From Anaerolineales bacterium (lineage in GTDB: Bacteria; Chloroflexota; Anaerolineae; Anaerolineales; Villigracilaceae), in assembly GCA_016789365.1 (NCBI GenBank), contig JAEURH010000015.1:1-47383 (forward strand): a DNA stretch of 47,383 bases. The letters are read 5' to 3'. This document shows, in pieces, positions 1 through 47,383 of this stretch (its first letter is position 1; each line of letters opens with the position of its first letter). Below the pieces are notes generated by a model, which worked only from the letters and a program-made list of their open reading frames with translations, had not been told where the DNA came from and ran no database searches. Both the position numbers and the translations under genes were made by a program.

Positions 1-100
1 GTTTTGTATCTAGCATGTTTCACCTCGAGTTATATAAAAATCTTAATTCCTCGAAATAAAACGCTGACAAAAATTTTGACCAATCGTATAAAGAACAAAT

Positions 101-128
101 AAAAAACGCCCTAAAAAGGGCGTTTTTT
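101..128 (-). terminator. Rho-independent terminator of the response regulator gene
   Basis: An A-tract is followed by the stem CGCCC/GGGCG, a short A-rich loop and a T-tract, giving a symmetric hairpin five bases past the stop codon of the minus-strand response regulator. Because both flanks are A/T tracts it could work in both directions. Confidence 0.85.
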
Positions 129-133
129 AGGGA

Positions 134-829
134 TTATTCATCAGCCATAAAACGATAGCCGATGCCCGGCTCCGTGACAACATACTTGGGGCGTTCTGGA
201 TTTTCTTCCAACTTTTTGCGAAGTTGACGCATATACACACGCAGATATTCGGTGTGGTCAGCATCGGCTTCGCCCCACACATGCGAAAGAATGCTTTGAT
301 GCGTTAAGATGCGCCCATGATTGGATGCGAGATATGCCAGCAGTTTATATTCTGTGCCAGTGAGTTTAATTTCTTCATCACCACGTTTAACGATATGCCA
401 AACTAAATCAATCGTTAAATCCCCTGCTTTTACAATTTTGCTTTGTGTGCCTTGTTTTTGAATCGAATGACGCAATGAGACACGCACACGCGCTAACAAT
501 TCTTCAATACCAAATGGTTTGGTTAAATAATCATCGGCGCCATTATCTAACGCGCTCACTTTATCTTTTTCATTATCACGCGCAGACAATACAATAATTG
601 GCACTTGAGACCATTCACGCAAGCGTTTGCAAACTTCAACACCATCCATATCTGGTAAACCTAAATCTAAAATAATCACATCGGGTGTTTGAGTTGCGGC
701 AATGTTCAAACCTTCTTCACCACGATTCGCAATTGAAACTTTGAATTCTTTTTCAGTTAATATTGTACGAAGTGCGCGTAAAATTTGCGGTTCATCGTCA
801 ATGACTAAGATATGTGGCGCGTTATTCAT
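134..829 (-). CDS. KdpE-like OmpR-family response regulator
   Basis: This is a DNA-binding response regulator of 231 residues, the normal length for the OmpR/PhoB family. The receiver domain covers about residues 5-120, with acidic residues D11-D12, phospho-acceptor D55 in the ILDLGLPD stretch and the conserved K104 in YLTKPF. A winged-helix trans_reg_C domain follows at about 130-228. The sequence most resembles KdpE. Its ATG overlaps the stop of the upstream sensor kinase by four bases, so the pair is translationally coupled. No kdpFABC potassium pump genes lie in the window, so a role in potassium control is only suggested by similarity. A hairpin terminator follows the gene. Confidence 0.88.
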   Translation of the reverse strand: MNNAPHILVIDDEPQILRALRTILTEKEFKVSIANRGEEGLNIAATQTPDVIILDLGLPDMDGVEVCKRLREWSQVPIIVLSARDNEKDKVSALDNGADDYLTKPFGIEELLARVRVSLRHSIQKQGTQSKIVKAGDLTIDLVWHIVKRGDEEIKLTGTEYKLLAYLASNHGRILTHQSILSHVWGEADADHTEYLRVYMRQLRKKLEENPERPKYVVTEPGIGYRFMADE

Positions 830-2265
830 TCCATCTCCGAATCTAACGGGAGTTTTGGCGCAGGTTTTCCATCTAATAACAATGGAATTGTAAAATTAAA
901 TGCAAAGCCATTGGGTAAATTTTCTGCCCAAATGTTTCCGCCATGTGCTTCGATGATTCCTTTACAAATTGAAAGACCGAGCCCAGTCCCTGTCACTTTA
1001 TCTGACGCAGTGACGCGATAAAACTTATCAAAGATTCTTTCAAGGTCTTCATTCGGCACTTGCGGACCTTGATTACTTAAAATTACATGCAACATATCAC
1101 CATCAACTTTTGCAGAAATACGAACTACTGTTTTTTCAGGTGCATACTTTAAACTATTGCTCAATAAATTTGTAAAGACTTGCTCCATTTGCACATAATC
1201 CATAGGTGCGAGTGGTAAATCTTCAGAAACTTCAACTTCTATTTTATGTCTCTCCGCAAAATGCTTCATGCGTTCCAAAACACCGCCTACAATTTCAGCC
1301 AACATATTCCATTCGCGTTTTGGTTTCAACACGCCCGCTTCAATACGAGACATATCCAATAAATTCCCAACCAACAAATTCAAATGGTCGGCTTCATCAT
1401 CAATCGCAGAAATTAACTCCACACGCGCAGGCGAATCCCAACTTATTTCATTGCTCCGCAAACTTGATGATGCCGCTTTGATGGTTGAAAGCGGTGTGCG
1501 CAATTCATGTGATACCGAAGATAAAATTGCCGATTTTAATTTGTCACTTTCTTCTAAAACTTTTGCCCTTGATTCAGATTGAGCAAACTTAGCACGTTCT
1601 AATGCCAATGCGGTTTGACTCGCAAATGTTTGAATCAATCGCTTCTCACCTGACGTGAAACTGGGTACTGCCCGCCACAGCATTATCTCCCCTAAAACAT
1701 TTTTAATCGTTTGAATTGGAATTTGCAAATCAGCGTTTCTGTTTGGCAAAGTTTTTTCTGGCAGACCAACAGAGCCTGTTGCTAATTTCACTTCCACATA
1801 TTCTGCATTTGTCAAAGATAAAACTTGTTTCGCCAATGTCTGAGCAATTGCAGATTCATCGTTCAATCCAGTTAGAGCCACACTGAGTTCATATAATTGA
1901 GTCGCTTCTTGTTCTCTAGCATTTGCGGCGGCGACACCTGCTTGTGCTTTTCCCATCAATTGGCTTAACACAACGGAGACAATCAAAAACACTGTTAAGA
2001 CCACCAAATCCGCTGGCTGGTGAACTGATAAGGTGTAATAAGGTTGGATGAAAAAATAATTTAATGTAAAGAAAGATAATACGGCACTCGTCATACCAAG
2101 AAAAAGTCCGCCGATGCCTGTAACTACACCGATTGGAATTAAATATAAAAGTGCTACGATGGTTGTGTTGAGAAAATCACGTAGAAAATAAAACAAAGTA
2201 GTTGTCAAGGCAATTAGGACAACCGAAAACAAATATTGCCAAGTTCTAGAAAGAGATGAGGTCAT
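826..2265 (-). CDS. KdpD-like sensor histidine kinase lacking the N-terminal KdpD/Usp domains
   Basis: The 479-residue protein starts with four close membrane helices (about residues 10-105), the DUF4118 arrangement found in KdpD. A GAF-like region follows (about 125-225), then HisKA with the phospho-accepting H253 in SVSHELRTPL, and a HATPase_c domain with N and G boxes ending near 465. Full KdpD proteins are about 900 residues because of an N-terminal KdpD plus universal-stress domain, which is absent here. The kinase presumably phosphorylates the coupled KdpE-like regulator. The signal is unknown. The ATG is preceded by TATCTT seven bases upstream and by no Shine-Dalgarno sequence, so the transcript may be leaderless. 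Confidence 0.85.
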   Translation of the reverse strand: MTSSLSRTWQYLFSVVLIALTTTLFYFLRDFLNTTIVALLYLIPIGVVTGIGGLFLGMTSAVLSFFTLNYFFIQPYYTLSVHQPADLVVLTVFLIVSVVLSQLMGKAQAGVAAANAREQEATQLYELSVALTGLNDESAIAQTLAKQVLSLTNAEYVEVKLATGSVGLPEKTLPNRNADLQIPIQTIKNVLGEIMLWRAVPSFTSGEKRLIQTFASQTALALERAKFAQSESRAKVLEESDKLKSAILSSVSHELRTPLSTIKAASSSLRSNEISWDSPARVELISAIDDEADHLNLLVGNLLDMSRIEAGVLKPKREWNMLAEIVGGVLERMKHFAERHKIEVEVSEDLPLAPMDYVQMEQVFTNLLSNSLKYAPEKTVVRISAKVDGDMLHVILSNQGPQVPNEDLERIFDKFYRVTASDKVTGTGLGLSICKGIIEAHGGNIWAENLPNGFAFNFTIPLLLDGKPAPKLPLDSEME

Positions 2266-2272
2266 AAAGTCT

Positions 2273-2278
2273 AAGATA
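2273..2278 (-). promoter_or_regulatory. Putative -10 box of a leaderless transcript (sensor kinase)
   Basis: TATCTT reads on the minus strand seven bases before the kinase ATG, and no purine-rich ribosome site lies in between. This is the weakest member of a set of similarly placed -10 boxes in the window. Confidence 0.35.
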
Positions 2279-2337
2279 CCTATTGATTTTATACCAAAAA
2301 CAATCAGTTACAATTATCAACAAGGAGAATTTATCCT

Positions 2338-3306
2338 ATGAAATACTTTGTGACAGGCGCTACTGGATTCGTGGGTGGTGTGCTTGTAAAAAAATTGCGA
2401 GAAGCAGGGCATGAAGTTCATGCCTCTGTGCGGGATGTGAACAAAGCCGAGAATTTGAAAGGCTTGGGCGTGAAATTATTCAAAGGGGATGTAACAGATA
2501 AAGAGTCGATGCGTGAGGCGATGACGGGCGTAGATGGTGTTTATCATGTGGCGGGTTGGTACAAAGTGGGAGTCAAAGATAAAACACCTGGTGAAAAAGT
2601 TAATGTTCAAGGCACGCGCAATGTACTGGAATTGATGCAAGAGTTGAAGATTCCAAAGGGCGTTTATACCAGCACAGTGGCTGTCAATTCAGATACAAAA
2701 GGGAAAATAGTAGACGAGAATTATCGTTTTACTGGTAAGCATATTAGCGAGTATGACCGAACCAAAGCCGCCGCACATGAAATTGCAAATGAGTTTATTG
2801 CAAACGGCTTACCACTGGTGATTGTTCAGCCAGGTATAATTTATGGACCTGACGACACTTCCTCTGTGCGTGAAGGGTTGATTGACTTTCTAAAAGGAAA
2901 TTTACCAATCGCTCCCTCCCAAACGGGCTATTCATGGGCGCACATTGACGATGTTGTAGAGGGTCATATTCTTGCAATGGAGAAAGGAAAAATAGGTGAA
3001 AGTTATATCATTTGCGGCGAAGCGTATAAATTTTTAGATATTATTAAGTTAGCAGGGCAAATTTCAGGGAAACCTGCTCCAATGATTGTGTCGTATAAAA
3101 TTCTGAAAATTATGTCAATACTTGTTACTCCATTTGACGCATTCCTCCCAGACTCATACACTTCTGAAGGACTACGAGTAGTTGCAGGAATTACATACTA
3201 CGGTGATAACAGCAAAGCCAAACGTGAACTCGGTTATAACCCAAGACCTGTAAGTGAAGGCTGGGTTGAGACTGTAAAACATGAGATGAAATTGCTTGGA
3301 ATGTAA
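2338..3306 (+). CDS. NAD(P)-dependent epimerase/dehydratase family protein (extended SDR)
   Basis: This 322-residue extended short-chain dehydrogenase has the dinucleotide-binding motif GATGFVG at residues 7-13 and the catalytic Y139xxxK143 pair (YDRTK). The overall layout resembles the dihydroflavonol 4-reductase or sterol-dehydrogenase-like branch. Family members oxidise or reduce a hydroxyl or keto group on sugars, lipids or secondary metabolites; the substrate cannot be told from sequence. A good AAGGAG site lies ten bases upstream of the ATG. The gene is divergent from the sensor kinase and shares a gap of only 72 bases with it. Confidence 0.85.
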   Translation: MKYFVTGATGFVGGVLVKKLREAGHEVHASVRDVNKAENLKGLGVKLFKGDVTDKESMREAMTGVDGVYHVAGWYKVGVKDKTPGEKVNVQGTRNVLELMQELKIPKGVYTSTVAVNSDTKGKIVDENYRFTGKHISEYDRTKAAAHEIANEFIANGLPLVIVQPGIIYGPDDTSSVREGLIDFLKGNLPIAPSQTGYSWAHIDDVVEGHILAMEKGKIGESYIICGEAYKFLDIIKLAGQISGKPAPMIVSYKILKIMSILVTPFDAFLPDSYTSEGLRVVAGITYYGDNSKAKRELGYNPRPVSEGWVETVKHEMKLLGM

Positions 3307-3348
3307 TAAGATTAACAAATATTAAACGAAAATTCAACATTTATCCCT

Positions 3349-3354
3349 TATAAT
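3349..3354 (+). promoter_or_regulatory. -10 box placed for a leaderless mRNA (3361 gene)
   Basis: A perfect TATAAT lies six bases before the ATG of the next gene, and there is no Shine-Dalgarno sequence in that spacer. Transcription would start at or within a base or two of the start codon. No good -35 is visible. Confidence 0.55.
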
Positions 3355-3360
3355 TAAGAT

Positions 3361-3822
3361 ATGGCACTTCCACAACCTGAACAACAACCAGCACCTCCGC
3401 CTCTGACTCCTGAACAGCTTACGGCGATTAAAGAGGCGGAACGTAAGCAAAAAGTCATCATTGCCAGTGTGATTGCGGCGGTTGTCTTAATCCTCGCTTT
3501 GCTTGGGGTTGCAATTTATTTCCTCTTGCAACCAGATACCCCCACCGACAAAATCCGTGATGTGTTCATTATTGTCGTAGCACTTGAAACTTTAGTGATT
3601 GGAGTTGCGTTAATCGTATTGATAATTCAACTCGCTAGTTTGATTAACTTGCTACAAAATGAAGTGAGACCCATTTTGCAAGCCACAAGTGAAACGGTGA
3701 ACACCTTAAGAGGCACTGCTGAATTTTTAGGCGAGAATGTTGTAGAGCCTGTGGTCAAACTAAATGGCTATTTAGCAGGTTTGAAGCGTATGTTAGAATT
3801 GTTGGGTATCAAGCCCAAATAA
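3361..3822 (+). CDS. DUF948-like membrane-anchored protein
   Basis: The 153-residue protein has a proline/glutamine-rich N-terminus and two membrane helices (about residues 35-57 and 67-93). It ends in an amphipathic helical segment of the kind seen in DUF948 proteins. A YtxH-family gene follows 89 bases downstream. DUF948 and YtxH proteins often occur together as small stress or envelope proteins in Gram-positive and Chloroflexota-type bacteria, but no biochemical role is established. The start codon is chosen because TATAAT sits six bases upstream and the reading frame has no better start. A CGTCCCGCAGG palindromic element follows the stop. Confidence 0.65.
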   Translation: MALPQPEQQPAPPPLTPEQLTAIKEAERKQKVIIASVIAAVVLILALLGVAIYFLLQPDTPTDKIRDVFIIVVALETLVIGVALIVLIIQLASLINLLQNEVRPILQATSETVNTLRGTAEFLGENVVEPVVKLNGYLAGLKRMLELLGIKPK

Positions 3823-3828
3823 GTAAAA

Positions 3829-3881
3829 CGTCCCGCAGGTTCAATAGAAAAATTAAAACCTAAAAATAAACCTGCGGGACG
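3829..3881. repeat. Palindromic element, CGTCCCGCAGG type (copy 1)
   Basis: Perfect 12-base arms (CGTCCCGCAGGT and its reverse complement) enclose a 29-base AT-rich loop. The same core occurs again at 16750-16802 between two unrelated genes. It lies directly after a stop codon and could also attenuate transcription. The flanks share CAAATAA on both sides, which may be chance. Confidence 0.75.
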
Positions 3882-3911
3882 GTCAACTCAAATAAAAAAA
3901 GGAGAAATACC

Positions 3912-4253
3912 ATGTCTGACCGTGATGAATTTGGAGCCTTTCTTGTAGGATTTGTAGTCGGTGGTTTAACAGGCGCAGTGGTTGCCTTGTTATTCGCCCC
4001 ACAATCTGGTGAGGAAACTCGCGCCTTGATTAAGGATAAATCTATTGAATTGCGTGACCGCGCGACTCACACTACCGAAGACCTGATTGCCCGCGCAGAA
4101 GCCACCGCTTCTGAATACCGCGCTCGTGCTGATGAACTCACAAAACTAGCACGTGAAAAAACCGTTGAACTCGCCAACGAAGTTCGCGAACGTGGCAAAG
4201 GCGCACTCGAAGCAGTTCGCAAGACTAAGAAAGACGACGCAACCGCCGCGTAA
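3912..4253 (+). CDS. YtxH domain-containing protein
   Basis: This 113-residue protein has one N-terminal membrane helix with the glycine-rich YtxH signature (residues 8-30, FLVGFVVGGLTGAVVALLF, then APQSGEETR). A long charged helical tail of Ala/Glu/Arg-rich repeats follows. YtxH proteins are general-stress-type membrane proteins without a defined activity. An AGGAG site sits upstream of the ATG. A rho-independent terminator follows the stop codon. The pairing with the DUF948-like gene upstream supports both calls. Confidence 0.85.
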   Translation: MSDRDEFGAFLVGFVVGGLTGAVVALLFAPQSGEETRALIKDKSIELRDRATHTTEDLIARAEATASEYRARADELTKLAREKTVELANEVRERGKGALEAVRKTKKDDATAA

Positions 4254-4269
4254 TTGCAAGCAAATCACG

Positions 4270-4301
4270 AGGGTTTGACAAACAAGTCAAACCTTCATTT
4301 T
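4270..4301 (+). terminator. Rho-independent terminator after the YtxH gene
   Basis: The stem GGTTTGAC/GTCAAACC, extendable to about ten pairs with one G-T pair, closes a six-base loop. It is followed by TTCATTTTT, 17 bases after the stop codon. Confidence 0.75.
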
Positions 4302-4314
4302 TATAAAACCTTTA

Positions 4315-4384
4315 ACCACAGAGAACACTGAGGTCACAGAGATTCTTAAAATCTTTTCTCAGTGTTCTCTGTGCGCTCTGTGGT
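4315..4384. repeat. Long inverted repeat, ACCACAGAG type
   Basis: The outer arms ACCACAGAG/CTCTGTGGT and the inner arms AACACTGAG/CTCAGTGTT form an interrupted long hairpin just upstream of the methyltransferase start. A sequence of the same style (ACCAGAGAT arms) occurs at 40945-41012. Confidence 0.8.
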
Positions 4385-4385
4385 G

Positions 4386-4391
4386 TAATCT
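4386..4391 (+). promoter_or_regulatory. Putative -10 box of a leaderless transcript (methyltransferase)
   Basis: TAATCT lies six bases before the ATG at 4398 and no Shine-Dalgarno sequence intervenes. It keeps the TA and final T of the consensus. It immediately follows the right end of the palindromic element. Confidence 0.35.
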
Positions 4392-4397
4392 TTTATT

Positions 4398-5018
4398 ATG
4401 AACCTCATGCGCCGCTTCATGCGGATTTTCTTTTATCTGCTCTATCATCCATTTGCATTCGCTTACGATTTCGTTGCATCCTTTGTATCATTTGGTCAAT
4501 GGAAAAATTGGGGACGAAGCATTCTGCCATTTATCAGTGGGACTCATATCCTCGAACTTGGTCATGGACCTGGACATTTACAACGCTTCTTACTTGACTT
4601 CAACTTGACTCTGTTCGGGATAGATGAATCTAGCCAGATGATTCGCCTTGCAAAAAAACGAATTGGGAAAAACCAAAAACTCGCGCGTGGGGTTGCTCAA
4701 AACTTACCTTATGTGGACGAATCATTTTCGTCCATTATTTCAACTTTCCCAACCGAATATATTTTTGATAGCGAAACTTTATCCGAGATAAAAAGATGCC
4801 TCCGAAGCAATGGCAGGCTGATAGTCTTGCCTGCGGCGTTTCCATCAAATGGATTTCTCAAATGGCTGTATAAAGTCACGGGCGAAAGCCCCGAAGCGTT
4901 GGACGAATCAATCAAATCAAAAATGAAAGAACCATTTGCAAAGGCGGGCTTTCAAACCGAAGTTCAAATTCTTGATGTAAAATCAAGTCGTTTGTTGATT
5001 GTGATTGCGAATAAATAG
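4398..5018 (+). CDS. Class I SAM-dependent methyltransferase
   Basis: This 206-residue protein has the SAM-binding motif I ILELGHGPGH at about residue 50, an acidic residue at the end of strand 2 (FGID), and later Rossmann motifs (FSSIISTFPTEY and LRSNGRLIVLP). The fold is that of UbiE/Methyltransf_11-type enzymes. The N-terminal 35 residues are hydrophobic and may attach it to the membrane. The substrate is unknown. The next gene begins eight bases after the stop, so the two are probably cotranscribed. Confidence 0.8.
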   Translation: MNLMRRFMRIFFYLLYHPFAFAYDFVASFVSFGQWKNWGRSILPFISGTHILELGHGPGHLQRFLLDFNLTLFGIDESSQMIRLAKKRIGKNQKLARGVAQNLPYVDESFSSIISTFPTEYIFDSETLSEIKRCLRSNGRLIVLPAAFPSNGFLKWLYKVTGESPEALDESIKSKMKEPFAKAGFQTEVQILDVKSSRLLIVIANK

Positions 5019-5025
5019 GAGCTAT

Positions 5026-5535
5026 ATGGAAAACACAGAATCAGAAAATAAAAAATCACCAAAAGATTACTTTATGATTTTATTTGGTATTCTGGTATTT
5101 ATCACCTCGTGTGCATTTTTTGCTGGCTCGGTTGCATTAGATGTGGCTGGCGAAAAAGCCATCGGAGAATTATCCAACGCCGCGTTTGGAGATTGCCCCT
5201 CTGGTACAACTTGCTGGACAGGGCGAATGGATTTTACGACAAAAGATGGTGAACAAATTACCTTTTACCCAATGACTCCGTTTATGTTTTTTGATTTTGA
5301 CCCCTGGTTAAGCGGTAGAGCGTATGGCGATAACTACGGTGATTATCAAGTTCGATATTTTGAGGCGTATCCTCAAATTGCAAAAGTGAAATTGGCATAT
5401 TTTCTTGAATATTTCAACATGTTTTGTGGCGTAGGGATTGGTGCTTTTGTATTGTTTTTGACTTATGCGTTTTCATCTTTTGGAAGAAAACCAATTGTTT
5501 TAGATTTAAGTAAATTAAGAAAAGGAAATAAATAA
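5026..5535 (+). CDS. Hypothetical two-helix membrane protein
   Basis: I do not recognise this family. The 169-residue protein has a membrane helix near residues 15-38 and a second near 133-155. Between them is an exposed domain of about 95 residues with two cysteines (FGDCPSGTTC) that could form a disulfide if it faces outward. An upstream in-frame TTG at 5005 is possible, but AGGAG four bases before the ATG at 5026 favours the shorter form. It sits between the methyltransferase and the hemolysin III gene with minimal spacing, so it is in the same operon. Confidence 0.6.
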   Translation: MENTESENKKSPKDYFMILFGILVFITSCAFFAGSVALDVAGEKAIGELSNAAFGDCPSGTTCWTGRMDFTTKDGEQITFYPMTPFMFFDFDPWLSGRAYGDNYGDYQVRYFEAYPQIAKVKLAYFLEYFNMFCGVGIGAFVLFLTYAFSSFGRKPIVLDLSKLRKGNK

Positions 5536-5536
5536 T

Positions 5537-6175
5537 ATGTTTAAAATTTTTCGTGAACCTGTAAATAGTCTCACTCATTGGGGTGGAGCGATTCTTGCTT
5601 TGGCAGGTTTAATTGCATTACTTATTGTTGGTTGGAGTACGCCTGCAAAAATTATTTCACTCGCCATTTATGGCGTCAGTTTGATTTTTCTTTTTTCAGC
5701 CAGTGCCACGTATCACATGGTGAAAGTGAAAGATAAGGCTTTAGAAATTTTTCGCAAAGTTGACCACGCCGCCATTTATGTTTTGATTGCAGGCACCTAC
5801 ACTCCATTTTGCGTCAATGCCTTTGAAGGCTTTTGGAAATGGGGCATGTTGAGCATTATCTGGTCGCTTGCCATTATTGGCATTGTTGTAAAAATCTTTT
5901 ACATCAAATCACCACGTTGGTTAAGTGCAGGGATTTATGTCATCATGGGTTGGATTAGCGTCTCTGCCGCTGGACAAATGCTCTCTGCATTACCAACTTG
6001 GGTTTTCGTGTGGCTCTTAATCGGTGGAATCATTTACACACTCGGCGCAGTTGTATATGCTACAAAAATATTTAACTTCAAGCCCGGTGTGTTTGGTTTT
6101 CATGAAGTTTGGCATATCTTTGTGTTACTCGCCGCCGCCGCACATTTTGTGGCGGTAATGGGCGTCGCAATATAA
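5537..6175 (+). CDS. Hemolysin III / TrhA (YqfA) family membrane protein
   Basis: The 212-residue protein has seven predicted membrane helices and the family's conserved polar residues. These include SASATYH near residue 55, KVDHAAIY near 72, GTYTPFC near 85, and FGFHEVWHIFVLLAAAAHF near the C-terminus, whose histidines form the PAQR-type metal site. The family is related to adiponectin receptors; bacterial members are linked to membrane fluidity rather than to true haemolysis. The gene starts one base after the stop of the previous gene. Confidence 0.9.
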   Translation: MFKIFREPVNSLTHWGGAILALAGLIALLIVGWSTPAKIISLAIYGVSLIFLFSASATYHMVKVKDKALEIFRKVDHAAIYVLIAGTYTPFCVNAFEGFWKWGMLSIIWSLAIIGIVVKIFYIKSPRWLSAGIYVIMGWISVSAAGQMLSALPTWVFVWLLIGGIIYTLGAVVYATKIFNFKPGVFGFHEVWHIFVLLAAAAHFVAVMGVAI

Positions 6176-6180
6176 AATAA

Positions 6181-6247
6181 TCCACCAATCTACGCTAATC
6201 TTCACGAATTATTAATTCATTAGATAAAATTTGTGAAGATTAGTGGA
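6181..6247. repeat. Long inverted repeat, CTAATCTTCAC type
   Basis: Eleven-base perfect arms CTAATCTTCAC (6195-6205) and GTGAAGATTAG (6233-6243), with outer TCCAC/GTGGA, form an AT-rich hairpin in the gap between two membrane-protein genes. Confidence 0.75.
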
Positions 6248-6261
6248 CAAAAAGGAAAATT

Positions 6262-7017
6262 ATGTTTTTCGGATTTAACTTAAATGAAATATTCATGTTC
6301 CCCGTCAAAGACGATGAAAGTCGTAAACATTTTTACGTCGGTATTGCAGTATCACTGCTGGCTTTTATCGTTCCATTTGTTCCCTACATTATTTTATTTG
6401 GTTATGGCGCACAAATTGCCAAACAGATTATCAACGGCGAATCTCCGCGCATGATTGCATGGACTGATTGGGGCAAACTTTTCAAAGACGGTCTCAAAGT
6501 ATTTGGGGCAAGGCTTGTCATTGGCTTGCCTATACTTATTTTCGTACTCCCCATCATGATAATTTCATTTGCCTTTCCATTCGTAATGGAAAACGCCAGT
6601 GCAAGAGAAGCCGAATCTATGGCTTTAGTATTTACAGTAATCATGCTAGGTTTTACATGTTTTATCTTTCCAGTTTCACTTGTTATGGCAGTTATCATCC
6701 CTGCACCTGAAATGCACGTCATTGAAAAAGATGATTTCACTGCCGTCTTTCAATTTCGTGAATGGTGGAAAATTTTCCGCGCCAACTTAGGCGGGTTCAT
6801 CGCCGCGTTTGGCATTTATTACATTGTTTCATTTGTAATGGCATTTGCAATGCAAATTCTTTTAGCCACTTTAATTCTCGCCTGCTTATTAATTGTTTTA
6901 CTCCCCGCCATGACCATTTACATCACCCTCATTATGTATGCAGTAGGCGCAATGGCATATAAAGATGGCAAAACAAAATTAGCACAAATATCAGAATCAT
7001 CCAATGCGTCTGCTTGA
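6262..7017 (+). CDS. DUF4013 domain-containing membrane protein
   Basis: This 251-residue polytopic protein has about five membrane helices. Its pattern is that of DUF4013: a cytoplasmic start (MFPVKDDESRKHFYVG), an inner polar stretch (GESPRMIAWTDWGKLFKDGLKVF) and a final pair of hydrophobic helices followed by a short tail. No function is known for the family. AAAGG lies upstream of the ATG. Its 3' end overlaps the next gene by 14 bases. Confidence 0.75.
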   Translation: MFFGFNLNEIFMFPVKDDESRKHFYVGIAVSLLAFIVPFVPYIILFGYGAQIAKQIINGESPRMIAWTDWGKLFKDGLKVFGARLVIGLPILIFVLPIMIISFAFPFVMENASAREAESMALVFTVIMLGFTCFIFPVSLVMAVIIPAPEMHVIEKDDFTAVFQFREWWKIFRANLGGFIAAFGIYYIVSFVMAFAMQILLATLILACLLIVLLPAMTIYITLIMYAVGAMAYKDGKTKLAQISESSNASA

Positions 7018-8380
7018 AATCTTAATTCCAATTTTATTAAGTGCGTATTTACTGTGGAGTCATCCACGCCCGCAAGCGATTCGATATTTGCCCGCCTTAG
7101 CATTCATCCTCACTTTGAATCATTTCATTGTTGAGGGGTATCGCTGGCAGATGATTCCATTGTATGCTTTGACTCTTTTGCTAGCAATCGCTTCCTTCTT
7201 TTTTGATTGGAAACCACTCGCCTCTTATTTGACTTTCAGCCTGCTTCTACTGGTGACGCTGATTCCTATCTTGTTGCCTGTTCCGCAAATCCCAACCCCA
7301 AGCGGTGACTATCAAGTTGGCACAAAAATTTATGAATTAAACGACACATCTCGCAAAGAATTATTTTCAGGCAAAGACGAAACCAGAAAATTTATGATTC
7401 AAGTTTGGTATCCAGCGGATGTGAAAGATTCAGATAAACAAGCCCCATGGATGGAAAACGCCGAAATTTTCGCCCCAACCATTGCCACATATATCAACAT
7501 GCCGTCTTATTTTTTGAATCATTTGGCACTGGTGCATATCCCTGCTTATAAAGATTCAGCACTTGCACAATCTGAAGAAAAATTCCCTGTGATTTTATTT
7601 TCACACGGCTGGAACGGATTCAATGCTCAAAATGCAGGTCAGGCTTTAGAACTCGCAAGCAAAGGGTATGTTGTGATTGGAATTCAACATACTTACGGAG
7701 CAGTCGTCACAGTTTTTCCTGATGGCAGGATTGCACCGAATAACCCAAGTGCTTTGCCTGAAAATGCCGAAGACCCAAATTATGAAGAAAAAGCAAACGT
7801 GCTGGTGAGTCAATGGGCAGAAGATATGGCTTATGTGCTTGACCAACTGTCAAGTCAAGAAAATGAGGCGGGAGAATTTTTTAATCAAAGTATTGATTTA
7901 GATAAAGTTGGCGTGTATGGTCATTCCACAGGTGGTGGCGCGGCGATTCAATTTTGTGGAATTGATTCACGTTGTAAAGCCGTGTTAGGCATGGACCCAT
8001 TTATGCGCCCTGTCGCATCTGAAATTATCGCAAACGGAATTTCACAACCAGCATTTTTTATGTTCAGCCAATCATGGACGGATTTAACCGAAAGCAAAAA
8101 TAATAATTTGTTTAATTCGTTTTATCCAAATGTAAATAAAGGTTTTGGCGTGATTACGATTGCAGGCACAAAGCATTATGATTTTAGCGATTTACCTTTG
8201 CTTTCGCCCATTGCTCCACAACTCGGCTTGAAAGGTCCATTGAATGGTAAACGTGTGACGGAAATTGTCAATGCTTATCTGATTGATTTTTTTGAATTAA
8301 CGTTGAGAAACATCCCCTCTAATTTGTTTGATAATAATTTTTCAGATTTTGAAGAAGTAACTGAAAGAAATAACCAATGA
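7004..8380 (+). CDS. Alpha/beta hydrolase, PAF-acetylhydrolase-like lipase
   Basis: The 458-residue protein has four or five membrane helices in its first 85 residues, then an alpha/beta-hydrolase domain. The oxyanion region reads LFSHGWNG. The nucleophile elbow is GHSTGGG with S308, and a late histidine is in GTKHYDFSD. The pattern matches plasma PAF-acetylhydrolase-like esterases, which cleave short or oxidised acyl chains. The membrane anchor suggests action at or outside the cell membrane. It starts inside the DUF4013 gene, and its stop overlaps the next small gene by four bases. Confidence 0.82.
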   Translation: MRLLEILIPILLSAYLLWSHPRPQAIRYLPALAFILTLNHFIVEGYRWQMIPLYALTLLLAIASFFFDWKPLASYLTFSLLLLVTLIPILLPVPQIPTPSGDYQVGTKIYELNDTSRKELFSGKDETRKFMIQVWYPADVKDSDKQAPWMENAEIFAPTIATYINMPSYFLNHLALVHIPAYKDSALAQSEEKFPVILFSHGWNGFNAQNAGQALELASKGYVVIGIQHTYGAVVTVFPDGRIAPNNPSALPENAEDPNYEEKANVLVSQWAEDMAYVLDQLSSQENEAGEFFNQSIDLDKVGVYGHSTGGGAAIQFCGIDSRCKAVLGMDPFMRPVASEIIANGISQPAFFMFSQSWTDLTESKNNNLFNSFYPNVNKGFGVITIAGTKHYDFSDLPLLSPIAPQLGLKGPLNGKRVTEIVNAYLIDFFELTLRNIPSNLFDNNFSDFEEVTERNNQ

Positions 8381-8535
8381 ACAAAAAAAGATTTTCAACA
8401 ATTTTCTTAATGCTCGGTTTACTTTTTTTGACAATTGGCATAAGCACCGATAACACAATTTATACTTGGGTATCTATTATTTTTGTTTTACTCTCACTTA
8501 TCTTCGGCGGGCGTTGGATGCGACCAAGAAGATAA
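8377..8535 (+). CDS. Small two-helix membrane protein (52 aa), translationally coupled
   Basis: The frame opens with the ATG of an ATGA overlap with the stop of the hydrolase and encodes 52 residues. It has a Lys/Arg start (MNKKRF), two hydrophobic helices (about 8-22 and 29-44) and an RWMRPRR tail. The stop-start overlap, the positive-inside pattern and the uninterrupted frame support a real gene. I recognise no family. It may be a helper of the membrane-anchored hydrolase. Confidence 0.65.
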   Translation: MNKKRFSTIFLMLGLLFLTIGISTDNTIYTWVSIIFVLLSLIFGGRWMRPRR

Positions 8536-8564
8536 TAACCCTAGACCTTACATATATAAAATAG

Positions 8565-8656
8565 GGACGCTGAAAAACGCAGACTGACGCAGATTTTTAA
8601 TAAGTTTTGAAATATCATTAAACAAGAATCAGCGTTTTCAGCGTTCATCAGCGTCC
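8565..8656. repeat. Long inverted repeat, GGACGC / ATCAGCGTCC type (copy 1)
   Basis: The outer arms GGACGCTGA and TCAGCGTCC and further inner arms (AACGC/GCGTT) form a hairpin of about 90 bases. It lies between two convergent genes and its right edge touches the stop codon of the ATP-grasp gene. A relative sits at 13917-13978. It may double as a two-way terminator. Confidence 0.75.
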
Positions 8657-9594
8657 TAATTATTTTTTTTATTTCTCAAAATCGCCGAACGAAAAATTCT
8701 ATCTAAAAAGCCATCATGTCCATCTTTATCCCATGAGATGGGCAAATCGGTTGTGCTTCTGTCATCATTTCCATAATACAAAATTCCAGGGTTGGGGTTA
8801 ATTTCTAAAATCACTATTTCACCATTTGGTCTCACACGCATATCGAGGCGAGCATATCCACGACCATTCATTGCCAAGTACATTTTTTTACTAATGTCTT
8901 GAATCGGTTTGAGTAAATCTTGATTTTGCAATTTCACAATAAATGTATCCCAATTAAACCATTTGACTTGTTCGTGCATAAAACTTTCATTCTCAGGGAA
9001 AATCACTTCAGCAGGCATATAAGCATACGGCGATGAAAAATCATCGGGGTTATCTGCAACCAAGCAACTCACTTCGCCACCTTCAATAAATTCTTCCACA
9101 CGCGCTGAACCAAAATCTTGTATCACACGCTGAAATTGTGCTTTTAACTCTTCAAATGAATCAACTCTTGATTCAGGAATCAACCCCACGCTGGCATAAC
9201 TATTTGGGTGTTTGATAATTAATGGATAGGTCAACTTTTCTGCTTGATGTAAATCCGCTTCTTGACTCGCGCGGAAGCCTTTTGCAAACTTGATACCGTT
9301 TGCCTCCGCGACGGCTTGCATTTGCTCGCGCGTCGGCTCGTAGAATTTACTATCCGCGCCTGTGAATGGTAAATTGAGTATTTCTAACGACTTGACCAAC
9401 TCCGCACCAGAATTGTCATCATCTGAGCCTTCAAAAAGATTCAAATACACATCATATTGCTTTCGAGCAGAAAGGTCTTGTATAAATTCAAACACTGGGG
9501 TTTGTACCGTGACAAAATCCCATTCATATTTTCCTAAATATTTGGCTGGGTTGTAATCTTCAATTGTTTCATCAGATAATAGACAAATTTTCAT
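8656..9594 (-). CDS. ATP-grasp ligase, D-alanine-D-alanine ligase-like (paralogue A)
   Basis: This 312-residue protein has a short N-terminal Rossmann-like domain (MKICLLSDE; LNLPFTGADS) and an ATP-grasp domain. The latter has the nucleotide-binding lysine in LIIKHPNS, the VEEFIEGGEVS segment and the metal-binding end (LDMRVRPNGEIVILEINPNPG). These are hallmarks of carboxylate-amine ligases of the Ddl family. The sequence is far from canonical Ddl, so the substrate is open: an amino acid, a peptide or a similar pair. A second paralogue lies at 12789-13757. TATAAT six bases before the ATG and no ribosome site suggest a leaderless mRNA. Confidence 0.8.
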   Translation of the reverse strand: MKICLLSDETIEDYNPAKYLGKYEWDFVTVQTPVFEFIQDLSARKQYDVYLNLFEGSDDDNSGAELVKSLEILNLPFTGADSKFYEPTREQMQAVAEANGIKFAKGFRASQEADLHQAEKLTYPLIIKHPNSYASVGLIPESRVDSFEELKAQFQRVIQDFGSARVEEFIEGGEVSCLVADNPDDFSSPYAYMPAEVIFPENESFMHEQVKWFNWDTFIVKLQNQDLLKPIQDISKKMYLAMNGRGYARLDMRVRPNGEIVILEINPNPGILYYGNDDRSTTDLPISWDKDGHDGFLDRIFRSAILRNKKNN

Positions 9595-9600
9595 AACCCA

Positions 9601-9606
9601 ATTATA
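9601..9606 (-). promoter_or_regulatory. -10 box placed for a leaderless mRNA (ATP-grasp gene)
   Basis: A perfect TATAAT on the minus strand ends six bases before the ATG. A CTGACC element about 18 bases further upstream could serve as a weak -35. Confidence 0.55.
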
Positions 9607-9684
9607 AACACAGAATATAGTTCAGGTCAGCGACCATATACAGGTTAAGAATGAAGCGTTAAAATCCAGCAAGGAGAATCAACC

Positions 9685-10077
9685 ATGGATAGAAAACCTG
9701 CTCTCGAACTAGACCTTGTGCAAGAATTTGTCGGTGTAGCCCACACAGATATTGCTCGTGTAAAAGAATTACTTGAACGCGAACCTGCTCTCGTCAATGC
9801 CACATGGGATTGGGGTGGTGGTGATTTTGAAACTGCATTAGGTGCGGCGGCTCACATGGGCGCAAAAGATATTGCCAATTATTTATTAGAACATGGCGCG
9901 CGTTTAGATATTTTTGCGGCGGCGATGTTGGGGAAATTAGAAATTGTCAAAGCCGCATTGAAAGAATATCCGAATGCAAAAGATATTTTAGGTCCGCATG
10001 ACATTCCCTTGATTGTCCATGCCGAAAAAGGTGGCGATGATGCTAAGGCTGTGTTGGAATATTTAAAATCTTTGTAA
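9685..10077 (+). CDS. Ankyrin-repeat protein
   Basis: The 130-residue protein has two to three ankyrin repeats, seen in VKELLEREPALVNATWDWGGGDFETALGAAAHMGAKDIANYLLEHGARLDIF and the helices that follow. It has no signal peptide, so it is cytoplasmic. Ankyrin repeats bind partner proteins; the partner is unknown. An AAGGAG site lies nine bases upstream of the ATG. It stands alone between the divergent ATP-grasp gene and a transporter gene and is separated from the latter by a hairpin pair. Confidence 0.82.
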   Translation: MDRKPALELDLVQEFVGVAHTDIARVKELLEREPALVNATWDWGGGDFETALGAAAHMGAKDIANYLLEHGARLDIFAAAMLGKLEIVKAALKEYPNAKDILGPHDIPLIVHAEKGGDDAKAVLEYLKSL

Positions 10078-10086
10078 ATCTCGTAG

Positions 10087-10132
10087 GGGCGGGGTTTTCC
10101 CGCCCTATGAATTGGGCGAGATGACCTCGCCC
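10087..10132. repeat. Double hairpin, GGGCGGG / GGGCGAG type
   Basis: Two tandem perfect hairpins occupy the gap: GGGCGGG-loop-CCCGCCC and GGGCGAG-loop-CTCGCCC. They are bounded by GTAGGGGCG and CGCCCTTAC, so the outer ends also pair. They stand out from the AT-rich background. Confidence 0.75.
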
Positions 10133-10154
10133 TTACTTTATTTTAGGAGAAACA

Positions 10155-11603
10155 ATGACAGAAAAATCAGGCGCGCAAATTAGTCAGAAAGCATTTATTC
10201 AATCCGTCGTCATTTTATTTGCATTGATGATGATTGCAGGCATCCTCACGCTCATTATCCCAGCAGGTCAATACGCCCGCACAGAAGTAGATGGGCGCGA
10301 AACGATTGTTCCCGATTCATTCGCATTAACAGAAAGACCAGATTATCCCTTTTGGCGTTGGTTCATTGCCCCACTTGAAGTTGTGACAGGACCCGATGGC
10401 TTGACCGTCATTGTCATTACCGTTTTCATCTTAATGGTCGGCGTGGCTTTTGCCGTCATGGACAAAAGCGGAATCCTCAAAGCGGCTTTGGCTCGCATCG
10501 TAAAAAGATTTGAAAAACAAAAATACACTTTATTGTTAATCATTTCTTTTTTCTTTATGGCATTAGGTGCATTCTTTGGAATCTTTGAAGAAATTGTCCC
10601 ACTTGTGCCATTGATGATTGCTTTATCGTATTCTCTCAAATGGGATACATTGACAGGCTTAGGCATGTCCATCCTCGCTACCAATATGGGATTTTCCGCC
10701 GCGATTACAAATCCATTTACGATTGGCGTGGCACAAGGCATTGCGGATTTACCTGCATTTTCTGGCACGGGCTACCGCATTATCATCTTTATCTTCATGT
10801 ATATTTTGCTGGCAGTATTTCTCACACGCCATGCCAAAAAAGTAGAAGCGAATGCAAAAGCGTCTATTGTCTATGAAGAAGAACAAGAGACACGAAAAAA
10901 ATATAGCAACTTCACAAGCGAAGCGATTGCGGCAGAAAATTCACGCACCACACCAGCGATTATTTTCTTAATCGTTTGTGTCATATTAATTTTTGCGGCA
11001 TTGTTTGCAGGTCCGTTTATCCCTGCCATTAGTGATTTAGCATTACCAATCGTCGGGTTATTATTCTTAATCGCAGGCATTGGCTCAGGGTTAATCGCAG
11101 GTGTTGGTAAAGATGCGTGGAAAGCCGCAGGCGAAGGCTTAGCAGGTATTGCGCCAGCCATTCCGTTAATTCTCATGGCGGCAAGCGTGAAATATATCAT
11201 CGCTTCAGGTGGCATTCTCGATACAATTTTGCACAACGCTTCAAACGCATTACAAGGCGCAAACCCTGTCACTGCCGCGTTGTTGATTTATTTTCTAACA
11301 CTCGTTATCGAATTTTTTGTTTCGAGTGGTTCCGCCAAAGCGTTCCTCATCATGCCTATTATGATTCCGCTAGCAGATTTGGTCGGCGTTACACGTCAAA
11401 CCGCAGTGCTTGCTTATGTGTTTGGCGATGGCTTTTCAAACCTTGCTTATCCCACCAGTGCAGTGCTTTTGATTTGTTTGGGTCTCACAGCAGTCACCTA
11501 TCCAAAATGGTTGCGTTGGGTCATGGGCTTGTGGGTTTGGGTGATTCTCGCCTCATTAGTTTTTCTTGCTATCGCTGTCACCATTAATTACGGTCCATTT
11601 TAG
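10155..11603 (+). CDS. YfcC/DcuC-type transporter
   Basis: This 482-residue polytopic protein has about twelve helices and the family features of the YfcC group. These are the start KAFIQSVVILFALMM, the TLIIPAGQY motif after helix 1, the FFGIFEEIVPLVPL segment near residue 135, the ATNMGFSAAITNPFT re-entrant loop near 175, and FVSSGSAKAFLIMP near 395. YfcC-group proteins import carboxylates or basic amino acids; the exact substrate is not fixed. A GGAGAA site lies upstream. Its neighbours are ATP-grasp ligases and a peptidase-like gene, so an amino acid or peptide-derived substrate is plausible. Confidence 0.85.
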   Translation: MTEKSGAQISQKAFIQSVVILFALMMIAGILTLIIPAGQYARTEVDGRETIVPDSFALTERPDYPFWRWFIAPLEVVTGPDGLTVIVITVFILMVGVAFAVMDKSGILKAALARIVKRFEKQKYTLLLIISFFFMALGAFFGIFEEIVPLVPLMIALSYSLKWDTLTGLGMSILATNMGFSAAITNPFTIGVAQGIADLPAFSGTGYRIIIFIFMYILLAVFLTRHAKKVEANAKASIVYEEEQETRKKYSNFTSEAIAAENSRTTPAIIFLIVCVILIFAALFAGPFIPAISDLALPIVGLLFLIAGIGSGLIAGVGKDAWKAAGEGLAGIAPAIPLILMAASVKYIIASGGILDTILHNASNALQGANPVTAALLIYFLTLVIEFFVSSGSAKAFLIMPIMIPLADLVGVTRQTAVLAYVFGDGFSNLAYPTSAVLLICLGLTAVTYPKWLRWVMGLWVWVILASLVFLAIAVTINYGPF

Positions 11604-11612
11604 ATTACCGGA

Positions 11613-11664
11613 GTGCGTCGCGCCTGACAAATATAGATTTTCTACTTACAAAAGCGCGACGCAC
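11613..11664. repeat. Palindromic element, GTGCGTCGCGC type
   Basis: Perfect 11-base GC-rich arms (GTGCGTCGCGC and GCGCGACGCAC) surround a 30-base AT-rich loop between the transporter stop and the DUF2817 start. It has the same arm-loop architecture as the CGTCCCGCAGG elements but a different word. Confidence 0.75.
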
Positions 11665-11679
11665 CCTTTTACTTATCAG

Positions 11680-12792
11680 ATGATTAACCTCCCCTCAACT
11701 TACGAATCTTCGAGAGAACGATTCCGCGCTTCGCTCGCCTCTTTTTCGGACTTGTGGCTTGATTCGCGTTTAGACAGTTTTCCCTTAACTGACAACTCTG
11801 ATTTAACGATTGATGTCATCATCGCCAATGCAAATAAACAAAAAGAAAAATTGTTTATTCTCACCACTGGCTTACATGGTATTGAAGGCTATGTCGGCTC
11901 AGGGATTATTCAACTTTTCATAAAAGAATATCTATCAAAATTCAACCCTGACAATACAGGCGTTTTGATAGTTCACCCAATTAACCCACATGGGATGAAA
12001 TATCATCAGCGTGTGAATAAAAACAGCATTGACTTGAACCGCAACTTCAATAATATAAATTTTGAAGAGTTGAAAAAAGTTAATCCACATTACGAATCGT
12101 TTGAATTTTTATTAAATCCAAATCGCCCGTTGAAAAGCCCATTGTTTGAAAAGGTAAAGTTCTTATGGAATGTAGTTAACGCCTTACCAAAAGGTATTTC
12201 ATTAATCCGCGAAACGGCATTAATGGGACAATATCGAATCCATAATGGGATGCAATTTGGTGGGTTTGAATTGCAAGAAGAAACCAAGTTTATGATGAAC
12301 TTGTATGAAAAAGCCGTCAAAGATTATTCACAAATTTTGGCATTAGACATTCACACAGGCTATGGTCCACGCTATCAGATGACGGTGTTGAATCCGCCGT
12401 CACACAAAGAAAAGGCTGAGGAAACAACACGCAGGTTCAAGGTCAAGCAAGTGGCGGGGGTAAATCCAGAAGAGTTTTATTCGATTAATGGTGATATGAC
12501 TGAATATTTATATCAACTGCTTAATTCAAAATATCCTAATAAAAAATTTTATGCGGGTGCATTTGAGTTTGGCACATACGGTGATTCTTTATGGCAAGCC
12601 ATTCGCAGTTTACGAACAACCGTTTTCGAACATACTTTACGCTGGTTTGGTGGAAGTGATTCAGCAAAAAGTTGGGTGCAAAAAGAATATGACGAATTGT
12701 TTTTGCCTGCTGAAAAAAAATGGCGCGAAAAAGCCGAAGCTGATGCGCGCCAAGCGTTTGATGGAATTTTTGAAGCAGAAGGTTTTATTTAA
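11680..12792 (+). CDS. DUF2817 family protein, M14-like metallopeptidase
   Basis: The 370-residue protein carries the HGIEGYVGSG motif near residue 65, which supplies zinc ligands in the M14-type fold. It also has DLNRNF near 114 and a late DIHTGYG segment near 223, followed by an acidic AFEFGTYG near 295. Together these fit DUF2817, a carboxypeptidase-like hydrolase family. Its substrate is unknown. The frame extends upstream to 11566 inside the transporter gene, but that would translate the palindrome; the ATG at 11680 starts the conserved region. Its stop overlaps the 3' end of the convergent ATP-grasp gene by four bases. Confidence 0.8.
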   Translation: MINLPSTYESSRERFRASLASFSDLWLDSRLDSFPLTDNSDLTIDVIIANANKQKEKLFILTTGLHGIEGYVGSGIIQLFIKEYLSKFNPDNTGVLIVHPINPHGMKYHQRVNKNSIDLNRNFNNINFEELKKVNPHYESFEFLLNPNRPLKSPLFEKVKFLWNVVNALPKGISLIRETALMGQYRIHNGMQFGGFELQEETKFMMNLYEKAVKDYSQILALDIHTGYGPRYQMTVLNPPSHKEKAEETTRRFKVKQVAGVNPEEFYSINGDMTEYLYQLLNSKYPNKKFYAGAFEFGTYGDSLWQAIRSLRTTVFEHTLRWFGGSDSAKSWVQKEYDELFLPAEKKWREKAEADARQAFDGIFEAEGFI

Positions 12793-13757
12793 CTTTTCGC
12801 TCGCATTTGTTGACGGATAAATGCGGTTTTGAAGATTCGGTCAAAGAAACCTTTGTAGCCGTATTTATCATATAAAATCATATAATCGGCGGGACCAAAT
12901 TCATCAGGGCGAAGCAAGATAGCGGGGTTAGGATTGATTTCCAAAATAAATAATTCGCCTTGTTCGTTCATACGAACATCACAACGCCCGTAGCCGTGAA
13001 TGCCCATCGCCTTAAACATGCGCACGCCAATATCTTGTAAGCGAGGAATCAGTTCGGGTTCAGTAACCTCTCGAAAGTTGAAAGGAAGCGATGTATCCCA
13101 CTTTACAACGGTATGCCAAAATTCTTCGCCGGGCGGAAAAACTAATTCAGTTGGTGGATAGGCAATCGGGTTATCAAAATCATCGGGGTTTTCTACAATC
13201 AAAACATTGAACTCTTTGCCAATGATAAATTCTTCCATACGTGCCGCGCCATACAGCGAGCAAATTCTTTCTACTTGGGTTAAGACTTGCTCAATTGAAT
13301 CGCAACGCGATTCTTTAATCATGCCTGTACTGCCATAACTTTTTGGGTGCTTGACCATCACTGGAAAACGCAACGTGTTGACCAAATTTTTTGCTTCATC
13401 AACATTATGAACGCGATAGCCTTTTGCAAAACCGACATTGTTTGCATCGGCTTTGGTTTGCATTTCTTCTCGAGTGGGGTCGAAGCAATTCGAGCCTGCA
13501 CCTGTAAATGGAGCGTTGAATTCTTCCAACGCTTGCACAACTTCAATGGCGTGATACCCCCAATCTTCTTCCTCATCTTCAATTTCATAGCCTTCACAAA
13601 CATTTAAGAAGATGTCGTATTTTTTGCTTTCTATCAACTCGCGGATTTTGTCCCGCACGGGTGCGGTCATGGTGACCATTTCCCACTCGTAGTCTGTTAG
13701 GAATTGAGCAGGGTTGAAATCTGAAATTTCTTCGTCAGAGAGAACACACACGCGCAT
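12789..13757 (-). CDS. ATP-grasp ligase, D-alanine-D-alanine ligase-like (paralogue B)
   Basis: This 322-residue paralogue of the 8656-9594 protein has the same layout: MRVCVLSDEEISDFNPAQ at the N-terminus, FNAPFTGAGS, the ATP-binding VMVKHPKSYGS, MEEFIIGKEFN, and the metal site CDVRMNEQGELFILEINPNP. It carries an extra acidic insert (EIEDEEEDWG, residues 56-65). A GGAGG site precedes the ATG, unlike the leaderless-looking paralogue A. The function is probably ATP-dependent joining of a carboxylate and an amine; the substrates are unknown. The pair brackets a transporter and a peptidase-like gene. Confidence 0.8.
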   Translation of the reverse strand: MRVCVLSDEEISDFNPAQFLTDYEWEMVTMTAPVRDKIRELIESKKYDIFLNVCEGYEIEDEEEDWGYHAIEVVQALEEFNAPFTGAGSNCFDPTREEMQTKADANNVGFAKGYRVHNVDEAKNLVNTLRFPVMVKHPKSYGSTGMIKESRCDSIEQVLTQVERICSLYGAARMEEFIIGKEFNVLIVENPDDFDNPIAYPPTELVFPPGEEFWHTVVKWDTSLPFNFREVTEPELIPRLQDIGVRMFKAMGIHGYGRCDVRMNEQGELFILEINPNPAILLRPDEFGPADYMILYDKYGYKGFFDRIFKTAFIRQQMRAKS

Positions 13758-13858
13758 GACACTGCCTCCAAAAAATAGAATAACGCAAAAGGTGCGTTGA
13801 ATCTATTATTCCATAAATTGACATGCTGACAAGATATGCAGGCTTAAAAAATTCAGCC

Positions 13859-13880
13859 GCATGGACGTAAACGTCCATGC
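13859..13880. repeat. Palindrome GCATGGACGT-AA-ACGTCCATGC
   Basis: Ten-base perfect arms with a two-base centre, in the 336-bp gap between the ATP-grasp gene and the SIS gene. The surrounding gap has no coding frame of note. Confidence 0.8.
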
Positions 13881-13916
13881 TACGATAACAAACATCATTA
13901 ACCCCAAATTTAATTT

Positions 13917-13978
13917 GGACGCAGATAAACACTGATAGACGCTGACAAAAACCAAAAAATCAGTGTTAATCAGCGTCC
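13917..13978. repeat. Long inverted repeat, GGACGC / ATCAGCGTCC type (copy 2)
   Basis: The outer arms GGACGC/GCGTCC and inner arms AACACTGAT/ATCAGTGTT form a hairpin. It shares the words GACGCTGA and ATCAGCGTCCTA with the copy at 8565-8656. Confidence 0.75.
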
Positions 13979-14036
13979 TATATTGCTCTTAAAAATAAAC
14001 TTATTCGTGAAACCTTAATTTTGGTATGAGTCATGT

Positions 14037-14054
14037 AGCCGACTTTAGTCGGCT
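14037..14054. repeat. Palindrome AGCCGACT-TT-AGTCGGCT
   Basis: Eight-base perfect arms with a TT centre, a few bases upstream of a further hairpin in the same gap. Confidence 0.75.
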
Positions 14055-14065
14055 TTGTATGTATA

Positions 14066-14088
14066 GCGCGTGGGATTTATCCCCGCGC
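14066..14088. repeat. Hairpin GCGCG-GGGA/TCCC-CGCGC
   Basis: The arms GCGCG and GGGA pair with TCCC and CGCGC, with one bulged T and a four-base TTTA loop. It lies six bases from the stop codon of the SIS gene (minus strand) and may help end that transcript. The 13758-14093 gap holds only these four palindromes. Confidence 0.65.
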
Positions 14089-14093
14089 GGAGT

Positions 14094-15131
14094 TTATTTT
14101 GTCTCCGTCACCTTGCGGATGCTACGCGGTTGTTCGGCATTGTACCCTTTTGCTAACGTAAGATGATAAGCAAATAATTGAGCAGGCAAAATGCTCACCA
14201 ATGGTGAAAGCCATTCAGGCACATCGTTCGGAATCGTCAACGGAACTTGCGCTAGTGATAATGCTTTTTTGTCGTTTGAAATCACAACCAACTCAGCAGA
14301 AATATCTGAACGCAATCTTTTCAACATTTCAAACATTGAGCCAAAAACTTTTCCCTTTGGTGCTACTGCTAAAACTGGATATCCTCTTTCGACCATTGCA
14401 ATCGGTCCATGAGCAAAATCGGCAGATGAATATGGCTCGGCAATAATGTAAGTTAATTCTTTTAACTTCAATGCCCACTCAAAAGCTGTAGCGTAATTAA
14501 ATCCACGCCCAAGCACAATGGTTTGGTCAATGTATCTATATCGTTGAGCAGATTCTTTAACAAAATCATTTTGCTTCAAAACTTGCTTCATCCAACCAGC
14601 AACTTTACTTAATTCATTCCAGCGCGTTTTATTTTTACTCAACGCGGTTGAAAGCATAGCAATTGTCATTAATTGAGTTGTGTAAGTTTTTGTCGCCGCC
14701 ACTGCTTTTTCTTTGCCCGCTTGAATATCTAAAACAAAGTCAGATATTTTTCCTAGTGGAGAATTCGGTTCATTCGTTATCGCAAGCGTCAAACAATTTT
14801 GTTTCTTGCCTTCTTCCAACACGCTCACAATATCTGGCGATTTGCCCGATTGTGAAATGCCAATCACCAAAGCATTTTTTAATTTCGGTGGTTGTTTGTA
14901 ATATGTAAATAATGATGGCGTTGCTAATGCAAGCGGCAAGCCATTCATTGCCCCCAATAAATAATTTGCATATCTACCTGCATTATCTGATGTGCCGCGT
15001 GCCGCTAAAAACACATATTCAATTTCATGTTTACGAATCTGATTTGCAATCCCCTCAATATTTTTTCTTTGATTTGATAATAAATTTTTGATTCGTTCTG
15101 GCTGTTCGGATATTTCTGAAAAAAGAGACAT
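14094..15131 (-). CDS. SIS-domain sugar-phosphate isomerase/deaminase (GlmS isomerase-like, GlmD/AgaS type)
   Basis: The 345-residue protein consists of two SIS domains and matches the isomerase half of GlmS without the glutaminase half. The sugar-phosphate loop LAARGTSDNAG is near residue 43, GISQSGKSPD near 95, and AVAATKTYTTQL near 145. A conserved PHE-like ADFAHGP segment is near 241. Enzymes of this kind include archaeal GlmD and bacterial AgaS, which turn glucosamine- or galactosamine-6-phosphate into the keto-sugar phosphate and ammonia. It ends the amino-sugar operon and is the only deaminase candidate there. GGAGA precedes the ATG. Confidence 0.82.
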   Translation of the reverse strand: MSLFSEISEQPERIKNLLSNQRKNIEGIANQIRKHEIEYVFLAARGTSDNAGRYANYLLGAMNGLPLALATPSLFTYYKQPPKLKNALVIGISQSGKSPDIVSVLEEGKKQNCLTLAITNEPNSPLGKISDFVLDIQAGKEKAVAATKTYTTQLMTIAMLSTALSKNKTRWNELSKVAGWMKQVLKQNDFVKESAQRYRYIDQTIVLGRGFNYATAFEWALKLKELTYIIAEPYSSADFAHGPIAMVERGYPVLAVAPKGKVFGSMFEMLKRLRSDISAELVVISNDKKALSLAQVPLTIPNDVPEWLSPLVSILPAQLFAYHLTLAKGYNAEQPRSIRKVTETK

Positions 15132-15147
15132 GATTAAATTCTCCGCC

Positions 15148-16725
15148 TCAATCTGACTTCGGCATGGTCACTGGCAACTGACCTGTTATCTTGCTTCGAC
15201 CAAACATCGCTTTCGCCACTGCTTTCATAGACGGTTCTAAAATGCTGTAAGTACACAAATAGGTTGAGACTTGCGGAATCACTACTAAATCATAAGGTAA
15301 ACGCATAGCAATCACAACCGTTGAAATGTTTAATTTCAATATTTGATTTACAAATTCGGCTTGCCTTTTCTCCGTATAAGCATTGATTGTGCCGACAATA
15401 ATCAAATCATAATTTTTCAATTTTTCTATTAAATCATTTCTTTCTTTTTCTTCGGGAGCGTAAGAGATAATAAATTCATCTGTATTTGCATGATATTGAC
15501 GAATTGCCTGTGCCAATTGCGGCGTGATATACGAAGATGTATCTGCGGGAGTTAAATCTAATGGCTTGGAGACAATCACTGCAACTCTTTTGTTTGATTC
15601 AAGTTTGAGTGGTAAAAGATTTTTTTCATCACGAACCAACGTGATAGATTTTTCAGCAATTTCATCAGCAATCACCAAATGTTCTGCGCATCGAATAATA
15701 GTTAAATCTGGTTTGGTATTTTTTTCAGCAAGCCATTGTTTCAGTTTGATAATTCTTTCGTAAGAAATTTTTAATCCATTAATATCTAATTTTTCATTTT
15801 TCGCGGCATTTAATAAACCTTCAGCAATTCTGGCTTGGTCTTGTGGGTCAGTTGTTGCCATCAAAATATCTGCGCCTGCTTGCACAGCCCGAACAGAATC
15901 TTCACCTAAAAATTCTCCCTGACGAATGGCGTGCATATCCATTGCGTCAGTAATCACAACACCTTCGTAACCAAGTTCTTCTCGTAATAACTTGGTCAAT
16001 ACATTTTTTGATAATGTAGCAGGTGGCGGATTTTCTCCATCAATTGATGTGATTCCGAGATGAGCAGTCATAAACAGTTTTGCATCTGCTTGAATGGCAG
16101 AAGAGAACGGAATCAATTCAACAGCGTGGAGTCGCTCGATGGAATGAGAAACAGTTCCAAGCGCGTGATGTGAATCGCTGTCTGTATCGCCATGACCGGG
16201 AAAATGTTTCACAGTCGCCGCCACGCCTTGAGATTGAAGCCCTTCAATCATCGCGGAAGATAACTCATCAACAAGTTGCGGGTCTTCGCCAAAAGAACGC
16301 ACGCCAATCACTGGATTTTGTGGATTGATATTAACATCCGCACACGGCGCGTAATTGACATTAATTCCAAGTGCGGCAAGTTCACGTCCCAGCACTTCGC
16401 CCGCTTTACGAGCCAATTCTTTTGAGCGCGTCGCACCTAACGCCATATTGCCCGGTAAAAGCGTGCAATCACCTACTGCCATTAGTTGTCCACCCTCTTG
16501 GTCAGCGGCGATTAATAACAAAGGCAAATCAAGTTCCTGCGACAGTGTTTGCAAAGATTCATTTAGGTTTTTTAATTCTTCTAATGTGCCAACATTGAAA
16601 GCACGAAATAACGTAATTCCGCTAGGTCGGTATTTATTAAAGGCTGTGATAATTTCTGGCGATAATGTTTGCTTCCCCTTAAATGCAAATAATAATTTTT
16701 GACCGATTAAATTTTTTATATCCAC
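15148..16725 (-). CDS. nagZ: Cytoplasmic GH3 beta-N-acetylhexosaminidase (NagZ-like)
   Basis: This GH3 enzyme of 525 residues carries the NagZ signature KHFPGHGDTDSDSH at residues 173-186, with the His-Asp acid/base pair, and the nucleophile aspartate D260 in VVITDAMDM. A GH3 C-terminal domain follows, as in Bacillus-type NagZ. No signal peptide is present, so it works in the cytoplasm on imported saccharides, removing beta-linked GlcNAc from chitobiose or muropeptide-type sugars. Some His-Asp GH3 enzymes act as phosphorylases, which cannot be excluded. The GTG at 16725 is chosen because AGAAGG lies five bases upstream; an in-frame GTG at 16749 would abut a palindrome and has no ribosome site. 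Confidence 0.87.
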   Translation of the reverse strand: MDIKNLIGQKLLFAFKGKQTLSPEIITAFNKYRPSGITLFRAFNVGTLEELKNLNESLQTLSQELDLPLLLIAADQEGGQLMAVGDCTLLPGNMALGATRSKELARKAGEVLGRELAALGINVNYAPCADVNINPQNPVIGVRSFGEDPQLVDELSSAMIEGLQSQGVAATVKHFPGHGDTDSDSHHALGTVSHSIERLHAVELIPFSSAIQADAKLFMTAHLGITSIDGENPPPATLSKNVLTKLLREELGYEGVVITDAMDMHAIRQGEFLGEDSVRAVQAGADILMATTDPQDQARIAEGLLNAAKNEKLDINGLKISYERIIKLKQWLAEKNTKPDLTIIRCAEHLVIADEIAEKSITLVRDEKNLLPLKLESNKRVAVIVSKPLDLTPADTSSYITPQLAQAIRQYHANTDEFIISYAPEEKERNDLIEKLKNYDLIIVGTINAYTEKRQAEFVNQILKLNISTVVIAMRLPYDLVVIPQVSTYLCTYSILEPSMKAVAKAMFGRSKITGQLPVTMPKSD

Positions 16726-16749
16726 ATCAACCTTCTTATAAATAAACAC

Positions 16750-16802
16750 CGTCCCGCAGGGTTATTCGAGTATCAAAGTTTTACAAGAAACCCTGCGGGA
16801 CG
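16750..16802. repeat. Palindromic element, CGTCCCGCAGG type (copy 2)
   Basis: Perfect 14-base arms (CGTCCCGCAGGGTT and its reverse complement) enclose a 25-base loop in the gap between the ABC permease and NagZ genes, inside the operon. The core matches the copy at 3829-3881. Confidence 0.8.
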
Positions 16803-16809
16803 TTTCCCA

Positions 16810-17652
16810 TTAACCTTTCAATCCTGAAACAACAACGCTTTCAAGAATATATCTTTGAGCAATAAAAAATACAACTATCAACGGAGCAGTTGTTAAAACT
16901 GCCGCAGTCATAATGGTGGGCCAAGGCTGAACAGTTTGGTTGATATTGTATAAAGTAGAAACATAAACAGGCAAAGTATATAAATCAATCGTTTGCAAAT
17001 ACATTAATGGAGTTAACAAGTTGTTCCACAAACCCACAAACAAAAATGTAGCAATCGTTGCAAGTGGTGCTTTGACCAATGGCAAAACAATCTCCCACCA
17101 TACTTGCAGATGTGTAGCACCATCCACAAAAGCGGATTCATCTAATTCTTTTGGAATTTGCGCCATTGACTGACGAAGCAAAAATATCATCGCCGCGCCA
17201 CCTGCAAAATAACCGGGGATGATGATGGGATTGAATGTACCAATCCAACCTAGTTTATTAAAGAAAACATATTGTGGGACAATTAATGCCTGTGCTGGAA
17301 TCATCATGGTTGAAAGCATTAAGAAGAAAACAACATTTCGCCCGGGCCATTCAATGCGACTGAAAGCATACGCCACCGCCGCAATGGAAATCAATGTGCC
17401 TGCCATTGCCAAAGTGACATAAAAAACTGAATTGAAATACGAGCGCAAAAAATCAGAATTATTGAAAATATTGATATAGGCTTCTAATGTCGGCTGAGCT
17501 GGAATCCAGACAATGCCGGGCGAGTTTGTTTCTTGAATCGTTTTCAGTGAAGATGAAATCATCCAAAACAATGGAAAACTCATCAAAACCGTTGCACCGG
17601 TCAACAAGGTGTAAAGAAATGCACCTCTGATTAAAGGAAAATATTGTTTCAT
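16810..17652 (-). CDS. Carbohydrate ABC transporter permease (MalG/NagG type)
   Basis: This inner-membrane permease of 280 residues has six helices and the ABC permease EAA loop near residues 170-190 (DESAFVDGATHLQVWWEIVLPLVKAP), which docks the ATPase. It belongs to the CUT1 family MalG side, which imports oligosaccharides. It starts nine bases after the stop of its partner permease. No dedicated ATPase is encoded in the locus, so a shared MsiK/UgpC-type ATPase elsewhere is likely. Confidence 0.9.
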   Translation of the reverse strand: MKQYFPLIRGAFLYTLLTGATVLMSFPLFWMISSSLKTIQETNSPGIVWIPAQPTLEAYINIFNNSDFLRSYFNSVFYVTLAMAGTLISIAAVAYAFSRIEWPGRNVVFFLMLSTMMIPAQALIVPQYVFFNKLGWIGTFNPIIIPGYFAGGAAMIFLLRQSMAQIPKELDESAFVDGATHLQVWWEIVLPLVKAPLATIATFLFVGLWNNLLTPLMYLQTIDLYTLPVYVSTLYNINQTVQPWPTIMTAAVLTTAPLIVVFFIAQRYILESVVVSGLKG

Positions 17653-17661
17653 TGGCTTTTC

Positions 17662-18816
17662 CTAATAAATATCATACGTTACCCAACGGTCTTGTAAGCG
17701 GAATTGAATCACAGTCACGATTAAGATAATCACCAGAATTACCCACGAAATCGCCGAGCCGTATCCAATTTCAAAGTGGCTGAATGTTTTTTGCCACAAG
17801 TAATACACCATTGAAATTGTGGAAGAGATAATCGGTTGATTATCTCGATACAAGACAAAAATAGGTTCGAAAATTTGTAAGGAAGCAATCAAGCCGACGA
17901 CGAGGTTATAAAAGATGTAGGGAGTCAGAAGCGGAAAAGAAATCTTCCAAAACTTTTGCCAGCCTGTCGCGCCGTCTACTTCTGCCGCTTCATGTAATTC
18001 TTTAGGAATGTTATTCAAGCCAGCCAAAAAAATTAACATCATCGCACCGCATCCCCACACCATTAACATAATCACAGACATTTTCGTCCACAATGGGCTT
18101 TGTACCCACAACGGCACACGGTTATCTGCGGGGAAACCTGCTTCTAGTATATTCATCAACAAGTTATATTTCCCAGTATTCAAACCGAGAAAAAATCCAG
18201 TGATAATTTCTTGCACATAAATTAAAGTACGGTTGAGATAATTAAAAGGTGAAAATGCAGTAGATAACGAACGAATAATTTGATTAATAATACCTGTGCC
18301 AGTGTTCAACATCAGACGCCAACATAAAAGCACTGCTGTGTTGAAACCTAAAATCACTGGCAAATAAAATGCCATGCGAAAAATTTTTTCACCCTTCATT
18401 TTTTGATTTAATAAAACTGCTAAAAATAATGCCACACCCATTTGTAACGGCAAACCGATGACTGTCAAATACAAGGTGTTGATAATTGAAGCGCGAAAGC
18501 CAGCGTCATTAAATAAAATTGTTTGATAATTTTCAAACCCTTTCCAATTGGGCGGCGCAGAAGATGTGACGCGATAATCTGTAAAACTCCAATACAAAGA
18601 AAATGCCAACGGAACAAGCACAAAGATAAGAAAGCCGGTAATCCATGGTGCGGAAAAAAAATATCCAGCAAAAGTGTTTTCTTGATGTTTTGGAGACCCG
18701 CCTCTTTTTCGGACTATCCAACGGGCTACTGACCCCAAGCCATAACTACACCCGATGATAAAAATCACCGTGAATAAAGCCATGAGCAATACATTGAGAT
18801 ACGGATTTGTTGGCAT
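17662..18816 (-). CDS. Carbohydrate ABC transporter permease (MalF type)
   Basis: The 384-residue partner permease has six core helices, an extra N-terminal helix and the EAA loop near residue 270 (ELHEAAEVDGATGWQKFWKISFP). It contains an unusually long periplasmic-side insert between helices of about 60 residues (near 180-240). The CUT1 family usually takes up oligosaccharides. The ATG at 18816 has an AGGAGA site five bases upstream; a longer frame starting at 18852 lacks one. Confidence 0.88.
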   Translation of the reverse strand: MPTNPYLNVLLMALFTVIFIIGCSYGLGSVARWIVRKRGGSPKHQENTFAGYFFSAPWITGFLIFVLVPLAFSLYWSFTDYRVTSSAPPNWKGFENYQTILFNDAGFRASIINTLYLTVIGLPLQMGVALFLAVLLNQKMKGEKIFRMAFYLPVILGFNTAVLLCWRLMLNTGTGIINQIIRSLSTAFSPFNYLNRTLIYVQEIITGFFLGLNTGKYNLLMNILEAGFPADNRVPLWVQSPLWTKMSVIMLMVWGCGAMMLIFLAGLNNIPKELHEAAEVDGATGWQKFWKISFPLLTPYIFYNLVVGLIASLQIFEPIFVLYRDNQPIISSTISMVYYLWQKTFSHFEIGYGSAISWVILVIILIVTVIQFRLQDRWVTYDIY

Positions 18817-18891
18817 GGGATTTCTCCTGCTTGAAAGTGGTGAGTTGGGCAAGGTAGAGGAGAAGCCTCGCCCAACTCAAAGTATAGATTG

Positions 18892-20256
18892 TTATTTCAA
18901 CGCGGCAACATATTGTTCTTGAATAGTGGCAACCACTTCTTCAGGAGTCAATTCTTCGGTGATGAGTTTGCCAAGTGCTTCTTGCATAATGGTAGAAAGT
19001 TTGGCGGCTTCTTTAATGCCAGCAAAACCAACACCATATTCAGCGGCTAATTCGGCTTCGCGTTGTAATTGTGGAGAATCAGTCACATAGCCGTATTGAG
19101 CGTCATTGCGAGCAGGAATCAAGCCCATGGTTTCATTCCATTTGTGATTGCCTTCTTTGCTGAAAGCAAGTTTTAACCATTCTGCGGCGAGTTCTTTGTT
19201 GGGGCTGTAATCAGCAACGGCAAGCCAATCATTGAACGCTAATACAACAGGTCGGCTGTTGGGGAAGTTTTCTGGGTCACCATAAAATGGTTCAATAGAA
19301 ACATTTTCCCAAATGGGTCGGTCAAATGCAGGAGCCGCCCAACCAGAGTGAGCCAAACATACACCACCATTATCGTTACCAGTAGCATCGTCTTTATCAA
19401 TCACAGAGCCTTGACCAGTCGGCAATGAACCAACTGCATTTACAGCAGGTCCATAAGTGGCTTGGCGCATGTTGAGGATAAATTGAGTCGTTGCTAATGC
19501 TTCAGGTGAATCAAAGTTTGGTGAGCCATCGTCTTTATACAATTCACCGCCCAATGAATAGTACACCAACAGCCAGAATTGCCAATCCGCCATAGAGCCA
19601 GCATCTACTGGAATTAATGCTTGTTGAGTTAGTGAATTGGTGGCAGAATCAATAGTGGTTGCTTGGGATGCAAATGCTTCCCATTCTGCAAAGTTCTTTG
19701 GCGTACCTGTTGTCCAACCAGCAGATTCCATTAAGTCTTCGCGACAGAACACGTAACGAGGCGCAGTGAAAATTGGTAAACCACGCAGTTTACCTTCATA
19801 CTTTGCGTTTTCAAGTGCAGGACCAAAGTTGCTAATTTCATCCCAAGCACCCTCACCAAGATATGCTTCCATATCCGCAAGATTTTCACCATACAAAGTA
19901 TTCATTTCAGAACCGAGATTGATGATATCTGGTCCATCACCTGCGGCAAAAAAGCCAGCAAACGTTGTATCCCAACCAGACCATGAACCTTCTGTAATCT
20001 CAACCGTCACACCAGGATGAGCCGCTTCAAAAGCAGGGTTAATTTCACTTTTCAACCATGCAATCGTATCGGGTGTGTAATCAAGTAAGTAAATTCTTAA
20101 AGTCTTTGATTCAGCAGGTGCATCCGTTGCGGCGGGCGCATCGGTGGCGGCTGGTTGTTCAGCAGGGGCTTCTGTTGTGGCAGGTGTGCCACAAGCCGAT
20201 AACACCATACTTACCAAAACCAACAGTGATAACAAAGCAAACAGTTTCTTATTCAT
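18892..20256 (-). CDS. Sugar-binding lipoprotein of an ABC importer
   Basis: This extracellular solute-binding protein family 1 member of 454 residues begins with a lipoprotein signal (MNKKLFALLSLLVLVSMVLS) and the lipid-modified Cys at C22. A low-complexity Ala/Pro/Thr/Glu linker follows to about residue 52, then the binding domain (TLRIYLLDYTPDTIAWLKSE). It is anchored to the outer face of the membrane and delivers sugar to the two permeases encoded next. The ATG at 20256 has AAGGAG upstream; an extension to 20292 would lengthen the signal and has no support. The substrate is probably a GlcNAc saccharide, inferred from the neighbours. Confidence 0.88.
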   Translation of the reverse strand: MNKKLFALLSLLVLVSMVLSACGTPATTEAPAEQPAATDAPAATDAPAESKTLRIYLLDYTPDTIAWLKSEINPAFEAAHPGVTVEITEGSWSGWDTTFAGFFAAGDGPDIINLGSEMNTLYGENLADMEAYLGEGAWDEISNFGPALENAKYEGKLRGLPIFTAPRYVFCREDLMESAGWTTGTPKNFAEWEAFASQATTIDSATNSLTQQALIPVDAGSMADWQFWLLVYYSLGGELYKDDGSPNFDSPEALATTQFILNMRQATYGPAVNAVGSLPTGQGSVIDKDDATGNDNGGVCLAHSGWAAPAFDRPIWENVSIEPFYGDPENFPNSRPVVLAFNDWLAVADYSPNKELAAEWLKLAFSKEGNHKWNETMGLIPARNDAQYGYVTDSPQLQREAELAAEYGVGFAGIKEAAKLSTIMQEALGKLITEELTPEEVVATIQEQYVAALK

Positions 20257-20274
20257 TTTTCTTCTCCTTAATAA

Positions 20275-20287
20275 TTGTTTGGAACAA
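20275..20287. promoter_or_regulatory. Possible ROK-repressor operator before the binding-protein gene
   Basis: The small palindrome TTGTT-TGG-AACAA lies 19 bases upstream of the start codon of the binding-protein gene. TTGTT/AACAA half-sites are common in XylR/NagC-type ROK operators. No binding data; the match is short. Confidence 0.3.
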
Positions 20288-20360
20288 ACCAATTCAAACC
20301 AAACGATGAAATATTTTTTTGTATTCTCCTTTCTGGAAGATGATTCAAAGTTGAAAACGC

Positions 20361-21209
20361 CTAAATCATCCTACCTACTCTCTCCTGAACGTCATTTGAA
20401 AAGCGCTGGATAAATCCTTGAACAAATTCTGCTGGGTTTAAGTTTGTATCGTGCATCAAAGGAGTCATATCCATTGCATAAGACAAACCAGTCGTAGCAT
20501 CTACCTCATGCGATTCAAAATAAGTCGCATTTGCTCGACGGCGTCCCATCGAAGCCAAATCGTAGCGTTTACCGCCGACAATTTGGGAATCGAACACACC
20601 TAATAAAGCCAATTGCAAATTCTCGTGATGAGATAGATTCATTACCACTTTATCTGAATCGACCATCCAATCTAATGACCGCCATACTTCACAACCCACG
20701 CATCTTTGCGGACGTTCAACCTGATTCAGTCTTCGTAAGGCTTCTACTACTCGTAAAGCGACTCCGATATGCGTATCATGCTTATCCGCCAAGTTATGGG
20801 TATAAACAACTTTTGGTTTTGTCGCTTTCAAAATTTTGACAATGTCATCAACAGATTCATGTTTCGAAGAATCTTTGATTATCTTGCTAGGAATATCCAA
20901 CATAATTTGGGCAGAATATTCCCCAATCATCGCCGCACGATATTGCTCACGAAAACGAACTGAGCGCATTTCTTCATCAGAATAGTTTTGATAAATACTA
21001 TTTCTTGGTGAGCCACGCCCGTCAGTGACTACAACACCCGTAAACCAAGCGTCTTCTTTTTGAAAACATTCTAGAATCGGTTGCGCCGCCATAATTTCAA
21101 TATCATCTTGATGTGCGGCAATACACAAATGCGTTGTACGAGACAATGCTTCTTCAACCGAAACATTGTCTGGGATATAAATTTCAGCAGTCTCTAAATG
21201 AAATTTCAT
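20361..21209 (-). CDS. PIG-L family deacetylase
   Basis: The 282-residue protein belongs to the PIG-L/LmbE family of zinc-dependent N-acetylglucosamine deacetylases. The metal motif is H33-Q-D-D36 (AHQDD, where AHPDD is commoner) with the distal H144-D-T-H147. Relatives include archaeal diacetylchitobiose deacetylase and BshB/MshB. It is cytoplasmic. The ATG overlaps the stop of the upstream kinase gene by four bases, so the two are coupled. In this locus it is the only deacetylase, suggesting it takes the place of NagA on GlcNAc or GlcNAc phosphate; this is inferred, not shown. Confidence 0.85.
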   Translation of the reverse strand: MKFHLETAEIYIPDNVSVEEALSRTTHLCIAAHQDDIEIMAAQPILECFQKEDAWFTGVVVTDGRGSPRNSIYQNYSDEEMRSVRFREQYRAAMIGEYSAQIMLDIPSKIIKDSSKHESVDDIVKILKATKPKVVYTHNLADKHDTHIGVALRVVEALRRLNQVERPQRCVGCEVWRSLDWMVDSDKVVMNLSHHENLQLALLGVFDSQIVGGKRYDLASMGRRRANATYFESHEVDATTGLSYAMDMTPLMHDTNLNPAEFVQGFIQRFSNDVQERVGRMI

Positions 21210-22600
21210 ATCCGTTCCTCAGCAATAACTGGTAAACTTGCCGCCGCGACAGATTGACCCACACGCCGAATCTTTTCATCTGGTAAATGCAATTCAATTT
21301 TTGATAACAATTCAGGGAATTCTGTTTCAAAAACTTTCTTCACACCTTCTAACAATAAATCTCCGCCTTTGCCAGAAGTACAACGACCTAAAATCAAAAC
21401 ATGTTTAATCTCATAAAACTCGGCATAATGAGCAATGCCATATCCCAAATAGATTCCCATGCTTTGCCAAATTTTGGTTGCGCCTTCGTGACCTTCTTCC
21501 AATTTCTTTTGCACAATCTTTAACTTCTCAGCATCAGTCACATCATTTGGAATTTCAATCCCAGCTTTTGGTGCCAAACGAAATACACATTGTTGTGAAA
21601 AATATGATGCTCCACAACCTTGGTCGCCAGACCATTCTTCAATGGGCGCATTTGGGTTGTAATCAATTGGCGCAAATGCCAATTCATTTAACCAGCCCAT
21701 AATTTTTCCATCCATGTTGACATAACCAGCCGCCTCACTTGAACCCAAAGCAATTCCTAAAATTCCATCTTCCCCAATAGACATTGAACCTGCTAAGGCA
21801 GTCACGTCGCCATCATTAATTACTTCTAGGGGTACTCCTAATTCATCTTTGATTCTCAAAAACATATTTCTAATTTCATCAAAGCGTTCTTTCGGAATTC
21901 CACGAAACAATGAAGCCACCATCGGGCGATTATCAATATAAATTCCTGCCGAACTTCCACCAATTGCATCCACACGCTCAAGTTTGTTTGCCGCAGTTTT
22001 CAAGGCTTGCATAATTTCGTTGTAGTGATAACTTGGGTCGGCATGTTTTTTCGGTTCCCAAATTACTTCTTCACTGAAAATTGGGTTGCCATCAATCACT
22101 GCACTAACTTTTCTATCTGAAGCACCTAAATCAAAGCCGATGCGATGACCCTGCAAATTTCGCCCCAACAATTTCCCCGTCTCAAATGAAGCGGGCATTT
22201 CATCTAATGCACAAGCAATCACACGCAAATCTTTTTCATACACTTGCTTGCCCATAAAATCAAAATCAAATTTTCTTGCACCGGTTGCAGAATATATTTT
22301 ACGAATATGGTCAGCAATTTTTTCAGAACCAGCAATATAAATGGTATGACCACCACGTTGCCATAACAAAAATTTTATAATGCGTTCAACATATTGATAA
22401 TTTGATCCAAACTTTGCATGACCTTGTGGATAGACTTTGATTTCAAAACGAGAAAATTCACCGCTTCTTTCTAAGCCGATAATTAATACTGTTCCCTCAG
22501 CATTTACTTCACGTTGAAAATTTTGATTTGCCAACACTGCTGGGCGAAACCCTTCATCCAACGGTGGCGAAAGTTTTGGTTTGATTAATTGCAACGCCAT
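21206..22600 (-). CDS. ROK/BadF-type sugar kinase with an extended N-terminus
   Basis: The 464-residue protein has a sugar-kinase core starting at about residue 152. This includes the phosphate loop IGFDLGASDRK, GGSSAGIYIDN near 235, VINDGDVTALAGS near 285 and IALGSSEAAGYVNMDG near 306. The first ~150 residues are an added domain of unknown role (VYPQGHAKF, RGGHTIYIAGSEKI). The usual ROK zinc cluster is absent, and one GxGxG-like ADP site (GRCTSGKGGD) is seen near 410. It is probably an N-acetylhexosamine kinase given its position between ROK repressor and deacetylase. A GGGAGG site lies in the end of the repressor gene. Confidence 0.72.
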   Translation of the reverse strand: MALQLIKPKLSPPLDEGFRPAVLANQNFQREVNAEGTVLIIGLERSGEFSRFEIKVYPQGHAKFGSNYQYVERIIKFLLWQRGGHTIYIAGSEKIADHIRKIYSATGARKFDFDFMGKQVYEKDLRVIACALDEMPASFETGKLLGRNLQGHRIGFDLGASDRKVSAVIDGNPIFSEEVIWEPKKHADPSYHYNEIMQALKTAANKLERVDAIGGSSAGIYIDNRPMVASLFRGIPKERFDEIRNMFLRIKDELGVPLEVINDGDVTALAGSMSIGEDGILGIALGSSEAAGYVNMDGKIMGWLNELAFAPIDYNPNAPIEEWSGDQGCGASYFSQQCVFRLAPKAGIEIPNDVTDAEKLKIVQKKLEEGHEGATKIWQSMGIYLGYGIAHYAEFYEIKHVLILGRCTSGKGGDLLLEGVKKVFETEFPELLSKIELHLPDEKIRRVGQSVAAASLPVIAEERI

Positions 22601-23749
22601 TTAATTTTCCTCCCTAAACAAAAGAGAATAATCATCTAGCAATAAAAATGCAGATGCACCGAGAATACAAGCGCGATAATCTAAATTACCGATCTCGATT
22701 TTTGTACCTTCATACATTTTTTCTAATGATGCTTTTTGCATTGAATCTTTAATTGCATTAAGCCATGTGTCACCAAGTTGCGTCATATAGCCTGTGAGGA
22801 CAATTTTTTGAATATTCAATGTGCCAATTAAATTCGCAAGTGAAACACCTAAATATTTCCCCGCATTGATGACAATTTGTTTTGCGTTTCCATTGTTTGC
22901 AGAAAATTCGGCAAATGCTTGCTCAAAAGAAGAAACGCCCAATTGATTCATCATTGCTCGTGCGCTTGCCACTGTTTCTAAACACCCTGATTTTCCGCAA
23001 CGACATTGAATACCATTCTCTTGCACCACCACGTGACCAATTTCCCCCGCCCCGCCGCCGTCTCCTTGAAACAAACGTCCATTTATCAAAATACCTGCCG
23101 CAATACCGTATTTGACATTCACGACAATTAAATTTTCATCAGGCTTATGATGATTACCATAAACATATTCACCAATTGCTGTCGCTTGGCTATCATTCAA
23201 AATGGAAACGGGGAGTTTATATTTCTTTTCAAGCAAAGCACGCAAAGGTAAATCTTTCCATGCTAAGTTCACCGCGTTGACAATTACGCCTTCACGAGTA
23301 TTTACTAAACCGGGTGTGCCAACGCCAATACCGACAATCGGTTTTATTTTTTTACGAATGAGTTGGTCTAATATTTGGTAAACGAGTTCAAGTGCTTTCT
23401 CCCCATTATTATCATTGACCTGAACTTCTACCATCTCTTTGATTTCCCCTCTCAAATTCACAATTGCGCCGATAAATTTATCTTGAGCAAGATTCAATGC
23501 AAGCATATAACGCGAGTCTGGGACAATGCTCAATAAAATAGGAGTTTTTCCACCAATCGATTCCCCTCGTCCCACTTCGTCCACTAAGCCTTCATTCAAC
23601 AAGCCGCTGACTACATCGGAAACGGTTGTGCGTGTGAGATTGGTAATGCGAGCAATTTCAGCGCGACTGATTGCCTCATGCGAAAACAATGTCCGCAAGA
23701 CCAAATCACGATTATGTTGCTTGGTTTGTTGATGAGTAGCCTTCTTCAC
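22601..23749 (-). CDS. ROK-family transcriptional repressor (NagC/XylR type)
   Basis: The 382-residue regulator has an N-terminal winged helix-turn-helix (about residues 15-62; AISRAEIARITNLTRTTVSD) and a ROK sugar-sensing domain. It keeps the zinc motif GHVVVQ...CRCGKSGCLE near residue 240-260, with the invariant His and three Cys. It should bind an operator near the amino-sugar operon and be released by a sugar or sugar phosphate. The start is GTG with AAGGA seven bases upstream. Its stop directly abuts the kinase ATG, so it heads the operon and probably controls itself. Confidence 0.88.
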   Translation of the reverse strand: MKKATHQQTKQHNRDLVLRTLFSHEAISRAEIARITNLTRTTVSDVVSGLLNEGLVDEVGRGESIGGKTPILLSIVPDSRYMLALNLAQDKFIGAIVNLRGEIKEMVEVQVNDNNGEKALELVYQILDQLIRKKIKPIVGIGVGTPGLVNTREGVIVNAVNLAWKDLPLRALLEKKYKLPVSILNDSQATAIGEYVYGNHHKPDENLIVVNVKYGIAAGILINGRLFQGDGGGAGEIGHVVVQENGIQCRCGKSGCLETVASARAMMNQLGVSSFEQAFAEFSANNGNAKQIVINAGKYLGVSLANLIGTLNIQKIVLTGYMTQLGDTWLNAIKDSMQKASLEKMYEGTKIEIGNLDYRACILGASAFLLLDDYSLLFREEN

Positions 23750-23802
23750 GATCGCATCCTTTTGCCTACACGAAGATAATTTCAGACTTACTCTTACGAC
23801 TT

Positions 23803-23831
23803 ACTTTGTAAATTCAGTGGACTAACAAAGT
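23803..23831. promoter_or_regulatory. Inverted repeat upstream of the ROK repressor gene, possible operator
   Basis: Seven-base arms ACTTTGT and ACAAAGT with a 15-base spacer lie 54 bases upstream of the ROK start codon. The TTTGT/ACAAA arms resemble ROK operators and the TTGTT-type site near 20275. Could also be chance in AT-rich DNA. Confidence 0.35.
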
Positions 23832-23873
23832 GCATTGTACAGATTTCCCCGCCAAGAGTCAAGTACCAATTGC

Positions 23874-23903
23874 TTGACAAATTTTAGGTAAAGGGTATAA
23901 AAT
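23874..23903 (+). promoter_or_regulatory. Sigma-70-type promoter of the metal operon
   Basis: The -35 is TTGACA at 23874-23879 (perfect) and the -10 is TATAAA at 23896-23901, with a 16-base spacer. The spacer carries ATTTTAGGTAAAGG, a second copy of the TTTAGG half-site in the operator just downstream. It is the best promoter in the window. Confidence 0.8.
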
Positions 23904-23923
23904 AATTTAGGCAAGGCTAAATT
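23904..23923. promoter_or_regulatory. DtxR/MntR-type operator palindrome at the transcription start
   Basis: AATTTAGGCAAGGCTAAATT is an imperfect palindrome with seven-base perfect arms (AATTTAG/CTAAATT). It starts right after the -10 box, so a bound repressor would cover the start point. The TTTAGG...CTAAA form resembles known DtxR-family boxes (TTAGG...CCTAA). The regulator gene is the second gene of this operon, so autoregulation is likely. Confidence 0.65.
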
Positions 23924-23942
23924 TTACAGGAAAGAATTACTT

Positions 23943-24635
23943 ATGGAATTAATCTCACTACCCACTGCTGGAATTATCGCATTCGTTGGCGCGTTTCTTT
24001 ACGCCATTGGTGATGTGCTTTTATTAGCAAGTAAAGTTAACTTAGATGAATATCCCAAACTAAAACCGTTTGCAAAATTATTATCAGATGCTGAGAAGAT
24101 GGTTGTGCTCTCACCCACAAGAATGATTTGGGGAGCATTACTTGGTGTATTTGCAACTCCTTTGGTGCTATTAGGGTTTTGGCAAATTTATCAAGGCTTG
24201 GGCGGAGCAAATGCTTGGGCTGTGCTAACAACTATCGGCTTGTTTGGAAGCGCATCCATCATCGGGGCTTTTGTGCATGGCACGTTTTATTACATGGGCG
24301 AATATATTCATGCCTTGAATCAAGTGGAAGAAAAATCTCAAGATGTGATTGTCAAAATGATTGAGCGTCATAAAAAAGTTTTGATTATTAGTTATGCGCC
24401 TGTGATGATTTTTATTCTTATCGCTTCAATCTTGTTTTCAGTTTTGGTGTATTCAGGACAAACTTTATTCCCAACTTGGATTGCGTTTATCAATCCTGTC
24501 ACAATGACGATTGCATGGTTACTGATTAAAAAAATATTGCCAAGTTTTGTGCGTGATGCAACGGAAGGTGCAGGCTTCAATATTGCTTATATGGCTTTCT
24601 TTGCTTGCACAACTTTGGCACTTTGGAACATCTAA
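23943..24635 (+). CDS. DUF6796-like seven-helix membrane protein
   Basis: The 230-residue polytopic protein has about seven membrane helices and a polar segment with His and Asp/Glu residues (HGTFYYMGEYIHALNQVEE near residue 115). It may belong to DUF6796; I am not certain. It is the first gene of the metal operon and overlaps the regulator gene by one base (TAATG). Being under a DtxR-type operator suggests a role in metal homeostasis. AGGAAAG lies upstream of the ATG. Confidence 0.6.
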   Translation: MELISLPTAGIIAFVGAFLYAIGDVLLLASKVNLDEYPKLKPFAKLLSDAEKMVVLSPTRMIWGALLGVFATPLVLLGFWQIYQGLGGANAWAVLTTIGLFGSASIIGAFVHGTFYYMGEYIHALNQVEEKSQDVIVKMIERHKKVLIISYAPVMIFILIASILFSVLVYSGQTLFPTWIAFINPVTMTIAWLLIKKILPSFVRDATEGAGFNIAYMAFFACTTLALWNI

Positions 24636-25297
24636 TGAAACCATCCACTTCTATTCAAGATTATCTAAAAAGAATTTATGAGTTAACCGAAAACGGCTCA
24701 CCCGCTAGCACCAATGATTTGGCGCGTGAGTTAAATATCAAGCCTGCCTCTGTAACGGGCATGATTCAAAAACTTGCTAATGAAAAACCTGCCTTGCTTG
24801 AATATCAAAAACATCAAGGCGTGACTTTAACTTCGGCAGGGAAAAAAGCCGCGTTGGAAGTCATTCGTCATCATCGTTTGTTAGAAACGTGGCTTGTGCA
24901 AACGCTTGGATATTCTTGGGATGAAGTGCATGAAGAAGCCGAGCGACTCGAACATGTGATTTCAGAAGATTTTGAACGACGCATCGCCGCCGCGTTAGGG
25001 CATCCGCTTCGTGACCCACACGGAGAGTTGATTCCAACCGCCGATCTTAAGATGCCGCTAGATGATTCGACTCCGCTTTCTGCTTTGCGAAAGAATCAAA
25101 CTGGGAAAATTTTGTGCATCAAAGGCGCAGATGCAGATTTGCTTCGGCATTTAGATGAACTAGGGTTAACTCCCAACGCAATGATTGAAGTAACTGATTA
25201 TTCGCCCTTTGACCATAATTTGACTATCAAAGTTGAGAAAAAAACTCATGTGCTTGGATTAAGTGTGACTAGCAAAATTTTTATTGAGCAAAAATAA
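24635..25297 (+). CDS. DtxR-family metal-dependent repressor, MntR-like
   Basis: The 220-residue regulator has an N-terminal winged helix (residues 5-65), a dimerisation domain and a C-terminal FeoA/SH3-like domain (about 150-220). Aligned by eye to MntR, the positions that decide metal preference read D9, H80, E103, E106 and H107. DtxR and IdeR have Met at the first of these and Cys at the third, so Glu and Asp here point to manganese rather than iron. It should repress the operon when metal is bound. The ATG at 24635 overlaps the previous stop by one base. Confidence 0.88.
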   Translation: MKPSTSIQDYLKRIYELTENGSPASTNDLARELNIKPASVTGMIQKLANEKPALLEYQKHQGVTLTSAGKKAALEVIRHHRLLETWLVQTLGYSWDEVHEEAERLEHVISEDFERRIAAALGHPLRDPHGELIPTADLKMPLDDSTPLSALRKNQTGKILCIKGADADLLRHLDELGLTPNAMIEVTDYSPFDHNLTIKVEKKTHVLGLSVTSKIFIEQK

Positions 25298-25644
25298 TGT
25301 TTGAGCATCCTATTTTTTTAAAGTCACTGCCATCAATTACTTTGACAGAAATATTAATTGTCTTAATCATTGCAAGCATTGCTTATTTCATTGTATTTAA
25401 TAATTTTGAAAAGCATGTATCAACTCAAAAACGAATCACTAAATTATTTATTGTTGTCGGTGTGCTTTCAATCATTGGCATTTTATTTGGAAGATTTGCA
25501 TTTTGGGGAATGATTGCGTTGATGACCATTGGACAAGTTTATTTACATGGTGTGTATTTTCCCAAACATGGAATTAACGGCTTAACTGCCGAACCGTACG
25601 ACAAATATTTAGAATTAACAGAAAGAATGAAAGGTAAAAAATAA
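25297..25644 (+). CDS. Hypothetical three-helix membrane protein
   Basis: The 115-residue protein has three membrane helices (about 17-35, 47-67, 71-88) and a short tail rich in charged residues (LTERMKGKK). Its ATG overlaps the stop of the regulator gene by one base, so it is translated with it. No family was recognised. Its last codons form the left copy of a 15-bp direct repeat that brackets the palindrome downstream. Confidence 0.6.
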   Translation: MFEHPIFLKSLPSITLTEILIVLIIASIAYFIVFNNFEKHVSTQKRITKLFIVVGVLSIIGILFGRFAFWGMIALMTIGQVYLHGVYFPKHGINGLTAEPYDKYLELTERMKGKK

Positions 25645-25712
25645 GAACTGGTGGTTCAGTAGCCGCGCTCTGCTCTTTGCGGCGTATCGAAACCACCAAA
25701 GAATGAAAGGTA
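25622..25712. repeat. Palindromic element bracketed by a 15-bp direct repeat
   Basis: AAAGAATGAAAGGTA occurs at 25622-25636 (inside the end of a gene) and again exactly at 25698-25712. Between them sits a hairpin with outer arms GGTGGTT (25650-25656) and AACCACC (25691-25697) and inner arms GCCGC/GCGGC. The direct repeat is the form left by an insertion or by a local duplication. Confidence 0.75.
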
Positions 25713-25719
25713 TTAAAAA

Positions 25720-26313
25720 ATGAACGAAAATATTTTCCGTATTTTAGCCGCAGTGATTTTACTGACAGGCATGGGCATTTCATCTTATTTCCGCATCAAA
25801 GCGGATAAAGAAACTGGCGAGAAAATTTCTCGCAAAGTAGATGGCTCTGTAATGATGAACTTCATCAAAATTGGTGGACTGATTCTTTGGCTGAGCCCTT
25901 TTGTGTATTTGATTAATCCCGCATGGATGACGTGGTCAAAGATTGGTTTACCTGAATGGGCTCGCTGGCTTGGAGTAGTACTTGGCATAGTTGGTGTATT
26001 TGGAATTTACTGGTTGTTTAGCAGTATCGGCAGCGGTATCTCCCCCACCAGCGGAACGCGCACAAATCATGTGCTGAGCACAAAAGGTCCATATAAATAT
26101 ATTCGCCATCCACTTTATACATTTGGTTCATCATTGTTCATTTCATTTGGCATGATGGCAGATAACTGGTTTATTGCTTTGCTGGGAGTTCTAGCCTTTA
26201 TCGGCATGGCAATCCGCACGCCGAAGGAAGAAGCCAATTTGATTGAAAAATTTGGTGATGAGTATCGTGAATATATGAAACGCACGGGCAGATTTTTACC
26301 AAAATTATTTTAA
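25720..26313 (+). CDS. Isoprenylcysteine carboxyl methyltransferase-family (PEMT-like) membrane protein
   Basis: The 197-residue protein has four to five membrane helices and the family signature near its C-terminal half: GPYKYIRHPLYTFG near residue 122 and FGDEYREYMKRTGRFLP at the end. The RHP motif and the glutamate-rich tail form the SAM site in this family. Such proteins methylate isoprenylated or lipid carboxyls in eukaryotes; in bacteria their substrates are unknown. The gene is in the operon of the regulator, but a palindrome divides it from the upstream gene. Confidence 0.82.
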   Translation: MNENIFRILAAVILLTGMGISSYFRIKADKETGEKISRKVDGSVMMNFIKIGGLILWLSPFVYLINPAWMTWSKIGLPEWARWLGVVLGIVGVFGIYWLFSSIGSGISPTSGTRTNHVLSTKGPYKYIRHPLYTFGSSLFISFGMMADNWFIALLGVLAFIGMAIRTPKEEANLIEKFGDEYREYMKRTGRFLPKLF

Positions 26314-26318
26314 CAATT

Positions 26319-26378
26319 GTAAGGACACGGCGATACGGTTTATCGTCAAAATCATAAATCGATTCGCCGTGTCCCTAC
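26319..26378. repeat. Palindromic element, GGACACGGCGA type (copy 1)
   Basis: Eleven-base perfect arms GGACACGGCGA (26323-26333) and TCGCCGTGTCC (26364-26374), extended by GTA/TAC, form a long hairpin in the operon. It shares GACACGGCGA with the compact palindrome at 37982-38010. Confidence 0.78.
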
Positions 26379-26404
26379 ACGCAAAACTCTAATAGGAAAT
26401 CGCT

Positions 26405-27331
26405 ATGAAAAAAATATCTATATTTACAGTTGTGTTGGCATTGTTAGTTAGTGCATGTGCTACAGAATCAAACAGTAATACATCGGGCAAGTTGAATGTG
26501 GTCACAACCACTGGCATGATTGGGGATATTGTCAAAAACGTAGGCGGTGACTATGTAGAAGTTATCTCATTAATGGGTCCAGGCGTTGACCCACATTTAT
26601 ACAAAGCCAGCGAAGGTGATGTACAAAGATTACAAAATGCAAATTTGATTTTTTACAACGGCTTACATCTCGAAGCACAAATGGGCGAAGTGATTGAAAA
26701 AATGAACGAATTTGGGATCAAGACCGTAGCAGTAACTGATTTGATTGACCGTTCTTTGTTGAATGCTTCGCCAACGTATCCTGACCAATTCGACCCGCAT
26801 GTTTGGTTTGACGTGTCACTGTGGATGAAGGCGGTTGTACAAGTGAGAGAAACGCTTGTTGAAATAGACCCAACTCACAAGTCAGAGTATGAAGCGAATG
26901 CCGAAGCGTATCTCAATCAGTTAGCAGAGTTACATCAATACGTGTTGACTCAAGCAGAAACGATACCATCTGAAAAAAGAGTCTTAATCACAGCGCATGA
27001 TGCTTTCAATTATTTTGGTGAGGCGTATGGATTTGAAGTGCGCGGTTTGCAAGGTATTAGCACTGAAGCACAAGCAGGCACTGCCGATGTGCAAGCGTTG
27101 GTAAGTTTTATCGTTGAAAGACAAATTCCTGCTATCTTTGTTGAATCATCTGTGCCGCAAAGAAATATCGAAGCCGTGCAAGCCGCAGTGCAAGACCAAG
27201 GTTTCAATGTAGTGATTGGTGGTTCATTATTTTCAGATGCAATGGGAACAGCAGGCACATTTGAAGGTACTTACATTGGCATGGTGACGCATAACATTGA
27301 TACGATTGTCAATGCGTTGAATGAGGAATAA
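26405..27331 (+). CDS. troA: Metal-binding lipoprotein of a TroA/MntC-type ABC importer
   Basis: The 308-residue cluster A-I binding protein has a lipoprotein signal with C18 and the four TroA-type metal ligands in order: His in VDPHLYK, His in DPHVWFD, Glu in FVESSVP and Asp in LFSDAMG. A second His is in ITAHDAF. The motif [13 protein letters not shown] is typical of the family. It catches Mn or Zn outside the membrane and passes it to the permeases downstream. The MntR-like regulator in the same operon favours manganese. The gene lies behind a 91-base gap with a palindrome, and the next start is one base after its stop. Confidence 0.88.
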
Positions 27332-27332
27332 G

Positions 27333-28085
27333 ATGACAAACGCAATTGATATTACAGACTTAACGATTGCTTATAAAGATAAACCTGTTTTATGGGATGT
27401 TGATATGAGTGTGCCTTCGGGCATTCTTATGGCAATTGTTGGACCCAATGGTGCAGGTAAAACCACGATGATTAAATCTATTTTGGGTTTGATTAAACCT
27501 GCGGCGGGTCAAGTATTGGTGTATGGAAAATCTTATCCTGAGCAAAGACATTTGGTTGGTTATGTGCCACAACGCGGAAGTGTGGATTGGGACTTCCCCA
27601 CCAGTGTTTTGGATGTTGTGATGATGGGAAGATACAGCACATTGGGTTGGTTCAAACGACCAGGCAGTGCTGAAAAAAATGCCGCAATGGATGCGTTAGA
27701 TAAAGTGGGCATGAGTGATTATGCAGATAGACAAATTAGTCAGCTCTCTGGCGGACAACAACAACGCGTCTTTCTTGCCCGAGCCTTGGTGCAAGATGCC
27801 CAGCTTTATTTTATGGATGAGCCTTTTCAAGGTGTGGACGCAACCACTGAACGAACGATTGTGACTTTGCTTCAAGATTTACGCTCCAAAGGAAAAACTG
27901 TGGTGTGTGTTCATCACGATTTGCAAACCGTGCCAGAATATTTTGATTGGGTGATGATGCTCAACGTCCGCCGCATTGCTTGTGGACCTGTTGATGAAGT
28001 ATTCAACGAACAAAATTTGAGAAAAGCCTACGGCGGTAAAGTTGCGTTTTTGAGTGCGGATGAAAATGGGAAGAATGGACGATAG
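27333..28085 (+). CDS. troB: ATPase of a TroB/MntA-type metal ABC importer
   Basis: The 250-residue ABC ATPase has Walker A (GPNGAGKTT) near residue 35, the Q-loop in YVPQRG, the LSGGQQQR signature near 140 and Walker B YFMDEPF near 160 with the switch His in VCVHHD near 190. The ATG at 27333 has GAGG five bases upstream; an ATG at 27321 overlaps the binding-protein stop and would add four residues. It supplies energy for the metal importer. Confidence 0.92.
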
Positions 28086-28129
28086 ACCGCAGACAACCGA
28101 CCGCCGTCAGCGGTCTGCGGTCTGCGGTC
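28085..28129. repeat. Palindromic element, GACCGCAGAC type
   Basis: Ten-base perfect arms GACCGCAGAC (28085-28094) and GTCTGCGGTC (28120-28129) begin at the stop codon of the ATPase gene. The right side repeats GTCTGCG twice. The GTCTGCG word recurs in the in-gene hairpins at 45713-45807. Confidence 0.72.
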
Positions 28130-28148
28130 AACAAGAATTTATAACACC

Positions 28149-29276
28149 ATGGAAATTCAACAATTACTTTACGATTTATTTTTCGATTACACCCTTCGCA
28201 CAGTGGCATTAGGTTCTGCTATTTTAGGAATCGTCAGTGGAGCATTAGGCTCATTTGCTGTTCTGCGAAAACAAAGCTTATTAGGTGATGCAATTTCTCA
28301 TGCGGCATTGCCTGGCATTGTATTGGCATTCTTAATCACCAGAAGCCGCGAGCCGATTGTATTAATCCTTGGCGCATTGATTGCAGGCTGGGTAGCGACA
28401 TTATTTATGCTCAGCATTATCCGTACTACTAGAATCAAAGATGATAGTGCTTTAGGCTTGGTGCTTTCTGTTTTTTTCGGCTTCGGATTAATGTTATTGA
28501 CCTTCACTCAAAAATTACCCGATGCCACACAAGCAGGTTTGGATAAATTCTTATTTGGTCAAGCCGCGACTTTGTTACAACGTGATGTAATCACAATGGG
28601 AATCATTGGAGCGATTGCACTATTGTTGTTATCTGCTTTTTGGAAAGAATTCAAACTGATTACCTTTGACCCTGAATATGCTGGCAGTTTAGGTTTCCCC
28701 GTCCGCTTTTTGGATGTGCTATTAACCACTTTATTAGTCATTGCAATTGTGCTGGGATTACAAACTGTCGGCGTGGTGTTAATGTCCGCCATGATTGTGG
28801 CACCCGCCGCCGCGGCTCGCCAATGGACAAATCATTTGAACAAAATGGTTGTGCTTGGTGGTTTGTTTGGAGCCATCGCTGGTGTAAGCGGAACACTCAT
28901 CAGCGGTTCAGCAGAAAAATTGCCAACGGGTCCAGTGATTGTTCTGTGTATGAGCATCATCGTATTTTTCTCGATGTTGATTGCTCCAAATCGCGGATTG
29001 ATTTGGAATTGGTTCCGCACACAACGCAATCGCAAGTTGTTACGCATTCAAGCCGTGTTAGCAGATTTACATACGTTGGCATTGCAACATCCCAACGAAG
29101 AACGCGGGCATCCCATTGCCACATTACGGTCTATGAATGCACATCCCGAATTTGTTTCGCTGATATTAAATCAACTCAAAGAGCAAGGCTTGGTTCAGGA
29201 GTTGTCCAAAAATGCTTGGGCGTTGACTCAGGCTGGGTTGGCAGAAGCAGAACAAACGTTTAAGAAAGAAGCGTAA
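28149..29276 (+). CDS. troC: Metal ABC permease (TroC/MntB type) with a C-terminal winged helix
   Basis: The 375-residue permease has eight or nine helices over about residues 10-280, with the family motifs GDAISHAALPGI near residue 45 and MIVAPAAAARQW near 215. The last ~85 residues (about 290-375) are cytoplasmic and look like a winged helix (HPEFVSLILNQLKEQGLVQELSK), as in DtxR-type fusions. The domain may sense or bind DNA or a partner protein; that is an inference. The permease moves Mn or Zn inward. The next gene starts with a one-base overlap. Confidence 0.87.
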   Translation: MEIQQLLYDLFFDYTLRTVALGSAILGIVSGALGSFAVLRKQSLLGDAISHAALPGIVLAFLITRSREPIVLILGALIAGWVATLFMLSIIRTTRIKDDSALGLVLSVFFGFGLMLLTFTQKLPDATQAGLDKFLFGQAATLLQRDVITMGIIGAIALLLLSAFWKEFKLITFDPEYAGSLGFPVRFLDVLLTTLLVIAIVLGLQTVGVVLMSAMIVAPAAAARQWTNHLNKMVVLGGLFGAIAGVSGTLISGSAEKLPTGPVIVLCMSIIVFFSMLIAPNRGLIWNWFRTQRNRKLLRIQAVLADLHTLALQHPNEERGHPIATLRSMNAHPEFVSLILNQLKEQGLVQELSKNAWALTQAGLAEAEQTFKKEA

Positions 29277-30388
29277 TGATGTCACTTGCACAACTTGAAA
29301 TTCAAATCATCGCTTCATTGGTTGCTGTTGCTTGTTCGTTAGTGGGAGTCTTTTTAATTTTACGGCGCATGGCAATGATGAGTGATGCAATTAGTCACAC
29401 CGTGTTACTTGGAATCGTATTAGCATTTTTTGTAACAAAAAGTATCACATCGCCATTGTTATTAATTGGCGCGGCATTGATGGGCGTGTTGACCGTGAGT
29501 TTGGTTGAGTTATTAAATCGCACGCAATTGGTAAGAGAAGATACATCTATTGGATTGGTGTTCCCCGCATTGTTTAGCATTGCAGTCATTTTGATTTCAC
29601 GCTTCGCAGGCGATGTTCACATTGATAACGATGCCGTGTTGCTTGGCGAACTTGCCTTCGCGCCATTCAATCGCGTTAAATTATTTGGTTTAGATTTTGG
29701 TCCAGAAGCCTATTATTCTTCTGGTGGCATTTTGATTTTGAATTTATTGTTTGTGATTCTTTTTTATAAAGAATTAAAACTCGCCACATTTGATTCCGCA
29801 CTCGCCGCCACATTAGGTTTTGCACCCACATTAATTCATTACGCCTTGATGACGTTGGTTTCATTAACTGCGGTTGGTTCATTCAATGCAGTTGGTTCAA
29901 TTTTAGTGGTGGCGTTTATGGTCGCACCACCTTCAGCGGCATATTTATTAACCGACAAACTTTCACGCATGATTTTGTATTCAGCATTGATTGGAATTTT
30001 TTCTGCGGTTAGTGGATACTGGCTGGCAAATATTTTGGATGCATCCATTGCAGGCTCGATGGCAACCATGACAGGCGCTTCATTCTTGACCGTTTACTTG
30101 TTTGCCCCCGAACGCGGACTCTTCGCCCAAGCCAAACGCCGCCAAAACCAACGCATTGAATTTGCACTGACCATGCTCACGATGCACATTGCCAATCACA
30201 CCGCCGCACAAGAAGCCGAATTAGAAAATGAAGTGGTGCATTTGAACGAACATCTTAAATGGTCGCCCCAATTTGCGATGCAAATTGTCGGCATTGCCGA
30301 ACGCATGGATTTGATTCAACAAAAAGAAGGTTTGCTGACTTTGACAGAACATGGTTTGAAGAGAGCCAATCAAGAATTTAATGCGTGA
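29276..30388 (+). CDS. troD: Metal ABC permease (TroD type) with a C-terminal winged helix
   Basis: This second permease of 370 residues is a paralogue of the first. It has the motifs SDAISHTVLLGIV near residue 36 and FMVAPPSAAYLL near 220, about nine helices, and a cytoplasmic winged-helix-like tail (about 290-370: HLKWSPQFAMQIVGIAERMDLIQQ). Two permeases forming a heterodimer fit TroCD/MntBC-type systems. It closes the operon. The following 114 bases are AT-rich and hold no clear terminator hairpin or gene. Confidence 0.87.
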   Translation: MMSLAQLEIQIIASLVAVACSLVGVFLILRRMAMMSDAISHTVLLGIVLAFFVTKSITSPLLLIGAALMGVLTVSLVELLNRTQLVREDTSIGLVFPALFSIAVILISRFAGDVHIDNDAVLLGELAFAPFNRVKLFGLDFGPEAYYSSGGILILNLLFVILFYKELKLATFDSALAATLGFAPTLIHYALMTLVSLTAVGSFNAVGSILVVAFMVAPPSAAYLLTDKLSRMILYSALIGIFSAVSGYWLANILDASIAGSMATMTGASFLTVYLFAPERGLFAQAKRRQNQRIEFALTMLTMHIANHTAAQEAELENEVVHLNEHLKWSPQFAMQIVGIAERMDLIQQKEGLLTLTEHGLKRANQEFNA

Positions 30389-30502
30389 GAAAAAACTATG
30401 AATGATTGTTCATTTATCTTGTATACAAAAAACTCGCCAGTTGCTTCTTTTCAATCATTGCAAGCATTAATATTACAAATTGTATTATTTATAATAATAA
30501 GC

Positions 30503-31744
30503 CTAACCAATCACCTCTTTATAAACATCCACCACTTGCTTGGCAACCAGCCCCCACTCATATTTCGATGCGTGACCAACCGCATGACAACCCATTTCAC
30601 CGCGTAAATTATGGTCACGCAAAATCAAAGAAATTTTTTCAGAGAGCATCACAGGGTCACTGTCTGGAATCGTATAACCTGTGATTCCATTTTCAACTAA
30701 ATACCCTAACCCACCCACTTCGGATGCAATCACAGGTGTTCCGCAAGCCATCGCTTCTAACGCCACCATGCCAAAAGATTCATACAAAGACGGCATCACC
30801 AAAACTTCTGCTGCCGAATAATAATATGGCAATGTATCTTGCGCGCGTTTTCCTAAAAACAAAATCGTGCTACCCATACACAAATCATCCGACATTTTTT
30901 GCAAGCGCTTCATCTCTGCCGACATTTCATGTGGGTCAACATGCACATCGCCACCAACAATAGCAAGATGCACAGGGTTTTCTTTATTTCGCAAATCATC
31001 ACTCAAATAAGACATCGCTTGAATTAAAGTATCCACGCCCTTCAAAGGTTCAATTCGCCCGACGAACAAAATCATTCTATCTTTTGGTTGCAAACCGATG
31101 AACTCTTTTGCTTCGCTTGAATCAATCGGATAAAAATGACTCGTATCTACACCCGGCGGGATGATTGATAATTTATTGGCATCGGCTTTATATAGGAATC
31201 TTAATTGAGTCAACTCTGCCATTGTGGCGACGATAACCCGCTTCGCCTGACGGAGAACTTGTCGCTCTCCATGTAGCCTTTCTTCTCCCGCACGCTCTTC
31301 ATCAGACCTTGCGACCCGATTCTTCATTTCACCCAAAGTGTGGAACATATGCACAATCGGAGTCCCGCCCCAAGCGTTAGACAATATCTCCGCCGCAAGA
31401 CCAGACATCCAGTAATGGCTATGAAGCGCATCGTAGATGATTCCTTTTTCCTCAGCAAATTTCTTAATCCCCTCTGCAAATTCAGGAATATATTTTGAAA
31501 TATCTGCTTTGCCTTTTGGCTCTTCGGGTCCTGCTTGAATATGCACCACGCGATTGCCAAATCCCAAATCATGCAAAACATGTGGCACATGCTCATCTTG
31601 TGAGCGTGTAAAAACATCCACATGAATGCCAAGTTTACCGAGTTCTTTGGTCAAATCACGGACATAAACGTTCATTCCGCCAGTATCTTTGCCGCCCAAA
31701 GTTGCCAGCGGACAAGTGTGATAAGAAAGCATTGCAATTCGCAT
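30503..31744 (-). CDS. GT4-family glycosyltransferase (MshA/sucrose-synthase-like)
   Basis: The 413-residue protein has the GT-B fold of family GT4: an N-terminal loop GGKDTGGMNVYV near residue 18, IEPLKGVDTLI near 231, a linker, and the sugar-nucleotide site ESFGMVALEAMACGTPVIAS near 321-340 with the E-x7-E pair. The closest match by eye is MshA-like and D-inositol-3-phosphate-type enzymes, with the acceptor loop HSHYWMSGLA near 108. The acceptor and donor are not fixed. The gene stands alone and is preceded by a 16-bp palindrome. Confidence 0.85.
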   Translation of the reverse strand: MRIAMLSYHTCPLATLGGKDTGGMNVYVRDLTKELGKLGIHVDVFTRSQDEHVPHVLHDLGFGNRVVHIQAGPEEPKGKADISKYIPEFAEGIKKFAEEKGIIYDALHSHYWMSGLAAEILSNAWGGTPIVHMFHTLGEMKNRVARSDEERAGEERLHGERQVLRQAKRVIVATMAELTQLRFLYKADANKLSIIPPGVDTSHFYPIDSSEAKEFIGLQPKDRMILFVGRIEPLKGVDTLIQAMSYLSDDLRNKENPVHLAIVGGDVHVDPHEMSAEMKRLQKMSDDLCMGSTILFLGKRAQDTLPYYYSAAEVLVMPSLYESFGMVALEAMACGTPVIASEVGGLGYLVENGITGYTIPDSDPVMLSEKISLILRDHNLRGEMGCHAVGHASKYEWGLVAKQVVDVYKEVIG

Positions 31745-31774
31745 GATATGTAGACGCGGCGTGAAGTGAAAAAC

Positions 31775-31790
31775 TTGCTAAATTTAGCAA
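31775..31790. promoter_or_regulatory. Perfect 16-bp palindrome upstream of the glycosyltransferase gene
   Basis: TTGCTAAATTTAGCAA is perfectly palindromic with no spacer. It is 31 bases from the glycosyltransferase ATG and close to the 3' end of the endonuclease gene. Its size and symmetry suit a dimeric repressor site; no regulator is identified. Confidence 0.4.
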
Positions 31791-31808
31791 ATGAATTAGC
31801 ACCAATCT

Positions 31809-32468
31809 CTAAATATTGTTTAAAGGATAAGGCAGGTTAAGCTTAACTACATAGTCGTTATATGCTTGCGCCGCCTCTATTTCTGTTTTGAAATAACCAA
31901 TATGCTTAAGTTTTCCATTTATCATTATTATCGCTTTCCAATAAATGTTCTTACTATTTCTTACTGATTTGCTTACTCCGAAATACTGAGAGGTCGCATT
32001 TTCTAGTTTCATCCCAAATAGTGGGTTTCTTTCACCCATCTTAGAGATTGACATTTTCTTTTTAACTTCTTCTGTATGCGTAACACCTATGTGAGATTCT
32101 GATAGAATCTTCTTTTGCTGTGCTGAGGCTTTTCTTCCCCAAGAAGGGTGTTTTTCTCCTGTTACCCCGAACAAAGGATGTTCTTCGCCAGAGCCAACTC
32201 CATCCCCACCCCAAGTAAGGTTGTATCCATTTTCAGAGCGATGTGTATGAAGTACTCTAATATAATGCCTTTCAATCTCATTCAACTGGTGAACTTCACA
32301 ATAACAAATAATTTCCTTTTCAAAAGAATCAAAACCATATTTTTTAATAGCATTGTTTAGTGCTTTACTATCAGTATGTTTGCTATTCATCCGCTGATGA
32401 ACATCAACTCCTTTTCCAACATATTTAGGTATTCCATTGAGTTTCCAAACATAGATACCGCTTGGCAT
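31809..32468 (-). CDS. Free-standing homing endonuclease: GIY-YIG + NUMOD3 + AP2
   Basis: This 219-residue protein has an N-terminal GIY-YIG nuclease domain (residues 3-95: SGIYVWKL, YVGKG). NUMOD3-like DNA-binding motifs follow (HPLFGVTGEKHPSWGRK near 97 and NPLFGMKL near 147). It ends in an AP2-type DNA-binding domain (about 157-217: YFGVSKS, HIGYFKTEIEAAQAYND). This domain set is typical of phage and intron homing endonucleases. It ends near a glycosyltransferase gene and starts 72 bases from an intact tRNA-Thr gene transcribed away from it. No intron or intein is seen beside it. Likely acquired by transfer. Confidence 0.85.
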   Translation of the reverse strand: MPSGIYVWKLNGIPKYVGKGVDVHQRMNSKHTDSKALNNAIKKYGFDSFEKEIICYCEVHQLNEIERHYIRVLHTHRSENGYNLTWGGDGVGSGEEHPLFGVTGEKHPSWGRKASAQQKKILSESHIGVTHTEEVKKKMSISKMGERNPLFGMKLENATSQYFGVSKSVRNSKNIYWKAIIMINGKLKHIGYFKTEIEAAQAYNDYVVKLNLPYPLNNI

Positions 32469-32501
32469 GGCTACTCCTCTCTTAAATATAACCCAATTCT
32501 T

Positions 32502-32511
32502 ATGGTAAAAT
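32502..32511 (+). promoter_or_regulatory. Extended -10 promoter of the tRNA-Thr gene
   Basis: TATGGTAAAAT fits the TRTGnTAtaaT extended -10 pattern and lies about 30 bases before the tRNA. No good -35 is seen, which extended -10 promoters tolerate. Confidence 0.55.
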
Positions 32512-32540
32512 CTGCACCGTTAACTTTTAGAATACATTCT

Positions 32541-32614
32541 GCCACCGTAGCTCAGTTGGCCAGAGCAGCCGATTCGTAATCGGCAGGTCACGAGTTCGAC
32601 TCTCGTCGGTGGCT
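32541..32614 (+). tRNA. tRNA-Thr (anticodon CGT)
   Basis: The cloverleaf can be drawn by hand: acceptor GCCACCG/CGGTGGC, D arm GCTC/GAGC, anticodon stem GCCGA/TCGGC with loop TTCGTAA (anticodon CGT, reading ACG), and T arm ACGAG-TTCGACT-CTCGT. CCA is not encoded. The gene is intact and is followed at once by a terminator. Confidence 0.95.
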
Positions 32615-32615
32615 C

Positions 32616-32640
32616 AAAAACCCAAATTTTGGGTTTTTTT
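32616..32640 (+). terminator. Terminator of the tRNA-Thr transcript
   Basis: A-tract, CCCAAA/TTTGGG hairpin and seven T residues start two bases after the tRNA. Confidence 0.85.
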
Positions 32641-32679
32641 CTTTTAACAAATACAGTAGAATCATCTCAGAATTCTATT

Positions 32680-34491
32680 ATGATGTCTTTTTTGAATCAA
32701 TTTTTAGACCCATCATTATCCGAAAAGCCATTGGGGTTTCGTAGAAACATCCGCCTCGTTTTGTTGACAGGTTTAATCTGTACATGTATTTTGGCATTGC
32801 TCAATTCAAACCGCACAGAAATGCTTTTGTTAGCAGGGTTATTTTTGGTTGCTTTAACCTTAAATCAACTTGGGTATTATTTGTCCGCAAGTTGGTTAAC
32901 GCTCTTTGGCGGGCTGATTATCAATCTGTTCGTCATGTTGCAAAAAAATGGCATCCGTGACACATCTATTTTAGGTTTCATCGTCATCCTCATTTTTGCT
33001 GGGTTAATTGGCGGAACAAAGGGAACATTATCTATTGGTGCTTTGTTAATTATGGGGACATTTATCCTCGGCTATTTTGAAATTCAAGGGATTCTGGTAA
33101 ATCAATTTACACCTTACAATTTTTGGAGAGATTATTACGCAGTTGCTTTTTTAATTTTCTTAATAAGCGGACTTCAATATCTCATTATCAGCCGTTTGAA
33201 TAAAAATATTGTGATTGCAGGGGAAGAAATTCAAGAAAGAAAAAAGGCGGAGGAACAACTGCAACAAAGAATCACTGAGTTAGAGTTTGTACGTGATTTC
33301 AGTGAAATTATCATAGGCAAAAACAACCTTACAGATTTAATAGAAGAAACTGGCAAACACATCCGAGAAGCGTTTCGTGCTTCCAGCATTTTCATTGCCA
33401 TTCACAATCCGCAGACGAATCAAATTCATTTTCCGTATGACGTTGATAATGGGGTGAGAATGCCTGACGTTCCGCTTCAATACGGCAGAGGCTTAACCAG
33501 CAAAGTGATGGAAATGAAAAAATCTTTGGTAATTAATGAGAACTGGATGCACGAATCACTTAAATACAACGCCGTGTATCGAAACAGGAAAATGGCGAAA
33601 TCGTCTATTGCCACACCGATGATGATTCAAGAGCGCGCAATTGGCGTGATTGCGATTGATAATACCGAACGAGAATATGCCTTCACAGAAAATGACGTGC
33701 GTTTATTAGAAACCATCGCCGCAAACTTTGCAGTCGCCATTGAGAACGCACGACTACAAGAATCGATTCAACAAGAATTAATCATCCAAGAAAAACTAGT
33801 TCAGCAACTTGAAAAAAAGAATGAAGAACTAGAGCGTTTCACTTATACCGCCTCACACGATTTGAAAGCCCCATTAATTACCATTCGCGGGTATCTTGGA
33901 TATATTGAAAAAGATGCTAAATCTGGCAATTATCAGCGCTTATTAAGAGATACTCAACGTATTAGTGAAGCCACTGAAAAAATGCACCGCCTATTGAACG
34001 AGTTGCTAGAACTCTCACGAATAGGCAGAATTATAAACAAAGCCGAAGAGGCACTTTTTGCAGATATTGTTCAAGACGCTTTAAAAAGAGTAGAAAATCA
34101 AATTCGAGAAAGAAAAGTAAGAATAAAAGTTGCTGATAGACTTGGAAGTGTGGTTGTAGATAAAGAACGGATGATAGAAGTAGTGCAAAATTTAGTGGAT
34201 AATGCTATCAAGTTTATGGGAAAGCAAACAGACCCAGAAATTGAAATCGGTATAAAAAAACAAGGAAATGAACCCTTTTACTTCATCAAAGATAATGGGA
34301 TTGGGATTAAAAAAGAATTTCACGAAAGAATTTTTGGGCTATTTGATAAATTAGATAGTGAGTCAGAAGGAACAGGCATTGGCTTGGCTTTAGTAAAGCG
34401 AATCATTGAAGTACATGGCGGGAAAATTTGGGTGGAATCAGAAGAAGGCAAAGGAACGGCTTTTTGCTTCACACTTCCCCAATCAATGTAA
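32680..34491 (+). CDS. Membrane sensor histidine kinase with GAF domain
   Basis: The 603-residue protein has about six membrane helices in its first 180 residues, a short coiled coil, a GAF domain (about 220-370), a HisKA domain with H393 in YTASHDLKAPL and a HATPase_c domain with VQNLVDNAIKF, DNGIGI and GTGIGLALV. No receiver domain is attached and no response regulator gene is near, so it is an orphan. The ATG at 32680 is chosen over an upstream TTG frame that runs into the tRNA terminator. CAGAAT lies six bases upstream with TTAACA 18 bases before it, so this too may be leaderless. Confidence 0.85.
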   Translation: MMSFLNQFLDPSLSEKPLGFRRNIRLVLLTGLICTCILALLNSNRTEMLLLAGLFLVALTLNQLGYYLSASWLTLFGGLIINLFVMLQKNGIRDTSILGFIVILIFAGLIGGTKGTLSIGALLIMGTFILGYFEIQGILVNQFTPYNFWRDYYAVAFLIFLISGLQYLIISRLNKNIVIAGEEIQERKKAEEQLQQRITELEFVRDFSEIIIGKNNLTDLIEETGKHIREAFRASSIFIAIHNPQTNQIHFPYDVDNGVRMPDVPLQYGRGLTSKVMEMKKSLVINENWMHESLKYNAVYRNRKMAKSSIATPMMIQERAIGVIAIDNTEREYAFTENDVRLLETIAANFAVAIENARLQESIQQELIIQEKLVQQLEKKNEELERFTYTASHDLKAPLITIRGYLGYIEKDAKSGNYQRLLRDTQRISEATEKMHRLLNELLELSRIGRIINKAEEALFADIVQDALKRVENQIRERKVRIKVADRLGSVVVDKERMIEVVQNLVDNAIKFMGKQTDPEIEIGIKKQGNEPFYFIKDNGIGIKKEFHERIFGLFDKLDSESEGTGIGLALVKRIIEVHGGKIWVESEEGKGTAFCFTLPQSM

Positions 34492-34556
34492 AGAAACTAA
34501 AAACGTTTAATAACGTATGTGATACAACAAAAAAATAAAATCAATATAGGAAACTT

Positions 34557-35387
34557 ATGAACAAAAATATTCGTAATATTATTATCGTGGCATTTTTTAC
34601 AGTTTTCGGGGGCTGGCTTGGCATTTGGCTAAATAACATCACAGGCAATACATCGCCCCCATTAGAAAGTTTAGGCGCATTGGTCTGGCTTACATCTCCC
34701 GCATTCGCTGGATTTTTCTTTCGAGCATTTGGTGGTGATGGCTGGAAAGATTCAGGCTTTGGATTAAATTTCCGCGAGGGTTGGAAGTGGTATCTACTAG
34801 CGATTTTTATTTACCCACTCGCCTCTCTCTTGACCTTCATCTTGGGTACTGCTTTCGGCATTATCTCTGCTGATGGATTCGCACAACAAGGCTTTTCTGC
34901 TTATCTTTCAATTGTAGGTTTCACATTCGTTGGTTCGTTAATGAAAAACTTCTTTGAAGAATTTGCATGGAGAAGTTATTTCACACCGCGTTTTGAAGCA
35001 ATCAAGATGCACCCTATTTTGAATCATTTCATTACAGGCGTTTTGTGGTGGTCTTGGCATTTACCTTATTACTATTACTTTTTAGATAGAGCCGTTTTGG
35101 AAAGCGCAATCACAACTACTATTCCAGTTTTTCTTGTTCTCGCTTTTATTGTGCAATTCCCAACCTCAATCTTATTTGGTGAATTGCGCCTACTCAGCAA
35201 ATCTACATGGACAGTTTTTCTATTACACAATGTTCTCAATGCAATCAGTTTGCCTTTGTTCATCAACGGATTCATTGAGGCGAATGGAAACTTGGCAGTT
35301 ATCTTCTCCCCAACAAATGATGGTTTGTTGGTAGCACTTTTGTTTGGCGTTGCAGGTTGGATGTTATACAAGCATCGAACTAAATAA
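34557..35387 (+). CDS. CPBP-family (Abi) intramembrane metalloprotease-like protein
   Basis: The 276-residue polytopic protein has the CPBP/Rce1 motifs: EEFAWRSYF near residue 142 (the EExxxR motif), TGVLWWSWHLPYYYY near 163 and HNVLNAISLPLF near 226. These carry the glutamate and histidine residues of the putative active site. The family processes membrane proteins or protects from bacteriocins; the target is unknown. The gene stands alone between a sensor kinase and a convergent aminotransferase. Confidence 0.83.
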   Translation: MNKNIRNIIIVAFFTVFGGWLGIWLNNITGNTSPPLESLGALVWLTSPAFAGFFFRAFGGDGWKDSGFGLNFREGWKWYLLAIFIYPLASLLTFILGTAFGIISADGFAQQGFSAYLSIVGFTFVGSLMKNFFEEFAWRSYFTPRFEAIKMHPILNHFITGVLWWSWHLPYYYYFLDRAVLESAITTTIPVFLVLAFIVQFPTSILFGELRLLSKSTWTVFLLHNVLNAISLPLFINGFIEANGNLAVIFSPTNDGLLVALLFGVAGWMLYKHRTK

Positions 35388-35417
35388 TTTTGTAGGTCAC
35401 GTTTTCAAGGTGGCAAA

Positions 35418-36773
35418 CTACATTAACGATTCAACTGCTTCCCTAAAAGTTTTGGTGTGATAATTCACATCTTCCTCTGTGGTTTCAGGTGAGATTAATG
35501 CCATGTTGTGAAAGGGAGTCATTAAGATTCCGCGATTCAAAGTGTATAAGTGCATGTATCGGTCAAGTTCGTGGTCAATGGCGGCATGAGCTTCACCACC
35601 GTTTTTGGGCGGAGTTGGGCGAAACCAATATTCAGAACGGTTGCCAAGTTGCTTCACAATCCACGGCAGTTCAAATTCTTGAATAACTGATTCCACACCT
35701 GCTGTGAATTTTTCTTGCAGTGCAATTGCTTTTGTATAAAATTCTTCAGTTAAAACATTTTGTAATGTGGCTTTCATCGCCGCAATAGACAAAGCATTGC
35801 CTGCTAATGTGCCACCAATTCCACCAACATCAGCATCATCTACATTTAATTTCTTAGCAAAGGCTTGAGATATTTCTTCAGTGAATCCATACACAGCGGC
35901 GGGAACGCCTGAGGCAAGTGGTTTGCCGAGGGTTAAGAAATCAGGTTGAAGGTCGAATGAAGCGGTGTATCCGCCTGGACTCGTGCATATCGTGTGAGTC
36001 TCATCAATGATTAAACAAGTTCCGTATTTGCGAGTCATCTCACGAAGCGAATCGTGATAACCTTTTTGCGGATGAATGATTCCGATGTTGGTCATCACGG
36101 GTTCAGCAAGCACTGCGGCAACATCACGCGCGGATAATGCAGTTTCAAGCGCGGCAATATCATTGAATTCAATTACTTTTGTGGTCTCACGTGGGTCAAC
36201 TTGCGGACCCATATTGTTGGGTCGAGACATCGGCGTTCCCTCTTCATCAAGCGTGATAAATGTTTCATCAACAGAACCGTGATAACAATAATTGAAAACT
36301 AAGATTTTTTGGCGACCTGTTAATAAACGCGACATGCGAAGTACAAAACGATTCGCATCGGTAGCAGTGAGTGCAAATTGCCAATATGGAAGTTTGAAGC
36401 GACGTTGTAATTCTTCGCCTACCCAAATCACATCTTCATACGGAAGCATGAGCGTGATGCCTTTTTCAATTTGATTTTTGATTGCATCAACCGTTGCGTT
36501 TGGTGAATGACCTGTCATTGCGCCAGTGTCGCCAAGACAAAAATCAATGTATGAATTTCCATCTACATCCGTGAAATGTGCGCCTTTCGCTTCTTTGACA
36601 AAGACTGGAAATGAGCCTGCCCAACGAATCATCCATAACATGGGAACGCCACCGTGTAAAGATTTTCTGGCACGTTGATATAACTCAAAAGATTTAAGAT
36701 GTGTTTTGTGGAAGAGCGTTTCTTCTTTTTCAAGCAAAGATTTTAAATTTGTGCGATTTACAGAGTTTGCCAT
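35418..36773 (-). CDS. Class III PLP aminotransferase (glutamate-1-semialdehyde-mutase-like group)
   Basis: The 451-residue enzyme has the class III pattern: the PLP-phosphate region GxSGA is replaced by ALTATDANR near residue 136, NYCYHGSVDE near 161, the PLP-ring aspartate D258 in LIIDETHT, and the Schiff-base lysine K284 in TLGKPLASGV. The N-terminal layout (DVDGNSYIDFCLGDTGAMTGHSP) matches the GSA-aminomutase-like group. Members move an amino group between a substrate and an acceptor or within one molecule; the substrate is unknown. The gene is transcribed towards the CPBP gene. Confidence 0.85.
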   Translation of the reverse strand: MANSVNRTNLKSLLEKEETLFHKTHLKSFELYQRARKSLHGGVPMLWMIRWAGSFPVFVKEAKGAHFTDVDGNSYIDFCLGDTGAMTGHSPNATVDAIKNQIEKGITLMLPYEDVIWVGEELQRRFKLPYWQFALTATDANRFVLRMSRLLTGRQKILVFNYCYHGSVDETFITLDEEGTPMSRPNNMGPQVDPRETTKVIEFNDIAALETALSARDVAAVLAEPVMTNIGIIHPQKGYHDSLREMTRKYGTCLIIDETHTICTSPGGYTASFDLQPDFLTLGKPLASGVPAAVYGFTEEISQAFAKKLNVDDADVGGIGGTLAGNALSIAAMKATLQNVLTEEFYTKAIALQEKFTAGVESVIQEFELPWIVKQLGNRSEYWFRPTPPKNGGEAHAAIDHELDRYMHLYTLNRGILMTPFHNMALISPETTEEDVNYHTKTFREAVESLM

Positions 36774-36882
36774 GTTGTCATCCTTAAGGTGGGGTTGCCA
36801 AAGTGTGTGAAGAGTTGTATATTATCTCTTAATACTATGGGATATAAAGTAATCTTGCTTGTTTACCTCGGAGAAACCAAAT

Positions 36883-37980
36883 ATGAATGAATTTTCACTG
36901 GCTGAATTGCTTGATTCTATCGGACCGAATACGAATTTCAAGTTGTTTCCTTATTATGCCAAATGCTTTGATTTGATTCCTTCTACGATAAAAATTCATT
37001 TACAAGAGGATGGCACAAAGGAAAAAGCCACCAAAATTTTAGAAGAACTTGAACTCGATAAGTATGCGTTTGAGCCTGTGTTAAAAAACTGGCGGACTGA
37101 GAATTCAAAAGATGCGCAACCTTCGGAAGATTTTGTGTATGAATATGTTTTCAAGAGCGAATCACATCAGATGCTGATTCATTTTTTGGCACAACGTAAT
37201 TTTATGCAGATTCATTTTTTGTATAACTTGCATGACCTTGAAACCGAAAAGTGGATTTTAGAAGTTAATCACAGTCTGCGTGCCAAATATGGCAGTGAAA
37301 AGAAGCCTGGCTTTAAGGTTTTGGTTTCTAGTGAAGGCAGATTTTATACCGATGACATTGACACAATTGACTTTGAGTCGGTGGATATTAATGAACTCTA
37401 CAACGATGATTTTGCCGAAGTTGACCAAATCATTTCGCAGTCTTTGCAAAAGAATGAATCTGGGATGATTCTTTTGCATGGTGAGCCTGGTACAGGGAAA
37501 ACCACTTACATTAAGCATTTGATTTGTAAACATCAAGACAAACAATTTATTTTTATTCAAAATGATTTTGTGCGCGATTTATTAAATCCGTCTTTTGTGT
37601 TTTTCCTTTTGCAAAATAAAAACTCAATTTTGTTAATCGAAGATGCTGAAAAAGTGGTCATTTCACGCGAGAGTTCATCAAATGATTCAGTTGTTTCTAC
37701 AATCTTGCAATTGACCGACGGTTTGTTCAGTGATTATCTCAATATCAAAATCATTTGTACTTTCAATACCAACATTGAACGAATTGATAAGGCTTTGCTC
37801 AGAAAAGGCAGAATGATTGCAAAGTATAAATTCACAGCCTTATCTGCCGAAAAAACGAAAGCACTCGCTACCAAACTCGGTTTTGAAAATGTGACTGGAA
37901 GTATGACTCTAGCAGATATTTTCGGGTCAGATAAAAAGGATTTTAAAGACCCTGAGAAAAAAAATATTGGGTTTTCTTAA
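36883..37980 (+). CDS. AAA+ ATPase with an uncharacterised N-terminal domain
   Basis: The 365-residue protein has an N-terminal region of ~190 residues that I do not recognise and a C-terminal AAA core. Walker A HGEPGTGKTT is near residue 199, Walker B ILLIEDAE near 247, and an arginine-finger-like segment LLRKGRM is near 305. The core looks like BCS1/SpoVK-type ATPases. The role is unknown. The frame could start at a TTG at 36859, but GGAG seven bases upstream of the ATG at 36883 supports the shorter form. It is alone on the plus strand between two minus-strand aminotransferase genes and ends in a strong two-way hairpin. Confidence 0.75.
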   Translation: MNEFSLAELLDSIGPNTNFKLFPYYAKCFDLIPSTIKIHLQEDGTKEKATKILEELELDKYAFEPVLKNWRTENSKDAQPSEDFVYEYVFKSESHQMLIHFLAQRNFMQIHFLYNLHDLETEKWILEVNHSLRAKYGSEKKPGFKVLVSSEGRFYTDDIDTIDFESVDINELYNDDFAEVDQIISQSLQKNESGMILLHGEPGTGKTTYIKHLICKHQDKQFIFIQNDFVRDLLNPSFVFFLLQNKNSILLIEDAEKVVISRESSSNDSVVSTILQLTDGLFSDYLNIKIICTFNTNIERIDKALLRKGRMIAKYKFTALSAEKTKALATKLGFENVTGSMTLADIFGSDKKDFKDPEKKNIGFS

Positions 37981-37981
37981 A

Positions 37982-38010
37982 GTAGAGACACGGCGACGCC
38001 GTGTCTCTAC
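37982..38010. terminator. Two-way terminator made of a compact GACACGGCGA palindrome
   Basis: Fourteen-base perfect arms (GTAGAGACACGGCG and reverse complement) meet at a single base, and a T-tract follows on the plus strand. It lies between the stop codons of two convergent genes, three bases before the minus-strand stop. The core is the same as in the element at 26319-26378, so this palindrome type is reused. Confidence 0.72.
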
Positions 38011-38013
38011 TTT

Positions 38014-39300
38014 TTATTTAATTACTTCTTTCAAAGACTCGCTAAAAATTTTCAAACCATCATTAATTTGTTCGGTAGTGACATTCAAGGGCGGAATCCA
38101 ACGCAAAGTATTGTCATACGTTCCGCAAGAAAGTAACAGCAAACCTTTTTCTTCCGCGGAGTGAATCACATCTTTGACCAATTGTTTTGCTTTGGCTTGC
38201 TTGCCATCTACAATAAATTCTGTACCAACCATCAAACCTTTGCCACGCACATCACCAATTTGCGGATATTCCTCTTGCAATTTTCGCAAGCCAGTCATTA
38301 ATTGGATTCCTTTGTCGGCGGCATTTTCAATCATTTTTTCTTCACGCATGGCATGGATGGTAGCGGCTCCAGCCGCGCAGGCGATGGCGTTTCCGCCGTA
38401 TGTTCCACCAACTGAACCTACTTCCAGCTTTTTCATAATATCGGTTCGAGAGAAAACACCAGATAGCGGCATACCCGAAGCGATTCCTTTGGCAACAGTC
38501 ATAATGTCGGGCAGAATATCATAATGTTCAAAAGCAAACCACTTCCCCGTTCGTCCGAAGCCTGATTGCACTTCATCAAGAATTAACATGATGCCATGCT
38601 TATCACAAATTTCGCGCAAGCCTTTCATAAAAGATTTCGGTGGAGCAATATAGCCACCTTCACCCAAAACAGTTTCAATCAAGATGGCGGCGGTTTCTTT
38701 CGGTGAAGTTTGCGAAGCGAGTAAATATTCCAATTGCTCCAAACAATATTGGCTGGCTTCTTCTTCGCTCATTTTCATATTGAACGCATACGGAAATGGC
38801 GAAACATAAATGCCTGCTGGCAACGGCGCAAAGCCTGAACGATAAATTGTTTTTGATGTAGTGAGAGCCATTGCGGCATGAGTTCTTCCATGAAATGAGC
38901 CGTTGAAGACAATCACGTTTTGTCTGCCAGTAGCAATTTTGGCAATTTTGACGGCATTCTCTAACGCCTCTGCACCAGAGTTTGCAAAATAAAATGAATC
39001 AATCGGAGCGGGTAGCACTTTGCGAAGTTCTTCGATTAATTGCAACATCGGTTTATGAACTACGATGTTGATTTGAGCATGTAAAAACAAACCTGCTTGC
39101 TCTCGAATCGCTTCGACAACTTTCGGGTGGCAGTGACCTGTATTAGTCACACCGATTCCGCTTGTGAAGTCTAAAAGTTTTTTGCCATCATCGGTATAGA
39201 TATAAGAACCTTCGGCTCTTTCTGCTACAAAGTTAAAGATGCGACTCCACGCAGGAGTGATATGAGGGAAGTTATTTTCGTAAAGGGTGTTTGTAGGCAT
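38014..39300 (-). CDS. Class III aminotransferase (4-aminobutyrate / putrescine aminotransferase-like)
   Basis: The 428-residue PLP enzyme has FYFANSGAEALENAVKIA near residue 103, HGRTHAAMAL near 138, D242 in LILDEVQSGFGRTG and the Schiff-base lysine K271 in AKGIASGMPLS. The RGKGLMVGTE segment is in the C-terminal part. It matches the GabT/PuuE/PatA group, which uses GABA or diamines as donor. A gamma-aminobutyraldehyde dehydrogenase-like gene lies next upstream on the same strand, 155 bases away, so the two probably act in sequence. A weak Shine-Dalgarno site is present. Confidence 0.85.
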   Translation of the reverse strand: MPTNTLYENNFPHITPAWSRIFNFVAERAEGSYIYTDDGKKLLDFTSGIGVTNTGHCHPKVVEAIREQAGLFLHAQINIVVHKPMLQLIEELRKVLPAPIDSFYFANSGAEALENAVKIAKIATGRQNVIVFNGSFHGRTHAAMALTTSKTIYRSGFAPLPAGIYVSPFPYAFNMKMSEEEASQYCLEQLEYLLASQTSPKETAAILIETVLGEGGYIAPPKSFMKGLREICDKHGIMLILDEVQSGFGRTGKWFAFEHYDILPDIMTVAKGIASGMPLSGVFSRTDIMKKLEVGSVGGTYGGNAIACAAGAATIHAMREEKMIENAADKGIQLMTGLRKLQEEYPQIGDVRGKGLMVGTEFIVDGKQAKAKQLVKDVIHSAEEKGLLLLSCGTYDNTLRWIPPLNVTTEQINDGLKIFSESLKEVIK

Positions 39301-39362
39301 TGGTAACTTTCTGGTAAGTTGGTAAACTAGTAAATTAGTGATTGGTAATTAGAGGATTAAGA

Positions 39363-39397
39363 AAATTGGGATGAGGCGATGAAATTCATCCCAATTT
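39363..39397. repeat. Inverted repeat, AAATTGGGATGA type
   Basis: Twelve-base perfect arms (AAATTGGGATGA/TCATCCCAATTT) with an 11-base loop lie in the 155-base gap between aminotransferase and ALDH genes. The right flank repeats AATCACGCATCACGAATTACG-like words, and the left flank has a matching TTAGTGATTGGTAATTAG. The whole gap may be one element. No gene is seen here. Confidence 0.7.
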
Positions 39398-39455
39398 ACG
39401 AATCACGCATCACGAATTACGAACACACAATTCTTCAATTTCCTAATTCTCTCTT

Positions 39456-40898
39456 TTAACTTTGTGCAATCATCACATGCTTGGTGATTTGATAATCGCC
39501 AATTGCTTCGGCGGATAAGTCTTTGCCGAAACCAGATTGCTTGAAACCACCATGCGGCGTTTCAGAGGTCAAAGGTAAGTGGTCATTCACCCAAACAGTA
39601 CCAAACTCCAATTCAGATGAGAGGCGCATGGCACGTCCAATGTCGCGGGTGAAGATAGAAGCCGCAAGTCCGTACAACACGTCATTGCCTTTGCTCAACG
39701 CATCGGCTTCATCTGTAAATTCTTGCACGGTAATGACTGGACCAAACACTTCTTGTTGCACAATTTCAGAATCTTGTTTTACATTGCCAATCACAGTCGG
39801 CTCGAAGAAATATCCTTTATCAAAACCTTTTGGCGTGCCACCACCTGTTAAGATTTTTGCACCAGCGGCTTTTGCACGTTCAACAAAACCAGCCACACGC
39901 TCTTTTTGCACACCTGAAATCAATGGACCCATTTGAACACCATCTTCAAACGGAAGACCAACTTTGACATTTTTCATGGCTTCGACAACCGCTTCTTGCA
40001 TGACCTTCAACTTGCTTTTTTCAACATAGAGTCTGGTTGCTGCCGTGCAGTCTTGACCTGTGTTCAAGAATGCCGCCATAGATGCTTTTGCGGCAACAAG
40101 TTCTGGGTCTGAATCATCAAAGACAATGAATGGAGCCTTACCACCGAGTTCAAGATGAACACGCTTCAATGTATCAGCCGCGGTCTTCATAATTTTCTTA
40201 CCAGTTCCAGTGGAACCTGTGAGGCTGACCATGCGAACATCTGGATGTTCAACAATGGCTTGACCTGTATCATTGCCACCAGTGACGATATTCACAACGC
40301 CGTCGGGAATTCCTGCTTCTTTAACAAATTCACCAAGCATCAGCGTAGTGAGAGGCGTGCCGGGCGCAGGTTTAAGCACGATGGTGCAACCAGCCGCAAG
40401 TGCTGGACCAATCTTCCAAGCCGCCATCATAAATGGATAATTCCATGGCGCAACTTGACCGACGACACCAACTGGCTCACGGCGATACATAGAGGTATAG
40501 CCTGACATATATTCGCCAGCATGTGAACCATGTGTATCACGCGCGGCACTTGCAAAGAAGCGTAGGTTATCTACTGCAAAAGGAATATCACCACCTAGAC
40601 TTACAAAAGCATAAGGCTTACCTGTGTTTTCAGATTCAAGTTTTGCAATTGCTTCCATGTTGGCTTCGATAATATCTGCCAATTTCCAAATTGCTTTAGA
40701 GCGGTCTGCTGGCGTTTTCTTTGACCAGCGTCCATCATAAAAAGCAACTTTTGCGGCTTGCACAGCACGGTCAACATCTTCGCGGCTGGCATCTACAACT
40801 TCTGCAATTTTATTGCCTGTTGTAGGGTCTTCAATTGACATCATCTTGCCACCCTTTGAGTCTTGCCACTTGCCATCAATCCAAAGTTTGTGTTCCAT
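39456..40898 (-). CDS. Aldehyde dehydrogenase, gamma-aminobutyraldehyde/betaine aldehyde type
   Basis: The 480-residue NAD(P)-dependent ALDH has the active-site E250 in LELGGKAP, C284 in NTGQDCTAATR, and VAPWNYPFMMAAWKIGPALAAGC near 149. The GQDCTA pattern is typical of the YdcW/PatD gamma-aminobutyraldehyde group, so it should oxidise an amino-aldehyde to the amino acid. It would act next to the adjacent aminotransferase in polyamine or GABA catabolism. AAGGAG lies before the ATG. It is followed downstream by that aminotransferase gene. Confidence 0.88.
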   Translation of the reverse strand: MEHKLWIDGKWQDSKGGKMMSIEDPTTGNKIAEVVDASREDVDRAVQAAKVAFYDGRWSKKTPADRSKAIWKLADIIEANMEAIAKLESENTGKPYAFVSLGGDIPFAVDNLRFFASAARDTHGSHAGEYMSGYTSMYRREPVGVVGQVAPWNYPFMMAAWKIGPALAAGCTIVLKPAPGTPLTTLMLGEFVKEAGIPDGVVNIVTGGNDTGQAIVEHPDVRMVSLTGSTGTGKKIMKTAADTLKRVHLELGGKAPFIVFDDSDPELVAAKASMAAFLNTGQDCTAATRLYVEKSKLKVMQEAVVEAMKNVKVGLPFEDGVQMGPLISGVQKERVAGFVERAKAAGAKILTGGGTPKGFDKGYFFEPTVIGNVKQDSEIVQQEVFGPVITVQEFTDEADALSKGNDVLYGLAASIFTRDIGRAMRLSSELEFGTVWVNDHLPLTSETPHGGFKQSGFGKDLSAEAIGDYQITKHVMIAQS

Positions 40899-40944
40899 GA
40901 TTCTCTCCTTAAATTCTTAATGGATGTCGTTACTTTTTTAATTC

Positions 40945-41012
40945 ACCAGAGATAAACGGAGATGAACTGAGATTTTAGTTTTTATCTTTGTTTATCTCTG
41001 TCCATCTCTGGT
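40945..41012. repeat. Long inverted repeat, ACCAGAGAT type
   Basis: Outer arms ACCAGAGAT (40945-40953)/ATCTCTGGT (41004-41012) and inner GATAAAC/GTTTATC form a hairpin in the gap between the two ALDH genes. The style is the same as at 4315-4384. Confidence 0.78.
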
Positions 41013-41021
41013 TTTAATTTC

Positions 41022-42446
41022 TTAAGCACTTGTTTTTATTGCAACCAATTGAATATTGGTCATATCTTCCATTGCAAATTTAACACCCTCACGCCCCAAA
41101 CCGCTCTGGCGATTTCCGCCATAAGGCATGTGGTCAACGCGGAAGGCGGGGGTTTCGTTAATCATCACACCGCCAAAATTTAATTTCTTGATTGCTCTCA
41201 ATGCACGGTCAATATCTTTTGTAAATACGCCAACTTGCAAACCAAATTTTGAATCGTTGGCTTGACGTAATGATTCTTCAAAATCATCTGATTGAATGAC
41301 CGATGCAACAGGAGCAAATGTTTCTTCGGCAATAACTTTCATATCAGCAGATGTGTCTGTCAAAATCGTTGGATAATAAACAGTACCTTCACGTTTTGCA
41401 CCCGTTAAAACTTTCGCGCCACTTCCTTGCGCTTCATTGACCCACGTTTCGATTCGGTCAACTTCTTTGACATCAATCATCGGTCCGACATCTACTCTTT
41501 CATCAAGTGGGTCACCGACAATCATCGCCTCTGTGGCTTTGATAAATTTTTCAGAGAACGGTTCATAGACTTTCTTTTCGCTATAAATTCTTTGCACCGA
41601 AATACAAACTTGACCTGAATTATAGAAAGCACCGACTGCACAGCGTTTTGCGACCAAATCTAAATCTGCATCAGGTGCAACAATGACTGGTGATGTATTG
41701 CCTAATTCAAGTGTCACCTTTTTGATTCCAGCAACAGATAAGATATGCCTGCCAACATCTGGTGAACCTGTGAAAGTGATTTTATCTACACGTTCATCTG
41801 TGATTAACCATTCGCCAACAGTTCCACCACCACCAACAACAAGATTCAACGCACCAGCGGGTAAACCTGCTTCTTGCAGAATCTGACATAACTTGACAGC
41901 CGCTAACGGCGTTGTGCTGGCAGGTTTCAAAACTAAAGTATTTCCCGATGCAATGGCAGGCGCAACTTTATGGGCAACTAAATTCAATGGGAAATTAAAC
42001 GGGCTAACTGCGGCAATCACACCTACTGGACGGCGAGTCCAAAAACCGAAAAAGCCTTCACCTGCTGGTGCAGCATCTAATGGAATGGTTTCACCATGTA
42101 AACGTTTGGCTTCTTCTGCGGCAAATGTAAATGTACTGACTGCACGTTCTGCTTCTGCGCGGGCATATTTCAATGCTTTGCCCGCTTCTGCGGCAATGGT
42201 TTTTGCCATATCTTCTACATTGTCACGCAGTAAATAAGCGGCACGCATTAAAATGTCGGCGCGTTTGTAAGCGGGCATTTCTGCCATAATGTCTCTGGCT
42301 CGTTGAGCGGCATCAATGGCTTTGTTCAAATCTTCTTTTGTGGCAGTGTTAATCACACCGACCGTTTGACCACTATATTTATTTTTTACTTCCAACGGTG
42401 TGCCACTCCCGCCCCATTGACCATCTATTAGTAATTTGTATTCCAT
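41022..42446 (-). CDS. Aldehyde dehydrogenase (lactaldehyde / succinate-semialdehyde-like)
   Basis: The 474-residue ALDH has the catalytic residues E247 in LELGNTSP and C281 in NSGQVCISVQR, and the cofactor-site segment VSPFNFPLNLVAHKVAPAIASGNTLVLKPA near 148. The sequence resembles the GapN/lactaldehyde dehydrogenase branch rather than the neighbouring ALDH, so the two are not recent copies. The precise aldehyde is unknown. TTGGAG precedes the ATG. It lies between the other ALDH and an AOR gene, all on the minus strand. Confidence 0.86.
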   Translation of the reverse strand: MEYKLLIDGQWGGSGTPLEVKNKYSGQTVGVINTATKEDLNKAIDAAQRARDIMAEMPAYKRADILMRAAYLLRDNVEDMAKTIAAEAGKALKYARAEAERAVSTFTFAAEEAKRLHGETIPLDAAPAGEGFFGFWTRRPVGVIAAVSPFNFPLNLVAHKVAPAIASGNTLVLKPASTTPLAAVKLCQILQEAGLPAGALNLVVGGGGTVGEWLITDERVDKITFTGSPDVGRHILSVAGIKKVTLELGNTSPVIVAPDADLDLVAKRCAVGAFYNSGQVCISVQRIYSEKKVYEPFSEKFIKATEAMIVGDPLDERVDVGPMIDVKEVDRIETWVNEAQGSGAKVLTGAKREGTVYYPTILTDTSADMKVIAEETFAPVASVIQSDDFEESLRQANDSKFGLQVGVFTKDIDRALRAIKKLNFGGVMINETPAFRVDHMPYGGNRQSGLGREGVKFAMEDMTNIQLVAIKTSA

Positions 42447-42547
42447 CTATTTCTCCAATATGTTTGTTTTTTCATGTAAGTATATAAAATGCACTTTCAA
42501 AAACTTTGCAAATTTCGTTGGTCTCGATACGCCCAATGGGTCTAACA

Positions 42548-44440
42548 TCAAATCGCCCAAGCCAAATCTAATTTTTCGAGCGTATTGGACAATGGCACGC
42601 CATCTTCGTTCCAGCCTGCCATTTTGTAGTACATCGTAATCGCTGTCTCAATCTCTTCTTGAGTCAATGCCACGCCAGCGGTGGGACCTGTGCCTTTTAA
42701 TTGCTTGAAAAACTTCTTAGGTAGTTTATCGTCCTTTCGTCCGAGACCTTCACGGGCATTGAAGACGCGGAATAAATTTAATCGCCTTCTGCCCACTTCC
42801 ATTAATTCATCTACACTCACATCCCAACCCGTGACTGCAGAAATCATTTGGGCAGTATCTTTGGCATCATAAAGCGTCCATGTGGGACCATACACAAACT
42901 GACAGAGTTCAGCGGAATCTAGCATAGAGTAAAACACTTCGGTCTCGTAAGCGAAGCGGACTTTTTCTTCAGTTAAAGAATAAGTCGGTTGCGGGGAACC
43001 AAGCCCAATCTGTTTGAGGCGGTCGAGGTTGAAATCTGCTACGCCTTCTTCGTAGTATGGGTCATGTTCGCTAGATTGATGGTCAGCACCGAATGGATTG
43101 ACGGCATAAATTAAACCAAGCGAGCGTTTGGCTTGCGGCATGTGAGCGGGTGCTTCTGCACCTTTAACGGTGATTAAAAACTCTTCACTTCCCTTGCCCC
43201 ACGCTTTAGCGGCGCGTTCTGAACCCATGCCAAGCGTTTTACCAAACTCACCATCCCCTTTAACCATCGCATACAAGGCTTGAATCATCGCTTCGGCATT
43301 GCCAAATTTCAAATCTATACCGTTTGTTTGTTCTTTGGTGATAACCCCTTTTTCGTAACATTCCATTGCAAAGGCAATCGTCGCACCTGCGGCAATAGAA
43401 TCGACAGCGTATTCGTTGCAAATTTGATTGGCTAATGAAACAGCCGCAATATCATCAATGCCACAATATGAACCGAATGTGCCAAGCGTTTCATATTCAG
43501 GTCCACCATATTTTGGGTTCACTTTATAAGGACCATCTTTAATTTCAACCACGCGCTTGCATTTAACCACGCAAGCATAACAAGTATCACGTTCTTTCAA
43601 GATGGTTTCAGTCATGCGCTCACCGCTGATAGATTCGCATCCTTCAAATTGACCCTCTTGATAATTCCGCGTCGGCAAACAACCAATCGTATTGTTAAAT
43701 AAAACGACTGTGGCTGTACCATCTCTTGCCAGCCCAACCATATCGGGATTATCTGGAATGGCTTTTGGACCAATACGATTCAATGCCGTGAGTGATTTTT
43801 GGTCTGCTACATTGACCTTTTGTTTCCCCCGCACAACCACCGCTTTCAAATTTTTAGATGCCATCACCAAGCCCATGCCCGTGCGCCCATTATGGCGGTT
43901 AGACATGGAGCATAAAGTAGAAAACAATACACCGTTTTCAGCACCAATGCCGTGTTGCAAAATTTCTGCTTTGGGGTCAACCTCTTTATGAATGATGTCA
44001 TCCACTTCGCCTGTAATTTTCCCCATCAAGTGCGAAGCGTCTCTTAATTCATACCCCCCATCAATAATTGCTAAATACACAGGCGTAGACGATTTTCCCT
44101 TAATCACAATTCCATCAAAACCAGCAAACTTTAACTCAGCAGGGAAAAACCCACCACTTTGCGAATCACCAATACCGCCACTGATTGGTGATTTGGCATT
44201 GGCGTTCAATCGGCTTTGACCAGAAATCGGCGCGCCAGTGGTTACGCCTGTAAATAACGTCAGCACATTTTCAGGGCTAAGCGGGTCTGCGCCTTTGGGC
44301 ATATCACGCAGAATATAATGCATTCCCATCGCACTCCCACCTAAATACTTTCGGTAAAACGCCTCTTCGGGCTGTTCTACACTTAACGAGCCATTTGACA
44401 AATCAACGTGCAGGATTTTTCCAGTGTAGCCGTTGGGCAT
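42548..44440 (-). CDS. Aldehyde:ferredoxin oxidoreductase (AOR family, tungsten-dependent type)
   Basis: The 630-residue enzyme has the AOR N-domain (GYTGKILHVDLSNGSL; SRLNANAKSPISGGIGDSQSGG near 76) and 4Fe-4S cysteines C287, C290 and C294 in DTCYACVVKCK, with a fourth Cys in AELCQF. This is the usual AOR pattern for a tungstopterin and an iron-sulphur centre. It converts aldehydes to carboxylic acids and passes electrons to ferredoxin. It is next to two NAD-type ALDHs, so the locus offers two ways of disposing of aldehydes. The ATG at 44440 has GGAGG seven bases upstream; a frame extension to 44473 has no support. Confidence 0.9.
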   Translation of the reverse strand: MPNGYTGKILHVDLSNGSLSVEQPEEAFYRKYLGGSAMGMHYILRDMPKGADPLSPENVLTLFTGVTTGAPISGQSRLNANAKSPISGGIGDSQSGGFFPAELKFAGFDGIVIKGKSSTPVYLAIIDGGYELRDASHLMGKITGEVDDIIHKEVDPKAEILQHGIGAENGVLFSTLCSMSNRHNGRTGMGLVMASKNLKAVVVRGKQKVNVADQKSLTALNRIGPKAIPDNPDMVGLARDGTATVVLFNNTIGCLPTRNYQEGQFEGCESISGERMTETILKERDTCYACVVKCKRVVEIKDGPYKVNPKYGGPEYETLGTFGSYCGIDDIAAVSLANQICNEYAVDSIAAGATIAFAMECYEKGVITKEQTNGIDLKFGNAEAMIQALYAMVKGDGEFGKTLGMGSERAAKAWGKGSEEFLITVKGAEAPAHMPQAKRSLGLIYAVNPFGADHQSSEHDPYYEEGVADFNLDRLKQIGLGSPQPTYSLTEEKVRFAYETEVFYSMLDSAELCQFVYGPTWTLYDAKDTAQMISAVTGWDVSVDELMEVGRRRLNLFRVFNAREGLGRKDDKLPKKFFKQLKGTGPTAGVALTQEEIETAITMYYKMAGWNEDGVPLSNTLEKLDLAWAI

Positions 44441-44610
44441 ATAACATCCTCCGTTTTGATTTTCTTTTGGCAATTATAACAATGGGATATGTGTTCTCAC
44501 AACTTGACTTTTCCGTTTTCTACAAAGAGATTAACGCTTCATACTTCGGGGAGGGTTGATTCTGCTTCGGAGATTTTTTTCTTAAGAACAAATCTTTTAT
44601 CTAATCGATT

Positions 44611-44636
44611 AAATAAAAAACTCCTTTTCGGAGTTT
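44611..44636 (-). terminator. Rho-independent terminator of the peroxiredoxin-like gene
   Basis: On the minus strand the stem AAACTCC/GGAGTTT with a GAAAA loop is followed by a T-rich tract. It is placed directly after the stop codon at 44638-44640. Confidence 0.8.
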
Positions 44637-44637
44637 C

Positions 44638-45312
44638 TCATTTAATCTTTTTCCAGACTGCTTCTTTAAGCGCAGATAACAACACCAACGGGTCGGGCCA
44701 GTCTTCGCAGAATTGATAGCGATAGGCAAGGCGTACAATTCCGCTTTTATCAACCACAAATTCTCCTGGCAACAACCATGGACTATCTACCAAAGCGCGG
44801 TCTGTTTTTTGGCGTGATTTTGCAAACTCGCGCCCTGCTTCGGGCTCACAGCGTAGTAATTCATCACTCGCATCAAAAAATACTTGCGAAGGTTGCCCTT
44901 CTAATAAATCATAAGCCTCATAGACTTTAAAGGTCGGGTCACATAACACTGTGCAAGGAATGTTGTGCTTGGCGGCGTATTTTGTGGCACGTTCTGGTTC
45001 GCCCTGTCCAATCACCACCACTGTGCCACCTAGCTTTACATAATCAACATATTCGCTGACCAAACGTTCTGCACGCCGCATACCACAACTACAACCATAA
45101 TGTCGCCAAAAAAGCAGTAAAGCGGGTCCGTTTCCCCAAAAGTCTGAGAGACGCACATTTTTTCCACTGGAGTCTGCTAACTCAAAGTCTGGAGCGGAAT
45201 CGCCGACTTGAAGCGGAATACCTTCCCAACGCGTACGCACTGGACCGCGTTGCCATAACTCCAGCCATTCTTTTTCTGCCTTTTCAATTTGCTCATCTTC
45301 ATCTGTAGCCAT
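44638..45312 (-). CDS. Peroxiredoxin-like (AhpC/TSA-type) protein with a CxC centre
   Basis: The 224-residue protein has a thioredoxin fold starting near residue 35 (GDSAPDFELADSSGKNVRLSDFWGNGP). The active-site loop is HYGCSCGMRR with C74 and C76 in a C-x-C pattern instead of the usual CPxC. The rest follows AhpC-TSA_2/SelL-like proteins (VVVIGQGEPERATKYAAKHNIPCTVLCDP). There is no signal peptide and no in-frame TGA. Function is probably thiol redox, not proven. TTGGAG precedes the ATG. Confidence 0.75.
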   Translation of the reverse strand: MATDEDEQIEKAEKEWLELWQRGPVRTRWEGIPLQVGDSAPDFELADSSGKNVRLSDFWGNGPALLLFWRHYGCSCGMRRAERLVSEYVDYVKLGGTVVVIGQGEPERATKYAAKHNIPCTVLCDPTFKVYEAYDLLEGQPSQVFFDASDELLRCEPEAGREFAKSRQKTDRALVDSPWLLPGEFVVDKSGIVRLAYRYQFCEDWPDPLVLLSALKEAVWKKIK

Positions 45313-45447
45313 GTAAGTTCTCCAATTAACCGCATCACTAACCCAACTTACTCACATATCATTTGTCAAATTATAGCATGTGATTGGTGCAAGTTGTGAA
45401 AAATTACCCTCCGCAGCAAATCATCTCTCTAATCTATTATTTCGCTT

Positions 45448-45453
45448 TATACT
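45448..45453 (+). promoter_or_regulatory. -10 box placed for a leaderless mRNA (GT87/GT39-like gene)
   Basis: TATACT ends six bases before the ATG at 45460, with only TCCCCC between and no purine-rich ribosome site. The -35 is not clear. Confidence 0.5.
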
Positions 45454-45459
45454 TCCCCC

Positions 45460-47046
45460 ATGACCTTCCAGCAAACCAAAAAACAAATCCTCCAATGGGG
45501 CGGGCTGACAATATTTATTTACCTCATCTTCGTCATTGCGTTTCCATTAATTCCATACATTCACTATGGCAGTCTGATGTTAGATATGGAAATGATTCTG
45601 CGTGACCAAGCCCGCTGGTTCATTTATGTATATATGGCGGGCTTGCTTTTATTGTTTTATGCTTTTTATAAAATCACAAAACTCACGCATGAATTTTCAA
45701 AACAAAACGCTCCTGCAAAGTCTGCGACCTTGCAGAGTGAAAATAAAAATTCAGACGGTCACAGACCGTCTGAGAGCAACGCTGTTGCAGGGTCTGCGAC
45801 CCTGCAAATTAATACATTAAAAAAACATATCTTAAGCATCGGCATCATCAGCGGAATCATTCTTTTATTTTTATATCCCATCACCGCCTTAGATGTGGCG
45901 TTATATGTCGTCTTCGCACGCAATTGGGTTTTATATGGCGGCAACCCATTCACCACGCCGCCTGAAACGTTTATCACCGACCCATATATTCATCTCACAG
46001 GCGAGTATGTGACCAAAACTTCATCGTATGGACCGATTTGGGAAATTGTCGCCAGCATTCCCATTCGCTTAGACATTACAGAAATTGCCAGTGCCATCAT
46101 TGCAACAAAAATCATTTCATTATCAGCATATCTTTTTATGGCGTGGCTCATCGGTTGGAAGTGGCGACAAAAAAACGTCAGCCAAGTTACCGCTCTCAGT
46201 TTTTTCGCACTCAACCCACTCGTCATGCTTGAAGCGATAGGCAATGGTCACAATGATATGTTGATGATTGCATTCATCACATTGGGCATTGTTCTTTTTC
46301 AAAATCAAAAATGGATTTGGGCAACGGTTGCATTAACCATTGCTTGTTTGATAAAAATCCCCGCTTTGATTTTCATGCCGATATTTGGACTTGCCGTCAT
46401 CACAACTGCTGACTCATTCCGTTCACGCCTCATGCGTGGATTGATAGTTGCTTCTATTTTCCTCAGCCTTTTTTTTATCTTTTACAGACTCATGGGACCC
46501 ATCCCCGATGTGTTTGCTGGGGTGATTGATTCATTTTCACGCCGCAGTTTTTCACCCGCTTATGCTTTGCATGTGATTGTGCGGGAAATTAATCCCGAAT
46601 TTGCAAAAGCAATTTTAGCCAATACGCGCTATGTATTTTTATTAATTTATATTTTTATTTTGATTCAATTCATGCGCAAAAAATTGACATTGCTCGAAGC
46701 AGGTTTTGTTGCATACCTCGCACAAATTTTCCTCAGCAACGCCTTTCGGATTTGGTATCCGTTATGGCTGATTCCGTTTGCTGTATTGAACTTAAATTCA
46801 AAAACTTACTGGCGTGTATTTTTATTTAGCATCGCCGTCCAATTTAGTATTCTCAGCTATTACATCTTGTGGCGTTGGCATTGGAGATATTGGGAATGGG
46901 GTCTTACGGGTCCATTATCTGCATACTGGAATTATTTTACGATTATGACTCCCTTCACCGTCTCGTGGACGTTTACACTTCCATTTTTAGCAGATGTGAT
47001 TCGATTACGGTCTAAAAGGTCTCATTGGGTCAATATGCTAGATTAA
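45460..47046 (+). CDS. Polytopic glycosyltransferase-like membrane protein (GT87/mannosyltransferase type)
   Basis: The 528-residue protein has about twelve membrane helices and the pattern of polyprenyl-phosphate-sugar-dependent transferases of the GT-C class (ALDVALYVVFARNWVLYGGNPF near 146, ETFITDPYIHLTGEYVTKTSSYGP near 168, EAIGNGHNDMLMIAF near 260). The acceptor is unknown. Residues ~84-117 between helices 2 and 3 are a hydrophilic, low-complexity segment coded by three tandem hairpins, with the peptide SATLQ repeated. This segment is most likely an in-frame insertion in a cytoplasmic loop. The start codon is chosen from the leaderless promoter. Confidence 0.75.
   Translation: MTFQQTKKQILQWGGLTIFIYLIFVIAFPLIPYIHYGSLMLDMEMILRDQARWFIYVYMAGLLLLFYAFYKITKLTHEFSKQNAPAKSATLQSENKNSDGHRPSESNAVAGSATLQINTLKKHILSIGIISGIILLFLYPITALDVALYVVFARNWVLYGGNPFTTPPETFITDPYIHLTGEYVTKTSSYGPIWEIVASIPIRLDITEIASAIIATKIISLSAYLFMAWLIGWKWRQKNVSQVTALSFFALNPLVMLEAIGNGHNDMLMIAFITLGIVLFQNQKWIWATVALTIACLIKIPALIFMPIFGLAVITTADSFRSRLMRGLIVASIFLSLFFIFYRLMGPIPDVFAGVIDSFSRRSFSPAYALHVIVREINPEFAKAILANTRYVFLLIYIFILIQFMRKKLTLLEAGFVAYLAQIFLSNAFRIWYPLWLIPFAVLNLNSKTYWRVFLFSIAVQFSILSYYILWRWHWRYWEWGLTGPLSAYWNYFTIMTPFTVSWTFTLPFLADVIRLRSKRSHWVNMLD
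45713..45807. repeat. Three tandem hairpins inside a coding region
   Basis: Hairpin 1 (45713-45735) has arms CTGCAAAGTC/GACCTTGCAG with one mismatch. Hairpin 2 (45751-45773) has perfect arms TCAGACGGTC/GACCGTCTGA. Hairpin 3 (45785-45807) has perfect arms TTGCAGGGTC/GACCCTGCAA. All have ten-base arms and a three-base loop; 1 and 3 share GTCTGCGAC. They keep the reading frame open. Confidence 0.85.
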
Positions 47047-47102
47047 TCAGACCTGTAAGACCATTCTGACCTTTCGGACTGTTTAGACTAATTCCGCTAG
47101 AG

Positions 47103-47108
47103 TATAAT
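47103..47108 (+). promoter_or_regulatory. -10 box placed for a leaderless mRNA (PSP1 gene)
   Basis: A perfect TATAAT lies seven bases before the ATG at 47116, and the spacer TACGCCC holds no ribosome site. Confidence 0.55.
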
Positions 47109-47115
47109 TACGCCC

Positions 47116-47383
47116 ATGCAAACAGATACCAAACAAATTATCGGAGTCCGCTTTACCAAAGTGGGCAAAATTTATCATTTCGATTCATCGTCCCTGCCAG
47201 ACTTAAGAAAAGGCGAGCATGTGATTGTAGATACCACACGCGGCAAACATTTAGGCGAAGTGGTTCAGGTGTTAGAAGAAATTCCCCCCAAACCAGAAGG
47301 CGGCTGGAAGTCTGTAGAGAGGCGTGCTACCCCGCGCGATTTACTTCTACAACAATCATGGAAGAACAAACAAACCGAAGCCA
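47116..47383 (+). CDS. PSP1/RicT (YaaT) domain protein, 5' part only
   Basis: The first 89 codons run off the window end. The sequence IIGVRFTKVGKIYHFD near residue 8, then KGEHVIVDTTRGKHLGEVVQV near 35, is the PSP1 domain as in Bacillus RicT/YaaT. That protein works with RicA and RicF in RNA processing and development. The remaining part of the gene, including the conserved cysteines further on, is not in the window. The gene has a leaderless-type promoter. Confidence 0.85.
   Translation, partial: MQTDTKQIIGVRFTKVGKIYHFDSSSLPDLRKGEHVIVDTTRGKHLGEVVQVLEEIPPKPEGGWKSVERRATPRDLLLQQSWKNKQTEA

Follow-up and report, generated by a model that had tools for sequence, protein, structure and literature searches.

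Eight open reading frames, all of them open and all on the minus strand, occupy positions 14094-23749 of the window, by which we mean the whole stretch of 47,383 nucleotides analysed here. The first-pass annotation had read this set as a ROK repressor, a ROK-like kinase, a PIG-L deacetylase, an ABC importer, a GH3 enzyme and a SIS protein, and all eight ORFs and their families were confirmed (Table 1). The intergenic gaps range from -4 bases (between the PIG-L and kinase genes) to 68 bases, and the eight genes therefore look like one predicted operon. No ABC ATPase was found among the eight genes, based on their Pfam families. Besides, an ATP-grasp protein (Dala_Dala_lig_C) adjoins the SIS gene in the window, and similar ORFs are found at this place in five relatives.

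Table 1. Genes of the predicted operon, with the evidence for each assignment.
Feature	Position	Strand	Evidence
ROK-family repressor, NagC-like	22601..23749	(-)	Pfam ROK 174.9 bits; CXCGXXGCXE zinc motif intact
Divergent sugar kinase of the ROK fold, putatively acting on GlcNAc	21206..22600	(-)	Fold, alignment, gene context
PIG-L family enzyme, putative GlcNAc-6-P deacetylase in place of NagA	20361..21209	(-)	Pfam PIG-L (PF02585) 62.2 bits (gathering cut-off 28.2)
ABC sugar-binding protein	18892..20292	(-)	SBP_bac_1 73.9 bits
ABC permease	17662..18852	(-)	BPD_transp_1
ABC permease	16810..17652	(-)	BPD_transp_1
GH3 beta-N-acetylhexosaminidase, NagZ-like, with C-terminal domain	15148..16749	(-)	Glyco_hydro_3 274.5 bits (over cut-off)
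SIS protein, proposed GlcN-6-P deaminase	14094..15131	(-)	Profile scores, class-wide counts

Residues H33, D35, D36, H144 and H147 of the PIG-L protein, which belong to the HxDD and HxxH motifs and which we take to be metal binding, are invariant in all 41 aligned sequences. K214, R223 and R224, candidates for binding the phosphate of GlcNAc-6-P, are invariant too. Its predicted structure (pLDDT 94) has its best PDB match in the Pyrococcus diacetylchitobiose deacetylase 3wl4 (E 1.9e-10, TM 0.62). The kinase scores 19.8 bits to Pfam ROK over residues 154-407, below the cut-off of 22.9, and has neither a match to any NCBIfam model at E <= 0.001 nor a sequence match in PDB. The kinase of one relative (L165) is over the Pfam ROK cut-off with 27.8 bits, and those of three others (L128, L134, L155) have no Pfam ROK match. 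The ROK fold of the window kinase is indicated by Foldseek (E 3.9e-18 to the ROK glucokinase 2qm1), with about 150 additional residues at the N-terminus. None of the 54 aligned kinase sequences has the CXCGXXGC zinc motif of ROK proteins, and G155, D157, G159, D263 and E306 are invariant in all 54. We propose that the kinase forms a separate ROK branch.

The SIS protein scores 233.7 bits to NagB-II (NF046059, cut-off 430), which is the top score among the catabolic SIS models, and 241-256 bits to the GlmS models; that the latter lie above the NagB-II score and that no cut-off is reached was counted against the pathway proposed below. An assignment as GlmD (NF041128; 74.5 bits vs a cut-off of 580), which represents another SIS branch, was rejected, as was MurQ (33.3 bits, cut-off 302). 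Deaminase-type SIS matches at E <= 1e-75 occur in 221 of the 297 genomes of the class, vs four with NagB over cut-off. A SIS protein in place of NagB, which the first-pass annotation had pointed out for the locus, is, on these sequence matches, the norm in the class and nothing special to the window. The SIS gene lies immediately behind NagA in at least 30 genomes and immediately behind PIG-L in at least six. Among the other genes, the repressor scores 186 bits to the NagC model (cut-off 650), and the sugar-binding protein has a weak NgcE match (35.1 bits vs a cut-off of 399.65). The GH3 protein reaches 167 bits to the NagZ-type model NF003740 (cut-off 207), and its translated ORF carries KHFPGHGDTDSDSH, a motif which we take as evidence for a NagZ-like enzyme.

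The lack of nagA, noted earlier for the locus together with that of nagB, extends at the model cut-off to the rest of the MAG (3.8 Mb, 86.5% complete, 398 contigs). Even the best NagA matches in this MAG are fragments that score no higher than 27.4 bits, and the single Glucosamine_iso (PF01182) match was rejected as NagB, since it looks like a 6-phosphogluconolactonase (pgl) beside a gnd-like gene for 6-phosphogluconate dehydrogenase, both labels being given by eye. The 15 amidohydrolase matches in the MAG were counted against the pathway proposed below. Of 61 relatives, 15 carry the kinase, and none of these 15 has NagA over cut-off; from these relatives and the class-wide counts we judged it unlikely that nagA is absent merely through incompleteness of the MAG.

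In a survey of the 297 genomes of the class, 52 of them kinase-bearing, the gene located within 2.5 kb behind the kinase was PIG-L in 32 and NagA in eight, while a contig edge was reached in three and neither gene lay within 2.5 kb in nine. PIG-L and NagA never occurred together behind one kinase (0 of 52). Seven of the eight NagA neighbours pass the nagA cut-off at that exact place; the eighth, in G138, was identified by tblastn (66% over 280 residues). For five of the nine kinases with neither neighbour, PIG-L lies on another contig, and no common third enzyme was apparent by eye behind the nine. Except for the three genomes with the kinase at a contig edge, all 52 have PIG-L or NagA over cut-off. 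At least two changes of partner are forced by strongly supported branches of the kinase tree, where the kinase of L128 (NagA) is sister to that of L143 (PIG-L) with a support of 99. NagA over cut-off was found in 11 of the 48 genomes with PIG-L vs 194 of the 249 without it; these and the other counts of the survey ignore kinship. The content and order of these genes, their conservation and the swapping of partners were observed directly, and the alternation behind the kinase, the partner switches and the depletion of NagA in PIG-L genomes were counted in favour of our best explanation. Counted against it were the eight of 37 genomes with kinase and PIG-L that also have NagA over cut-off, at least four further such genomes with weaker NagA-like matches, and 11 genomes of the 297 with PIG-L but no kinase.

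The gene order of some relatives bears on the substrates. One locus (L142) has the order DHDPS-family lyase, GlcNAc_2-epim, kinase, NagA and SIS, with a single kinase among the listed ORFs, its contig starting just before the permeases; the position of the kinase between the epimerase and NagA fits a conversion of GlcNAc to GlcNAc-6-P. The similar locus L134 has a second ROK kinase, which was counted against our best explanation, as was the early contig start in L142. Another operon (G315), the one sialic-acid-type case among the 48 PIG-L genomes, reads GntR, NanE, ABC importer, NanA-like lyase, ROK kinase, NanQ-like, PIG-L and SIS. The lyase of this operon falls short of both NanA cut-offs (164 vs 281; 129 vs 382), and PIG-L stands at the end of the operon, where ManNAc-6-P and GlcNAc-6-P are the expected intermediates. 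A GH20 hexosaminidase lies directly behind the kinase in L112 and at the end of the kinase gene row in L144, and a GH3 gene directly behind PIG-L in L218-L220. Other neighbours, i.e., aldolase-like, epimerase and URO-D/MtaA-like genes, differ between the loci. Anaerolinea thermolimosa IMO-1 carries genes for the kinase, PIG-L and an importer (locus L106), and its genome has no NagA match at E <= 1e-30.

Based on these gene contexts, we propose with a probability of roughly 78% that the locus is a ROK-regulated GlcNAc catabolic operon in which a kinase, a PIG-L enzyme in place of NagA and a SIS enzyme act in succession. The reactions, as we infer them from the sequences, would start with the uptake of GlcNAc-containing di- or oligosaccharides by the ABC importer, its ATPase presumably encoded elsewhere, and with the intracellular release of GlcNAc by the GH3 enzyme. 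The divergent ROK-fold kinase would convert GlcNAc to GlcNAc-6-P, the PIG-L metal enzyme would remove the acetate from GlcNAc-6-P, the step performed by NagA elsewhere, and the SIS enzyme would convert GlcN-6-P to fructose-6-P and ammonia. The earlier suggestion that PIG-L and SIS proteins stand in for NagA and NagB in a bacterial GlcNAc operon gains support from the neighbour counts and partner swaps, and for PIG-L in particular it is well supported by context; we infer a non-orthologous replacement of NagA.

In Thermococcales, diacetylchitobiose is deacetylated first, and the substrate of the deacetylase in this archaeal route is the non-phosphorylated disaccharide. The same order in the window would have PIG-L deacetylating chitobiose or free GlcNAc before a glucosamine kinase acts and the SIS protein deaminates GlcN-6-P. 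The gene order is compatible with this, and the solved structures nearest in fold to the PIG-L model are Pyrococcus diacetylchitobiose deacetylases. On the other hand, elsewhere a kinase of this family is flanked by a GlcNAc 2-epimerase and NagA, PIG-L ends the operon with ManNAc-6-P and GlcNAc-6-P as expected intermediates, the window hydrolase is a NagZ-like GH3 enzyme and not the archaeal exo-glucosaminidase, and the SIS protein does not resemble GlmD, which makes a bacterial variant of the Thermococcales route, as first suggested, improbable. Deacetylation probably follows phosphorylation. The first-pass annotation had considered a phosphorylated or a free-sugar substrate; GlcNAc-6-P is most likely that of PIG-L, and the contexts of L142 and G315 speak against the free sugar.

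A role of the kinase and PIG-L as an old pair with another main function, such as UDP-GlcNAc salvage or a thiol/glycan pathway, that came into the catabolic operon by chance, would agree with the lack of SIS beside the pair in other lineages and with the NagA-like proteins of those genomes (see below). We consider it unlikely, as in the class of the window the pair often occurs with a SIS deaminase, an importer and a hexosaminidase, and NagA is mostly absent; moreover, the same two reactions would be needed for GlcN-6-P salvage too. The same chemistry on another sugar, i.e., GalNAc-6-P, ManNAc-6-P or a muropeptide sugar, appears very improbable: while the varying aldolase-like, epimerase and URO-D/MtaA-like neighbours and the ATP-grasp ORFs next to SIS would allow for it, the GH3 and GH20 hexosaminidases, the GlcNAc 2-epimerase, NanE and the swapping with NagA point to GlcNAc. 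For the muropeptide route raised initially (MurNAc via MurQ), no MurQ over cut-off was detected in the MAG, itself incomplete.

From other lineages, 22 genomes bearing the kinase/PIG-L pair, with record titles not naming Chloroflexota, were compared. SIS lies beside the pair in none of the 22 loci, within the stretches fetched, and NagA-like matches at E <= 1e-30 are present in 17 of the genomes (over cut-off in four), so that the replacement of NagA is not general. At the sensitivity of blastn, the pair was not found in a plasmid collection. We lean slightly towards the view that PIG-L proteins of this subfamily and the ROK kinase lacking the zinc motif form a previously unnamed, paired GlcNAc kinase/GlcNAc-6-P deacetylase system in several phyla, which would replace NagA in Chloroflexota with repeated swaps and elsewhere provide a second, salvage-type route beside NagA-like enzymes.

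Passages of PMC9942424 and PMC6277806 portray Chloroflexota of sludge and lakes as scavengers of GlcNAc, with the former reporting nagAB in one MAG. In a passage of PMC5583593, known non-orthologous pairs are listed for NagB and NagK, with no such pair named for NagA, and a PIG-L/LmbE protein as GlcNAc-6-P deacetylase is not described in the titles and abstract beginnings among the matches listed from the open-licence literature. The enzymes of the Thermococcales chitin route are named in a passage of PMC6579819. If our proposal is true, up to 37 of the 297 class genomes (PIG-L, no NagA over cut-off) would seem to lack the deacetylation step in an annotation based on nagA, one step would be carried out by two unrelated enzymes beside the same kinase, and two families without an assigned function would gain a directly testable one. 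An unrecognised kinase and an unexpected deacetylase family may thereby explain GlcNAc use by bacteria without NagA.

Among known systems, the GlcNAc-glycoside deacetylases BshB/MshB share the PIG-L family and a similar fold with the window enzyme, but act on thiol precursors, and the window enzyme scores 39.3 bits to BshB1 (cut-off 182.5). The Pyrococcus diacetylchitobiose deacetylases (PDB 3wl4, 3we7) have the PIG-L fold and both the HxDD and HxxH motifs, with 15-16% identity to the window PIG-L. The ROK NagK (PDB 7p7w, 4db3) shares the fold and the proposed reaction with the window kinase, whose family lacks the zinc motif and which itself has approximately 150 extra N-terminal residues. 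Shewanella has a SIS-type GlcN-6-P deaminase, NagB-II (SO3506), beside NagA and a kinase (genes listed in a passage of PMC3219624; earlier confirmation of the activity stated in a passage of PMC2996990), whereas the window SIS protein stays below the NagB-II cut-off and is partnered by PIG-L. NagA (TIGR00221) would share with the window PIG-L the reaction and the same slot between kinase and SIS deaminase, but it is an amidohydrolase and PIG-L an unrelated family. The nag operon of Thermotoga maritima, with its ROK regulator, ABC importer, NagZ-like GH3 enzyme, SIS deaminase and NagA, shares the first four of these with the predicted operon, which has PIG-L in place of NagA.

The minus-strand genes at 14094-23749 have open reading frames and are tightly packed. 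Pfam and NCBIfam models bore out the gene set proposed by the first-pass annotation, recovering SIS, GH3, two permeases, a sugar-binding protein, PIG-L, a ROK-like protein and a NagC-like ROK repressor. The eight genes include none for an ATPase, and the importer presumably uses a shared one encoded elsewhere. In five relatives (L067, L069, L071, L073 and L074), ORFs beside SIS have an N-terminal sequence resembling the window's ATP-grasp protein. The DUF2817 protein perhaps points to the use of peptidoglycan peptides.

Coordinates of the features discussed, in the window and in two related loci
Feature	Coordinates	Remarks
DUF2817 protein	window 11566-12792	downstream of operon; weakly similar to M14 peptidases and to the murein tripeptide amidase MpaA
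Short ATP-grasp protein	window 12789-13757	Dala_Dala_lig_C; adjoins SIS
SIS	window 14094-15131	putative GlcN-6-P deaminase
Importer	window 16810-20292	
PIG-L	window 20361-21209	candidate GlcNAc-6-P deacetylase
Kinase	window 21206-22600	putative GlcNAc kinase
Kinase N-terminal part	window 22157-22600, minus strand	~150 residues
URO-D/MtaA-like protein	L087:15691-16875	Pfam URO-D, 156.7 bits
Kinase, then different SIS-type sugar isomerase	L130:3117-5230	SIS_2; NF002805, 252.7 bits

In the window's own MAG (86.5% complete) no NagA scored over the cut-off, although there are 15 amidohydrolase matches, and the sole Glucosamine_iso protein adjoins a gnd-like gene and reads, by eye, as 6-phosphogluconolactonase. 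MurQ was likewise not found over the cut-off in this MAG. Among 61 relatives, 15 have the kinase and nine have NagA over the cut-off, with no overlap. Where the relatives' contigs are long enough, the order repressor, kinase, PIG-L, importer, GH3 or URO-D/MtaA-like protein, and SIS recurs, the URO-D/MtaA-like label denoting N-terminal likeness with one protein scanned; in G053 (L076), kinase, PIG-L and SIS are contiguous. Across L087, L089, L115 and L124 the URO-D/MtaA-like protein either takes the position that GH3 has in the window or comes after PIG-L: that of L089 lies between importer and SIS, and those of L115 and L124 directly follow PIG-L. Similar N-terminal sequences occur in L067, L069, L070 and L072.

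We compared 297 genomes of the class, all at least 90% complete save the own MAG. The kinase occurs in 52 (E <= 1e-40, a few as fragments), its partner PIG-L in 48 (E <= 1e-50), SIS in 221 (E <= 1e-75), and NagA and NagB over their cut-offs in 205 and four, respectively. Kinase and PIG-L occur together in 37 genomes, and PIG-L in 11 of the 245 that lack the kinase (odds ratio 52; Fisher p 2e-25, kinship ignored). NagA is present in 11 of the 48 PIG-L genomes versus 194 of the 249 without PIG-L (p 6e-13, kinship ignored); four more PIG-L genomes have weaker NagA-like matches under the cut-off (E 1e-47 to 1e-52). Within the kinase genomes, NagA accompanies 8/37 with PIG-L and 12/15 without it (p 3e-4, kinship ignored), the kinase lying at a contig edge in the remaining three of the 15. 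PIG-L and NagA alternate even inside genera: NagA in G136 against PIG-L in G284 (g23), NagA in G168 against PIG-L in G315 (g24), and NagA in G297 and G304 against PIG-L in G346 (g32).

The gene following the kinase in the 52 class genomes is PIG-L in 32 and NagA in eight, with a contig edge in three and neither gene within 2.5 kb in nine. Six of the eight NagA neighbours score over the cut-off at the kinase-adjacent place (G108, G133, G147, G155, G167 and G208). Direct scans of L142 (G167), L134 (G108) and L128 (G226) gave 296.6-321.2 bits (cut-off 225.65), and the neighbour in G138 was identified by tblastn only. On a kinase tree of 81 rows, built with a quick method, NagA-linked kinases are interspersed among PIG-L-linked ones, with a minimum of three partner changes, two of them forced by strongly supported branches.

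Two operons bear on the substrates. L142, from a Caldilineales MAG, encodes two permeases (by eye; the contig begins just ahead of them), an AXE1 esterase, a lyase of the DHDPS family, a GlcNAc_2-epim protein, the kinase, NagA and SIS; L134 resembles it but has one more ROK kinase, and its lyase is more distant. By this gene order, the kinase would act at the step from GlcNAc to GlcNAc-6-P. In the one-contig genome G315, of the window's family, the order is GntR, NanE, ABC importer (some parts labelled by eye), NanA-like lyase, ROK kinase, NanQ-like protein, PIG-L and SIS. The lyase falls short of the cut-offs for NanA, and the NanQ-like protein of the one for the anomerase. Since NanE should give GlcNAc-6-P, PIG-L occupies the place expected of NagA. 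A tblastn search with the G315 genes against the fetched loci from L066 upward returned no second operon of this type with PIG-L.

Of all the operon's products, the ROK-like kinase is the least characterised. Its Pfam ROK score is under the cut-off, and no match was found among NCBIfam models (E <= 0.001) or PDB sequences (E <= 0.01). Its structure model (pLDDT 92) aligns across about 320 columns with glucokinases and repressors of the ROK family and with amino-sugar kinases. All 54 aligned sequences keep D263 and the glycine motif unchanged, and none has the ROK zinc motif. The N-terminal part, described earlier as an unknown domain, indeed matched no Pfam or NCBIfam family and is kept across relatives. 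For the PIG-L model (pLDDT 94), the closest structures are those of Pyrococcus diacetylchitobiose deacetylases and of a BshB-like protein from Bacillus; the PIG-L motif residues are invariant in 41/41 aligned sequences, as are K214, R223 and R224, which may hold the phosphate.

Scanning genome contigs with the kinase alignment gave at least 592 matching stretches, at least 574 of which encode a kinase relative (tblastn E <= 1e-3). Chloroflexi, Hydrogenedentes, Armatimonadetes, Acidobacteria and Planctomycetota are among the taxa named in the record titles, although MAG titles may be wrong. The named kinases nearest to the window's, among the best 80 kept and on the kinase tree, come from Anaerolineales and other Chloroflexota, which suggests that the window's genome is itself of the Chloroflexota. 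These best 80 loci carry PIG-L in 59, NagA in seven, both in none and neither in 14, four of the latter ending within 100 bases of the kinase. NagA lies at most 1.2 kb downstream of the kinase in six of the seven and 6 kb off in one. L130 shows a third arrangement: the kinase precedes a different SIS-type sugar isomerase, a NagA-like match lies 6 kb off, and there is a SIS match upstream on the other strand. We checked 23 pair-bearing genomes for NagA: Anaerolinea thermolimosa has no NagA-like match at E <= 1e-30, and the 22 without Chloroflexota in the title have such matches in 17, over the cut-off in four, with SIS in 0/22 of the fetched stretches. These counts limit the replacement claim to the window's class, outside which the pair may be additional to NagA-like enzymes.

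A literature search returned, in the text portions available, no description of a PIG-L protein acting as a GlcNAc-6-P deacetylase. From the available portions of the sources, NagB-II within GlcNAc operons is already known (PMC2996990, PMC3219624), an alternative NagB and NagK are named with no alternative NagA (PMC5583593), and in Thermococcus the deacetylase is TK1764 and the deaminase TK1755 (PMC6579819).
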